The translations under genes and the position numbers were made by a program. A stretch of DNA of 64,000 nt, taken from NCBI GenBank assembly GCA_033439795.1, contig JAUTDP010000006.1:992001-1056000 (forward strand), in the 5' to 3' direction. Source of the DNA: Sordaria brevicollis. Lineage: Eukaryota > Ascomycota > Sordariomycetes > Sordariales > Sordariaceae. This document shows, in pieces, positions 1 through 64,000 of the stretch. The notes beneath the pieces are model-generated. The model was not told the DNA's origin. It saw only the letters and a list, made by a program, of their open reading frames with translations, and did not search any database. Within the stretch, counting starts at the first letter, position 1; each line of letters starts with the position of its first letter.

Positions 1-3000
1 TAGTAGTTAGGGAAGTTAAATTTATATATTAATTTCCCGACCTATTCGGTTACTTTAAATAATTTTGCGTACTTTTAACCTAATTTGCCGAATTAAATTA
101 AATTAGGGATTAAATAACCTTTATAAAATTATAGGTAAATTTTATCCCCGATATTAAAGTTTTTAATAATATAGTTTCTATCGAATTAATATTTAGCCGT
201 TATTATTACGATTATTAAGGCGTTATACGCTTTAATCCTTAACGTTAGGAGGTCGAATTTATTTAGAAATACTCTTATAATAAGTAAGATTCTTATTCCC
301 TAGCTAAATCTATAGCGCCAATATAGCATGGGGTCCATCTCCGATTCCCCGTAGGATGAAACCGTAGGCGTTAAGCGCCCCGGATAAAAACCCCGGCTAC
401 ATTTCTACTCTTATAATAATATTTACGATATCCGTTAATTTAAATTTACGGACGATTTCGTTTAGGGATAATCGAATTATCGTTATTCTTATATTATTAT
501 ATTTAAATTCGATTTTTAAGATTACCTCCGGTTATTTATTTTATTCGTTTATTCCCTATAAATAATAATATATAATTAATTTAATTATTTAAATTAGGCG
601 TTTTAATTAATTATTAATTAACGGTTTATATATAGTATTGTAAATTAATTTTATCCCGAAGTATTATTATATTCTGGTTTATATTGCGGATAGGAATTTG
701 GGGTCTTTATCCGTTAAAATTTACCGAGGTAATCCTTAATTTCGAGATAATAAATATATAATTAGTGCTTTTCCGTATTATTGAGCCGTTTATATTAATT
801 TGGCGGGAATAATAATAATTTCTTTATTAAATTTATATATAATTATAAAGTAAATATTTAATCCTTCCTTTAATGTAAATAACCCTAATATAAAATCTAT
901 TATAATAAAAAAGTATAAATATAGTAATCCGGTTAGTAGTTATAGGTTGCCGTATAATTTATACCGTTATATATTGTTAATTTAGTATTTAGGGTAAGTT
1001 TAGAGGAATTCTTTTAATCGTTTTAACGTTTTATCGATATAGAAATTAAATAATTGCGGTATAATCTTTTCGTAGTTTTAATAATTTTACCCGTATAGAA
1101 ATTTAAAAATTTCTTTTAAATTATTCTATAGTATTATTAATCGAAATAAATCGTTTTGGACTTTCTATAGAAATTAGTCTTTAATTTTAAATGGTAATTC
1201 GGCTTCTTCGTTTTTTAGGGTTTAGTTTCGATATATTATTTTATATATTATTTTTTAGTAGGGGTTTTCCCTATAGCTTTTTGATAATTGGTTTTTAAAT
1301 CCGTTTTCGATAGCGAATATTACTGTACTTATTAATAGGGTAGACGATTTAAGTGGGAAGTCTAGGTTTTTAATAATTTCGTTAAGTATTTTAATTATTA
1401 GTAATTTCGTAAGGGCGTCGATTTTATTATAAAACGTTAAATATTCTTTTATATTATTAGGTAGTAAATTTAATCCTTTTAGCGTTTAGGGTTCTATATT
1501 ATTATTTTTTAATTCGAATTTAAATAGGGCGTTAAGGACGATATAATATATACCTAATTTATATAGGATTTGGATATTAAATATATTAATAAATTCTATT
1601 ACTTTAACGAATTTTTTATTTAAAGTTAAAACCGTAGTAAAATTAACGATATTGATTTATTTTATTATATTAAGGACGGCGGAATAATTTATAAAGTAGT
1701 AAATCCCTACTTTAGTAATATTAATTTAGTATTTAATTTTCGAAATTATTTAAACGAAATTTAGAACTTCTATTTCTATAATTTAATATTTTTTTTCGGC
1801 GTTAAATAAAATCCGAAATAAAAATATTATAGGTTGAACTGTAGTTTTAGGTAGGTATTTAATAATTTTACTATTTTATATAATCTTCGTTAGTACCGAT
1901 TCTTCGATATAGTAGATTTTAACGCCTATTCCCTTTATTAATATATTATAATCGAAGTATAAAAATCGATTGGGGTTAAAATATTAAAATTTAATTAGGT
2001 TAGTTAATACGGTTTTAATAGCGTTAAAAGCGGCGATTTCTTTTCTAATTAATAGGCTAAATTATATTACTGCGGATTATATTTTCCGTGCGTATTTTCC
2101 TTTAGGGGGCGGCTTTAATAGGAATGGTTTGTTTGGATTTGGTTTATTTACGTTTAATTTATTTTTTCCCGGTTAATACGACTTAGTTTTAATTAGTAAT
2201 TCGGTCGGTTTTTATTTATAGACTTTTAGAAATTCGGTTTTTTTTCATTATAGGAAGTCGATAATAATATTATAATTAAATATATAATGCCTTTAATAAC
2301 CGGTTTAGCCGATGAAAATTTCGAAATCCCTTAGAATTTTTAAGAAAACGAATTTGGCGATAGTATTAAATTTCTCTTTTGCCGTTATTAAACCAAAAAA
2401 GTCAATTATACGACTTAGGATAATTATTAAAAGGAAGGTATAAAATAATTTTAATAGGCCGATTAAGATATTACGTTATTTAAATCGTTTTAAATTTTTT
2501 TTTAAATATATTTTATACTCTTTTAAAGTTTTTAATATAATAATTATATTATTATAATAACTTACGCCCGTTATATTATTAAGGAGTAAATCTATTTAAC
2601 GTTATATATACGTATTTAAATTTTTAAACTTTATAATAATAATATTATATATATATTAACCTTCGGGGGTTATAATAGTAAAGGTTTAGCGGTTTTATAA
2701 GTGGATTTATTATTAATAATAGAAAATTATAACGTTAAGGATAGTAATAAAAATTGCGTTTTCGACCGTCGTTAAAATTTCTTCTTATAATTTTATAAGG
2801 TACGAATTTAGTAAAACGTTTCGATTAAAGCCTTATATATCGATTATTATTTTGCCTTTTCTTTTATTCTTTATTTATTATTAAATAATAAATATTAGGA
2901 AAGAGAAGGGTATTTAATACTTTATCCTTATTATTTTGCTTATTTTTTGTATTTTTTATATTATTTCCCTAATTATTTCCTTATTATTAAATTTTATAAA

Positions 3001-6000
3001 AAAAATTCGGTAGTATTTTAGGATATTAGATTACTATCCGGGCTTTAGGGCAATTTTTATTTATTCCTCTTCTAGTAGGTTTATAAAGCCTTTATTTTCG
3101 AAGATATTTTTAAAATCGTTAAAAATTTGCCCGATTTTAATTATTATAATTTAGTCGTAATTATAAATATTAATTCCGGTAGGGTATTTAATAATTGGAT
3201 CGATTCGTTTTAATTTAATAGGTAGAATTAGTAGGGCGGTACCGTTTACAGCGAATTGGATAATTTCGTCGATTTTATCGGTTTCGATTTAATATACGTA
3301 TAAATTTAATATTATTAATAATAAGTAATCTATCTTTATATTACGGTTAATATAGATAAGTTCGAACGTATCGTTTTTTATTAAAATGTATTAATAAATC
3401 GAATTTATTATTTAAATAAAGGTTATTAATTTCTTTTAATAATTTAATATAAATAATAAGTTTTATATATTATTTAAGCTCGTATTATAATTAATTGTAA
3501 TTTAAGCCGTCGAATATAATTAAATTACGACGTAGTAAATTGATATAATTTTAATATAGATTTTTTTACTTTATTTTTTTATATTAATCGGTATTTTAAT
3601 ATTTTAATACAAATTAATAGCGGTATAACCTTTATTAATTCGAATATCGAATTTTTCTAAGATTAAGTAATTTATACTTAAAAATATATTTACCTTTAAA
3701 TTATTAACTATTATCGCCTTTTTTAAGAATATTATTAACTTTCTTCGTTTATTGAAATAGCTTCGAAAAAATATAGGTAAAATAATATAATTTAAAGTAG
3801 TATAATTACTTTATTTAATACCTTTAACGGTTATTAGAGTAGTTTATTTACGGACTTCGATATTAGGGTAAAATTTAATTAGGATATTCTAATTTATTAA
3901 TATTAATCTATATTTTATATTTCCGTATATTTTTATTTCTTTTTTTAAATTTTCGGGGTTGGGCGTAAATTAAAATTGTATATAAAAGTAAAATTGGAAA
4001 TTAAAACCAGTACCGATTAACGATTAATTATTTACGTTAAATTTAATAATTAGAATAAATTATTTTATTTTTTAAGTAAAAAGGTTAGGGGTTTTAATAT
4101 TTAGTCGTTATTTATTATAATTTAATCTTAAATCCTCTACTAATTTAATATTATCGGGCCTTTATTTTTTAAATTTAAAATATCGGAGATTCTTATACTA
4201 TAGAAAGCCTTTATAATCGAATTAATCTTTATATTAATTTTCTTATTACGCTTTCTACCGGACTATAAAAGTTTTAAGTAGATTGCGTATACGTATTCTA
4301 TTAATTTATTATAATTTATAAAGGTTCCGGGGTATTTATTATATTATTCGATTTAATTTATTTCGATAAATTTAACGAAGGCTTTATTCTAATTATTTTA
4401 TTAATAATTAGTTATAAATTCGAAATAAGTCGGGTCGATTAGGTATTTTAAATCGGGGAAGGGTCCGGAATAGTTATACCCTTTAATTAATACGTAAGTT
4501 ACGAATTCGGGTTCGGACGTATCTTTTACGGACGGGGATTAATATACGGGGTCCTTTAAATTATTATTATAATAGATAGATTATTATTTTATAATTTTTA
4601 ATATAATTAGCGGCGTTATAAGTTTATAATTTTTAAAGATAAGGTTTATTTAGGTAGGAATCGTTTTATTTAATTAATTTATAATTTAACTTTATCTTTA
4701 TTAGAATAACCGATTTTAATTTTAATAAGTAGGCTAACTTTAATATAGAATTTATATTTAATTTTAATAGGGAATTTAAATTTAATTTTAATTTTTAGAT
4801 CCTTAGTTTTAATTCTAATATTTATAATTTTAATTAAATCCGCGGTTTTGTTAATTTTAATAACCAATTTAACGTTAATTTTGACGGGAGATTTGGTTAT
4901 TTTAATTCTTAAATATAAATTTAATACGGGCTTAGCTTTGAATAATACTCTCTTTATTAGTAATTTCCTATATAAATTAGTCGACGGTAATTCTATTATT
5001 CGGTTTAATTAAATTTAATTAAATTTCCGGTTCGAATATTTTAAAAATAATAATTAATTAATTTTAAACGTTGAAATTATAGCCTTTAGTATTGCGAATA
5101 ATTATTTATATAAAAGCTAAGGGGTTTTTACTATTATAGGCGTCCTAGAGGGTAAATTATATTCGTTTAATTTCGAATAGGGAAGTAAAATAATTTAGTT
5201 TAAATTTATCCTTTAATTTTTTATTAATTACGTTAATATTAGCGGTTTCGAATAGTAATTTTTTTATTTCCAATAGGATATAATTATATTAAATTAAAGT
5301 TAGTCCGAATAAATATTGAATTTAGATTTTACGGATTTAAATTTTATTATCCGTTCCGAAGTTTTTAATTTAATATTTTAGGCGATTAATAAATACGTAA
5401 ACGTTTATATACTTATTGATTTTTTTATTAAAAATAACGCTATCGGCCGAAATTAAAGAGGGATTAAAATATTTAATATTCTTTAATTTAAGGTTATTTT
5501 TAATCGATACGGATATTAGGGGTAGTATTAGTAGGGGTATTTCGGTTGCGATTTTCGTTATAATTTCGGCGATTATTTTAGCGATTAAGGCTATAATTTC
5601 TTATAGCATTATACTTCTAACTATTTTAATATTTCTATTTTTATCGATTTTTTAATTTTAAAGTTTATAAAGTTCTACTTCTCAACGTTAATATTAACGT
5701 TGGGCTTTTTAGAATATTTTATAGCGACGTTCTTCTTTTAATTCTATTTAACGGTCGGTTTTAAATCGAATTTCGGTATTAAATTTAATTTAATATTTAA
5801 TTTCAAAGTATTTTTATATTAATTAAATAGCGTATTAAATAATTTCGTTTTATTATTATTTATATTATTTATTACGAAAATTGTTATAATTATTTAATAA
5901 TTCTTATAGAATATATTAATTATTTAAATCGTTTTTAAATTTATTTAATATTAAAGGGAGTTCTTTATTAACGTACGGTAATAGTTTTAATTAATTTGGT

Positions 6001-6772
6001 AGAGAAGGTATATATTTATAGCCGATTTAATTTTAATAAAATTAAAATCGATAGAAATTAAGTAGATTAAATAGATTATAGGGTTAATAAATAAATTTTT
6101 TAATAAATTTATTAAAGTTATTAATATTAAAGTTTGGCTTTTAAAGTACGCCCTCTTTCTTTTAGCGCTTTTAATAAATTAAGAATCCGGTTAATAAAAT
6201 TTTATTATTTAATTAAATTAGGGGATATTTTTCTTCTTCCCGTTAATTTTCCAATTCGAACGTCGGTTTAAGAAGACGAATAAAATCTAAATCTTCTTTT
6301 ATAATACGTATTACGTAAGTATAATTTTTAGCGTAAAAGCGGAATAGTTAATAAATTTTAAGGAATTTATCGGTTATTAGGAAATCGATACCATCGATTT
6401 ATTATTTAACCGATTTAATTTAATATATTATAAGTAATACGCGGTTTAATTTAACGTTCTTAAATAATAATTTATTAATTTTAATAAAGTGGGGTAAATT
6501 AGCGTTGGGTCCGAAATTTAAAGGTAAAATCGGTATTAAAATCCGCTAATATTTAGTATAAAATATAATTAAATAATATACTTTTTAATACACTAAATAT
6601 TAAGTAATAGAATTTTAGTTTTAATAATAGAAATTTAATAATTGAATTCGATTAATACCGTCGTTACTAAATCGATAAGTTAGTCGGAAGTTCGCCATTA
6701 AGCAATCGAAATAAAATAAATTTTAATTAAATCTTTCTTTATAACGTTAATTTCGATAATTTACGCGTTTAA
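1..6772 (-). mobile_element. RIP-mutated Ty3/Gypsy-like retroelement relic (continues left of window)
   Basis: This block is very AT-rich, with CpA and TpG nearly absent while TpA and CpG remain, which is the signature of repeat-induced point mutation. No open frame survives. On the minus strand at about 663-725 the translation reads ILTDKDPKFLSAI with a stop where Trp is expected. This resembles the (S)DRDPxFxSxxW motif around the second catalytic Asp of Gypsy integrases. At about 1925-1995 a minus-strand reading resembles the RNase H region. Integrase lying after RNase H in the minus direction fits Gypsy order. LTRs were not identified and the left end is outside the window. Several nested elements are possible. 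The two short open frames (4679-4867 and 5416-5655) are chance. Confidence 0.75.
317..395. other. GC-richer, less RIP-mutated island within the relic
   Basis: A stretch of about 80 bases keeps CA and TG dinucleotides and is clearly richer in GC than the surrounding several kilobases. I see no gene in it. It could be a short later insertion, a unique remnant too short to be recognised as duplicated, or a segment with few RIP targets. Confidence 0.5.
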
Positions 6773-7871
6773 TTCACAATAGCGTACTATTTTGTAAGGG
6801 TAATGAGGATATGCAGGCTATAATGTGTGTGGATTTATGATGAACTGGTCTAAGTCTATGATTGACTGGTTGGCTGGAGTCGTAGGTAGTCTACCAGTAC
6901 CTAGTATATTGGGTACTCCTTCCTCGTAGATGACCTACGGGCGTTAAGGTCTGTGCACGGGCCAGTGCCCTGACATTGGGGATACAGAAACTCCATCCGC
7001 GCGAGTGAAATTGTCCAATGGAACGCGGGGCGTTTCTGTCTTCCAGCTTCCTTCTCCTCGACATGGCATCATCGTGGGTTTTGGTAGAGATGATCATCAT
7101 CCTTTCCCCAGATTTGCTCCAGATTTGCGCGCCTTGTAATTGAACATGCGGGCAATTGCCGGTTCGTGCGGTTCTTACCCCCTTCCCTTTTGAGCCGTGT
7201 TTCTCTTCGGACGTACGGCAAGTTGGTCACGTTCAATTGTCAGAGATGGTGAGATGGCCGGCCAATTGGTGGAAGGTGAAAGGGCAAAAAGGGATCATTT
7301 CGTGAAATGTTGATGCCAAGACGTTGTACCACCAGCTCCCACAAAGTGCACCAAAAATATTTGGGGTGTGACAACATTCAGACATGTGAAAGTTCGGGAT
7401 ACAAATGTACAACCCGTCTCTACCTACGCACGACGCGGCACGCGCCATGGTGTAAAATGCGTCAGCTAGCGAAACAATGCGTTCGCATCGTCACTCCATG
7501 TTCATACACAGAGACGTTGAAAAAAATGCCATCACGCTGGTTCAATGGTCTCGCTGCCGGTCGCAGTTCAACAACTCCAAGTTCCCGTTGATTGTTACAG
7601 TCAAGATCGCGTGCCTGCTCTTCGTTAAGCAGAAACGGTGTCAGCAAAAAAAGTACAGAGTTAGGGCTTATGTACAGTAACGCTTTCCAAAAACAAGCGA
7701 GAGGCTCCCGGCCCCAAGCCAACAATGATATGCACGCGGCCAACCTTATTACAAGTCGTCATCTCCTCTGCCTCCCGTTCATCCTCATGGAAACATCATT
7801 AACCGGCATCTTCTAGTCATCCCGCATTGCTACCCAAACCTCAAGCCGTTTTGATCGACCATGATGCACCT
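6773..7871. other. Intergenic, flank of RIP block and 3' side of zinc transporter
   Basis: Base composition returns abruptly to normal at about 6773, with CA and TG present again. The short open frames here overlap each other on both strands, lack conserved motifs and look like chance. The right part should contain the 3' UTR of the zinc transporter that ends at 7872. Confidence 0.6.
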
Positions 7872-9720
7872 CTAGAACATGTTGGTGCTCTGGGACTGCG
7901 ACAGAGGACTCCGGCCCGCTCCGCACCAACAGCCAGACTCTCCCTCACGCTCAACTTGTAGCGTGATATCGATATGGTGTCCCAACAGATAGTTGCGCAC
8001 CCGATCACGAACGTCCTCCATGTCCGCACCCCGAACCGCCTGAACGTGCATCACCCCCAACAACATGTTCGCCGAGCTCTCCTCTCCCGAATTGCGATCG
8101 TCGATCCAGAACTTGGGCACCGAGTAGCCCGCCACGCCTCGAAGACCCGAGATACCCGATAGCGTCTCCCGGAGGTTGTATTCCGTCTCCGAGGGGATGG
8201 TAAGCAGCAGTCTTCGTGCCGAGGACATGACAAGCGGCAAGGACGAGAGAAGAATAAGAACGGCGATGAGGAAGCTGGCAAGCGGATCCCACCCAGACCA
8301 CGGGACAAAGTGCGTCAAGATGGTCGAGACAATAACAGCAGCACTGCCGAGCGTATCCGCCAGGACGTGCAAGTAGATGCCGTGCATGTTCTCGTTGTCG
8401 TGCGAGTGCGAATGCCCACCGTGGGAATGGCCATGGGAGTGACCATGATCGTGCTTGTGGTCGTGACTGTGGCTATGCTTATGACCGTGGGCATCCGAAT
8501 CACTATGAGAGTGCGAGTGCGAATGGGAGTGCGAATGTCCGCCGCCGCCGCATGACGATCCATGAGAATGTCCGTGGCCGTGATCATGGCCATGGTGATG
8601 ATGCCCAAAAGCGGCCATGCCAACCAGGTTCACCAACAAGCCCATGGTACTGACCACGAACAGCTCTCCCAACCTCTTGGTCTCTCTGCCCTCCATCATT
8701 CTCTCGATCGCCTCGAACATGATCTCCACGCTGATGAGCACCAGAAACACACCGTTGGCGAAGCCGCTCAATGTCTCAATCTTGCCGAAGCCGTACGGGA
8801 ATCGCTCGCTCGGGGGCCATTTGCTAGCAACGGCTGCGACCAGACCGACTGCCAAGGCGACACAGTCGAAGAACATGTGGATACTGTCGCTCAGAAGACC
8901 GAGAGAATCGGTGACATAACCATAGAATGCTTGTACCGCCATGAAAGATAGGTTTATTCTGTGCAAATAAGGTCAGTTAAGTTGTCCGCAGTGCTGGCCG
9001 TAGTCCACAAGAGCTCACTTACGACATAAAGTAGAAGATGCGCCGAGAGTCCTTTTCCGTCATGACCGCGTGGAGCAATGGGTACTTGGAGGTATATGGG
9101 AGCAGAAAGGCAGTAAACTTTGACCACTCAGCAGAATGGTCATGGTGCGAGTGGGAATGCTCATGTAAGGTGGCCGTAGCCGGCGCCTCAAACCCGTGCC
9201 CCTTTTCAAAGCCAGCCGTTGTGGGCGTGATGATGGGCCTTCCGCCAGCGGTTGAGCCCGTCCGAAAGTGCTTGATAGCCCCTAACGGCGGAACATTGGG
9301 GCGTATCTTGGTCGGCCCTGGCCCAGGGGAGTGACTATGGTTATAATCGTGGTCGTGGTCATGACTATGGTCGTGGCTGTGGCTGTGGTCATGGCCATTG
9401 TCATGATCGTGATCGTGACTGTGGTCGTGAGAATGGTTGTGGTTATGGCCGTTGCTTTGCATCTTGCTGTGCGTATAAGCCCCTGTTGCGCGAGAGTCCC
9501 TACGACTGCGCGAAGATCCTAGAGAGCTCAAGGAAGGTAACGACGGCGGTGTATGGGAGTGCATATGCCCATGTGAATGGTCGTGAGAGTGCGAGTGTGA
9601 ATGTGAATGTGAATGCGAGTGATCGTGATGGTCGTGTCCGTGGCCATGGGAATGTAAGTGGTCTGAAGCCAGATGGTGATGTTGCGGGTATGTAGACGTC
9701 GGCAAGGCGTAGGTAGCCAT
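7872..9720 (-). CDS. MSC2: CDF-family zinc transporter, Msc2/ZnT5-ZnT7 type
   Basis: The predicted protein has 594 aa in two exons: 9023-9720 and 7872-8958, with a 64-nt intron (GTAAGT donor, GCACAG acceptor). The junction reads FYFMS-INLSFM, giving continuous homology into the first membrane segment. The cation diffusion facilitator domain follows, with the SLGLLSDSIHMFFDC motif; its Asp and His are the expected zinc-site residues. The pattern FYGYVTDSLGLLSDSIHM is closest to the Msc2/ZnT5/ZnT7 group, which load zinc into the ER and Golgi. There are two very His-rich stretches: the N-terminal cytoplasmic region (His-Ser, His-Asp and His-Gly repeats over roughly residues 15-130) and the loop after the fourth membrane segment (about residues 350-435). 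Both are likely zinc-binding. The start ATG at 9720 opens the long His-rich exon. The Msc2 assignment rests on motif resemblance only. Confidence 0.88.
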
Positions 9721-11082
9721 TGTGAGTTTGTAACAATATCAGACAAAAAAAGGCTTGCTGGGATATTCTCGCGTGCGGTTTCCAGAAGAGCTTCGATGCC
9801 CTTCCCCTATTATCGACCTGAACCGCTGGGCATGAGGTTGTCGAGTTGAGATTCTATAACGAGAGATGGTCGGCGCAAGCTTGCGTTTGTTGCTTGTCGC
9901 TTTGCGATAACGAGGGACTGTCTATATCAACACGGACAATGGCATCAGCTACAAGCCCTATCAGGAAGAAGACACCACACAATTGGACTGCCAATGCAAT
10001 ATAAAATCAATCAAAAAATTGCCTACCGCCACTCTTTATCCCTGGAGTCGTCGGCGTGTGTACCCTTATGGCTCCGAAAATCGCGATGATCGGGTCTCGT
10101 TCACTGGTGAGACATGCGGTTACGAGAGTTTCGGTCAGGGGAAAGCAATCAGCCGCGGCCGATACCGTATAGTGTAGAGGTAGTGTACTGCTCCGGTCCG
10201 GTAAGGTAGGTGTCACAGAGAGGCTGCTTTTTGTGCCGCGATTCGGACGGGTACGTGAGGAGAAAGGCAAAACCGACGACAAACAGAGGACAGCAACGGC
10301 GACGATGATGGTGAGTTGAGGTTGAAGAGTTGTGTGGTTATAGTTCGTCCAGCTAGAGCAATCGGTCCCTCGTCCGGTGTCTTGCCTTCCATGCCCTGGG
10401 TCGCTAGAGTCCCCTGGAGCGCCGCCTCCGCCTCTGGGGACTGGGGGGGCTGTCCCGTCTTTCCCACTCGCCATCGCGAGTCTCGCCGGCCGCCTTCCTT
10501 TTCTGTGCCCCTTGAAAGAAAGTCCATCCCATGTCTGTGTGGGGAAGACAATCAGACCCCACCGTGATGAGAACAATCATTGGCTGTGTTTCAACGACCT
10601 TACATTAACCCCTGCGCCGGTAGTGGCCATTGCAGGAACCGGGGGGTTTCTTTCTGGGGAGATAATCTGTGGTAGCCATCACATAGAGTCCCCGTATAAG
10701 CGTTAACAGAGCCGATCAGATCATGAACGAGAAGATATCTAACAATTGCTTCACTTGTAGCAGTAGAAATCCCCCAAAATAATGGTGACAATGTCAATGA
10801 GAATTGTTTAACTATCGAGCACAACGATCTCACAAACTTCTTGGTCGTTTTGTGTCGCGGCGTCATATCACACACACTCCAAGTTTGCAACCCCGCCCCA
10901 AACCCAGCAATCCACCGATCTCCTGCGCATGAGACGGTGCAGGTGACAGCCTGTCCCGTACTGTCCGCTCTTGCCGCTGTCCACTGTAGCCCACTCAAAC
11001 CTCGCCCCTGACATCCACCATTTCGTTAACAACCCCAAAACACCATGTACAGAGGTACCTGCACACAACCACACCTTTCGTG
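9721..11082. other. Intergenic, divergent promoter region
   Basis: This lies between the divergently transcribed zinc transporter and ALG1, so it should hold both promoters and 5' UTRs. Open frames on either strand (such as 10007-10576) are low-complexity or motif-free and look non-coding. Confidence 0.6.
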
Positions 11083-12500
11083 ATGGCTTCACTTCCTGCT
11101 GCCCTTGTAGGGCCCTTGGTCCTCACAGTTCTGGCCATCCTCGTTACATACCTAGTCCTAGGTCCCAACAAATATGGCGGTCCTTCTTCAGGCAAAGGGG
11201 TGGTCGTCCACGTCCTCGTTCTCGGTGACATTGGCCGAAGCCCACGCATGACATACCATGCCCTGAGCATAGCCAAACATGGCGGAAAAGTTCACCTCAT
11301 CGGTTATCAAGGTGAGTCTTTACCAACCCTATCATTCTAATCAAATAACTGACCAAATGACCAGATGCCACTCCTCACCCCTCCCTCCTCTCCTCCCCAT
11401 CCATCACCCTCCACCCCCTCCCCCCTCCCCTTCTCCGGCCCCAACGCATCCCCTTCCTCCTCTTCGCCCCCTTCAAAGTCCTCCACCAACTTTTCCACCT
11501 CTTCACTCTCCTCGCCTACACCCTCCCCCCTTCCCAATGGCTTCTCGTCCAAAACCCGCCCTCCATCCCAACCTTATTCATCGCCAGCCTCATCTGCCGA
11601 CTCCGCCGCACCAAGCTCTTGATAGACTGGCACAACTACGGCTGGACCATTCTCTCGTCCACCCGCGGCCCGCGCCATCCCTTCGTCTACGTCGCCAAAC
11701 TCTACGAATGCCTCTTTGGTAGACTAGGTGATCACAATCTGACCGTCACCTCCGCCATGGCGCGGCAACTCCGCCTTCCCCCCTATTCCATCCGGGGGCC
11801 GATGACGACCGTCCACGACAGACCGGCAGAAATCTTCAAGCCGATGTGGTGGGGTACTGCCCGTCAACAAGTTCTCGAACGGGTCCTCCCTTCTTCTCAG
11901 CGGGAGTTAGTACCGAGCATAATGGACGGAACAACAAAGCTAATCATCAGTTCCACTTCTTGGACTCCCGACGAGGACTTTGGGATTCTGTTAGATGCGC
12001 TGGTCGCGTATGCTGCAGATCCAGATACGGTGCCGCTGTTGGCGGTGATAACGGGTAAAGGTCCCCAGAAGGAGCTTTACTTGAAACAAATTGAGGAACT
12101 GGAAAAGAAGGGGGAGTTGCCAAATGTGAGGATCGTTACTGCGTTCTTACCGTTTGAGGATTACGCAAAGCTGTTGGCGTGCGCGGATTTGGGCGTGTGT
12201 TTGCATATGAGCAGCTCGGGCGTGGATTTGCCGATGAAGGTGGTGGATATGTTTGGGGCTGGATTGCCGGTGGCGGCGTATTGTGGGTATGAGAGCTTTG
12301 GGGAGTTGGTAAAGGAGGGGGTCAATGGACGGGGGTTTGAGACGTATGGGGAGTTGTCGATCATACTCAGGACGCTGTTGAGTTCGGAGGGAGCGGGGGA
12401 GTTGGAAGTGTTGAGGAAGGGGGCGGTTAGGGAGGGGAGTAGGAGGTGGGATGAGGAGTGGGATGAGAAGGTTGCGAAGATTATGGGATTCGCTTCTTGA
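11083..12500 (+). CDS. ALG1: ALG1 chitobiosyldiphosphodolichol beta-1,4-mannosyltransferase
   Basis: The predicted protein has 454 aa in two exons: 11083-11311 and 11365-12500 (53-nt intron, GTGAGT donor, ACCAG acceptor). It adds the first mannose to GlcNAc2-PP-dolichol on the cytosolic face of the ER, an essential step of N-glycan core assembly. An N-terminal membrane anchor covers about residues 5-26. The family signature GDIGRSPRM follows at about residues 48-56. After the intron come the conserved LIDWHNYG motif, then a C-terminal GT-B half with GKGPQKELY and the [16 protein letters not shown] nucleotide-sugar region. The ATG at 11083 is the first in frame (the codon before it is GTG). 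The length is normal for the family. Exon 2 begins in a very C-rich, low-complexity stretch, but its frame is continuous and reads as protein. Confidence 0.95.
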
Positions 12501-12839
12501 GAGTGTCTCACAGTAGTTGTTTCTGGAGCTGGGATCAACAACCCTTCAGTTGGTATTGGTTTCGTGTATGAACTTATCCTAATACTCATAATAATCTTTC
12601 TTTCACCCTTCATTTCACCGCTCAGTACCGCCAAAGCGAGAGACATTCCTAAACTTGTCGATGACCACACAGCTCTCTCTCTATGATACTAAAACTGCTC
12701 AGTTCTATCAATAACTGGTGCAGGACATGAACCTGACGAAATTGACATATTCCTATATTTAACAAAACTTTGTTTGCATCCCCCGACTTATACACACTCC
12801 GTCTCGACCCGAAAGGTGTTGGCATTTTTCATACCCTAC
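12501..12839. other. Convergent intergenic gap
   Basis: A short gap between the 3' ends of ALG1 (+) and the TFIIIC subunit (-). It should carry both 3' UTRs and polyadenylation signals. No gene is visible. Confidence 0.6.
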
Positions 12840-15800
12840 TTAGTTCAGGAACTTCCCGCCACACCCACCACAAATCCCATCACCCAACATGGCGATAATC
12901 TCTCCTCTGATCCTCTTCTCAGCCGCCTTCCTCTTGATATCCAGCTGCTCTTCTGCTGTCAGCTGGCGCTCCTCGTCTCCCTTTTCCGCTTCACCGTCAC
13001 CTTTCCCTCCGTCTTCCCCATCCGCCATCTCGACATCGCCATCTTTGTCCTTATCCTGTTTCTTCTTTTGTTGCTTCCCCTTCTCCTTCTGCTTTTCCTG
13101 AGTCTTGTCCTCCTCCTCATCATTGGCAAACTTCGGATTAGGAGGCATACATTTCCTCGCGAGGATCTCCGCCCGCATCGTTCTCGACCCACAAGCACCG
13201 CAGTTCCTCGTTATGCCTGGCATCTGGATCGCTAGTCCGCTTGTCGTGCACACGCTGAAGAAGTGCCCGTTTTCGCAGCCACTCAGGTCGCTATTGCGTT
13301 TGTCATGCTGTTGCTGGTGTTGCGGGTTTTGTGGCCTCTTATTGACAGGCGGCAATATCCTGGCGCCACACAGGTCGCACTGCTGGCGCGCAATGGCGTA
13401 CGCAAACAGCGTGTTAAGCTTCTGCGGGAACTGGTGTTCGGGCGCGTTGAGGTTGATTAGGTTAGAAGGGTGGTTGACGGTTACGCCGGGAACTTCGTCG
13501 CCGCCGCCGTATAGCCATTCGAACAGACGGGCTTCTGTTGTCAGGCGCGATTGGGACTGCTGAGGTGGCTCTGCTGGTTTGGAAACAGGCTTCCGTGGGG
13601 GTGGTGTCTTGGGTCTTTGAGGTTCAGGTCCGCGGAGTGCTGGGTCAATAGCCTCTTCGGGGTTCACCTCCTTCTCCTTCTCTTTCTCTTTGGCGGCCTT
13701 TTGTGCTTGATCGGCCAGATCCTGAGGAAGTGTTGTTTGGCCTCTCTTGCGCGGCTTGGTCCCAAAAAACACCGTTGAGCGTACCGTATGCCATCCACCG
13801 CGCTCTGGATGCTGCGTGCTGTGCAAGCTGGCAATCATCGCAGTGACATTCCCACCAGGTGATAGGGTGAGACCGTGCAGCCTGTACCGATGTGGGTGAA
13901 TCTCAGGGACCTCTGGTGCCACCGCCATAGCATCTTTTCCGTTATTACCGACGTCGATGGTATTATCATCGTCATTTCCGTAAAAGTCATCGTCGTCCAG
14001 ATCTTCGTCATCCTCCTCGGATTCTTCATCGGACGCTACCGATGCATCATCATCTCCGTAACGCTTGAAATGCATGTCGGCAGGAACACTGACGGCCAGC
14101 TTTTGCATGACCTGCGTTACCCATTGCGGCTCGTGAGTTTTGCCAGGCGAGTTTACGAGGTCACTATCCTCGTTGATCGACGTGGCAACTTCACCAGGAA
14201 GGGCTGGCACATTTGTCTCGTACCAGTCGAGATTGGTAGCGGTCGCAGACATGCGGATAAGTGTGAACAGCGGAAGGGGTGTCTGATTCTTGAGGTCCGG
14301 ACGGTGAATGACAAGGTCTACTTAAATGTTAGTATGGATGTAAAGATGTCAAACCCGACAAATGGAAGCATACGCACCGATGATGGGGTTCGTGGATGGC
14401 GGGTCCTCAGTCTCGTCCCTGTACGTTGTCTCACAATCATCTGAACTATGAGGTTCGCAATGATATTCCGCGCCGCCAACGATAGCTACCTCGAATGGCT
14501 TGTAGCTAAACCCGGTGACGATGAGTCCACGGAAGTAACTGACTCTGCCTGCAGTCCAAACCTGTGCATAGCCGTCAGTCAAGGCTATTGGCCGAGTATT
14601 CATTAGCGGTATGACTTACAGCGTCTTCAAACTCCACAAAGGAGTCTGTCGCGAGATGGAGGCATCGACCGTATGTGTCCGTCTCCTCAAATTTGACTTG
14701 TGGCAGCTCTCCTCTCTTCCAGTCAGAAGCAAGCGTAATCTTACGGAAACCGACGTAATTCTTGTCGACATAAGAAAGAAGGCAGCTACGTCCATCACCT
14801 TCTTCTACCCATGGGCTGAAGTTGATTCCAAACGATGTGCCAAAGGGTACATAGTCTGGATCCAGTATCTTCCATACTGCGTTAGCTTTAAGCCCCCTCC
14901 GCTTGCAGTTCTACCTTGGTAAATAGTACTCACATCACCCTTCGGATGAGGCCCTGAACACTGAAACCTCGCCACCTCGTTCACATACCACACCAAGCTT
15001 TCCTTGGACTCGACCAACAAGGAGATGGTGCTTTTACTCTTTGTCTCGTCAATCTTGAGCATGCTTTGTACACTGATGATGGCAACTTCTCGCTGATCAT
15101 TAATCGTAGCGAGAAGTGCCTGTCCCGGCGCAATCTCTTTTGCCCACGCAAACCCATGGATGTTCTCTGTCAACGCGAGTTGTTGGCCTGGCACCATCAG
15201 CCTTTCGCCAACACCCCAAAGTACGCTCCATGAGATCAGTTCGCGGCGCTGCAGCATTCCCTCGTTTGCCCTCGGTAGGATGTTGGCAACAGCACTGTCG
15301 TCTCCGTACATGGCTAGCGTTCCAGAGCCCGTCAAGATGGCGAGTATAGGCCGTCGGTTCAACCCCAAGCCGGAAGGCGACCAGGCTATCCTGACAACAT
15401 GGTTCATACTGCTGCCAACCCCAGTGATGGGTCCATAACCAGCACCAAATGGTTGGTTAGCCCGTATATGGGCTCCGATGCCGTCGTCATCTGAATCCTC
15501 AGCAGAGCTCAGCGCATCTGAGACGTCATCGTCACTATCAGAGTCGCCATCGTCGTTTCCCGTAGCAGCTGGTTGCTGGTCGTATGGGAACGGAATGTTT
15601 TGCGTCTGGAAAAGCTCCCGGTTGATGCGTGGGTCTAGTGGTGGATAGGACACAGGCATGTGTTTGCTGCCTTCAGAGAATTGTGCCCTTGGGTTGTTTC
15701 GCCGGCTTTTGCTCTGGCCTTCCTCATCATCGGACCAGGACGTTGACGGCGTATCGACAATGGGTTGTTCCTGGGAGTGCACGCCAGGGACGAAGATTTG

Positions 15801-16300
15801 GTGGTGCTGGACCTGTTGTGCTAGCTGCTCCTTCTCCTGCCGTCGCTTGGTAAGGTCCGGAAACTCTGGGACGTAAACATGGACAGAATCGTCAGCGGCT
15901 ACGGCGAGCTCGCCATCACATGAGAAGGCAATAGCCCGCTTCACTAGCGGTCGTGAGTTGAGGCTGAGTTCTCTCAAAGGAAGAAACTAACATGTATGTT
16001 AGCAAGAGGCTACAATATGAGACATATAGGGTGTGTCTGATTGGTTGATAATGCTTTTATATCTATGGTAGTCTAGTACCTGACAATCTGCACACGAGGT
16101 GGCTCATCCATCCTCGTGTAAACCGTCAAGTTAGGTTGTGGGTATTGGTACGAACGAAAGGGGGAAAAAATATTCAGGCAGATATTTTCATGATTCGAAG
16201 TTGGAACTCCCTAGTGAAGAATACGTGGCGCAATGAAAGTGAAGTGACGACAATGCTGTTAGCAGCGTACCTTTTGTTGGGGCTTGGGCTCGTCGCTCAT
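12840..16300 (-). CDS. Transcription factor TFIIIC subunit with C-terminal zinc finger (TFIIIC90/Sfc9 type)
   Basis: The predicted protein has 998 aa in five exons: 16271-16300, 14939-15986, 14620-14876, 14378-14561 and 12840-14317. All phases agree. The first exon encodes ten residues (MSDEPKPQQK) before a 284-nt intron. The N-terminal part, with KRAIAFSCDGELAVAADDSV and later segments, matches the TFIIIC delta beta-propeller domain. The C-terminal exon ends in Cys-rich motifs (CDLCGA, CGACGS, CGGCGGKF) typical of the TFIIIC zinc-finger domain. The protein would be part of the RNA polymerase III initiation factor that binds tDNA promoters. Acidic linkers lie at about residues 160-185 (DDDGDSDSDDD) and in the C-terminal half. 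The exon 2 donor is the weaker GTGATG, required to keep frame, although a perfect GTGAGT lies 5 nt downstream. Apparent starts at 15977 and 14252 are not the real start. Confidence 0.88.
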
Positions 16301-16721
16301 GGTGCTGGTTGCCTCCTGCCGTGGCTGCAAGACGTGAAACCAGACTCGGTTAGAGGTTGTTTTTCGGAAAGAACCACCTCAAAGCAATTTGGAAGGTGCG
16401 GCTGTATCGACAGGACGAGTTCAAGGAAGTTAAGGTTGACGCGCTTGCAGGACGGATGTAAGTGAGTGAATGGTGAAACTTTCCACTTTGGACGACGAGA
16501 CGACCAAAGCATGAACTTTGCCTGCCCCACCAAGTCCGGTCACAACCCTAACCCTTTGACAAAGGTCGGCAGGATATCAGGGGCATTCATGCTGCTGCTT
16601 TGAGCTCCGATAACTCAACCATTGGGTTCAGCATTGGTGCCGGATTTTAGATTCAGTTGTCCAAAAGTAAACAAGCACTAAGATTATTTTAGATGTATGT
16701 CGTTTCACATCTCCCGCTGCT
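16301..16721. other. Intergenic, promoter of TFIIIC subunit and 3' end of GPI8
   Basis: Between two minus-strand genes. It should contain the TFIIIC-subunit promoter and the GPI8 3' UTR. No gene or strong site is visible. Confidence 0.55.
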
Positions 16722-17990
16722 TCATTTCTGCGCAGGATCGAGCCACGACCCCATTTGCCATAACACTGCGCATCCAACAACAGCCCCTAGCGCAGAAAGC
16801 TTCTTCATCAACCAGTTGTCATCTGTAAGAGGTTTGGCGAACTGACTCTTGTGCGTCACAAGGGTCTCGTTCTTCATATCTGTCTCGGGCTCGGGGGCGT
16901 TCGACTTCTCCTTTCCAACCGAGATGGCTTCTTCTTCGTCTGCCTTCTTCCTCAGTGCTGCGATAGTCTTGCTCAGCGCAAGCATATCCTCTTCCAGAGT
17001 CGTGTTTTTGGATCCATCTACCTCCACATTTTGCACGTTGCCGAAGAAGTCTGTCACAAGGCGACTGCGTGCTGCCTCCGCACCTCCCGGGAACAAATCG
17101 TAGCGCACTCCCGCGTTGGAGTGAATCTTTTCGTATGTGTAGCTGTCAAAGAGATCACCAACTGTCTTCTTGCTGCTGGTGTCTCTGACTTCGTTTTCGA
17201 GGAACTCGAGGTTGTAGTAAGTGTACCGGTCAATGACGGCGACTCCGATATCGTTATCGGCGTGGTGAGAATAGGATGACTGGTCGAGTTCGGAGGATCC
17301 GGTCGCGATGATGTTGGGGGAGTATAGCTTGCTGTACATGGTGTTTGCTTGGCAGGTGTCGATCATGAAGAGGATCTCGTGGTACCTGGGCGCAAAAAAA
17401 GGTTAGCATCAAATCATTTTCGCAAACCGTTTGTACAGAGCAACATACCTCTTCTTCTCCCACATTTGCTCAAAAGCATCCGCCAAGTCAAATGCGCCAA
17501 TCTCCTCGGCATCCTGGAACTTGAGGAACTCGTTGCCTCCGTGTCCCGTCATGTACACCAAGATGTTACTCCGATCGTCTGTAAGCAGCCTCTTGCTTCG
17601 AGGCATCTCTTCGCCGACGCGATCGGTCAACAGACGGATAAAGTTCTCTACCGTAACTTCATATCCCCTATAGTCCACCTCGATGTTGTCGCCATAGAGA
17701 TCGACGGCGCGGTCGGCATTGGAGTACACAGTTCCCGGGAAGGCATTGCGAGGATTGCATGCCATGTCATCCGGAAGCATGAGAATGATTTGCGAGTCGG
17801 GTATCCCGAGACGCTTCACGGTGCGGTAGATGGACAGCACATTGGCAAGATGGCGGTAGTTGAACCAGAAGCGTGATGTGCAGACGAGGACGGCCCAGTT
17901 GCTCGTGTGCTCAGCCTCGACAACGGCAGCGGTGCTGAGCAACATCGCGCCCAGAAGGGCCGGCAACCGGATAATATTGCTTAGCTTCAT
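16722..17990 (-). CDS. GPI8: GPI-anchor transamidase catalytic subunit
   Basis: The predicted protein has 401 aa in two exons: 17449-17990 and 16722-17385 (63-nt intron, GTATGT donor, GCTAAC branch site, CCCAG acceptor). It is the C13-family cysteine protease subunit that cleaves the C-terminal signal of proproteins and attaches the GPI anchor in the ER lumen. A signal peptide covers residues 1-26. The peptidase domain starts at [17 protein letters not shown]. Catalytic His150 lies in [10 protein letters not shown] and catalytic Cys192 in IDTCQANTM. Their 42-residue spacing equals that of yeast Gpi8 (His157/Cys199). A luminal C-terminal part is followed by one hydrophobic segment near the end. 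The ATG at 17990 begins the signal peptide; the longer upstream frame to 18302 lacks a signal and is low-complexity, so I reject it. The repeat wall protein at 54149-56096 is a likely client. Confidence 0.95.
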
Positions 17991-20555
17991 AGTGTTCAAT
18001 ATCGGTCCGGATCCGAGATGTCGGGATCGGTGGCGGTACCTCGGCCGAGTGTCGCCGGGTGTTCGAAGAGGAGGAGAAGGAGGAGGAACTGCAGGTGCCG
18101 TCGGGTGGAGAGGGGTCAAGTGTCGCGTGGCCTTGAGTTCGGATGAACCTGGAAATTCTGATTTCAAAGCGTTTCCGTATCCGTCGTCCCTTCGTGATCC
18201 ATGATCAAGGCAAGTCGGCCGCTCGGTTCTTGTGTTGTCGGGTTGTGTGTTTGCGGAAGGAATCGTGCGTGTCGAGAATGGTCCTCGCCCGCGGTGTAAC
18301 ACCCACTGCAGTGAGCGCAGACTATTCGGGCCAATCCCGACTGCGTTTGCGGTGCCTGCAAGCTGTCATGGATGCGTTCGTTTAGGCGGCTGTAGGCCTG
18401 GCAAGTGCTGGTTACATAATGCTTGGCGTAATGAAGGGTTTCAGGGGTATCCTCGCAGCATCTTGCCTCCCTCTCCGTCGACGCCAATTGAGGGGTGCCG
18501 CTCTCCCCTGGACGGCGAGCTAGGCTTGGCTGGGACAAGAGCTCGAAAAGCTTCAAAGATCATCTGACACAGCGCAGTCAGAGCCTACAGATCTTCTACA
18601 GAGTTATACAAGTTCTCTTTTGTCTGATGCTGTCATTCGGCAAGAAGGAAAATATCCCGAGGCTCAAGCTTCACATTCTCGGTCCAGCTGAATGCCGTAG
18701 CCATTTTCACTACCGGAACACCGGTACGAAGATCGATTCCCTTGTGCCCTGTCAGTTCTGCCTGTGGCTGTCCAAGCGCATTGCGAGATTCGGAGTTGTC
18801 AATACAGGTAATTACAACCCAGACAGTTGTCGCTCTTGTCTTTAACGTGTACACATCCACCATCTGCCACTCATCATGATTCCACTACCCATTAAAGTCA
18901 CACGTCCAATCAGTACGAGTTAAACGACCACATGTGATTTGAAGTGACGAAAGGGTGCGTCTGTTAATATCCCCAAGGCTTCCAAAGTTTACGTATAAGG
19001 TGGATGAGAAGGAGGGGGATCGTGTGGATGTGGATGTATGGATCCAGCTGGTTGGAAGCTCCATCTCTATTACTAACACGCAGTAACAGTGCCTCCGTCT
19101 CTACTCACATTATATGCTGTATACCTCTACTCCCTTTGTCTATTCTTCTCCTTTGGTTATACAGTAATCTTAAAGGAGAGCCAACAGCTCAACCCTGGAA
19201 AGCAAACATTCCCTCTTGCAATATCAAACTGCTACTCCAGCACAATACTTCATCATCCGTCCTCAGTTCGTCGTCCCTGGTGCCTGGTCAGTTCCGTTGC
19301 TGTTTATCCGCAACCGGACGGGACTGTAAATCAGAATCAGGCCAGAGCTTTGCCTCTCGCGAGCGTGGCACGTCCTTTGCGTCCGAGCTCCAGGTGAAAG
19401 TCAGATTGTCAGACCAATCCGAAGAAAGACACCACGCCAAGGACAAGCTAAACGAGCAATCACCCGGCTGCTTATTGAAAGGTTGGTTCGCCAGCCAGAC
19501 TCTGGATCTGTCAGGGTTCTCATTCTTTCCCTTCTCCCAGCAGTGCGCTTTGTCTGATGTCCAGGCGTGCCAGGGCAAGAACGACCTCAAGAGTGAGTTC
19601 TGACTCCCAGTGGAACTTCGGCAGCTTCCATCCTTCCTTCCTTTGATGCTGCATGTTTCCTCCACCATTGTACGCTAATCCCCACTCCGGGAGCCGCTAC
19701 GCTGCCCTTGGCTGCGACCTTAAACTGGCTGCAGCCCCGCTTGTGTATGCGTCAACTCTATTAACATTAAGAAATAGGCACATGAACCTTGCAACACCCG
19801 GCCATTACAATACTTACGAGACCAGGTTGTTTGGTTTTTTTTTTCTTTCTCTCTCTTTCTCAGATATTTTCAAATCCGACGCCGGTTCTCGCATCACGAT
19901 CCCCAAGACCCAGGTGACTAATTCTACTTCATCTGCTTTGCGTTTGTCCGGGACCTACAAGTACATACATAGCCCTTCCTTCCCCTTCACACCAGTTCCC
20001 AACGCGTCTCCAACTTTGACTACGTATACATAAGCTCCTGTCCAACTGTACGGCCTCTTCGCCCACTCCAGTCTTCTCTTCTCAGTTTTCGACTCTCGGT
20101 CCAACCCAGCCAGCTGTCGACTTATCGATCGGTCCAGGTTTTACACGGCCACAACAGCGTCAACCCTGGCCTCGTGTTCCAGTTTGCACAGACACTTCGC
20201 GACGGCCCGTTCTGGTTCCAGAGGCCTCGGCTTCGGCCCTGACAGACCACCTACTCCGCAGCCGTTCGTCATCGTGGACCGGCCCTTCACACGTCAAAGG
20301 GACGACCTTCCCACCCCCCAGAGCCTGGATCCCAGCTTTACTCCATCCTCCGAGTTCCACCTATTACACACAAACCCCCGCGCGAAATCGGACCCTGAAT
20401 CCCGAGTCCTGAAACTACCTTCAGCCATATATCATTCCTTTGTCCGGATTGAGAGTCCTTGGGCCCATATATAGCACCAGCTGCCCTTTCGACGTCTCAA
20501 CACCTCGCCCTTTTTGTCTTGGCCATCAACATACCAAGATCCTCATAGTACCACC
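17991..20555. other. Long divergent intergenic region
   Basis: About 2.6 kb between GPI8 (-) and the histidine-phosphatase gene (+), so it holds two promoters. The last 500 bases are pyrimidine-rich, as is common in Neurospora promoters and leaders. The open frames are short, overlap on both strands and show no family motif. Confidence 0.55.
20468..20474 (+). promoter_or_regulatory. TATA-like box upstream of histidine-phosphatase gene
   Basis: TATATAG lies 88 bases before the ATG at 20556, inside a pyrimidine-rich leader. Its position suits a core promoter. This is inferred from sequence only. Confidence 0.4.
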
Positions 20556-22532
20556 ATGGGCAAACCCCCAGCATACCTTTTCGTTGTGAGGTAAGCTGAA
20601 CTTCTTGTGTACCTTGATGGCCATGGCGTTCTCTTCAGCTCGGCCTTTTGTGACTATTGTGTCTTTCACCTTGTCAGAACGATGTAGCTGACCACGCCAT
20701 CAAACAGGCACGGATTGCGCCTCGATGTAGCCGACAAGAACTGGCATCTGTCATCACCTACACCTTACGATCCTCCCCTCACCTACAGCGGCTGGAACCA
20801 AGCCAAAAACCTCGGGGCCCGGATAGCGAACATCATTCGAGACAGAGTCAAGGAAGACGAATCAACTGCCAAGATCGCAGCGCAAAACGACCCTTCTGCA
20901 AAACCGAAGCGCAAACGTTACGAAGTCGTCATTCATAGCTCTCCGTTTTTGCGATGCATCCAAACCTCCGTTGCCATCAGTGCTGGCTTGGCACAAGATT
21001 CGACCCCATTCGGACCCTCTACGGGCGGCGACAACAAGGAGACTTCGGGGAGCTTTGCCCACGGCCACCGAGCAAGGCCGTCAACCGCGTCCGATTCCGC
21101 TTCTGGTCCAGCACCGTTAAAGATAGTCCAAGGATCGCCCATCCGCAAATCCGTGCTCCGGTTAGATGCCTTCCTGGGAGAGTGGCTATCTCCAGGCTAC
21201 TACGAACTCATTAGCCCACCTCCCGAGTCTGTCATGATGCTTGCAAGTGCCAAGGCAGATCTCCTCAGACGCGAAGATTACAGCAGCTACCCTAATTTCA
21301 ACGCCTATAACCACTCAAACCTCCAAGGGCAGCTTTGGAGCCCAACCGCGCAGCGCACGCACAGTCCTCTTTCTCCGACCATCAGCTCAGTGGATCCCTT
21401 GGAAAAGGATGACCTGTCTAGTATAGCAAGTTCTCTGCCCAGGAGTGAGAGTGCCAGTAGCCAGAGCACCTGCCAGTCCCAACCTGATTCCACCGTGCAG
21501 TCGGCCACCCAACCCTTCCCAGCCATGGGTTACGTTCCTCCAGTTCCCCATTACGCAGTCAATAACAATAACACTATTCCTCCGGGCTATGTCGCACATG
21601 CTCGGGATGCTTGCTGTGATATTGACTACCAATGGGATTCCATGCGGCCTCCTTTGAACTGGGGTGACGGTGGATCTTTCCCCGAGGAATGGACTTCAAT
21701 GCATAAAAGGTTTGGCACAGGTATCCAACAGCTAGTTGACTGGTACTCTATGGCGGACCATCCCACCAAAATGGTTACTAAGACAGTCTCACGATTCGGC
21801 CGGAGAGATTCGGCCCAGGCCCAGGAACCCGAAGATAGTGACGACGTCGAGACAGAGGCCGTAGTCATCCTGGTATCACATGGTGCTGGCTGCAATGCAT
21901 TGATTGGTGCCATCACCCATCAACCAGTTCTCGCAGATGTTGCTATGGCCTCACTCACCATGGCAGTTCGCAAGCCGGACCCAGAGCTACATGAGAGCGT
22001 CCAACGTTGTCAAAAGGAAAAGACGCCCATCCATCATTACTACGATCTCAAGCTGTTTGCCAACACAGACCACCTTCGCACTCCTGGCCAAGCACCGAAC
22101 CTGTCACGGTCTACCTCCATCTCTGTCGCTAGTGTTGCCGCTGCCCGGAACCGCTACACTCATTCCCACTCTGTGTCCTCGGCGAACTTCTCCTACCAAG
22201 ACATTGTGGGAGGCAAAGGTGGCGTATCTAACAGTCCTTTGAGTGCCAGTCGCAGAGGCTCTAGTGGCTCCTCCACGACACCTAGGTTTGTGTTTGGGAC
22301 GAGTGCCAATAACGGTACCGGAGGGGGTATCACGGTTGGAAGTGGTGTCTCGTCGTTCGGCCTGAGTAAGCCTTCGACTCTGTCAAACCTTGGACGTAAG
22401 CCGTCCATGGGACTTTGGTCACCTACCAGCCTCCGCAACAGTACCGGATTTGACGATGAGGATGACGACGACAACATGGTTCTGAACTTTGGTACTCCAG
22501 CCAACGACTCCAAGCCGGCGATGAAGTCGTGA
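20556..22532 (+). CDS. Histidine phosphatase (phosphoglycerate mutase-like) superfamily protein
   Basis: The predicted protein has 619 aa in two exons: 20556-20590 and 20708-22532 (117-nt intron). The splice restores the catalytic RHG motif: exon 1 ends VV-AG and exon 2 begins G-CAC-GGA, giving AYLFVVRHGLRLD with His13 as the phospho-acceptor. Downstream are the expected Arg motif (IHSSPFLRCIQTS) and the second catalytic His in VILVSHGAGCNAL. Between the two halves lies a large insertion of roughly 200 residues, rich in Ser and Pro. The C-terminal 170 residues are Ser/Gly/Asn-rich and end in an acidic DDEDDDDN stretch. Classic phosphoglycerate mutases have about 250 aa, so a glycolytic role is unlikely and a regulatory phosphatase is more plausible. 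The substrate is unknown. The low-complexity tail suggests a disordered region. Confidence 0.88.
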
Positions 22533-23012
22533 CCGAGAAGTTCAATTGGCGGTTTGTTTGACAAAGTCTTGCGGTCAAGCTTCTGCAGACAATCTTTATT
22601 GGTGTTTTTTTCAGCAATCATAAGCATATGGGATAAGCGGGCGTTGTGGGTTTGTTTCAACCACTGTTTTGCCGGGATACCAGGAAATGGGTTGTGTTTT
22701 AGGTCTTGAAATTCTGGGACACCTCTGGATTGGTCCGGCAGTATGAAAAAAAATTCGAAGGGGAAAAAGAAGAGCATAGGACACGGCGGTGTGGCCCTCA
22801 CGGGAGAATGAACCTATTCGGCTTGTATGCCTTGCTTTTTATCTTGCTCTTGCTCAAAGTTTGGTCATGGTACCACCGCGCAAAACGGGGTAATTCCTCT
22901 CTACTCGGGTTTCTCAACAGAGGTAAATATGTATCATCAAAACGGTAGTCATTATTTTGGAATATTCCATCACTTGTTTCTTCACCGGTCCGGATACTGT
23001 CTGTGCATAGCC

Positions 23013-23040
23013 GGGGGGGGGGGGGGGGGGGGGGGGGGGG
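23013..23040 (+). repeat. Homopolymer G tract (28 bases)
   Basis: A pure run of 28 G, about 480 bases after the stop of the histidine-phosphatase gene. Such runs can form G-quadruplexes and are unstable in copying and sequencing, so the exact length is uncertain. Confidence 0.9.
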
Positions 23041-25408
23041 AATGTACGTACACAACCTCACCTACGCGCGAAGCGAAGTCGGAGATGACAATGGCCACGG
23101 AGCTACACAAATCGGTTGGCCTCGACGTCATCTGGTGTGATGTTTGGACATCAAAGCTCCTGGAGGTTACCAGCTCACCGACTGCCTTTGAATATTCGAA
23201 AAGATTCGGATGAGGAAGACGACAGCTTCAAACCATTCACCTAATTTCAAATTCCGAATCAGTTCCTCGAGATCCAAGTAGGACCTTGCTGACATGACTC
23301 TTATTTTCGTTTGACGGCATATGAGGAGTGGCCTGTTTGGCCTTTCGTTTCAACAACGAATGGGCCCTCAACATGCCACATGTAGTGTAAGAAAACTGAT
23401 AAAGCCCCCTTGATGTTGGTACATAAGTGTTCGGCTCAAAGGATATAAGTCGGCAAAGTGAAGTTTCCCGATGTCCAGATCGAAAGTGTCCTTCTTCTCC
23501 CTCCTCCCGCCCTTTCCCCCTCTTCTTTCCATCCCTTTTCCAAATATCTTCTTTCGTGTAGACATGAACGGTTAGAGCCAACCGCACTATGCAAAAACAA
23601 ATGGGCTGGAAGGATCGAACGGGAAATCGAACGGGCCATCGAACTACTCAATACACATTGTCCAGCCTATGACCGGGATGGGAATGGAAACCGTAAGGTG
23701 TTTCCGCGGCCGTTAGGCATATCCGCACTAACCCCGGCCGCGTCCCGGGTCGCCCTCCGAAAAGGTGAGCATGGACCCCTGGGGCCCCACTTGGGACTTG
23801 CGGCCACGGAGCGGGATCTCGGGAGGATCTCGGGGGGTTTTGTTAGGGGTGGGTGGGTGGCCGGGCGCTAGTGGCCGTGCTGCAAGTTGTCTAAGAGGGT
23901 TTACGGGGGTGTAGGTTTTTAGATCTCTTTGCTTGTGAGAATGCAAGATACTTTCAGCCCTGGCCAAGATAATTCCAAACCAAACCGAAGAAATGATTTT
24001 CGAGCAGCTAGAGGCTGTGCAATTGTCGATGCTGGCAGGAAAAGTATTTCACAGGAACTTGAGTACGGAGGGATTATCGCCGCGGGAGGCACGGGCAGTT
24101 GGTTGGTGTTGGCTTTGGGGGTCCCATCTTCGTTCGGGGGTTTAACAAAGAACGACGGACGGGAGGTCAGAGTCTCTGATGTCACCCTAACCCACTCCAA
24201 CCCGCCGCCCTTCTACGAAAAAGTTCACGGTTCCGCAACAGAAAAACTTTCGGATCACCGCTTGTGCTTGGGCGTCTGGAAGTTTTTGGTTACTGTTACT
24301 CCATGGAGATGGATGAGATGATAGCAAACAGTCTTTCCTGTTCGCCTGTTGGTGATGCTGTCTCCCTTGGAGTCTGTTGGGGGTGTATGGGATGGGACAA
24401 GGTATGTACTCGCCAGTCCACATCTCTTACAATTTCAAGTGGGATGTTTCTGGCTTCACTCATCGGCAGATGTTACTGGCAATTCTGGGCATGTCAGGTC
24501 AGCATTCGGGACGGACCTTCCTCTTTTCCCACGCCCATCGGATTTCCGATTTGAAAGGCGATCCAATCCCTTCGAGCCAAACATGCATGTCATTCAAGGT
24601 TTCTTCCAAAAGTCGTTTCGTTCCATCCATGCCTTGAGTTTCTGTCCGATATCTTATCTTCTTTCTTTTGCCGCGCCATGGACTGGACTGCTGGACCCAT
24701 TGATAGACGGTGATGGATACCACATCAGCCCTGCCACTGCCCAGTCAAACGTGCGGTTTGTGTGTCCCTGCACACCTGTTGGACACCCTGTCGGGCAACT
24801 GAACTCGCGTAGAGGCCGTAAAGTTGCAAGGACTGGAACCCTAGACCCCCCTTTCCTCTCGACTCTTCTTTGCTCGATAATCCTGTTCCATCAGCCCATC
24901 CATATCCTGACTTCTCGGTCTCATCCCGGACAACTGAGCAGACGTTTCGGCCACTCATTCGGCCCCCTGCTTGTTCCAGTCCTTTTTCTGTTTCGGTATC
25001 CAGTTTCTTGTTGCGGAAGTGCGGCTCCATCCGGGACTTGGACTTGAGGTTGGCACTGGCAGTGTACGTACACACAGCCGCGTGCCCTTGTGTCTACGAT
25101 GTGCATATCAAAACACATAACGTCACCGCTCTCGCGCCATGTGTATCTTTGCGGACGCATCCGCCGCAGCAAAGGGCGCGGACACGGCTTGTTGGAGCTA
25201 CGGTAGCGAAACGTTTTTGTTAGTTACGACGCTACACTTGGAATCCATGACTGCACCACAACACAAGGACCTGCCACGGATTTGATTTCAAAACTTCATA
25301 CAACCTGGTCCGCCACTTTGAGAACAGACATCTAGAACCCTTATCCTAATCCGAATTGTTCCTATCCTTTTTCCTGTGACACACTTTTGAGATACGGAGG
25401 GCTCCTCT

Positions 25409-25414
25409 TATATA
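25409..25414 (+). promoter_or_regulatory. TATA-like box upstream of F-box gene
   Basis: TATATA about 180 bases before the first ATG of the F-box gene, followed by a pyrimidine-rich leader. Inferred from sequence and position only. Confidence 0.35.
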
Positions 25415-25596
25415 CCGTGGTCTCCTTTTGTCCTCACGTCGGGTCCGGTCTTTTTCTTTCTTTCCCAAGCTCTATCAGATACCCCAACACTCGCGATATC
25501 ACAACCTACCCACGACTTTGTTGGATAAGCCTTTTTCATTGACTTCTGTCCGATTCGAATTAAATATCGATATTGCATTCTTCATACGGCAACCAG

Positions 25597-26757
25597 ATGG
25601 GTCCTACAAGCGCCATGGACTCGTTACCCAACGAGGTATGTTATCGTGATGTTATCCATTCCTTATCACTTACACGCAATCCCCTCAATATGCGCCTTAT
25701 CGCACTAGCGCCAAGCATCGTGCGCTAACAACCACCCCGCGACGACGGGAACCAGATTCTGAATGACATCCTCGACTTGCTTCCAACTCGCGCTCTTCTT
25801 CCGCTTGTGCGCGTGAACAGCCATTTCTACTCGGTCGCCTTGCACATCCTCCACCAGCGCCTTTTGCAGGCCGCGGCTTTGCCAGAACACCGTCTCATCC
25901 TCGAATGCTACCATCCCAGCGCGAAGCTCTCGACCCCATACCTCTACTGCGACTATCTCCGCACAGATAAACTCGGCGCTGGTCCCAATGGCGATGACGA
26001 AGCCCACGGGCCCGAACCAGAGCCGACTCTTGCCGGGTTGAAGAGCCTATACTCCCACTTCAGACCCGTCGTCCAGGAGGAGAATCGCCGACCAAGGCTA
26101 CGATACCCGAGGCGATCACAACAGCAGCAGCAACAGGAGGCCAACAATGGAGAAGCGTCAGCAGAAATCAAGGAACACAAACCGTCCGAGGAGATCTTCC
26201 TCGACGAAGGCGAGCTCTTCTCCCAGCTCTGCTGCACAACCAACCTCGTCAAGGTTGGGCCGAAGCCCGGCTTTTTCCTCAGCAACGTCAACGTAAGCGA
26301 CGGCGTCATGCGCATCTGGCGAAGTTGGCTATCCGATCAGACCAAGACCCCAACCTCGACAGCGCCGTCATCAGCATCCTCATCAACTACAGAATTGCAC
26401 GGAAAGCCAATAGAAGAAACCCCCGAGGAAAGAGCCGCAAGACTGCAAAAGGCCAAAGCGGCCCGAGCCGTTCTCTGGGCTGATTCCGAGCGCAACGTCG
26501 GCGTCCGCTTCCGCGTCGTTCAAAAGCCGACCGACGATTACATCAACAACCGGCACTACCGCCGCGAGCAGCCGCTGCTTGTGCCGGCCGACGAAGCGTA
26601 CGACGAGGACGAACAGCCGGTTGCCTACCAGCTCGAGTTCGACGAGGTGCTGGTTAGGTCGAGCCGGCTGCTCTTTATGATGCAGAAGAGCGAGGAGGTT
26701 AGCGAGGGTGTGGGAGGGAATCATGAAGGTACGGCTGTCATTGTGTCTTTTGCATGA
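25597..26757 (+). CDS. F-box domain protein
   Basis: The predicted protein has 346 aa in two exons: 25597-25635 and 25756-26757 (120-nt intron, GTATGT donor, ACCAG acceptor). The spliced N-terminus reads MDSLPNE-ILNDILDLLP and continues LLPLVRVNSHFYSVA, a standard F-box core (LPxEIL..IL..LP...LL.L..V...F). The protein is therefore probably a substrate adaptor of an SCF ubiquitin ligase. The rest has no repeat domain I recognise; it carries a short poly-Gln run (near 26117) and a charged C-terminal half. A second in-frame ATG at 25615 has a better context (GCCATGG) and would remove six residues. The substrate is unknown. Confidence 0.82.
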
Positions 26758-29700
26758 TTGCGAGTCTATGCCATTTGCCCCTTGTCCTGTTTTCTGTTCG
26801 ACAAATATGGGATGATGCGAAGAGATACATAAAGAGAATGGGAAGGTAAGTTGGTATGGTTGTTTTTCAGATCTTGTCCGTTGTCACATGGAGCAAAAAA
26901 AAAAAAAAAAAAAAGCTCGGATGGGTGGGAGGTGTTGGGGTGTGCTTAAACCGGTTCACAACGGTTAGTTCACCCCAGCCTGTCTTCCATTCGAGGCTAT
27001 CGCTTCTGTGACTGCGAGCAAAGATTGGACTACAACAAGGAATTTCCAGTAAAGCGGTTTATGACTCGCATGACCATCCTTTTCTACATTGTAAAAGAGT
27101 TGCAACTAATACTTTCTCGCAAAAACAGCAGCTGTCTTCATCGACCCAACTGGCCCAGTTCCAGTACCAGTCCAGATGATCTTCTGGCCTACAATGCTCA
27201 TTGGCGGCGACTCGAATGCTTTTCATTGGAACCATATGAGCGCGAGGGAGATGACTGGCCGTGCATAATCCAACTCTCGGCATACTAGACACCATTTGGT
27301 GTTCAAGAGACACCTAAAATCCAGGGACAAATGACAGTTGGGACAATCTGTCCTCGTCTCTACTCAACAACCACCGGGTAATCGCCGTGGAAACCACCAC
27401 TTACTTTCTTCTCTTCTTCTTTTTATTTTGGGCAACAAAGGTCCTCCCTACAGAACCAGCATCCATTCTAATACCGATAGACAAGCAGGAAAGCTGAGCT
27501 ACTACACGGGATAGATGGTATAGATCGGTTACATGGGATAAGACAGGATACAGACAATGAAGCACTATGCAAGGCCCTCACAGATACAGGTCAGGCTAAG
27601 TTACGTCTCTGGTACCTAGATATGCGTTACGGATTCATGGATTATGAGGAGTTTGGTTGGGAATGGGCTTTCAAAAGGTTTTCTTTGAATGGGGTTTTAG
27701 TATGGGCATCTCGCATCTCTATCTTAACTATTGGCATCCGAGCCAGCTGTTTAATATAATATTTTCCAACATTACTCGGAGTGGCCGAGATGTTATCCCT
27801 GCTCGATACTTTATTCATTGCTTTTCCGTGCTGTTGAGTATTAGACTTGGTCCTCCATGTTCCCCACGAAAGTACTTCCAACTCTAACGAGCCCGGCACA
27901 GAAGGGATACCATGACAACTCGACGTCATTTTATGAATCAACAATGCCAACATGAGCTGAACTCATGATCTTCAAAGAATCAGGGATGAATGGAAGGGAA
28001 GAGACTACGGGGAGCGAACATCCAGATGTCTACAACCTTGCGTCCCGTCCCTATCCCGGTGCTTATCCACGCTTTTGATGCATGGCATTAGGAACCATGG
28101 GCGAGAACATAGTTGCTTGTGGAACACAGCAATATATTTTCCCCTTCAGCACTCTTCGTGGACAGCTAGCAAAGAGTATATCCTCCCGACGTTGGATGTT
28201 CAAGACGGCTATTTTTGGAGATTAGTGAACAGCGAAAACTCCCTACCAGATGAGTTCAAACGTAAATTACTGAAACACATGGATTATTGTATGGAATTTT
28301 GTACTACGCGGTACCTGAATCTTACTCTGACTCTGCGGTCATCTCTGGACCGTTTGGTCTATGAGCTCTCCTCGTGTGCTCATGGCTGCCAGTCTGTCTT
28401 TCTACGTCTACCTACGTTCCCGTTCGGCCGTAGTGCGAGTAAAGGGGCTGGAACCGCTCGGCACGGGAACTCGCTGCACTCGCTTGGGATGGGATGGAAT
28501 TTGTTTCCGATCTCAGGTTCGTGGCTTTTTCTGCCAGGTCGCCTCTTCAGCCTCTTTGTGTAACCGGTCACGGCTTGGATCTTCATGGACGTGGGAGCTC
28601 TAGGAAGGAGAGACGGGAATGGATGGGATGACGTGGGACGTAGCGGTGGTTGAGTGGGCTGGATTTGAGGGAGCTGACCCTGCCGTGTGGATGGAAAGGT
28701 ATGGAATTTAATGAAGGTATAGATGGGAGTATTTCTTGAAGCCATAATGATTCCCCGAGAACGTGATGACTGAGAAGGGAGTGAACCGACATGAAAGTGG
28801 GAGAGGACTGTCGCCGTCGAGGGTTTGCACTAACATTTTTTGGAGACAGCCCCTGAGCGAAGTAAACAATGGACATCCCATAGGTACCTCCACTCCCCAC
28901 GTCAGTCCGCTACCAAGAGGCATCTTTCCGACGTTGTGTCTTCGTGTGAGCTTGATGAAAGAGAAGGGAAATGTTGTCCCTCCTGACTGTCGAAATCGGG
29001 CGTCAAGCTCAATATAATGTCAACGACATTGCTGTTGACTTCTTTTGAGGCCCTTCTTCCCTTTGAAGTGGTCTCGGCTCAGTGTGTACGGACGTAGCCA
29101 GCTGCGCCGGTTCCACTGTGACGCCCGGGCTGGTGTGCCCCTTACAGCAGAGACAACCTCAGAAACCCCCCTGGTGTGCCTGTGGCACCTTGAGGTTCCC
29201 TGTACGTGCCATAGCTCGCTAAAATTCCCCCACTCGTCGACGATATCCATTGCCCTTCTCGGGAGTCTGGTCCTGTACATGAGTTGGCCAATTGTTGTAA
29301 CTTGGCCCGATGCTGTGCAACAGGAGACTGACTGAGGTATTGATGTTGTGTTCTCGTATTGCAATTCATGAGGCGGCAATTTCCCTTCAAAAAACGCAAC
29401 AATTCGATGACAAGATAAGGGAGCTGGGGAAAGAAGCCCAGCCCAGAGCTGCTGCTGCACGGGAAGGCGCAGGGGACGAAGCGCCAAGAGGGAGGATTTT
29501 ACGGGCAGGTGCTGTGACACAGGACTTCTTTCCTTCTTTCTCTCTTTTCGTTGGAAGAGCTGTCGGAACTCGATGCAATTTTCATTTTTTTCGCATTTCG
29601 CTTTTCGCATCTCTTTTCGACCTTATCCCGCATGGTGACATTATGGAAAATCTCAACTTCTTTTATGTCCTTCTTCCTGACAAATACCATGCAAAACGGT

Positions 29701-31031
29701 AGTGCCGCTCGCCTTTGGTCTCAACGCCCTAGATCACCAATTTCTCCCTTGGCTCCCTTTGGGGAAGTCAACCCCTCTTTCTTCTTTTCTTCTGTCAAAG
29801 CAGGCGATCACACACTGCTAACTTTGTCCCCCCAGCATTATCACCAAAACTCAGAAAGCAACCCGATGCGGAACAAGTCGACGCCGTGTCTCCCGAGACA
29901 TTGGCGCCCCCTCCCGCTTCAAGTCCCGTTTCAGCTCGCTGAGAACAAGGTGGATGAGCGTGCAACCGACTGCTTGGGTGGTCCAGGGGGTGGAGGGTGT
30001 TCACGATGCTATGTACCGGCCCTCATGATCGCCGTCGACCCGACCACCCAAAAACTCGCTTGCACCTCATATTCAGATGTTCTCGCCGGGAACGGATCGA
30101 AGCGGGTTCCTTTTTATCCCTAAAGTTGTGAATCTTGGGGTTGCTTCAAAAGACGAGTTCTCGGTACCGCATGGGATACTCGGCGGTGCGACCTGAGCTG
30201 CTGGCCTTCTTGTCTCCAAGAAAAGAAAACATCCAACTCTTTCAGCTGCATGAGTAGGAAGTGCCCTTTGCATGCCAAGTACCTTTCCGATTGTCCATCA
30301 CTTCAAATATTTCTTTTTCTGACAGCGGGTCGGGGTGGAAGCGGGAGACCAGCGGGCTGGGAACTTGGAAAGAGGGAGCCAAACACAGGGCGACAAAAAA
30401 GACTTCGACATTCCTTTTTCGAGAGTTCCCAGACGGATCAGTTCCCGTCAGGGTGGTATTCATCTACCTTGTCAACAGGTAGGGATCGGACCCATCTCTT
30501 GTCTTGCCTTGCCCGGATCTGTTCCGACTTTGTGTTACTACAAGCCGATGCTCCCTCATGGCGCTCTTGATCGCCGTCGGCCACCCCCAGGCATCGAGGT
30601 TCTCATACCGACTAGCTAGCCCCCGTTTGTCTCTTGCTTCCTTGTCAAAAGTCTGCCAGACGTGGGCGTCGACATGTGGTAGCCCCGAAAGCCAACGTCA
30701 TGAGCAAGGCTCTGCAGTCTCACAAGCGTGAAAGTGTGCCTGATCTCGTGTGGGCCTCTGTCTGTGTGACATGTCTGCTCGGTTCTCTTATACCGTTGTC
30801 GAGTAACCCTTACCTTGTTCATGTTTCCCTCTTCTCTCCTCTTGCCAGTCCGTTCCTCGTTTGTGTCACTCGACTGCTTCGTTATCGACTGCTGGACAGC
30901 GGAAACGGGACATCAACACTTGCTCTGGTAATAAGCAGCTGGATCGTGCTTTGGGAATTGGGAATCCGGGACGTCGAGCTTTCTTGACTGGGCACTTGGA
31001 AGTGGACACTCGGGATATAGCCGGCCTCAGT
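26758..31031. other. Long gene-poor stretch, about 4.3 kb
   Basis: The longest euchromatic gap in the window. It holds a 20-base A run at 26895 soon after the F-box gene, pyrimidine-rich segments, and many short open frames on both strands (for example 28075-28563, 162 codons) without recognisable motifs. It is not RIP-mutated: CA and TG are normal. It may contain the long leader of the MFS gene or a non-coding transcript, but I cannot show either. Confidence 0.5.
26895..26914 (+). repeat. Homopolymer A tract (20 bases)
   Basis: A pure run of 20 A, 137 bases after the F-box gene stop. It is either a simple repeat or part of the 3' UTR/polyadenylation region. No target-site duplication or retrotransposed copy is evident next to it. 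Confidence 0.85.
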
Positions 31032-33166
31032 ATGGCCTTGCCGCCGCCTCCCCTTCCGGTCAAGGACCTCAAAACCAAGGATTCCTTCTCAAATCTGCAG
31101 GAGACAATGCCTCCTATAAGCGCATCACCACCGCCAAACAGACCGCTACCACCAACACCAAGCTCAAGGAAGGGTACGGGACATAGTCGATCTGGATCAG
31201 CATCAAGCACCATTAGTCCCCCGAGGAGCCCGCCACCGACTCGGCCACCCCCCTTAAGATCTCAAGCTTCGCTGAGCACAATTTCGGAAACCCGACCGGA
31301 AACGGCGTCATCATTGGGAAAGAAAGCCGGGCATGCAAGACTACACACGCAATCTTCATGGACATCTCTAGCTTCAACCACAAGGGCTATCAAGTATGGG
31401 CGAGGAAAGGACAGTGGCGTCGAGCTGGTACCACAACCAAGCGATGATCCTGAAGACCCTTTGGTAAGTTCATGCGCTTTCTATCCATCAATTATACAAG
31501 CTCATAGGCTCACCTTCCCAGAACTGGCCTCGCTGGCGTAAGGAGCTGAGCTTCTATGCTCTGCTGTTGATGGTAGCTCTGACTGGAGTCTTGAAGACGG
31601 CCTTCATCAGCGTGAATGCCCAAGTGGCTGATGGGTCCCGGGTATCATACACTGCGGCCGCAGCCTTGACTGGTGTCCCGTTGATTCTGTCTGCCTTTAT
31701 AGGGCTCGTCAGCCTTGTGATGTCGAGACTATGCGGTAAACGGCCGGTCTATCTCGTTTCGTCATTACTGTTGTTCATTGGAACCATTTGGAACACCAGC
31801 GTGAGGAACAGCTATGGCCAATGCCTGGCCGCGAGGGTCTTTCAAGGTTTGGGATGGGGTGCATTCGATACTCTGGTGCAGAGTTCCATTTACGACATGT
31901 TCTTTGTAAGTTCATCACACTCTTATCGATTAAATCATGTTCGCAGCTAACTCTTTCAAGGAACATGAACGCAGCCTTCGGGTTTCAATCTACACCATTG
32001 TTGCCATCACAACTACATGGGGACCACCACTTCTTGGAGGAGTAACATCACGAGGCCCGACTGGGTTTGAATTGCAGTTCACGATTCTCAGCTGCTTTTT
32101 GGTCCTCGCTGTGCCAGCCATTGCCCTCGGTGTACCTGAGACAGCATATGACCGTACTTATACACTGCCTCGGATTGACGAGGCCAGTGAAAGTCCATAC
32201 AAGGCTTCCATGTGCCAGGGTATCCGCCGGGACCGCATCTTGGACATCATCACCGACTACATCGTGAAGATGAAGCCATATTCCTACACCCGTGGATCAG
32301 CGGATTTGGTAACTCTGCTCCAAGCATCTCGAGCTTTCATCGCACCCACCACTCTTATTCTGCTCTTCATGTCCTTCCTACCATACTCTTCCCTCTGGGC
32401 CTTGAGCTCATCTCTATCACTTGTGCTCTCCCCCAATCATAGTTCCACCACTATCGGGACCCTCATGACAGGCCCCTGGCTCTTCGCCACCGCTACAGCA
32501 GCCATCTTCACGCTCCTACCACTCTTCCTGCCTCAATTACAATTACAGTTCCCCTTCTTGGCATTTATCCCACAACAAATTAACAAGAAAATTACCACAG
32601 CCGCTATCACAACCGGCTCCCTCATCGCTTTCATCGGTATCCTCGGCTTCGGCCTACACATCGACGCGGGCATCCGCAGCGACAAGATCTCGGATACGTT
32701 GAATCTCCCAGCTCTCAGCTTCATACTCGGTCTTCTCGCCGCGGGCTCATACATCATGGACATAGTGTCTCGTCCCTTAATTCGTTCGGTCACTACGGCA
32801 TCCACGTCCAACAACCAAAAGGTGGCTACCAGGAATGAGAACGAGAACGACATGGTGGCAGGCGTGACGTGCTGGAAGACGCTATTTGCTGGGATCCTCG
32901 TTATTGCTGTTCCTCCGAGTAGCGCCGCGTCTTTGTCGGAGGGGCATGGATTGAGAGATGTCTCTATCGGGTTTGCGGTAGTCCAAGTGGTGATTGGTGC
33001 TGTCGTAATGGGAGTCTGGTGGTTCTATGGCGAGGCAGGCGAGGCGGTAGTTAAGAAGTGGGATGCGAGGGTGTTGAAGTTGGAGGATGATGGCCCTTCT
33101 GGAGCGACGGTGAATGGGAATGGGACTGTCGGTGGGAGGGAGGGGAGTTTCTTTGATACGGATTGA
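31032..33166 (+). CDS. Major facilitator superfamily transporter (DHA1-like) with long Pro/Ser-rich N-terminus
   Basis: The predicted protein has 673 aa in three exons: 31032-31463, 31522-31905 and 31961-33166 (58- and 55-nt introns, both GTAAGTTC donors, the second with a GCTAAC branch site). All junctions are phase 0. Residues 1-144 are a cytoplasmic Pro/Ser-rich tail. The membrane part begins near ELSFYALLLMVALTGVLK. Segment 2-3 carries the MFS loop motif as MSRLCGKRPVYLVSS. Later comes RVFQGLGWGAFDTLVQ and, after segment 6, the fungal signature VPETAYDRTY seen in drug and polyamine-type carriers. A second set of hydrophobic segments fills the C-terminal half. The start is the first true ATG in frame. 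The substrate is unknown, and the gene stands alone rather than in a metabolite cluster. Confidence 0.88.
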
Positions 33167-34463
33167 AGTCAAGGTTGAGAGTACTGGCAATGGTAAGGGG
33201 TACGATAAAAAATGACAGGAACGAATAATGACAACTATGGGTATGGTTCCGGCATGGGGTATTGGGCATATTGGACATATTGGACACACTCATTTTACGA
33301 TTTCATGGACGGACGGTTAATTTATAAGGAAAAGGAAACTTGGTGATGTAAATGCTAGAAATGGGTTGCCTTCAGGAAGGGAACGCGGGGCTGCAGAGCA
33401 ATTGATCCTACTGTAATTGCGTTTTTCGTATTTGTTGATAGTGTCCGCCTGTGTGTTGCAAGAAGTACTAGGTACCGAAATCCTCATGAACGGTAATGAA
33501 ATTCTCTAAACGCTTCAATCACCCGTGCTTGTTGCAAACTGTCATGAACTCACATGCAAAATCCAAGTGACAAAAGTCTGTGTTGTGCATACCAGTTTAA
33601 CCTGATTTTTGATTGACAACCAATGATCATAAGGTATTTATCTGTCAGGAAACCATTCTTTCACCTCCGGCTGAAGTTGGTGATGGTCAAAAGTAGGTTT
33701 TGGGACCATGTAGTGTCTAGAGTATTTAGTGCTCAGTCAAACTTGGGAATAACCTCACTTTGTTATTGACCCCTGACTTACCGTCGCCGCCAAGCCCCCT
33801 TGAGACCGGGGTGTCGCCGTTGCAACGGGCAACAACCCTAACCCCCTCTTTGATCTTCTCACAAATGCCAAGAATTTTCTGATAACGCCGAGGTTCGGCG
33901 AATGGGAAGAAGGGCCATGGATTTTTTTCTCCATTGTGCTGTGTTTCCTTTCTTTTTTTGGGCGGGAATAAAAAAGCGAGTGTCGCTGTGAGAGCTTTTG
34001 CTGCTTTTGGAGGTACCGCCAATCAACACCACCGGGCACCACCACCAGCACTGCGCTGCAAAACAACCCGACACCTCAAAAAACCCCCAACGCCACACGC
34101 GGCACAATCTGACAGGACCGGAACCCGCGGGGTGAAAGAACTGGAAAAGGACTCATCTTGAGTCTCACTCAGAGAAGGGGGATATTTGAGGTTCGGTTGG
34201 GTTGGTGTTTTGTTGACAGGTCGGGTCGGTCAGCGCGCTGCAGTCAGACAGACGGTCGCTCGGATTTTGAGCAGAGGCAGTCCAGTGAGACGGGAGGGAA
34301 GATAAAGAAAGGAAGACCGAGATTGGTGGCCGCTCTATCATTCATTAACTTGTGTGCGCTCATCTTCCACCTCGAGTTCGCCTATCTACGGGAACCACTG
34401 CTAGGACACTGTTAGAGCTTGTTATAGTAAGTGGGGCTGCCACATCACAAGACACCATCATCA
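33167..34463. other. Intergenic, about 1.3 kb
   Basis: This carries the 3' UTR of the MFS gene and the promoter and leader of the phospholipase gene. Open frames are short and overlapping, with no family motif. Confidence 0.55.
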
Positions 34464-35998
34464 ATGAGTGGTACTTCCCGATATGTCTCCGCGGGTTTGC
34501 GGTCGGACAAGCTAAAGCTATTCTTGTCATCGACGGCGTCATCCGGACTGTCGGTGTCAGTTATTAAAGGGTCAGCATGCCGGTCTAGATGGTCGTCGAC
34601 TTCAACAGTTGCGACGAACCGCCAAGGTCTATCACCCGTGCACCCATCTCATAACTCCTCATCAAGAGTACGAGTCCGAGCTACCCCAACAGCCCAGACA
34701 TCATCAGCAACAACACCATCATCAAGGAGGTCTCTAAACACCATGGCCGGATACTCAACCATCGTGTCCAAGCCCACGTTGGGTGTCGCGCCTGAGGAGG
34801 CCAAGGACCACCATGTTAGAGATGCTAAGGGTGAAATCATCGGGTTCCAGAACCCGCATCCGTCTGCCGGTGTCTTGCGCAACACTCTGCAGACAGTAGG
34901 GAGGATGTTTTTGTAAGGAGCATCAAAGCGCTGTCCCGGCATTGTCTGGCTTGATGCTAACACGCCCTTTACAGGTCAAGACTCCAGGGCAAGATGCCAG
35001 CTCCCGACCTGTCCAATGTGCAGATTCCCGTCATCAAGCCTCACTTCCTCGAAGAGAAGTCTTCTCAGGCGCAAAGCAGCAGCAGCGACACCAAGTCCCT
35101 GCGCGCTACCTGGCTCGGCCACGCATGCTATTACGTCGAGTACCCCAACGGCCTGCGCGTGCTCTTCGACCCCGTCTTTGAGGATCGCTGCGCACCGAGC
35201 CGCTTCGTCGGGCCCAAGCGGTACACCCAGCCGCCGTGCAAGTTGGCCGACATTCCCAAGCTGGATGCCATCGTCATTTCGCATTCGCACTATGACCATC
35301 TCTCAGAGCCAACGGTGCGTGAGCTTCACAAGCACAACCCAGAAGCGCAGTTCTTTGTCGGCTTGGGACTGGCGAGTTGGTTCCACGCCACGGGTCTCAA
35401 CAAAGTGACGGAGATGGACTGGTGGGAGGATGCCACCTTGACCGTCAAGAAGCCCATCACGACCGCCGACGGCAAAGAGACTGTCGAAGAGATTGAGGCG
35501 CAAGTGTCTTGCTTGCCATGCCAGCACTCCTCAGCCCGTACCGGCTGGGACAAGGACACCACCCTTTGGTGCTCCTTCGCCATCAAGTCAGGCGGAAAGT
35601 CAGTCTGGTTCGGCGGTGACACAGGCTACCGCGCCGTGCCGGAAATGCCGGCGGAGGAAGACGACTACGGACCGAAGTACGACTCGCTGCCTCGCTGCCC
35701 TCATTTCAAGCAGATTGGTGAGCTGCGGGGGCCCTTTGACTTGGGTTTGATTCCCATCGGCGCGTATAAGCCCAGGTGGATGTGGAGCGGCTTGCACTCG
35801 AACCCGTATGATGCGGTAGAGATCTTCAAGGACACCAAGTGCGAAAAGGCATTGGCGATTCATTGGGGTACCTGGGTGTTGACAATCGAGGAGGTGGAAG
35901 AGCCACCCAAGTTGTTGAAGGAGGCGTTGAAGACGAGTGGTATGCCGGAGACGGGCGTGTTTGATACATGCGCCATTGGCGAGACCAAGGAGTATTGA
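34464..35998 (+). CDS. NAPE-hydrolysing phospholipase D-like metallo-beta-lactamase protein (Fmp30 type)
   Basis: The predicted protein has 490 aa in two exons: 34464-34912 and 34975-35998 (62-nt intron, GTAAGG donor, TACAG acceptor, GCTAAC branch site). The metallo-beta-lactamase core has the zinc motif HSHYDH (His253, His255, Asp257, His258), preceded by TWLGHACYYVEY and LFDPVFEDRC. It is followed by WFGGDTGY and the terminal metal His in ALAIHWGTW. This is the arrangement of N-acyl-phosphatidylethanolamine phospholipase D; the yeast relative Fmp30 is mitochondrial. The first 90 or so residues from the ATG at 34464 are rich in Arg, Ser and Thr and nearly free of acids, as in a mitochondrial presequence. 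An inner ATG at 34743 (ACCATGGCC context) would give a 397-aa form without it. The role in phospholipid turnover is inferred from the family. Confidence 0.9.
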
Positions 35999-36509
35999 GA
36001 TGTTGCGAAAAGGAGTTGGGAAGGGGCATGATACCCGGCGTGAAACTGGCTTTAAGGCTGAAGAGAATCTGTACGATAGGTAGGAAAAGGACTGGGCAAT
36101 GCACACGGATGATGGCCCCTACAACGGTTTGATGATCGAAGAAACAATAGAACTGAAATCAGCATCCTAGTACTAGTCTGTGTCCATTTCGGTGATCATC
36201 ATCGGAATGCAGCTGCCAACTGATAGCGATGGTTGGCCACGAGCGCCTCCTGCTGTCTTCCAATGTTACCCCGCCCAATTCTAGGCCGTTTGATGGCGAG
36301 CTGATCTGTCAATAGTGGCATCTGTTACCAACCGTCAAATCTTTTCCGCAGTGACTTTCTTATCACGACGTCCCGTCCTTTTCCCTCAGTTCTTACACTT
36401 CCTAACCAACAAAGGAGATATAACAGTCACGATCAGCCCGTTTGTTTCAGCCCTTCTCAAGTCAAACATCGCAATCACCATTATTCTCGGAGCTAGGAGA
36501 CGGCCAAAC
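35999..36509. other. Intergenic, about 0.5 kb
   Basis: Tandem gap between the phospholipase gene and the DUF218 gene. The open frame of the latter extends upstream to 36315, but without an ATG before 36510, so I treat that part as leader. Confidence 0.55.
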
Positions 36510-37493
36510 ATGCCGCAGGAACAGCAACTCCGGGACGGAGTCCCCACTCACGGCCCCGCTACCGGCCCATCCCTTATCTCCACCACTTCCGCTCCGGCCA
36601 CGGTCCCGGCTCCCGCTCCGACGGACGATGTGTCTTGCACCAGCACCTCCGACCAGACAGCTACACTAGAACAAATCGACAATTGGGCACGCACAATCTA
36701 CAACTACCACCGAATGCACCAGCCCCTTCCCACCTTCTCTCCTCCTCTTCCTTCGCCTCCTTCTCCATCCCTCGAAGACGGCGAAGAGCCCACCCGTCTA
36801 ATCTTCACCCTCTGCTCCCTCGACCTACGCGTAGCCCATTACGCGTCCCACCTCTTCCTCACCACCTTTCTTCCTTCTTCATCATCCACATCCACCACCT
36901 CCACCTCCACCTCAGCAGAGCCTCGCAAACGAGCCTACAAATATCTCCTCTTCTCAGGCCACTCCGGCCTCTTAACCCGTTCCTTAACCGGTCATCCCTC
37001 GGAGGACAACAAAAAGTTTCAATCCGAAGCATCCCTCTTCGCCTCAATCGCCCTATCCCTTGGCGTCCCCCCCTCGTCCATCCTCGTGGAGGAAAAATCA
37101 ACTAACACGGGCGAAAACGTCCGCTTTACTTACTCCCTGCTTCAAGAAAAGGGGATAAAAGTTGATGAGATCCTGCTGGTACAGAAACCGTATATGGAAC
37201 GGAGGACATGGGCGACTTTTGGGGCGCAGTGGCCTTTTGATCTTTCGGAGGAGGTGAGATATAGTGTGACGAGTCCGCCGTTGGATTGGAGGGAGTATCC
37301 TGATGAGGAGAGTGGGAATGGGAGGGAACTGGTGATGAATATTATGGTGGGGGATTTGGTTAGGTTGAAGGAGTATGCGGATAGGGGGTGGCAGGTTAGG
37401 ATGGAGGTTCCTGAGGAGGTGTGGGAGGCGGGGAGGAGGTTGGTGGAGGATGGGGGGTTTGGGGGGCATTTACCGCAGAGGTTTCGGCTCTGA
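36510..37493 (+). CDS. DUF218 (YdcF/SanA-like) domain protein
   Basis: A single exon of 327 aa. The domain has the usual landmarks: RLIFTLCSLDLRVAHYA, YKYLLFSGHSG (the family's SGG-like turn), SEASLFASIALSLGVPPSS, then ILVEEKSTNTGENV with the conserved Ser/Thr-Asn-Thr-x-Glu-Asn, and KVDEILLVQKPYMERR. The N-terminal 60 residues are Pro/Thr/Ala-rich, and a Ser/Thr run of about 15 residues is inserted after the first strand. Bacterial relatives act at the cell envelope, but the activity of the fungal proteins is not established. The ATG at 36510 is the first in the frame. The codon bias changes visibly from C-rich in the first half to G-rich in the second, without a frame break. Confidence 0.85.
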   Translation: MPQEQQLRDGVPTHGPATGPSLISTTSAPATVPAPAPTDDVSCTSTSDQTATLEQIDNWARTIYNYHRMHQPLPTFSPPLPSPPSPSLEDGEEPTRLIFTLCSLDLRVAHYASHLFLTTFLPSSSSTSTTSTSTSAEPRKRAYKYLLFSGHSGLLTRSLTGHPSEDNKKFQSEASLFASIALSLGVPPSSILVEEKSTNTGENVRFTYSLLQEKGIKVDEILLVQKPYMERRTWATFGAQWPFDLSEEVRYSVTSPPLDWREYPDEESGNGRELVMNIMVGDLVRLKEYADRGWQVRMEVPEEVWEAGRRLVEDGGFGGHLPQRFRL

Positions 37494-38086
37494 ACTTGAA
37501 GAATGGGAGCGCATATTGGGATGCCGAGGAATGTATGTACTACCTCTATGTAGGTCAATATGCGCATGCTAGGTGAACGGCATTTGGCAAGCCACATGCT
37601 GGTCTTTCTTACTGCTAGGAGAGAAGCTCTTTTGTGGATAGTTTTCAGTTGATAGTGAAATGATCGATGTTGTCTTGGTCTTATTTTCTCTAACAACGCC
37701 AACTAGTGTCCTAGAAACCATCAAACTTGTCAGTCAACCCAAACACAAAACACAAAGCGAAAAACAGGCACATGCTCGACACCTATGAAACGCACTCGCA
37801 CACAAATCCAGGAAAACGCAACTGTGATATCCATATCCTTTTCTCGATACTGGGTACCATATCGTCATATCCTTTTTTTTTTTTTTTTCTAAGCCTTTCT
37901 GATGGATGGCTGCTCACACTTCCTGTATGCTCCCATAATCCATGCCAAATTCCTCCTATGTTGACCTCTTTTTTCTTCCTTGTTTATCCTTCACGGTATC
38001 CTCCCTTTTCTTCCCCTTCCTTCTTCTTTTTTTCTTCCCTTCGGGCCTTCGTCAAGTCGAGCAGCCGTAAAACGTTACTCTCAATA
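37494..38086. other. Convergent intergenic gap with T tract
   Basis: Gap between the ends of the DUF218 gene (+) and the Pro/Ala-rich gene (-). It carries a run of 16 T at 37873-37888 and pyrimidine-rich DNA that should be 3' UTR. No gene is visible. Confidence 0.6.
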
Positions 38087-38785
38087 CTAAGGAGCAACAC
38101 AAACAACCATCGGCGGCGCTCCCGGAGTTGGAGCCGGCGCCGCGGGGGCAGCTCCTACAACGCTGCTATTCGGCAAAACCGTTCCGCCGGACATGTACGC
38201 GTATCCACTAACAACCTGCGGAGCAGTCTGGACCTGCTGGACCGGGACGGGGTAGTACGTGACCGGACCCGGAGCCGGAGGAGGCGGCGGGGGAGGCGCG
38301 GCGGGAGCGAAGCCTCCGGTGAGGTAAGTCGTGGTCGTAACGGTGTTGGTTACGATTGGCATCGGGGGAGGCGGCGGAGGAGGGGGAGGAGGCGCGGCCT
38401 GGAAGAAGGTGGTGGTTGTTTGAGCGGCGTAGGGAGCGCCGGGGAAGACGATGTAGGGAGACGCCATGGTGTAGAAGATTGGCTGCTGTTGGTGATGATG
38501 TTGATGGTTTGGATCGAGAGGGTTCGCGGTGTGTGAACTTGCGGCTGCACCTGCTGCGGCGCCTGTAGCTGCTCCGGCTGCTGCTCCTGTCGCTGCGCCT
38601 GCTGCTGCACCGGCTGCGGAATGATGGTCTCCGGCTGCGGAATGATGGTCTCCGGCTGTCGAATGATGGTCTCCGGAATCACCTGCAGGTTCGGTGGTAT
38701 CGAGCTCTGAGGGTGGCACCGTAGGAGGTACGGGATCAGCTGGGGGGACAGATTTGTCGTCTTGATCGCCTGCTTCGCCGGACAT
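38087..38785 (-). CDS. Pro/Ala/His-rich low-complexity protein
   Basis: A single exon of 232 aa, start ATG at 38785, with no family I recognise. The acidic N-terminus is followed by three tandem GDHHS(T/A)A(A/G) units, then a (AGAA(A/T)G) alanine-glycine repeat, a His/Gln cluster, and two proline runs (ten and seven residues) separated by TNTVTTTTYLTGGF. No signal peptide or membrane segment is evident. The proline runs could bind SH3, WW or profilin-type partners, but this is a guess. A TATA box 80 bases upstream and the uninterrupted frame support a real gene. The antisense open frames here are composition shadows. Confidence 0.65.
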   Translation of the reverse strand: MSGEAGDQDDKSVPPADPVPPTVPPSELDTTEPAGDSGDHHSTAGDHHSAAGDHHSAAGAAAGAATGAAAGAATGAAAGAAASSHTANPLDPNHQHHHQQQPIFYTMASPYIVFPGAPYAAQTTTTFFQAAPPPPPPPPPPMPIVTNTVTTTTYLTGGFAPAAPPPPPPPAPGPVTYYPVPVQQVQTAPQVVSGYAYMSGGTVLPNSSVVGAAPAAPAPTPGAPPMVVCVAP

Positions 38786-39592
38786 AGCGTCGAATTTCTT
38801 TACAGGCGGTTAGATTCGAGGTGTGACGAAGTAAAAAATGGAAATTGCAGGTAGGCAGCTGGGGCTTTTATAGGAAATGGGAGGAGTACTGACCTCGGGA
38901 AGCAAACCGTTGCTTTCGGCAAGGAGAATCCCTTGAAATGCGTCAGACACGGGAAGAAGGGGCGCCGGATGGGTCGTCGCCGGCGACTGAAGAGGGCGTG
39001 GCTCGATATGGTGTGAATGGTTTGGAGTTCAAGGGGACGATATATCTGGCAGTGCCTGAAATACTTGGAGAGGCAGATGTTAGGGTTTTGGGACTGGAAA
39101 CGGATGGAAGTGACACGAGCTCCAACACTCCATGATTACCTGTTGACGGCGGTGAATCGTAATAATTTGACAGTTTGTGTCTCTTCTTACAGTATCCATT
39201 ACAAGCAAGGCCGGAGCGATCTGGATCTGGAATCCTCGTCCTTCTGCGGATGTGGGTCAGTCATTTCCCACGTTGCTCGTTCCGACTGCCTGCCCCCGTT
39301 TGCCTTTTTCCACTCGGGATGAAGCCGATAACATTCACATGGAGAGGCATCACCACCTAAGTCTGGGGCCGGCGGTACTCTGTGCCAACGTCCGGTCAGT
39401 CACCGGCACCCTCTAGAAATTCATGGAATGGTGGTATGTGTACGCCGGACGAGTAACTCAAACTAGTGATGTGTAATTTGACTCGTAATGGTATCCATGA
39501 ACATTGTGGCTATATCACACTGCCACATTCACCCTCTCTTGGTCGTTCCATCTCTCTTGGCCTGATGTACTCCACGTACTCGAGCTTCCACT
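38786..39592. other. Intergenic, about 0.8 kb
   Basis: Promoter of the Pro/Ala-rich gene and 3' side of the SRPBCC gene (both minus strand). Short open frames on both strands at 38938-39135 have no motif. Confidence 0.55.
38865..38872 (-). promoter_or_regulatory. TATA box of Pro/Ala/His-rich gene
   Basis: On the minus strand the sequence reads TATAAAAG, 80 bases upstream of the ATG at 38785. This is a near-perfect TATA box at a plausible distance. Confidence 0.55.
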
Positions 39593-40209
39593 CTACTTTC
39601 TCTCCTCGGCAAGCATCTTCTCCGCCGCCTTTGACAGATCCTTCAACGCATCTTGACGCTTGTACTTGGCATCCTCGATGACACCTGCAAGGCAGAAGAG
39701 TGTCAGTGACTAGAAGACAGACAGGCAATATTTTACCCAGGGTGTATGTCTGCTTACCAAGATCGGCATCACTCGAGAACCTGGTGCTCCAACGCACAAA
39801 AGTGGTGTCGGCGAATTCGCCAGAGGTTACGCTCCAGAGACGAATGGTGTTGACAACGCTGGAATAGCTAAGCTCGGGTTCGGCATTGATGACGCTGAAG
39901 GTGATGAAGTGTTCGAGGTTCTACATAGCAATGAATATGTTAGCCACAAGTTACAGACCTGGAAGGAAACATCATGTTGCTTACGCTGTGCTCGTCCTGC
40001 TTGACCTCGATGATATTGCCATCCTTGAAAGTCCACCTCACAATGTCGGTCTCCTCGCTGGTACCCTTAACATGCTCGGCCTTGGAGATAGCAGACCAGA
40101 ACTTGTCGAACTCCTGGAGCTTGATGAAGTGCCAGACAAACGAGAGGGGAGCCTTGATCACAGCACTCTCGACGACCTCGCCGATGAAGCTAAAGGGCTT
40201 GCCAGACAT
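39593..40209 (-). CDS. SRPBCC (Bet v1/START-like) superfamily protein
   Basis: The predicted protein has 159 aa in three exons: 39985-40209, 39758-39920 and 39593-39684 (64- and 73-nt introns; the first has a GCTAAC branch site). Phases agree and the last frame closes at TAG after MLAEERK. The fold pattern is that of small polyketide-cyclase/START-like proteins: SAVIKAPLSFVWHFIKLQEF at the N-terminus, a run of strands (DIVRWTFKDGNIIEV, HFITFSVINAEPELSYSS, TFVRWSTRF) and a long C-terminal helix (residues about 130-159). Such proteins bind a hydrophobic ligand in a cavity. No signal peptide is present, so it is probably cytosolic. The ligand is unknown. A longer open frame reaching 39510 reads through in another frame and is not the gene. 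Confidence 0.85.
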
Positions 40210-41248
40210 GGTTGTGGATGTAGTTGTGATTTGGTTGACAGTAATGTTTTTGGTTCGATTGGTGTAGTGTTTTGAAACTTCGAGTGAGATGAATTGGCGA
40301 TGGGTTCGAATTGGTGTATTTAATAGCTTGAAGCAAAGAAGAGTGCAATGTGTGTGTGTGTTTGTTGAAAGGAGGGGGAAACGAAGAATTGGAGTAGATT
40401 GGAGAAGATTCCAAACAGATATATTGGGCTGATTGTTCAATACGTCATACGGAGATCACAGCACAATGATAGGATGGCAATCGCGGGGTCTGGATGTCGT
40501 CTTGCGGTTTCCATTGAGGAAAGCGATGCAGCTTCCCGTATAGAGACATGATGGCAAATTCGCCTTCATTTCGACAATCTTTGTCTCAGGCAATTGCTGA
40601 TTTTGACCATCTTTCCTTCCTCAAATTCTTACCAGGTACAATGGTGGTTACTGCCTTGTATAGTCGAGTGTCTTACACGGAAGCAATGGTCTTGGCATTT
40701 CTATGTTGCTGATCGTCTTGGCATCTCTGAATGGCTTCACTCCACGATCATCACATCACGGCGAATCAAATTGCATCGCTACCAGTTGCATATGGCAGTT
40801 CATATATCACGAATTATCACATGAGGCACAATCACCATGAACTTGTTATGAGTGGTATCAATTAAACATAGGGTATCGAACACGAGGTATGCTGAACAAC
40901 GGAATACTGACCAACGTGAACGCCTAGACCTCTCGCTATCCCATGCCCCGAACCCTAATCAGACACCAACTCCATAGCCTGTGGTACATTTGCCATTCCT
41001 TCCTTACAAAGCCCTTTGATCACTCCTACAAACTCCGACCTTCTTCATTACCCGACAATGCACTTCCACAATCCACCGAGTCCTGCCCAAGTCCATGCTT
41101 TCGTTCCATCCTCCAGTCTCCAGTCCCAGATCGAGGCTTGACTAACCCATCGCAGATCTTCTCGTTCAGTACTCGGCTTTCTTCTCAATGTCGATAATCG
41201 GCCTCTTCGGGGGCTTCTCTGCACAAACGTCGACGTCGTGGTGCTCAG
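40210..41248. other. Intergenic, about 1 kb
   Basis: Promoter of the SRPBCC gene on the left and 3' side of the Cys-rich gene on the right. A TATA-like TATTAAATA (minus strand) lies near 40318-40326, about 110 bases before the SRPBCC ATG, and a short GT repeat lies near 40350. No gene is visible. Confidence 0.55.
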
Positions 41249-42514
41249 TTAGACGATCAGACCTCCCATCTGCGTGACCAGGTCAAAGGTGCCCTGCTCT
41301 TGTCCAAGTCCGCCTCCCTGTCCAAAGAACTCGCTTCGCGGCATCGAGACCGTCTCCTGGCAGAACAAGCAAGCCCAATGGATGGTGTCGAGGTTCACGG
41401 CGCCCTCGATCCTGAGAAAGTCGTAGGCATCCACGCCTGGACGCTCCATGCACTTCGGGCAGGGTCTAGGATCGTTCTCACGTTGGTCAAACCGGAACTT
41501 GATCCAGTCGTCATACTTGCGGATATGGTCAAGGAACTGATCCGCCCTCAAGAGCCTGTGTCCGAGGCACAGGTCTGCCGTAAGGAGCTTCGTGCACGAG
41601 CACTTGAACAGCTTGCCCGCGGTTCGAACTTGGCGCGGCTGGTTCTGGGCAATGGCTTGGGCCAGCGAGCTGGACACAGGAGGAGTGGCCACCGGGAAAC
41701 TCGTGTCGTTATGGAACCTCATCATGGTACCGGCGACCGCATCAGGCTGGTAAGCCTCGTGGGAGTTGGCAAAGTGGACCGGGCCTGGGTTGAGTGTGGT
41801 GCCGGCACCGGTCGGACGAGGTCCCTGCTTAGCCTCCTGCTCGGAGCAAGGCGCGCAAAGGAAGGCTCGCGACTTCGCAATTTGCTTGTTCGTAAACCAG
41901 CCAGGCAGCCCGTTGAGAAGGAGCTGGCGGCTTTGATTACTGCAATGCTCGCAAAGCTTATGCGGCTCCGAATGGCACAGATCGGCACAGGTGCGGACCA
42001 CTCCGTTGTTGGCCAACTGGGGATCGAGGGTGCAAGGAGGCATCGTAGAGGCCGGGTCGACACGGGCGTCCTTTGTACAGAAACTCACGACCTCGAAGCT
42101 GGAATTCTTGGCCGTCTCGATGATCGGGGAACTGCATTCGGGCTGTCCCTGATGTGCGGGAAACACTCTGGGCATCGCCAGCAGAGCGGGGATGGTAGGA
42201 AAGCCAATGACGTCGTCTTTCCATCCAACGTAGTAAAGTCCTGCCGGGCGCGGAGGCATGGGGAGGTTCGACTCCTTGTACAACATTGGAATGGCTTCGT
42301 CTGGCTTCTTCTCCCAAGGCCGGTTGGGGAGCTGTGCGGTTGGGACCAGAATGTGGCGGATCACAGTACCGTTGGAAAGCTGCAAGAAACCTAGTTGCGA
42401 GCAGGGTCTGGTCCTGGGCCTGGTATCGGGCTTGACAGATAGTCGGCTGAGTAACTGAACAAGCCGGAAGTCATCGGCTGGCTTCGAAGGCGCCATGGTA
42501 TCGCTTTTCGCCAT
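41249..42514 (-). CDS. Unknown protein with several Cys-pair (zinc-type) motifs
   Basis: An uninterrupted 421-aa frame from the ATG at 42514. I do not recognise the family. It contains a series of paired cysteines: CADLCHSEPHKLCEHC in the middle, LCAPC, KCSC, CPKC and CLFC near the end, which look like zinc ligands. The N-terminal half has Pro-rich segments and PAGLYYVGWKDDVIG. No signal peptide or membrane segment is evident. The open frame continues upstream to 42565 without an ATG and meets a likely splice acceptor, so a 5' UTR intron is proposed (42567-42627). The plus-strand open frame 41300-42394 is the antisense shadow. The protein is probably intracellular; its function is unknown. 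Confidence 0.75.
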   Translation of the reverse strand: MAKSDTMAPSKPADDFRLVQLLSRLSVKPDTRPRTRPCSQLGFLQLSNGTVIRHILVPTAQLPNRPWEKKPDEAIPMLYKESNLPMPPRPAGLYYVGWKDDVIGFPTIPALLAMPRVFPAHQGQPECSSPIIETAKNSSFEVVSFCTKDARVDPASTMPPCTLDPQLANNGVVRTCADLCHSEPHKLCEHCSNQSRQLLLNGLPGWFTNKQIAKSRAFLCAPCSEQEAKQGPRPTGAGTTLNPGPVHFANSHEAYQPDAVAGTMMRFHNDTSFPVATPPVSSSLAQAIAQNQPRQVRTAGKLFKCSCTKLLTADLCLGHRLLRADQFLDHIRKYDDWIKFRFDQRENDPRPCPKCMERPGVDAYDFLRIEGAVNLDTIHWACLFCQETVSMPRSEFFGQGGGLGQEQGTFDLVTQMGGLIV

Positions 42515-45500
42515 TTCGGTCGTTAACGTGGGTGGTGGTCGTACTGCGAGGGACTTGCTTGTCAATCTGCATGGTTATCAGTTAGCAGTCGGTCAAGTGG
42601 TGTACTAATGGGGACTGTGAGGCTTACCAGAGTGTGCGACGATGGTTTAGTTTTGATGGTAAGGAGTGTGTGGTTTGGTAGACGAAGAAGGGAGAAATTC
42701 CTATGCTTCCCATGAGAGGGAAGAAATTTAAATACCCTTTAGGGAGGGAGTTGGCCGTCAGTAACCTTGAAACCTTGGGATGGTTGCCAGGGACGATTGT
42801 AGACGAATAGCTATGCTGATGGCGAGCTTGAGTCACTGTCATCTGAACAGATGAGAAGAACAACAAGGTTCCGACTGTTTTGTTCGGGATGACGAAGCTG
42901 GATCTCTGTGGGACATCACCATATCAACATTCACCGAGCTCGGAACAGGCAGATGCTGAGGAGAACATTGGAGTTGTTCCGGTGAGACATCCATGTCCAG
43001 GGGAACAATGCCATTGTTCTCCGGCGATGGTCATGTAAAGGCCGAGGGTGTGGACGATGTTGGTCGTGGTTTAGACGTGCGCCATGATCCCCTGAACACG
43101 TCAACTTTTTGAGAACAGTTGGACCATTCAGTAGGGAAGTCAGCTGGTGATCCTATAAAGATACTTGGTCGAGAAAAATAATAGAACCTCGGAATCGAAG
43201 TCGATCAAGGACTCGGGGCGACAAGGATTTATATAGAATCTCGATAGCTAAGGTACGCGAGTTCATGAACACCCTAGCTACCGCATTTCATATGAGACAC
43301 ACAAACAGCATGGACGCAGCGTATGCCTGATATGGACAAGACCAATGCTCAACAGTCACTTGCGACTGCTGTTGTTCATGGTGTCTTGGCATGGAGAGTG
43401 AAGGGCTCACCAACGTTTCTGTTGGGAGGTGTGACGGTGGCTTGAGGGTTGACGGTCGTTCTGGTAACTCGAGACGGCAGATACCGAGGCATGGTTTCGG
43501 CCTCAACCTGGAACCTGAAGAGAACCTGGTGAATGGTCAGAACAGGTGAATGGTTACTAGGTGGAAGGTGAATGGTGGACGGGTAATGTGAATAGTAGGG
43601 ACGAGTGAAGGGGTCGGAATGGGAGGGCACAGACGTACTGTACCTACCTCTACCTACAGCTGCGATCACCGATACCAAGATGGAAGGGTAGCAGCGTCAT
43701 GATGAAAGTCACTGTTGATTGAAGTCAACAGCTTGATTCATTTGATCCTTTTCGCCATCGAGTTCGTGTCCCATATATCCGATTCGTCATACATGCCCCT
43801 GCCAAGTGGAAAGGGATGGAACATGATCGGAGAAATGAATGGCTCTCATTATGGGAGATGCGGGTTCGTGAGATAAACATTCAGTGATGAAGAAAACAAA
43901 CAGCAAATGTTGTTCATGATCAACATGGGATCTGGTGTGATGAAGTGGAAGACTGTTGAAGCCTACAGAGGTGTACAGGATACATGGGTTTCTCCTGCCT
44001 GGTTTGTTTTCCAATGGCAAATATTTTGTACAGGACTAGTAGCTTCGGTCAGCGCGCCAGTTGGTGTCGGCTGGCAGCGGGAACTAGTGTTAACAATTAC
44101 AGAAGCACTTCCGTTCTCGCTGTACACAATAAACTTGACACGAAATATCACCACTTTTTTGAAATGGCATTCTATTTGCACCATGGTCTCAATAACGGCT
44201 TCAAAGTTTTAACCAAAACTTTATGAGAATGAAGGACTGTCTCGCTAACCATTGCCTGCCAGATTGCTTATCAAGCCACAGATCTCAATCTCGAAAAACA
44301 TGACCCGATCTGGACACCACCTCACTTTCTGAGGTTCCACGGTAGCCTATGGACTATGTATCCATGCGCTTCATCTGGGAGCGGCCGACACTGGTGATGG
44401 CGTCCATGGCTATGGATCTCAGGATACCACGTCGTTACCCGTCACTGACATCGAGAAGCATCGATGTCCACCTCAGGGCAATGAATGGTTCGCGGCACGG
44501 CGGCTACCTCCAAGATTCCAAGCGCGCTGGAAGGGCTGTGCCACACGCGTGCCGGAAGCCTTTTGATGATGCCGTGCCAGATTGCCGCGTGCCTGGGACG
44601 CTGTGCTCTGTTGCACGCCATCAATTTGCCGAGCTGATGGGCCCTTGGATGGCCAGGGAAGAAAGTGGCTGTCTCGCTGCTAAGAATTTGAGAACACCAT
44701 CCAGTCGCAATGTCAAGCTTCTCTGAAAGACATCGCGCTTGTGAAGCAAAGGAGGAGTTTCCGCCATCGCCCCAAGATATTGGGAACCTAAATCTCACGT
44801 CATTCATCGCCCACTGGAAGCGCCAAAGCCAAATCGCCGACAACCAACAGATGGCAACCAAGTGGGGGGGAGCACCCGAAATTGGCGTAAAAGCACAGGG
44901 CTTGGATGGTGCAACGAGTGCAGCTCGTCGAGGTCTCGATTCCCGCTCATCAAGACCGCCGTTTAACGAGCCACAGACCTATAAGGCCTAGGACCGAATG
45001 GGATAAAAACCCTTGACCAAGCCAGGCCAAGCCTAGTCTACCTAGCCCAAGATCAACGCCTCAGCCGCAATGCCCGCCTAGCAAGGCAGGTGAAGCTCTT
45101 CCCCAGCCCCAGACAGGGGGGACCGCACCGTTGCACGAGAAGGGGGGACCTGGGGGTCCCATCTCTCCAAGATGGTGGGTGCATGGGTTCTTTTAGCGTC
45201 TTGAAACCCTTCGCGTCGTCGTCGTCGTGCTCGTATGTCAGCTTCCTGCCTCTTCTATTTCTCTCCTTTCCCGCTTCCGCCATCTCTCATATGCTCTCAC
45301 TTACCACGCTCGCTACCCTGATGGTTCTACTGCTGGATGGATATTTGTCTCTCGTTCACACTCGCTATCCGTGAGTCTCGTGGGCTTCAACTTCCTTCGA
45401 CAACACCATATTTGCTGGGGGTCCGCTTGATTACGTTTCTTTTGTTCACCTCGGTCTCACCTCCCCGAAATCACCTAACCACCAACACCCCTTTTTGGCC

Positions 45501-45555
45501 TTGGCGGGAAACTCGAACCCGGTACATGACTTGAACACCCACGGACTCGGACAAA
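42515..45555. other. Long intergenic region, about 3 kb
   Basis: Divergent region between the Cys-rich gene (-) and the membrane protein gene (+). It holds the probable 5' UTR intron and a TATA-like element near 42725-42733 (TATTTAAAT on the minus strand). The rest contains only short overlapping open frames without motifs. Confidence 0.5.
42567..42627 (-). other. Probable 5' UTR intron of the Cys-rich gene
   Basis: On the minus strand a GTAAGC donor, a GCTAAC branch site and an ATGCAG acceptor span 61 nt. Splicing upstream sequence across it creates TGA at the junction of the only upstream ATG frame (ATG at 42713), so the exon before it cannot extend the protein. This supports a non-coding first exon. 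Confidence 0.55.
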
Positions 45556-46677
45556 ATGCTCGGACTGTATAGCTTGTCGATCCTCCCGCCAACCCTGATT
45601 GCGCTTGTTCTTACATCCATCCCATGCGCCGCTATCAATATCGACTTCTTCGACTATCCGGTCAACGCATATGACTGCTTAACCCAAGCATCGACCACAT
45701 CCAACTGCGCGGCGGGAACCCTGGCCGAAGCGAACTCGTGTTTCTGCAACAATGGCGGAAATTTCGTGACGGGGACGGCCCGTTGTTTGGCAGAGTCGGA
45801 TCCGGGAGACCTTGCCGAGGTGTATGGCACGTTGAAATCCACATGTGCCGCAAATAATACGCCTCTGAATGTGGGCGAAGAACAGTACTACTCGGCTGCT
45901 GGCTTCACCGGCACCGCAAGGCCGACCAAGACGATAGCAACTCAAACTTCATCAATCTCAATTCTGACGACTCTCACTTCCGCGCCCACCTCCTTCATCA
46001 CATCAACATTTCCCACGGAAACCGGTGTCTCAAGCGCACCGGAGGAGACAGGCACATCCGAGAATGATGCCGAGTCATCACGGACCGGGGACGGCGAGCT
46101 GAACGATGATGATGGATTGTCGACGGGGGCTAAAGCGGGCGTCATTGCTGGCTCGACCGTGGTAGGCCTGGCCATATTGGCGGGCCTAATCATGCTGTTT
46201 GTGCGATGGAAGAAGAAGAAGGACGGAGAAGAATCGCACCCAATGCTTCCAGAGCAGCGCGGCAATATGCTGCTCATACCGACACCGGCTGAAGCACGCG
46301 CCCTCGAGGAGGGCAGTAGTACCTCAGGGAACTCGGGTGAATGGTTAAACGATGCCAAATGGAGGCCCTCATCAAATCCGAGAGATCAACGCAAGAGCGG
46401 ATTTAACTGGGAATCGCCCTATGATTTGGCATATACCGGAGAAGAGACTCAGCCCGAATCTCCAAGAAAAGAAGCAAGGGAAATGAGAGAGCGAGACCGA
46501 GCGGAGCTTCAGGGCTGCGATCGCCAACCAGTCGAAATGTCGACACAACCGCTATCGCCATTGAGAGCAACGTCGGATGACGATGCTGCTGCACAACGGT
46601 ACTCGGGAACGGAGTGGGGGGCAGCGGACCTCGCAGGTGAGACAACCGCTTTGTCTCAGGGCCGGAGCGGGAGGTAG
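45556..46677 (+). CDS. Single-pass membrane protein with Cys-rich and Ser/Thr-rich ectodomain
   Basis: A single exon of 373 aa. A signal peptide covers about residues 1-26 (ending PCAA). A short extracellular domain with six cysteines (about residues 40-95; motifs YDCLTQ, SNCAAG, SCFCNNGG, ARCLAE, STCAAN) is followed by a Ser/Thr-rich stalk (about 125-185), likely O-mannosylated. One membrane helix follows (AGVIAGSTVVGLAILAGLIM, about 198-217), then an RWKKKK stop-transfer and a cytoplasmic tail of about 150 residues rich in charged residues. This layout resembles fungal wall-stress sensors (WSC/Mid2-like), but the Cys pattern is not a clear WSC domain. A sensor or adhesion role is inference. 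Confidence 0.8.
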   Translation: MLGLYSLSILPPTLIALVLTSIPCAAINIDFFDYPVNAYDCLTQASTTSNCAAGTLAEANSCFCNNGGNFVTGTARCLAESDPGDLAEVYGTLKSTCAANNTPLNVGEEQYYSAAGFTGTARPTKTIATQTSSISILTTLTSAPTSFITSTFPTETGVSSAPEETGTSENDAESSRTGDGELNDDDGLSTGAKAGVIAGSTVVGLAILAGLIMLFVRWKKKKDGEESHPMLPEQRGNMLLIPTPAEARALEEGSSTSGNSGEWLNDAKWRPSSNPRDQRKSGFNWESPYDLAYTGEETQPESPRKEAREMRERDRAELQGCDRQPVEMSTQPLSPLRATSDDDAAAQRYSGTEWGAADLAGETTALSQGRSGR

Positions 46678-47960
46678 AAAAGACATGCGGTGCATAATGC
46701 GTTGGTTAATTTTTTTTTTTTGTTGTTTTTGGTTTAGACTTTATACCCCCGGGAATGTGATTTTCCTTTCTTTTTCTTTCAGAATCTTTTGGTCCTGAAA
46801 TGTCATTTGGGCGGCGTCAAGGGTCTTGTTCGCATATAGAGAGGGGACAACGGCCCGAGATGGAATATTGATATGGCTTGTGCATCTTTTTGTAATGTTC
46901 GGCACCGGAATGGCCCGAGGTTATTGGCCATCTCACGGGTTGTCACCTTGCCTCAATGAGACGGCGGCATCCCAATGCATCACCAAAGTCCCTCCCCCCA
47001 TTCCCGCATCCGTATCAGCGAGATGCGGCTTGAACAGTTCCCGAGCCTTTCACACGGATCCAGATGAAGTTTGTTTGTTTCCCTTAGTCCAGGGCAGACG
47101 TACCCGAATCACTGCCGGCGTCGTCTGGACCTGGCTTGCCCCGCGCTAACGTGTGCTTCTCGGAAGCCATGGGCCACTGAGAGCCAAAGGCTAGCGATTC
47201 TAGCGTCTCGGCTACAACCTCAATTCCACCTCAACTCGCAGCAGGCGGGGACAGCACATTCGATATCCGTGGACCACCGAGGACCAACCTTCCTGCTCTA
47301 ACTCGTAGGGTGTTGGTGTGAAGCAGGCACCACTGGGCTAGAAGGAAGCTATCTCCTGCCATCGAATCACTTTTACAGGCTTACGTTTTCATAAATCTGT
47401 CGTCCCTCTTCTCTTCGGTTTTCGTCCTCTTCCAATGGCATCCAGCCATCATCGAATCGAGGTTTGCCTTTCGTTGTTGTGTTCAACCTCCCAACGCCCA
47501 TTTCCGTCTCTTGCTGCTTTGCTGCTGCTGCTGCTGCAAGTGTTGGGTTCGTTCGTTTGTTGTCTTACCATCATCAGAGCCTGAACATCTTCGAACCAGC
47601 TCATTTTACTACATCGGTCAGCAATCGTTCAGGCCCCATAAGGCTTATTCCAATGCGTCCTCGCCCTGCGTAAGGCAAGGCAACATTAGCATGCGTCAAC
47701 ATTACATAGCATGCTGAGGGCGGTCATGTCGAAAAGAAACACCATCCAACAAGTACAAAGAGGAAAGCATACATACTACATATGTACTGGTGGCTGTCTT
47801 TTCTACCACGCACATTCCTGGATTTCACATCCTCTTCTCGCTTTTCCAGCGGGGTATGCTCGGGTCCAGCAACCTCCATAGCGTCATCCGACACCAACAG
47901 CCATCTTCATAACGAGAACATCACAAAACCCTCCAAGTGTGTTTCATTCGCCATCTCAAA
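46678..47960. other. Intergenic, about 1.3 kb
   Basis: 3' UTR of the membrane protein gene and promoter of the ABC transporter gene. A short (GCT)n run lies near 47520-47537. No gene is visible. Confidence 0.55.
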
Positions 47961-50900
47961 ATGGCAGACGTCCTAGGCTACGGCTTGGTTAGTCTTGGTC
48001 TATGGCCATGCTATAGCTGTTGCCGGGAATTCTGGGTATGTCTCTGCAAATATTTCCTCACCCTCCTTCCCTGAGTTTCATGTCACTCGGGCCTTCAAGC
48101 CACACGGATACCGTATCCGAGCCTTTCCCACCACCCTGCTTACGCCGTCTTCAAGTCACACCCGAGGTTGTTTCGCAGACAAATCGTTAACATCACATCT
48201 ACAGATACCCTCTCTCGCCAACTTTGGACCACACTGTCTTGGAGTAGTCGGCCACATTCCCGTCTGGATCTCGCTCTTGGTTTTTGTACTTCACTATGCA
48301 TCGCTCTGGCTCGATCGATGGCGCCCCATCTGGTTACGGAACTTCACGGCGAAGCACGATGAAGACAGGCTGCTAAACTACGATCAAGAAACCGGCTCCA
48401 ACTATGACGAAAGCTTCGAAGATACTCCGTTATTGTCACGCCAAAGGCCCATTGTGCTTTCTCGCAAGAAGATATGGACACGCTGGACGTTGTGTCTGCT
48501 GATGCTCAATGTCACTGGTACCATCATCAGCATGCTTGGTGCCGTCCTGGTCCATCGAAGCCCCACTGAAGTCCAGCTACATCTCATACCTCTTATCCCC
48601 AATGTAAGATGCGATATTTTGATGATAGACCGAGGCAACCATTAGACTTCCTGCTGACTTCCGGCGTAGATGCTATCGGCATTACTCATTCTTGTTGATC
48701 GGCCTAGGACTGTCCGAAGATCGCTCTTTATCATCGCCGCAACGCTTCTCTCCGTTCAGCTCGCAGTCACCACACTTGCCCCAAGTGCCATCGGAACGAC
48801 ATGGAAATGCCTTACAACCTGGGCTGGAGGCATTTGCGTTACTCTGGCATCTGTCATTGTCATGCTCAATATGCCACTGCGAGACCCGCTGTTGAGTACG
48901 TCCAAGATTGGAAAGCCTTTCGCCAAGCCGGATTCCAGTGTACGAAGCCCCGAGGATATGGTCACTCTTTGGCAGTGGATGTCTGTCTCTTGGATGGCAC
49001 CCCTGATATCTGTTGCCGGCAAGAGGCAACTACACGATAAAGACGTATGGCTGCTGGCGTCCGACTTCCAACACCAGCAACTACACCTTCTGTTTCGAGA
49101 CTTGACTGGCACCGTACTCGTTCGACTACTCAGGGCGAATGGGCTTGATATCATCCTGACCATATGCCTCGGCACCCTCGAGACCCTAGCCGAGCTGTCG
49201 GAACCCATCCTACTCAAGCAACTTCTCTATTCACTCATGTCCGAAACATCCAGCAAACGGACGGCCCTCATCTATACCAGCCTTATTCTCATCGCGAGAC
49301 TTCTCAAAGCTCAATCCGGGGTTTTCAAAATATGGTACGAAAGACGCAACTACGAGCGGTCGCGAGGTGAAATGATCACCATGATCCACGACAAAACTTT
49401 GCGCCGGAAGGCCTTCACTATCGCAGTGGAACCGCCAACACCAACCTCACAGACTACTTTGCTTGGGGAAGAGGATCATAATGTGGATGATCTTGATACT
49501 GAAGACTCTAAACTTAATCGACTCCAGGGTCTCAAGGCTTGGGCCCAGGGGATCTACCGAGGCGCAAAACAAAGCTCCGGGCTTCCATCTCGGAAAGAAA
49601 ACGAGGCACCTGCATCGACTGGAAAAATCCTCAACCTCCTTCGGGGTGACGTGTACGAGGTAGCCCAGAGATTTTGGGAGGTGTCAACGATTGTCACAAG
49701 ACCACTCAGTGTCAGCCTTTCGATCTACCTTCTGTACGAGATCCTGGGGTCTGCCTCGTTGTTCGGCGTCCTTGTCATCATCCTCGGCATGTTTGTGAAT
49801 TCCTTCATGATGCGCTTCCTAGAGAGGGTAGAGCATGAACGCCGTTCTATCACCGATGAAAAGCTGGAGCGCACCAGTCAGTTCGTGGATTCACTCCGTC
49901 ATCTTCGCTGGTACGATTGGCAGGACCGATGGCTTGGTCACATTATGGAAATTCGACAGAAAGAGTTGTTCCAACGCATCAAAAGCAATGTGGTCGGCAG
50001 AGGCATCAACATCATCAACAACACGACATCCTACATGTTTCCCGTTGTTGGGTTCGCCGCCTATACCCTCCTTCTGCGCAAGCCTCTGACTGTCGACATT
50101 GCCTTTCCGGCTCTTGGCCTATTTACTACGTTGCAGAATAACCTCCGCGAACTACCTCCGCTGTGGACAAATCTTATCAACGCCAGGGTTGCCATGCGTC
50201 GAATTGAGGCTTTCATGTTGGAGCCAGACAAGGACGACAACGAGGAAAAAGAACCACCCGCCGCTGCCTACCTCCTGGGTAGTCCGGAAATTTCTGTCCG
50301 CAATGCATCTTTCTCGTGGCCAGGCTCCGATACAACTGTGCTGAACGATGTCTCATTTGCTTGTGAGCCAGGCCTAACTTTGGTCTGTGGTAAAGTTGGT
50401 ATAGGCAAGACAGCATTGCTGCAGGCCATTTTGGGCGAGCTTGACCAGCATTCCGGGGAGAAGAACGTCCCTGCCGAGATGATTGGATACTGCGCTCAAA
50501 TGCCGTGGCTTGAGAGCATGAGTATCCGTGACAACATCTTATTCAGTACTCCCTTTGACGAGACGCGGTACTGGCAGGTTCTCAGGGCATGCTGCCTTGC
50601 GGAAGATCTCAAGAAATTCAAGGCAGGAGATCGTTCTCTGATTGGAGAAAATGGAGTTGGCCTCTCAGGCGGACAACGAGCTCGTGTGGCTTTGGCCCGA
50701 GCTGTCTATAGCAGAAGTCGAGTTCTCCTGCTCGATGACCCTATTGCTGCTCTTGACCACCAAACTGCCGAAAGCATCGCACGCAACCTCTTTGCCGACA
50801 AGAACTCGCCACTCATTGCTGGCCGGCTGATCGTATTGGTTACTCACCGTGTTGATATTGTTAAGCACTATGCATACCAGGTTCTGGATATCGTTGCCGG

Positions 50901-52862
50901 TGGACTGGTCAAGACATTTGACAGAAGGGGGATTGCGGAACACGAGAAGGAACTGGAAGAACAGGCTGCTATCGCACCGGAGATGTCACCACGCTCCGGG
51001 TCTTCTTCCGGTCAAAGCACCGAGGCTTCCTCATCCGAAGATGAGGCCGAGATGGCGACGATTGCTGCCAAGTTCATGCAGGAAGAACACCGGGTACATG
51101 GTGGTGTTATGGCCACCGTCTACTGGCAGTACAGTATGTCAAGGCCGGTAAATATTCTTGGTGGGCCGCGATGGTTCTGTTCTGTTTACTCATCCGGTTG
51201 ACCAACCTCGGGTATAGCTGGTTCTTGAAGGAATGGGGTGAACAATATCGGAAGCCCGCTGAGCTGGATCATGGGCTACAAACTTTCACTCTCCTCTCGC
51301 ACCCCAACTTCAAAACTGATGGCATCATTGACCCTGGTCGACAGCTTCCTTCACCCGACGAGAATGTACGGCCCTGGCTTTTTTGGCTGACCATTATCGC
51401 GCTGGTCCAGATTCTGTTTGAGGCTTGCTCCGATATTGCCCTCATCGCCATCATCTACAATGCTGGGAAAACCCTCTTCGCTAAGGCCATGCACTGCGTC
51501 ACGAATGCCACATTCCGCTTCTATGATGTGACACCCGTTGGCCGGCTCATGAACCGTCTTACCTCCGACATTGGCACAATCGACGGGCAGATTGCGGTCC
51601 AGCTAGTACAGCTCGCGTTATACTCTCTAGGCTGGATGACCTCGATGTTCGTGATAGCAACAGCAACACCGATCTTCATCGTGCTCAGCGTTGGCATGAC
51701 CGTCTTGTTCGTCTATATGTATCAGCGATATCTACCAGCATCACAGGACCTGCGCCGTCTGGAAATGGTCTCTCTGTCGCCGCTTTTGTCGAATTTTGGA
51801 ACGCTTCTCGAGGGCTTGACCACCGTACGTGCCTTCCGCGCCGAACCGCATTTTCAAAACCGCATTATTGCTACAACCGATGACTTCCAGAAGATGGACC
51901 ACATCTACTGGTCGCTACAAGCCTGGTTACAATACCGCTTTGATATGGTGTCAGGCTTCTCGGTCTACGCCCTGACCCTGACAGCCATTTTCCACGGGCT
52001 TTCCAGCGGTATGGTAGGCTTCGTACTAGCCGCCGCCGCGAGCTTTGTGGAGAGTACGCACCAAGTATGCCGTAAATACGGAGACATGCAAATGCAGTTT
52101 GTCAGCGTCGAGCGCATCATCGAGCTTCTGGCCCTCGAGCAGGAGCAGGCAAACACAGACAATCCGCCGCCAGCTGGTTGGCCTTTTTATACCGACGACA
52201 TTGTTTTCGACAAGGTCACGTTGCGCTACGCACCGGAGCTCGATCCCGTTCTGACGGACGTCAGCTTGGTGATTCCTGGCGGCTCGACTGTGGCCGTGAC
52301 CGGTAGAACCGGTTCCGGCAAGAGCACGCTGGCATACGCCTTGCTAAGCACGATCCAGCCTGATGCGGACACAGGCGGCCAGATCCGCATTGGCTCAATA
52401 GACATTGCCAAAGTAGACAAGCACATCCTGCGCCGACACATAACTTTTGTAGCGCAGGATCCAGTACTCTTTGCCGGTACACTACGGGACAACCTTGACC
52501 CACTGTACGAGCACGATGAGGACGAGCGGGCTAAGGTTCTGAAAACGGTCCTGGACAATGGATTCACGCTTGACACCAGGGTGGACGGCGGAGGCAAGAA
52601 TCTCAGCCAGGGCCAGCGCCAGTTGGTGGGCCTAGGCAGGGCGATTCTACGAAGGAGTGCCATTGTGATCATGGACGAGGCGACGGCGAGCATCGATGTG
52701 GAGACGGCGGCGTACATTCACCAATTGCTCAGGAGAGAGTTGAGTCACAGTACCGTGATTACGATTGCCCACAAAGTGGAGGCGGTTAAGGACGCGGACT
52801 TTGAGATTGTGCTGGATAAAGGGAAGGTGGTCAAAGCCGGGAAAAGAACTCCGAAGTCTTAG
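47961..52862 (+). CDS. ABCC-family full ABC transporter, frameshifted by a 5-bp duplication
   Basis: Three exons: 47961-48035, 48205-48603 and 48670-52862. Ignoring the duplication at 51127-51136, the protein would have about 1553 aa with the layout N-terminal membrane region, TMD1, NBD1, TMD2, NBD2 (MRP/bile-acid-type vacuolar or plasma-membrane exporter). NBD1 has Walker A GKVGIGKTALL (about residue 731), signature LSGGQRARVALARA (about 822) and Walker B LLLDDP, where the usual catalytic Glu is replaced by Pro. NBD2 has GRTGSGKSTL (about 1368), LSQGQRQLVGLGRA (about 1467) and IVIMDEATASID, a canonical site. Such asymmetry is normal for ABCC. As written, the frame shifts near residue 977 and stops at 51201, giving about 1001 aa without the second half. 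The remainder is open from 51138 to 52862. This is either a recent null allele or a sequence error. Confidence 0.85.
51127..51136 (+). other. Frameshifting 5-bp tandem duplication (CAGTA twice)
   Basis: The sequence TGG-CAGTA-CAGTA-TGTC lies in the linker before TMD2. Removing one copy gives an unbroken reading, YWQYVKAGKYSWW, in the expected family context. Keeping both shifts the frame and leads to a stop at 51201. An intron of this size is impossible, so splicing does not explain it. Confidence 0.85.
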
Positions 52863-54148
52863 GAAGGCTTCGTGGAAGGGTCTTGATGTTTTAGGTGAAG
52901 GGAAATATTCGATAAAGGATACAGCGATTGCTTGGGAATTTTAGATCAACTCTGATCAGCGGATATTGATAAGGAAACCATGTGTTCAATGGAGAAGTCT
53001 TACAAGGTAGCTGCTTGCGAAGCAAGAGATATTAGATGAAGGGAATATGTGGAACTCCAAACATTCTATGACTCTATGTAGCTAGAGCAAAGCGAGCTGA
53101 AGAGTTGCAACTTCTTACGAAACAGGTCAAAAGAAACGAATGTCATCAACATTAGCATCACGCCAACAAAGATCTTCAGCTGACTACAACCGTCCTCTGA
53201 GGAATGTTCGGTGCCGATGGTCCCTGTCGATCCCCGGGCCGAGTGGTCCAGCTACGCAATCGGCTTTGTACACACTCTTATGTGTCAGATCAAATCGTTC
53301 CAGAAGTTCGGTAGAACTATCTGTCCGTCCCGCCTACTTCTTTGTCCTTATGTTACCGACAAACCAACAATGAAAGTTGAGATGAGATCCAGATCAGGGG
53401 TCCTCTAACCAGCTCATCGGGTCCCGCTCGTGCCTTTGTGCTTTGTGCTATTTAGAATAGGCACCAAACAAAGAACGATGACGGAGATGTTGGATTAGGG
53501 GTCCTCACCCGAAGAATTAACCTTAACCGAGTCCTTGGGACAGGTCCTCAGCTAGCCATGTTGTCAGTGTCGTACGATGTCATGGAGTGCCTCTTTGTGA
53601 CTTTTACCGGGTACCGAGAATCCGAGGGGTGAGACAATGGGGGACCGTGAAGGACAATGGAGGGGTGTCTTACCGTGTGACGTGGCGGTTTGGCATGTGA
53701 GAGTCGGTATCGACGGAAGATTCCGTTTTGGTTTGGGGTTGGGACCGACTGCATGTCTCTGTTCAACTGTACTGGTCGAATCTGTGGGTTAGAAGTTGGG
53801 ATGCAAATGATCCTGGAACTATGTGCAGGTGCAGAGAGCAGTGTAAAGGAGAGCAGACGGTAAGATAGATGCCGACACCATCAAAAGATTCGATGGCGTG
53901 ATAACATGTTGCACCGGGCTCACTGGCATGGGAACGACAAGTAAACAAGATGTGGGGTTGAACACCATTTGATATCAAGTATAAACAAGAAGTGAATTAT
54001 GTTTATGTGATGTTCATCATAAACCATATGATAACATGAAGGTAAATATGTCCATCAACCATCAACCCCCTCTCGTATATATCCAAAAATTCATCTAATC
54101 GTAGTACGTATGTATGGCATGCTCCATAGCCTGGTGGTATCACTCTGC
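52863..54148. other. Convergent intergenic gap, about 1.3 kb
   Basis: Gap between the ends of the ABC transporter (+) and the repeat wall protein (-). It holds their 3' UTRs. Only short, motif-free open frames are seen. Confidence 0.6.
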
Positions 54149-56096
54149 TTAAAGAAGAGCGATAACCAAACCAGCAACACCCAACAATCCACCCCTGGCA
54201 ACGGCGTTGCCGTTGGCAGCACCGATAATGGGAGGGGGAGGAACAGCGCTGGAGCTGGGGACGACGACGCTAGGAACGACGACGGAGCTGATGATGCTCG
54301 GAACAGCGCTGGTGACGACGGGAGGGGGGACAGCGGGGCCGGAAGAGCTAGGGACAGGAACGGGGCCGGCGCTGGTGCTCTCGACGGGGGGAGGAACGAC
54401 GACACCGGTGGAGGTGGCGGTGGCGGTGCTCAAGCTGGGAAGGACGTCGCTGGAGCTCTCAACAGGGGGAGGAACAACGACGCCGGTGGAGGTAGCGGTA
54501 GCAGTGCTCAACGAAACATCCGAGGTGACGGACGGCATGGTGACGGGCACCGAGGAGATAACGCTGGGCAAACTGACAGGAGGCACCGAGGACTCAGCGG
54601 AAGTAGTGGGCTCGGGCTCAACAGGGCAGACAGTGGTGCCGATGGTGATGGTCTCGGTGGTGACGGTGGTCGAGCCGGCCGGGCAGTCGGTGACGGTGAT
54701 GGGGCACTTGGTGATGGTGTGAGTGGTGGTGGTGACGATGGTGCTGGTGGTCCACTCGACGGAAGAGGAGGAAGACTCCACGGGACCAGCGGAGGAGGTG
54801 ACGGTGGGGATGGTGACGGGGGCCGAGGAGACGACGCTGGACAGGCTGGACTGGGTGACGGGCACCGAGGAAGGGGGAACGACGACATCGGAAGTAGAGG
54901 GCTCGGGCTCCTCGTCGGTGCATCCATCGTCGGTGGTCGAGGGCTCAGGGGCAGAGCTGCTGACGGCGGAGCTGGGAGGGACGGTAATAGTGACATCCGT
55001 AGAAGGCTCGGGCTCTTCGTCATCGCAACCGTCATCAGTAGTAGAAGGCTCAGGGGCGGAGGTCACGACCGAGCTAGGAGGAGCGGTAATGGAAGCCGAG
55101 GTAGGGGGAACAGTCACATCGGTCGATGGCTCGGGCTCCTCATCATCACAGCCATCATCGGTAGTCGAAGGCTCGGGAGCAGAGCTGGTGACGGCAGAGG
55201 TAGGAGGGACGGTAATAGTGACGTCCGTGGAAGGCTCAGGCTCATCATCGCAATCCTCATCGGTGGTCGACGGCTCAGGGGCGGAGCTAGTGACAGCAGA
55301 AGTGGGAGGGACGGTGATGGTGACATCCGTGGAAGGCTCAGGCTCATCATCGCAGTCCTCATCGGTGGTCGAAGGCTCAGGAGCAGAGCTGGTAACGGCC
55401 GAAGTGGGAGGAACGGTAATAGTGGAAGGCTCGGTGGAAGGCTCAGGCTCATCATCGCAATCCTCATCGGTGGTCGAAGGCTCGGGGGCAGAGCTGGTGA
55501 CGGCGGAAGTGGGAGGAACGGTGATAGTAACATGGGTAGAAGGCTCGGTCGAGGGCTCAGGCTCATCCTCACAGTCCGAGTCATCATCATCCACAGTCGT
55601 AGTTGAAGCGGGAGGGGCACTCGTCGCGGTCGAAGTAGGCGGCTGGGTGATGTCGGGGGTAGAGGTAACCGTCACACTGGGCTCGGGCTCCTCGTCGTCA
55701 CAGTCCGAGTCCTCTCCATCATCAACGGCCGTCGTCGTCACGGGAGGAGCGCTGGTCTTGGTGGTAGGCGCCTCGCTCGTGTGGGTAGCGGTATAAGTGA
55801 CGCAGGAGCAGGCAGAGCTGACAGCCGCGCGATCACCACCACAGTTCTCCAAGTAGTCCGCAATATCAGGAGTGGTTCCGGCCAAGAACCCAGGGCAGAA
55901 CTCCTTCGCCTGAGCATAAAACCGCTTGTCCGTCATCTCATTGTAGCAGTTGTCAGCGTCCTGATATCCCGTGTTAGTCCATGTCTTGTCTTGGCTTGAA
56001 TACTATGAAGGAGTGACCACTTACACAGTCAGGATAAGACCATGCCTGGGCCAGGCCGAGGGAAACGGCGCCCAAAGCAAGAGTAGCGGCGCGCAT
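54149..56096 (-). CDS. GPI-anchored-type cell-wall protein with acidic Cys/Pro/Ser/Thr repeats
   Basis: The predicted protein has 627 aa in two exons: 56025-56096 and 54149-55960 (64-nt intron, GTAAGT donor, ATCAG acceptor). A signal peptide covers residues 1-18 (ending GLAQA). A small Cys domain follows (PDCDADNCYNE, EFCPGFLAG, YLENCGG, ACSCVTY). Then come about eight tandem units, each built on D-C-(D/E)-(D/E)-EPEPST followed by VTVPPTSAVTSSAPEPSTTD, then Ser/Thr/Val/Pro-rich sequence and a hydrophobic C-terminus (GGLLGVAGLVIALL) with small residues before it (GAANGN), as in a GPI signal. The protein is likely wall-linked and heavily O-mannosylated. The repeat leaves long antisense frames open on the plus strand. 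A TATA box lies about 270 bases upstream. Confidence 0.85.
54660..55760 (-). repeat. Tandem coding repeat array in the wall protein
   Basis: About eight imperfect units of roughly 100 bases. Each encodes one Cys in an acidic cluster (DCDDEPEPST and variants), then a Thr/Ser/Pro-rich segment. Unit sequences are close enough in the middle of the array to suggest recent duplication, while the outer units are more diverged. Length variation between strains is likely. Confidence 0.75.
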
Positions 56097-56365
56097 TGTG
56101 TCCTTTCGATATTCTTAGTTGCTTGCTGTGATGGAAAACGACCGACTCCTGGAGCAACACAGTATAGTTCACCAAACAACGAGAGTGTATGGTGATCCTG
56201 GTTGATAAAAGTCCTTCCCGTATCAGCAGACAAACGAACGACTGCGGGTGGTATTAGTTATTACAAAGGGGCGGACTATTTCCCTTGTGGACAGCAGGTA
56301 GGAGAGCAAGAAAGGGACCGGAGGGGGAGGGCGTCTCGGGGGCCCCGAACAGGACCGCAACTCTT

Positions 56366-56373
56366 TTTATATA
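56366..56373 (-). promoter_or_regulatory. TATA box of the repeat wall protein gene
   Basis: On the minus strand it reads TATATAAA, about 270 bases upstream of the ATG at 56096, which would give a leader of roughly 240 bases. Inferred from sequence only. Confidence 0.5.
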
Positions 56374-56661
56374 AAAGAAAATAAAAAGACACAGAACAAA
56401 AGAACCACAAGATCTCCCCAGCTTAACCGACAGCCACTATGATCGATAGTTCTGGGGCGAGCCTTGGCCCTGGGACCTGGAAAAAGGCTGAGGTGCCATT
56501 CCCAAAGCGGGCAGCAGCCGGACAATACGAGATCTAGGCAATATTTGGCATCCGGTAGCACCCTACACCAGTCTAACCAGGTGGTTGAGCATGGTGAGGT
56601 AGCATTATGGTGTAGTGAGCACCGTGAGCTAACAGGGGATCAGGGGGTTTATTAGGACCAG

Positions 56662-56666
56662 ATAAA
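56662..56666 (+). repeat. Target-site duplication, left copy (ATAAA)
   Basis: Five bases directly before the 5' LTR, repeated exactly at 62674-62678 directly after the 3' LTR. Five bases is the usual Copia length, and the identity marks one insertion event. Confidence 0.8.
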
Positions 56667-56835
56667 TGTCAAATACAGGGGTGGGTTTCCTGCCACCGCC
56701 TTTCTTATATAATCTAAATTACTGGGCAAAACCCTAATTTTTATATACGGGATTTTCCTAGTTACAAAACAGATTCTACATAATACACACTCTGCACCCT
56801 TATTCTCAATACCCTTATATTACTACTATTCTATA
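56667..56835 (+). repeat. 5' LTR of the Copia element
   Basis: 169 nt, sharing blocks such as GGGGTGGGTTTC, GCCACCGCCTTTCTTATATAA and GGGCAAAACCCTAATTTTT with the 3' LTR. Differences are mostly C-to-T and G-to-A, with the 5' copy more mutated (its ACA end has become ATA). Confidence 0.9.
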
Positions 56836-59800
56836 ATTAAGAATCTCATTTACTACCCCCCGATTGCGGTAACCCGGCAGAATATTGTAATAATAGCGAT
56901 ATTCGATTAATAATAATAATTACGATAATATCCTCGATTACCGATTTCAAGAAAACGGGCGACGCCGTTTTCAAATCTATTAACGACTAAATTATATAGG
57001 ATAAAGGATTTTAATCGAAAGTATTCGAATTAAGATTATAAAAGTATATTAATCCCAATAATAAGAAACCGTAACCTATTATCTTTATAGAACCTACTGC
57101 TAAAGATTTTATAAATCCCTTAATTTATGCCGCGGCTATTACTATTAATTTGATTAATAATTTTAATATTAACGATTCTTAATTTTAGTAAGAAATTTTT
57201 CAATTTATTAAAGAAAATTAAACGGTTAGCGGACCCTTTTCGAAAACGCGTAATTATACTTCGATACCACTTTCTTCCTAATAAAAAGCGACCGCGTTTA
57301 CGTTTATTAGTACCGCCGTTATTTAATTAATTATTAGGGCCCTAATTTTTCCTATCGCCCTAATTTTAATTCTAATTTTATACGCGGCGCGCTATTACGG
57401 TTTCTTAATTAAACGCAATTATTATAATTATTAGGAAATTATAATTAATTACTATTATAATAAAAAAATCTAAGAAATTTATAAAAAAAAGATTATTACC
57501 CTTCGTACCTAAATAAAAAATAATATTAATTAATATTTTTAATTAACCTACTTTAAAAGAATTACTTCCCTATCCGCTTAATATAATATAATAAAATCTA
57601 ACGTTTAATTCGATAAGGAATAAGTTTATAACGATATTTACGCTAATTATTATAATAAGATTAATATTACGATTTATCCCCGTAATTAAATTAATTAATT
57701 ATAGGAATAAGAATATATTATAATTATCGGTAAATATTTTAAAGTCGATAAATATATTAACCCTAAAGTATAGAAAACCGATTTTTTTAATATAGTAAAT
57801 AGATTTAATAATTCCCTTTTTAAAAATTAGGCTATATCCTTCAAAATTACGGATAAAAAACTCCTAAATAATAATTTTATTTATTTTAATTTAGCCTACA
57901 ATTTTAAAGAACGGGTCTACGATTACTACTTTAGAAAATTGTATAACTAAATCTTAAAAGGCGGTATATTTCCTACCCCTATATTTAATAGTCGAATTAC
58001 GGAAAACGCTTTTAGTAATACCGGTAGGAAGCGTAACCAAAGTATTAATAATTAAAATAATAAACGTTAAAAGCGAATTTACAAAATCTACGAAAAATTT
58101 AATTACTTTTATAATAAGTATTAATATATAATCCCTTCTTTAGCGCCTAATTCTAATTAAATTCCTAATTAACGTATTTAAAATATAATTAACGAAAATT
58201 ATTAAAAGAATACTTAATTTACGTAAAGGTTCCGTAAATTAAATACTAGAACCGTATTAACGTAATAAATTCCTATTAAAAGGCCAATAAAATTTACAAC
58301 TAATACCTTTAGTAGTAAATTCTAATTTAAAAATTAAAAGATTAATAAAATTAATTATTAATTTAATTTCTTAATATTAAAATTTCGATAAGAAGTTCCC
58401 GTATACCTATTAAGAGATTTAGTTATTTTTAATTCAAATACGACAATTTATATTTTTAACGAAGTTAACCGTTTTAAAAACTTTACCCCTATAAATAAAG
58501 GAGATTACGTTTAGGTTAATAACGGTTTATTAGTAATTAAAGGATACGGGATTATTTATATTCTAATTAACGATAATAAAAATAATTTTTTTAAACTTCG
58601 TTTAAACGATGTAATATTAATTCTAAATATAATTTATAATTTCGTATCTCTTTAAAAGTTTATAGAATTCGATTACTCCTAGGATATTATTAATTTTTGT
58701 ATTCGCGCCCCCGATCTTTCCTATTATTATTCTATTTCTAATTATTTCTAATAGTTTATTTTTAAATATATCCCTCTTAATTCTAAAAATAACGTTAACC
58801 AATCCTTTTTTAACGTTCGAATTCCTTAGAGTAAGACCGCTAAGAAATTTTAAGAGGGAAATACCTTACGTTAATATTTTAGATTTAATTACCCTAAACC
58901 CGAGACCTTTATTTAATTAATTAATAAGGAATATAGCGTACGTTTTAAGGGTTTAAATCTAATATATTATAATACGTATATAGTAGTTAAATTAAAACGT
59001 TAAATTGGGAAGGCTATCCGCGTTGTATTTAAAGGATTAGAATAAAGGGTAGCTATTAACTTTTTCGAATATATTCTAATAAAAGCAAAGTTTAGTTGGA
59101 TTTTTATATTAATAATAGTAATTAACCGCTAGTTTAATTACCTTTAGGTATATTATTTTACTAAAAAAATTGCCGATTTTATTATCGTAGTTTTATTTTC
59201 TTTTATTATTAGCTTGAAGACCTAATATTAAATTTAGGTATAAGTAATCGAATATAATAACGAAATTATAATAATTAAATTTAAAGTCGTTACCTTTTTA
59301 TTATAATAGGGTATTAAGGTCGAGCCTTCTACGCTATATATTTAAATATAAAATAACGGCGCTAAGCGTTCGGGGGGTATATTTAACGAAAAAATTAAAA
59401 TTATAAAAGAATTTATAAACCTTTTAAAAGAATTCTAGAGAGAAATTATAGCGGCTATAATTTACTTTCTTAATAAAATTCTTAAATATAATTTTAATTA
59501 GAAAACCCTAAAGGAACGTTTTAAAGCCTATATAATAAATTATAACGGCGGCTAGTAAAAAATAGTCCTTACTTTAATATATTTAAAAGTTTATAGTTAT
59601 AAAGCTTTTGCGTTTATAATAGAAATCCTATACGGTTATAATAAAATTAGGAAGTTTAAAAAATGTATTTAAGTTAATTACCTAATTGGTTACTAATTGT
59701 TAAATATTTACCGAATTTAGAATCCTTATACCAATTCGATTATAATAATTAGAAACGTAGTCTTTAATAAAAACGAGGTTTTTATAAATAATATCGAGAA

Positions 59801-62181
59801 ATTCTAAAATTCGTTTAAAATCTCCCTAAAAGAATTGGCCATATAATTAAATAATTTCTATTAATTAGAAGACGATTCTATTATACCTTTCTTAATTTTA
59901 AAGAATTATACCGACGACGAGTTAAATAATTTTAATTTAATTATCGAATTTATACCTATGGAATTAAAAACCCCTACGATCCCTATTGAGCTTACTAAGT
60001 ATATATATAAATAAGAGGAGGAAATATTACGTCCCTAAATATTAAAGCGATTAAATAATTAATAGGATACGGTAATAAATAAAACGGATAAATTAATTAA
60101 TTATAATCTACCGACTCCCTTTAATAATTTAACTTCGTTTTTTATTAGGAATTTAAACCGCGTCCTTTCAATATAACCTCCTACCCACTTCCCCCGAACG
60201 GATTAATATCTATATTAAATAATATCCTTCCTAAATACGCTTAATCTCTATTAAATTAGTATATATAATAGTCGCGTTATCGATCGTATTAATTTGGATT
60301 AATTAAAGAAATTCGGGTTAGAAATCGATAACGACGATTTCTATATAAATTCGAAATTTATTATCGATAACGTTAAAAAGTATAATATATTAAATATATT
60401 AAATACTTTATACCGTTAAGAGTTCTCCCCTCTATTTAAAAGTTATTGAGACTTTTACTTCTATCTTTTTTAAAAAATATTTCGTTAAATTAAAAGGGAA
60501 TATTTTTAAAATTACGATATAAAAGGATTATAGAAGTAAATAAATTAAGAAGAGTATTAAAAAATTATCCCCTTCGATTTTATATAGGTATATATTTATA
60601 AATTTAATACGGCGGGTTATTATTTTAAAAATAAAATATACTTTATTATAAAAGGAGACTAATAACTTTAAAATTTATAGGATATTTACGCGGCTATTTT
60701 AGCGATTCGCACTTTCTATATTATAATAGCTATTATGGGTTACTTTAATTTCGAATTTAAATAATATAATATTATTAACGCTTTCGTTAATACCCTTCTT
60801 AATAAATTTATTTATATACGAATATTATTAGGATATACCTAATAAAGTAAAGTTATTAGGTTATTACGCGCCCTCTATAATTTTTAGCGCTCCCCCTTAT
60901 TATAATAATACGAATTTACTAAAACTTTTATTATTATTAATTTAATCCCTATCCTTATAGAACCTTATATATTCATTTATTAAAATATAATAGTCTTCTT
61001 CTACGTCGATAATATTATTCTTATTTACCGAAACGAAAATAAATATAATATTATTAAAATTATTAACGTTCTAGAAGGTTATTATTAATTAACGGGCGGT
61101 AATAATATTTAATAATTTTTAAGTATTAAGGTTATTCGAAATTGAATAAAACGGTTAATTTAATTATTTTAACGCGAATATATTAAAAAGATTATAAAAA
61201 AGCTTTAATAGTCCCGGTCGTTTCCCTAAACTCTTATAAATATTAAAGAACTCTTCCCTTTTAAAAGTACTATTAACTTTAAATCCGTTAAAATATATTA
61301 AAAAATAATTAACGAAATTATATACGCGCTAATTATTATTAAACCTAATAACGCTTTTATTGGCTTTAAATTATTCTATTTCCTTATTAATTTTAATAAT
61401 ATTTATTACGTTACCGCCAACCAATTACTCGCCTACCTTAAAGGTACCGAAGACTACGCACTCTAATTGAAGGGTGGTAATTTATTTTTAATCTTAATTA
61501 ACGCCTCTTATACCGATAATACTCTAAATTGACGAAATTTATAAGGATTCGCTATATAATTATTAAGTAAAACCGTTAATTAGCGAATTAATAAATAAAA
61601 TACTATTATTACCTTTATTACCGAAATTGAATTATTATCTTTATTATAAAGGGTTTATAAAAGTTTATAAGTAAAACGTTTATTCGATTTACTAACTTTC
61701 AATTTAGGAATTAACGATAAGAATATCCTATTAAAATGTAATAACGCTTAAATAATCCGCTTAGTTATTAAAGAAAACGCTAAACTTTAAATTAAATTTA
61801 AATATATTAATATTTATAATTATTAATTCCGAGAGGGATAATAGCGCGGTATATTTAATATATATTACGTACTTATAATTAAAATAATCGCCGACGGGCT
61901 AACGAAGGTATTAACCGTAGAGAAGTATAAAGAATTTATTCGCTAAATAGGTTTTATAAATATTTTAAATTTAAGGAAGGAGAAGGAAAGGGTATTAAAA
62001 TTAATTAACGTAAGTATATTAATAATTTAATTCCGGCGGGGATAGAATATTTTAAAGAAGTAAAAAGGAAAGATAGTATTATTATAGGTAATTATCAATT
62101 TATATTATTTTACTAAAATAACTTTTATAAAATGAAGGGATCCTATATAATATTTATAAAAAGGAAAAAAGGTAAAAAGTT

Positions 62182-62325
62182 TAGCGCCGACGGGATTTAA
62201 ACCCGCGACCTTTAAAAATAATTATTAAAGATAATCTAAGGAGTATACTATTAAATATAATTTAAAAATATTATACGGTTATTTAATATAGGACTTTAAC
62301 GCTTTAATTATTAAACTATAGCGCC
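62182..62325 (-). pseudogene. Decayed tRNA-like gene with long intron, inside the Copia element
   Basis: On the minus strand a cloverleaf can be drawn. The acceptor strand GGCGCTA pairs with CGGCGCT (two G-U-type pairs and one mismatch explained by G-to-A). An A-box-like TAGTTTAATAATTAAAGC has a D stem GTTT/AAGC. The anticodon stem is TTAAA/TTTAA, the variable loop is AGGTC, and the T arm GCGGGTTTAAATCCCGT has a B box differing from GGTTCGAATCC by RIP-type changes. About 70 AT-rich bases sit in the anticodon loop where tRNA introns lie. A T run (CTTTTT) follows downstream. The apparent anticodon is CCT, but RIP makes this unsafe. It could also be a tRNA-derived SINE head. Confidence 0.5.
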
Positions 62326-62502
62326 CGGCTAATTATTGAAAATTAATATTACGGACCTTCTAAATATAATACAATTAATAAGCGATACCTTTAAAGGCGA
62401 CTATTTGGGGATTTATCAACTTTGAGGGTATAAAATCTAGGAATAGCTTCATTTAGGCGCCTTTGACTAGCTTTCTAGCATACGCTAATGTAATTGGGGG
62501 GG

Positions 62503-62673
62503 TGTATTAGATATAGGGGTGGGTTTCTTGCCACCGCCTTTCTTATATAATTTAGATTGCTGGGCAAAACCCTAATTTTTGTGTGCGGGATTTTCCTGGT
62601 CACAGAACAGATTCTACACAATACACACTCTGCACCCTCATTCTCAATACCCCTGTATTGCTGCCATTCTACA
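62503..62673 (+). repeat. 3' LTR of the Copia element
   Basis: 171 nt, TGT...ACA termini, following the polypurine tract. It retains many CA and TG dinucleotides that are changed in the 5' LTR, so it has been hit by RIP far less. Confidence 0.9.
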
Positions 62674-62678
62674 ATAAA
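62674..62678 (+). repeat. Target-site duplication, right copy (ATAAA)
   Basis: Matches 56662-56666 exactly and abuts the 3' LTR end. Confidence 0.8.
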
Positions 62679-64000
62679 CAAGGGTTCGTGAACGCAGAGT
62701 GCCGAGCCCATTGCGAGCTACCTTTTGGGAGCTACTGCAACCTTTTCCACCTGCCATCCCAAGCTGGTACCCGTCCTCGCAGTTCTCCGGCCTGTCCTTT
62801 GCACCCAGTGCCGGCCAGTCCTTGCGGCCATCGTGAGCATCGGTTAATCGGCCAGATACCCGCTCTCCACGCTAGAGAGGGGCTTGGCTCGAGCTTGGGA
62901 CCGATGGTGCGTGATCTAGACAGTGCTCGCCAGTGGAGTTCTTCCGGTGACGTTTTGTCTGCCAAGTAGCCGCCCACGGAAAGGCGCCTGACCTCGGTGC
63001 TGGGTTATCATCCTCCTTCCCTTTTGACGATGGGTTTTCTTGGGACCATCATCTTGTGTGGGGAAAACCCCATGCTTACACTTTTGTTGATACATATGGG
63101 TGTGGGGAAGGTGATCATGATGGTGATGGTGATGATGATGACGAACAGGGTGACAATGGTGTTGTTCTCACATCCTCCTCTTTTTTCTCTCTCTCGTGTC
63201 TTAATTCAGACCGACGTTCAAACCCGTACACGTATAAAAGCGAGAATGCTCGACTACCTAAGCGAACGAATCTCGGGCGACGCAGATAATACGAGTTACA
63301 CAGGTCAGAGTAGTGTCCCTTTCCACACCGTTCTTAGGGGTGGGAAGCGATTTGCAAACGATCATGAGTTGTCATGTCGATGTGGTGCAACAATGCCCCT
63401 TTTTTCCCCGGAAAAACTGTCAGAGACGCATGTTGAATGGTTGTCAGCGCGCAAAAGCCAAGACAAAACGCCATGCAGTTGCGTTGGGAATCATTGAAGC
63501 AGGAAGAACAAAGTCGATGTGGTACGTAACTACGAGGCCCGAACAAAGGGTGCCATTCAGACCTGGAGAAATATGTGATTGGATGAGTATCGAAAAAAAA
63601 AGTCCTTTGTTCGCTCGCACTCCAGCTGTCCCAGGGCCTCTGTCTCTCGCTCGCTTTCTTGTCCGGCCCGGTTGGCTTTGACTATCGAGGCCATTGAGTC
63701 GCAGGAACCTTCCGAACGTGACTGGTTGAATGGTCGGAACGCCGGTGCCGATGCAGTTGGCTCGGCTTGGCTCCTTCGCTTCCAATCCTGTTGAGTGAGG
63801 GCCTGCTTGGTACAGTACGCTCACCATCATCAGTCATCGGTTCTTTCCTCCCTTTTCTGGAAGTTCCTTCACACCGTTCAACTCCTCCCTTGGCGCCGGC
63901 AAACAGTCTGTTGCCGACCACCCGGAGTACCGTCGGACTGAGCAGCGCAGGAAAAGCAGCTCCTTTTACTCACCTTTTCCCGACGGCTCAAAACTCCGCT
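62679..64000. other. Intergenic sequence to window end
   Basis: Ordinary composition resumes at the element's right edge. A short GATGGT-type simple repeat lies near 63115-63150. The open frames at 62997-63497 and on the minus strand have no motif and no convincing start. The promoter of a gene beyond the window is possible, since the last 300 bases are pyrimidine-rich. Confidence 0.5.

What the first reader, a model, noticed from the sequence alone, without database searches (positions are those of the whole stretch)
51127..51136. Five-base tandem duplication breaks an otherwise intact ABCC transporter
Seen: CAGTA is repeated exactly in tandem, and the reading frame of a full ABC transporter switches at that point. 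Deleting one copy gives a continuous family-like linker (WQYVKAG). The rest of the gene, including both nucleotide-binding domains, is undamaged, so the change must be recent or an assembly error. Inference: a strain-specific null allele, or a half-transporter of about 1000 aa with TMD1 and NBD1 only.
Basis: partly seen in the sequence, partly recalled or inferred. Interest (0 to 1): 0.75.

Follow-up and report, generated by a model that had tools for sequence, protein, structure and literature searches.

The report
Frameshifted ABCC transporter gene in fungus
In a mould related to Neurospora, a small repeated stretch of five bases throws a membrane-pump gene out of frame halfway through, most likely an ordinary recent gene-breaking mutation (or, less likely, an error in the genome assembly).

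Summary
CAGTA is repeated in tandem at 51127-51136, and the frame of an otherwise intact ABCC gene switches there: frame A (48670-51201) carries TMD1-NBD1, frame B (51045-52862) TMD2-NBD2. The repeat alone is not beyond chance (7 tandem 5-mer starts in the gene region, about 5 in shuffles); the frame switch is what counts. Of the 120 best homologues, 118 run straight across the junction; the closest is 91% identical. Homologues place the 53-Mb genome in Sordariaceae. The 301-bp stretch has one copy there. I found no convincing rescue by splicing or -1 frameshifting. Constraint does not differ detectably between the halves, so the break looks young. The half-transporter idea is disfavoured: NBD1 lacks the catalytic glutamate here and in 117 of 117 parsed relatives (120 examined). 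Best reading: a recent, ordinary null allele. An assembly error and strain-specificity cannot be settled without reads or other strains. Frameshift variants are reported in tens of thousands in N. crassa (PMC13412767, passages). Low interest.

The parts
47961..48035 (+). predicted exon 1 (start codon ATG 47961)
   Evidence: in frame with the downstream exons, GTATGT donor follows; not confirmed by a relative
48036..48204 (+). predicted intron 1 (169 nt, GTATGT...CAG)
48205..48603 (+). predicted exon 2
48604..48669 (+). predicted intron 2 (66 nt, GTAAGA...TAG); the join reads LIPN-MLSALLILVDRP, as in P0005 (LIPN-ILSALLILVDRP)
48670..51201 (+). frame A open stretch: TMD1 and NBD1; after the conserved W at 51124 come 24 residues (QY as in the family, then 22 without family counterpart) and TGA
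49615..50142 (+). ABC_membrane (PF00664) match, TMD1
50341..50745 (+). ABC_tran (PF00005) match, NBD1; Walker A GKVGIGKT, signature LSGGQ, degenerate Walker B LLLDD
51127..51136 (+). tandem CAGTA CAGTA at which the frame switches
51045..52862 (+). frame B open stretch; family-like from 51132 on: TMD2 and NBD2
51315..51980 (+). ABC_membrane (PF00664) match, TMD2
52251..52688 (+). ABC_tran (PF00005) match, NBD2; Walker A GRTGSGKS, signature LSQGQ, Walker B IVIMDE

Best explanation
A recent 5-bp tandem duplication, of the kind made by replication slippage or fill-in end joining (mechanism inferred), put a single-copy full-length ABCC transporter gene of a Sordariaceae fungus out of frame at the elbow just before TMD2. 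Shown: the repeat, the frame switch, both intact halves, and the uninterrupted relatives. Inferred: the reading frame of the mRNA ends at 51201, leaving the 1661 nt up to the frame B stop untranslated. It therefore yields no transporter, because TMD2 and NBD2, which hold the only consensus catalytic glutamate, are lost; nonsense-mediated decay is likely. That makes it an ordinary loss-of-function allele, tolerated because this transporter is probably dispensable.
For: Frame switch and repeat. Of the best 120 homologues of frame A (4701 passed the E-value cut; 120 listed and examined), 118 are contiguous over the junction with zero intervening residues, alignment ends extrapolated, and 117 of those 118 keep a Y-V/I-K-A-G-like elbow. 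The nearest, P0003 (91%), P0004 (83%) and P0005 from Neurospora tetrasperma (79%), all read continuously. One copy of the 301-bp stretch in the genome; the next best own-genome matches by E-value are 33% and 31% identical. No convincing splice or -1 frameshift rescue. Changes on this lineage against the sister's: 34:16 before the junction, 15:9 after it, Fisher p=0.79 between halves, so the part behind the break is not detectably more relaxed. NBD1 D-D in 117 of 117 parsed and NBD2 D-E in 111 of 111 parsed (120 examined; 3 and 9 not parsed). A study of 100 N. crassa strains reports 31,808 and 8,773 frameshift variants in its two clades (PMC13412767, passages seen).
Against: No reads and no second strain, so a local assembly error is not excluded; an intact second half is equally expected if the true sequence has one copy and the gene works. 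No transcript or protein data. Over both halves this lineage has more changes than the sister's (49:25, p=0.007), and its changes are on average less conservative (mean BLOSUM62 0.24 against 0.63 before, 0.20 against 1.11 after the junction), which could mean somewhat longer relaxation of the whole gene; a control gene leans the same way in number (16:10, 15:11 or 13:10 by outgroup) and the ratios do not differ.
Confidence: 0.66

Rival explanations
1. Assembly or polishing error: the organism's gene has no duplication and makes a normal ABCC transporter.
For: Everything else in the gene is intact: 605 codons open in frame B, and no detectably looser constraint behind the junction than before it. 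No reads were available.
Against: A 5-base tandem copy outside a homopolymer is not the usual long-read indel error (recalled; the sequencing method here is unknown). 53 Mb in 27 contigs is a contiguous assembly. For three families in the same genome, the 15 breaks between successive matches of one gene that I found in the tables imply inserts of 49-291 nt, as introns would give; one of them (HSP70, C6) abuts at the DNA level and was read as an intron only because 22 model positions overlap. In one search only 9 of 148 candidates were scored. The control exon of 614 codons is unbroken.
Confidence: 0.25
2. The break is bypassed: an intron, a programmed ribosomal frameshift or split cistrons give a working full transporter or two half-proteins.
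For: The two open frames overlap (51045-51201). One fair donor (GTACAT at 51094) pairs in the right phase with two acceptors behind the repeat's first copy (51134, 41 nt, CAG; 51143, 50 nt, AAG). Frame B has an ATG at 51171 with G at -3 and +4.
Against: Those introns are very short, have no YTRAY branch-point match and would remove at least 12 family residues including the conserved HGG-VYW stretch. No strict X-XXY-YYZ heptamer lies in the overlap. A start at 51171 would cut away the elbow and lies far behind a long ORF. None of the 118 contiguous relatives shows such an arrangement.
Confidence: 0.05
3. A functional TMD1-NBD1 half-transporter of about 1000 aa.
For: The truncated frame is open and long (1001 aa with predicted introns).
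Against: NBD1 lacks the Walker B glutamate here and in 117 of 117 parsed relatives. The product ends in 22 residues without family counterpart. Among the 120 listed hits only P0063 (1077 aa, stops after TMD2) and P0074 (719 aa, stops within NBD1) are shorter than 1100 aa; neither is a TMD1-NBD1 protein of this length.
Confidence: 0.02
4. Excision footprint of a transposon with a 5-bp target duplication.
For: Five duplicated bases match the target-site length of some element classes (recalled).
Against: The two copies are directly adjacent with no extra base between them; LTR elements, which make 5-bp duplications, do not excise cleanly (recalled).
Confidence: 0.02

Closest known systems
Fungal full-length ABC-C (MRP-type) transporters; some homologues carry source names such as 'ABC bile acid transporter' or 'ATP-dependent bile acid permease'
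   Same: TMD1-NBD1-TMD2-NBD2 order with Pfam PF00664 and PF00005 in each half; asymmetric NBDs with degenerate NBD1 Walker B and the Y-V/I-K-A-G elbow before TMD2; ABCC2, ABCC4, MRP1 and Ycf1 among the solved relatives of the second half; a hydrophobic N-terminal region by eye
   Different: Here the frame is broken between NBD1 and TMD2; which of the seven ABC-C groups of Kovalchuk and Driessen 2010 (PMC2848647, passages seen) it belongs to was not determined
Frameshift variants in Neurospora crassa populations (PMC13412767, passages seen)
   Same: Small indel that destroys a reading frame
   Different: Population frequency unknown here; the species is a relative in Sordariaceae, not shown to be N. 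crassa

Membership tests
ABCC (ABC subfamily C) full transporter | two ABC membrane domains and two ABC ATPase domains in TMD-NBD-TMD-NBD order | tested here: met
   Pfam, the two frames searched apart; met at the DNA level only, since no single frame encodes it
ABCC (ABC subfamily C) full transporter | asymmetric ATP sites: NBD1 Walker B without catalytic Glu, NBD2 with it | tested here: met
   LLLDD in frame A, IVIMDE in frame B
ABCC (ABC subfamily C) full transporter | one continuous reading frame over both halves | tested here: not met
   frame switch at 51127-51136; relatives 118 of 120 contiguous
Frameshift null allele / young pseudogene | frame-disrupting change absent from close relatives | tested here: met
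   at the protein level; no nucleotide sequence of a relative was available
Frameshift null allele / young pseudogene | present in the organism's DNA (not an assembly error) | not testable with these tools
   no reads; indirect check on three families
Frameshift null allele / young pseudogene | no rescue by splicing or recoding | tested here: inconclusive
   no convincing signal by sequence; no RNA or protein data
Ybt1-like group of fungal ABC-C | clusters with yeast Ybt1 in a subfamily tree | not tested
   only source names of some homologues suggest it
Functional half-size ABC transporter | NBD able to form a hydrolysing site as a homodimer (Walker B Glu) | tested here: not met
   D-D in NBD1

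The most novel reading that the evidence does not exclude
The two overlapping frames are both translated in this lineage (by a cryptic intron, recoding, or an independent start in frame B), so that a full-length ABCC gene is being split into two cooperating half-proteins, or the gene is switched off and on by gain and loss of one repeat unit.
Probability: 0.03. Interest if true: 0.6.

Novelty: new member of a known kind. Interest (0 to 1): 0.12.

Why it matters
If real, it is one more natural loss of a poorly characterised fungal ABC-C transporter, useful as a natural null for asking what the pump moves and whether it is dispensable. It changes no general picture. If it is an assembly error, it matters only for annotation.

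Tried and rejected
Chance repeat: rejected as an explanation of the frame switch, although the repeat alone is within chance.

Intron over the repeat: all GT/GC-AG pairs of the right phase with donors between 50950 and 51198 and lengths of 20-399 nt were counted (157). Two passed the donor, length (40-250 nt) and pyrimidine-AG filter, one of which spans the repeat (51094-51134). Of the nine pairs under 60 nt that span the repeat, one more uses the same donor, with an AAG acceptor (51094-51143, 50 nt). Neither holds a YTRAY branch-point match.

-1 recoding: no strict slippery heptamer in the overlap; two half matches lie behind the repeat. Other kinds of recoding were not scanned.

Relaxed second half: not seen (15:9 after against 34:16 before the junction; Fisher p=0.79). 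The whole-gene excess on this lineage (49:25) does not differ from a control gene. The control sister P0243 and the ABCC sister P0003 are both unnamed Logan proteins and may not be the same species; sites with gaps were left out, and sites where all three differ (20 and 9) were not assigned to a lineage.

A motif count by regular expression found no match in 105 of 242 proteins (the pattern was narrow, and some proteins may lack the stretch). It was replaced by the two-piece alignment. There 2 of 120 were not contiguous: P0074 (719 aa) ends within NBD1, and P0104 (Verticillium longisporum) has its best second-piece alignment starting 113 residues late, although its sequence reads EYIKAG at the junction.

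The second protein search, with frame B, was meant to find split or fragment gene models of close relatives. Its best listed hit of at least 90% coverage is 65% identical, so no close Sordariaceae fragment model showed up among the 120 listed.

Literature: (listings), with passages from PMC2848647 and PMC13412767. I saw no paper on this allele in those listings. One search returned nothing, and nothing was used.

Full report
What is there. The window lies in a 53.08-Mb genome of 27 contigs. The bases at 51127-51136 are CAGTA CAGTA. Frame A is open from 48670 to the TGA at 51199-51201; frame B is open from 51045 to 52862. Searched apart, frame A holds one ABC membrane domain and one ABC ATPase domain, and frame B holds another pair. 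Two predicted introns (48036-48204 and 48604-48669) and a start at 47961 complete the 5' end. The predicted product then ends at 1001 aa, with 22 residues without family counterpart at its end. Intron 2 fits P0005; exon 1 and intron 1 were not confirmed by a relative.

Is it more than chance. Tandem 5-mers are common: 7 starts in the gene region against 5.0 in shuffles, and 216 in the window against 65. The coincidence with a frame switch is what matters. One search found 4701 proteins over the E-value cut among the 7997 candidates scored; the best 120 were listed and examined. Of these, 118 carry the end of piece A and the start of piece B with no residue between them (local alignment ends extrapolated), and 117 of the 118 show a Y-V/I-K-A-G-like elbow. 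The two exceptions are a protein that ends within NBD1 (P0074) and one with a late-starting local alignment (P0104). The closest relatives P0003 (91%), P0004 (83%) and P0005 (Neurospora tetrasperma, 79%) are all continuous. These are predicted proteins, and a gene caller could in principle hide a break, but the same conserved residues in so many proteins make that unlikely.

Which organism. The control exon at 20688-22532 is 95% identical to an unnamed protein, 89% to one of Sordaria macrospora and 91% to one of Neurospora sp. IMI 360204; the other named hits listed reach at most 59%. Sordaria macrospora and Neurospora tetrasperma are Sordariaceae, so the genome most likely belongs to that family.

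Is there another copy. The 301 bp around the junction occur once in the genome. The next best own-genome matches by E-value to the two pieces are 33% and 31% identical. So the assembly, as far as these searches show, holds no second, unbroken copy.

Can the break be bypassed. I counted 157 right-phase splice pairs in the region. One fair donor (51094) pairs across the repeat with acceptors at 51134 (41 nt) and 51143 (50 nt); neither intron has a branch-point match, and each would remove at least 12 residues including a conserved stretch. No strict -1 slippery heptamer lies in the overlap. Frame B has an ATG at 51171 with G at -3 and +4, but a protein from there would lack the elbow before TMD2. 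I consider bypass unlikely.

How old. With P0004 as outgroup, this lineage has 34 changes and the sister P0003 16 before the junction (753 sites), and 15 and 9 after it (574 sites). The halves do not differ (Fisher p=0.79). Overall 49:25 is uneven (p=0.007), and this lineage's changes are on average less conservative than the sister's. A control gene gives 16:10, 15:11 or 13:10 depending on outgroup, not different from 49:25 (p 0.46-0.81), though the control is small. Frame B is open for 605 codons. So the break looks young, or is not real; some relaxation of the whole gene before it is possible.

Assembly error or allele. No reads were available. In searches for Sugar_tr (9 of 148 candidates scored), HSP70 and ABC_membrane in the same genome, the 15 breaks that I found between successive matches of one gene imply inserts of 49-291 nt, as introns would give. 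One HSP70 pair on C6 abuts at the DNA level and was read as an intron because 22 model positions overlap. I picked these pairs by hand from the tables; matches with stops inside were read as introns without further check. This argues only weakly against an error-prone assembly and says nothing about this one site.

Consequence. In ABCC transporters NBD1 has a degenerate Walker B (recalled as a family trait). Here it is LLLDD, and D-D in 117 of 117 parsed relatives (3 of 120 not parsed); NBD2 has D-E here and in 111 of 111 parsed (9 of 120 not parsed). A TMD1-NBD1 product would thus have no consensus catalytic glutamate, so the half-transporter idea is disfavoured. A null is the simplest outcome.

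What is known. Kovalchuk and Driessen describe fungal ABC-C proteins as full-length and, outside yeast, poorly characterised, and mention putative ABC-C pseudogenes in A. oryzae (PMC2848647, passages). Among 100 N. crassa strains 31,808 and 8,773 frameshift variants were reported in two clades (PMC13412767, passages). A single frameshifted transporter is therefore ordinary. Verdict: real observation, ordinary explanation, about 0.66 for a real recent null and 0.25 for an assembly error.

Noticed in passing
51285-51298: Two residues (TL) are present here that P0003, P0004 and P0005 lack; the DNA holds CTCTCCTCTC, so a second, in-frame micro-insertion of 6 nt may have occurred in this lineage.
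   Followed up: partly
47961-52862 against relatives: No protein named from Sordaria macrospora or Neurospora sp. IMI 360204 appears among the 120 listed hits or, although both appear for the control gene. The transporter may be missing or broken there too, or hidden in 90% clusters or under unnamed entries.
   Followed up: no
54149-56002 (- strand): A long reverse-strand frame of 617 aa rich in Thr, Ser and Pro (17%, 16%, 15%), with near-repeats by eye and no Pfam match; possibly a cell-surface protein.
   Followed up: partly
G000:C23:2000746-2001633: An ABC membrane match with one in-frame TAA inside a 1401-aa stretch; the match (296 codons) is longer than the 273 model positions, so an in-frame intron is likely.
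   Followed up: no
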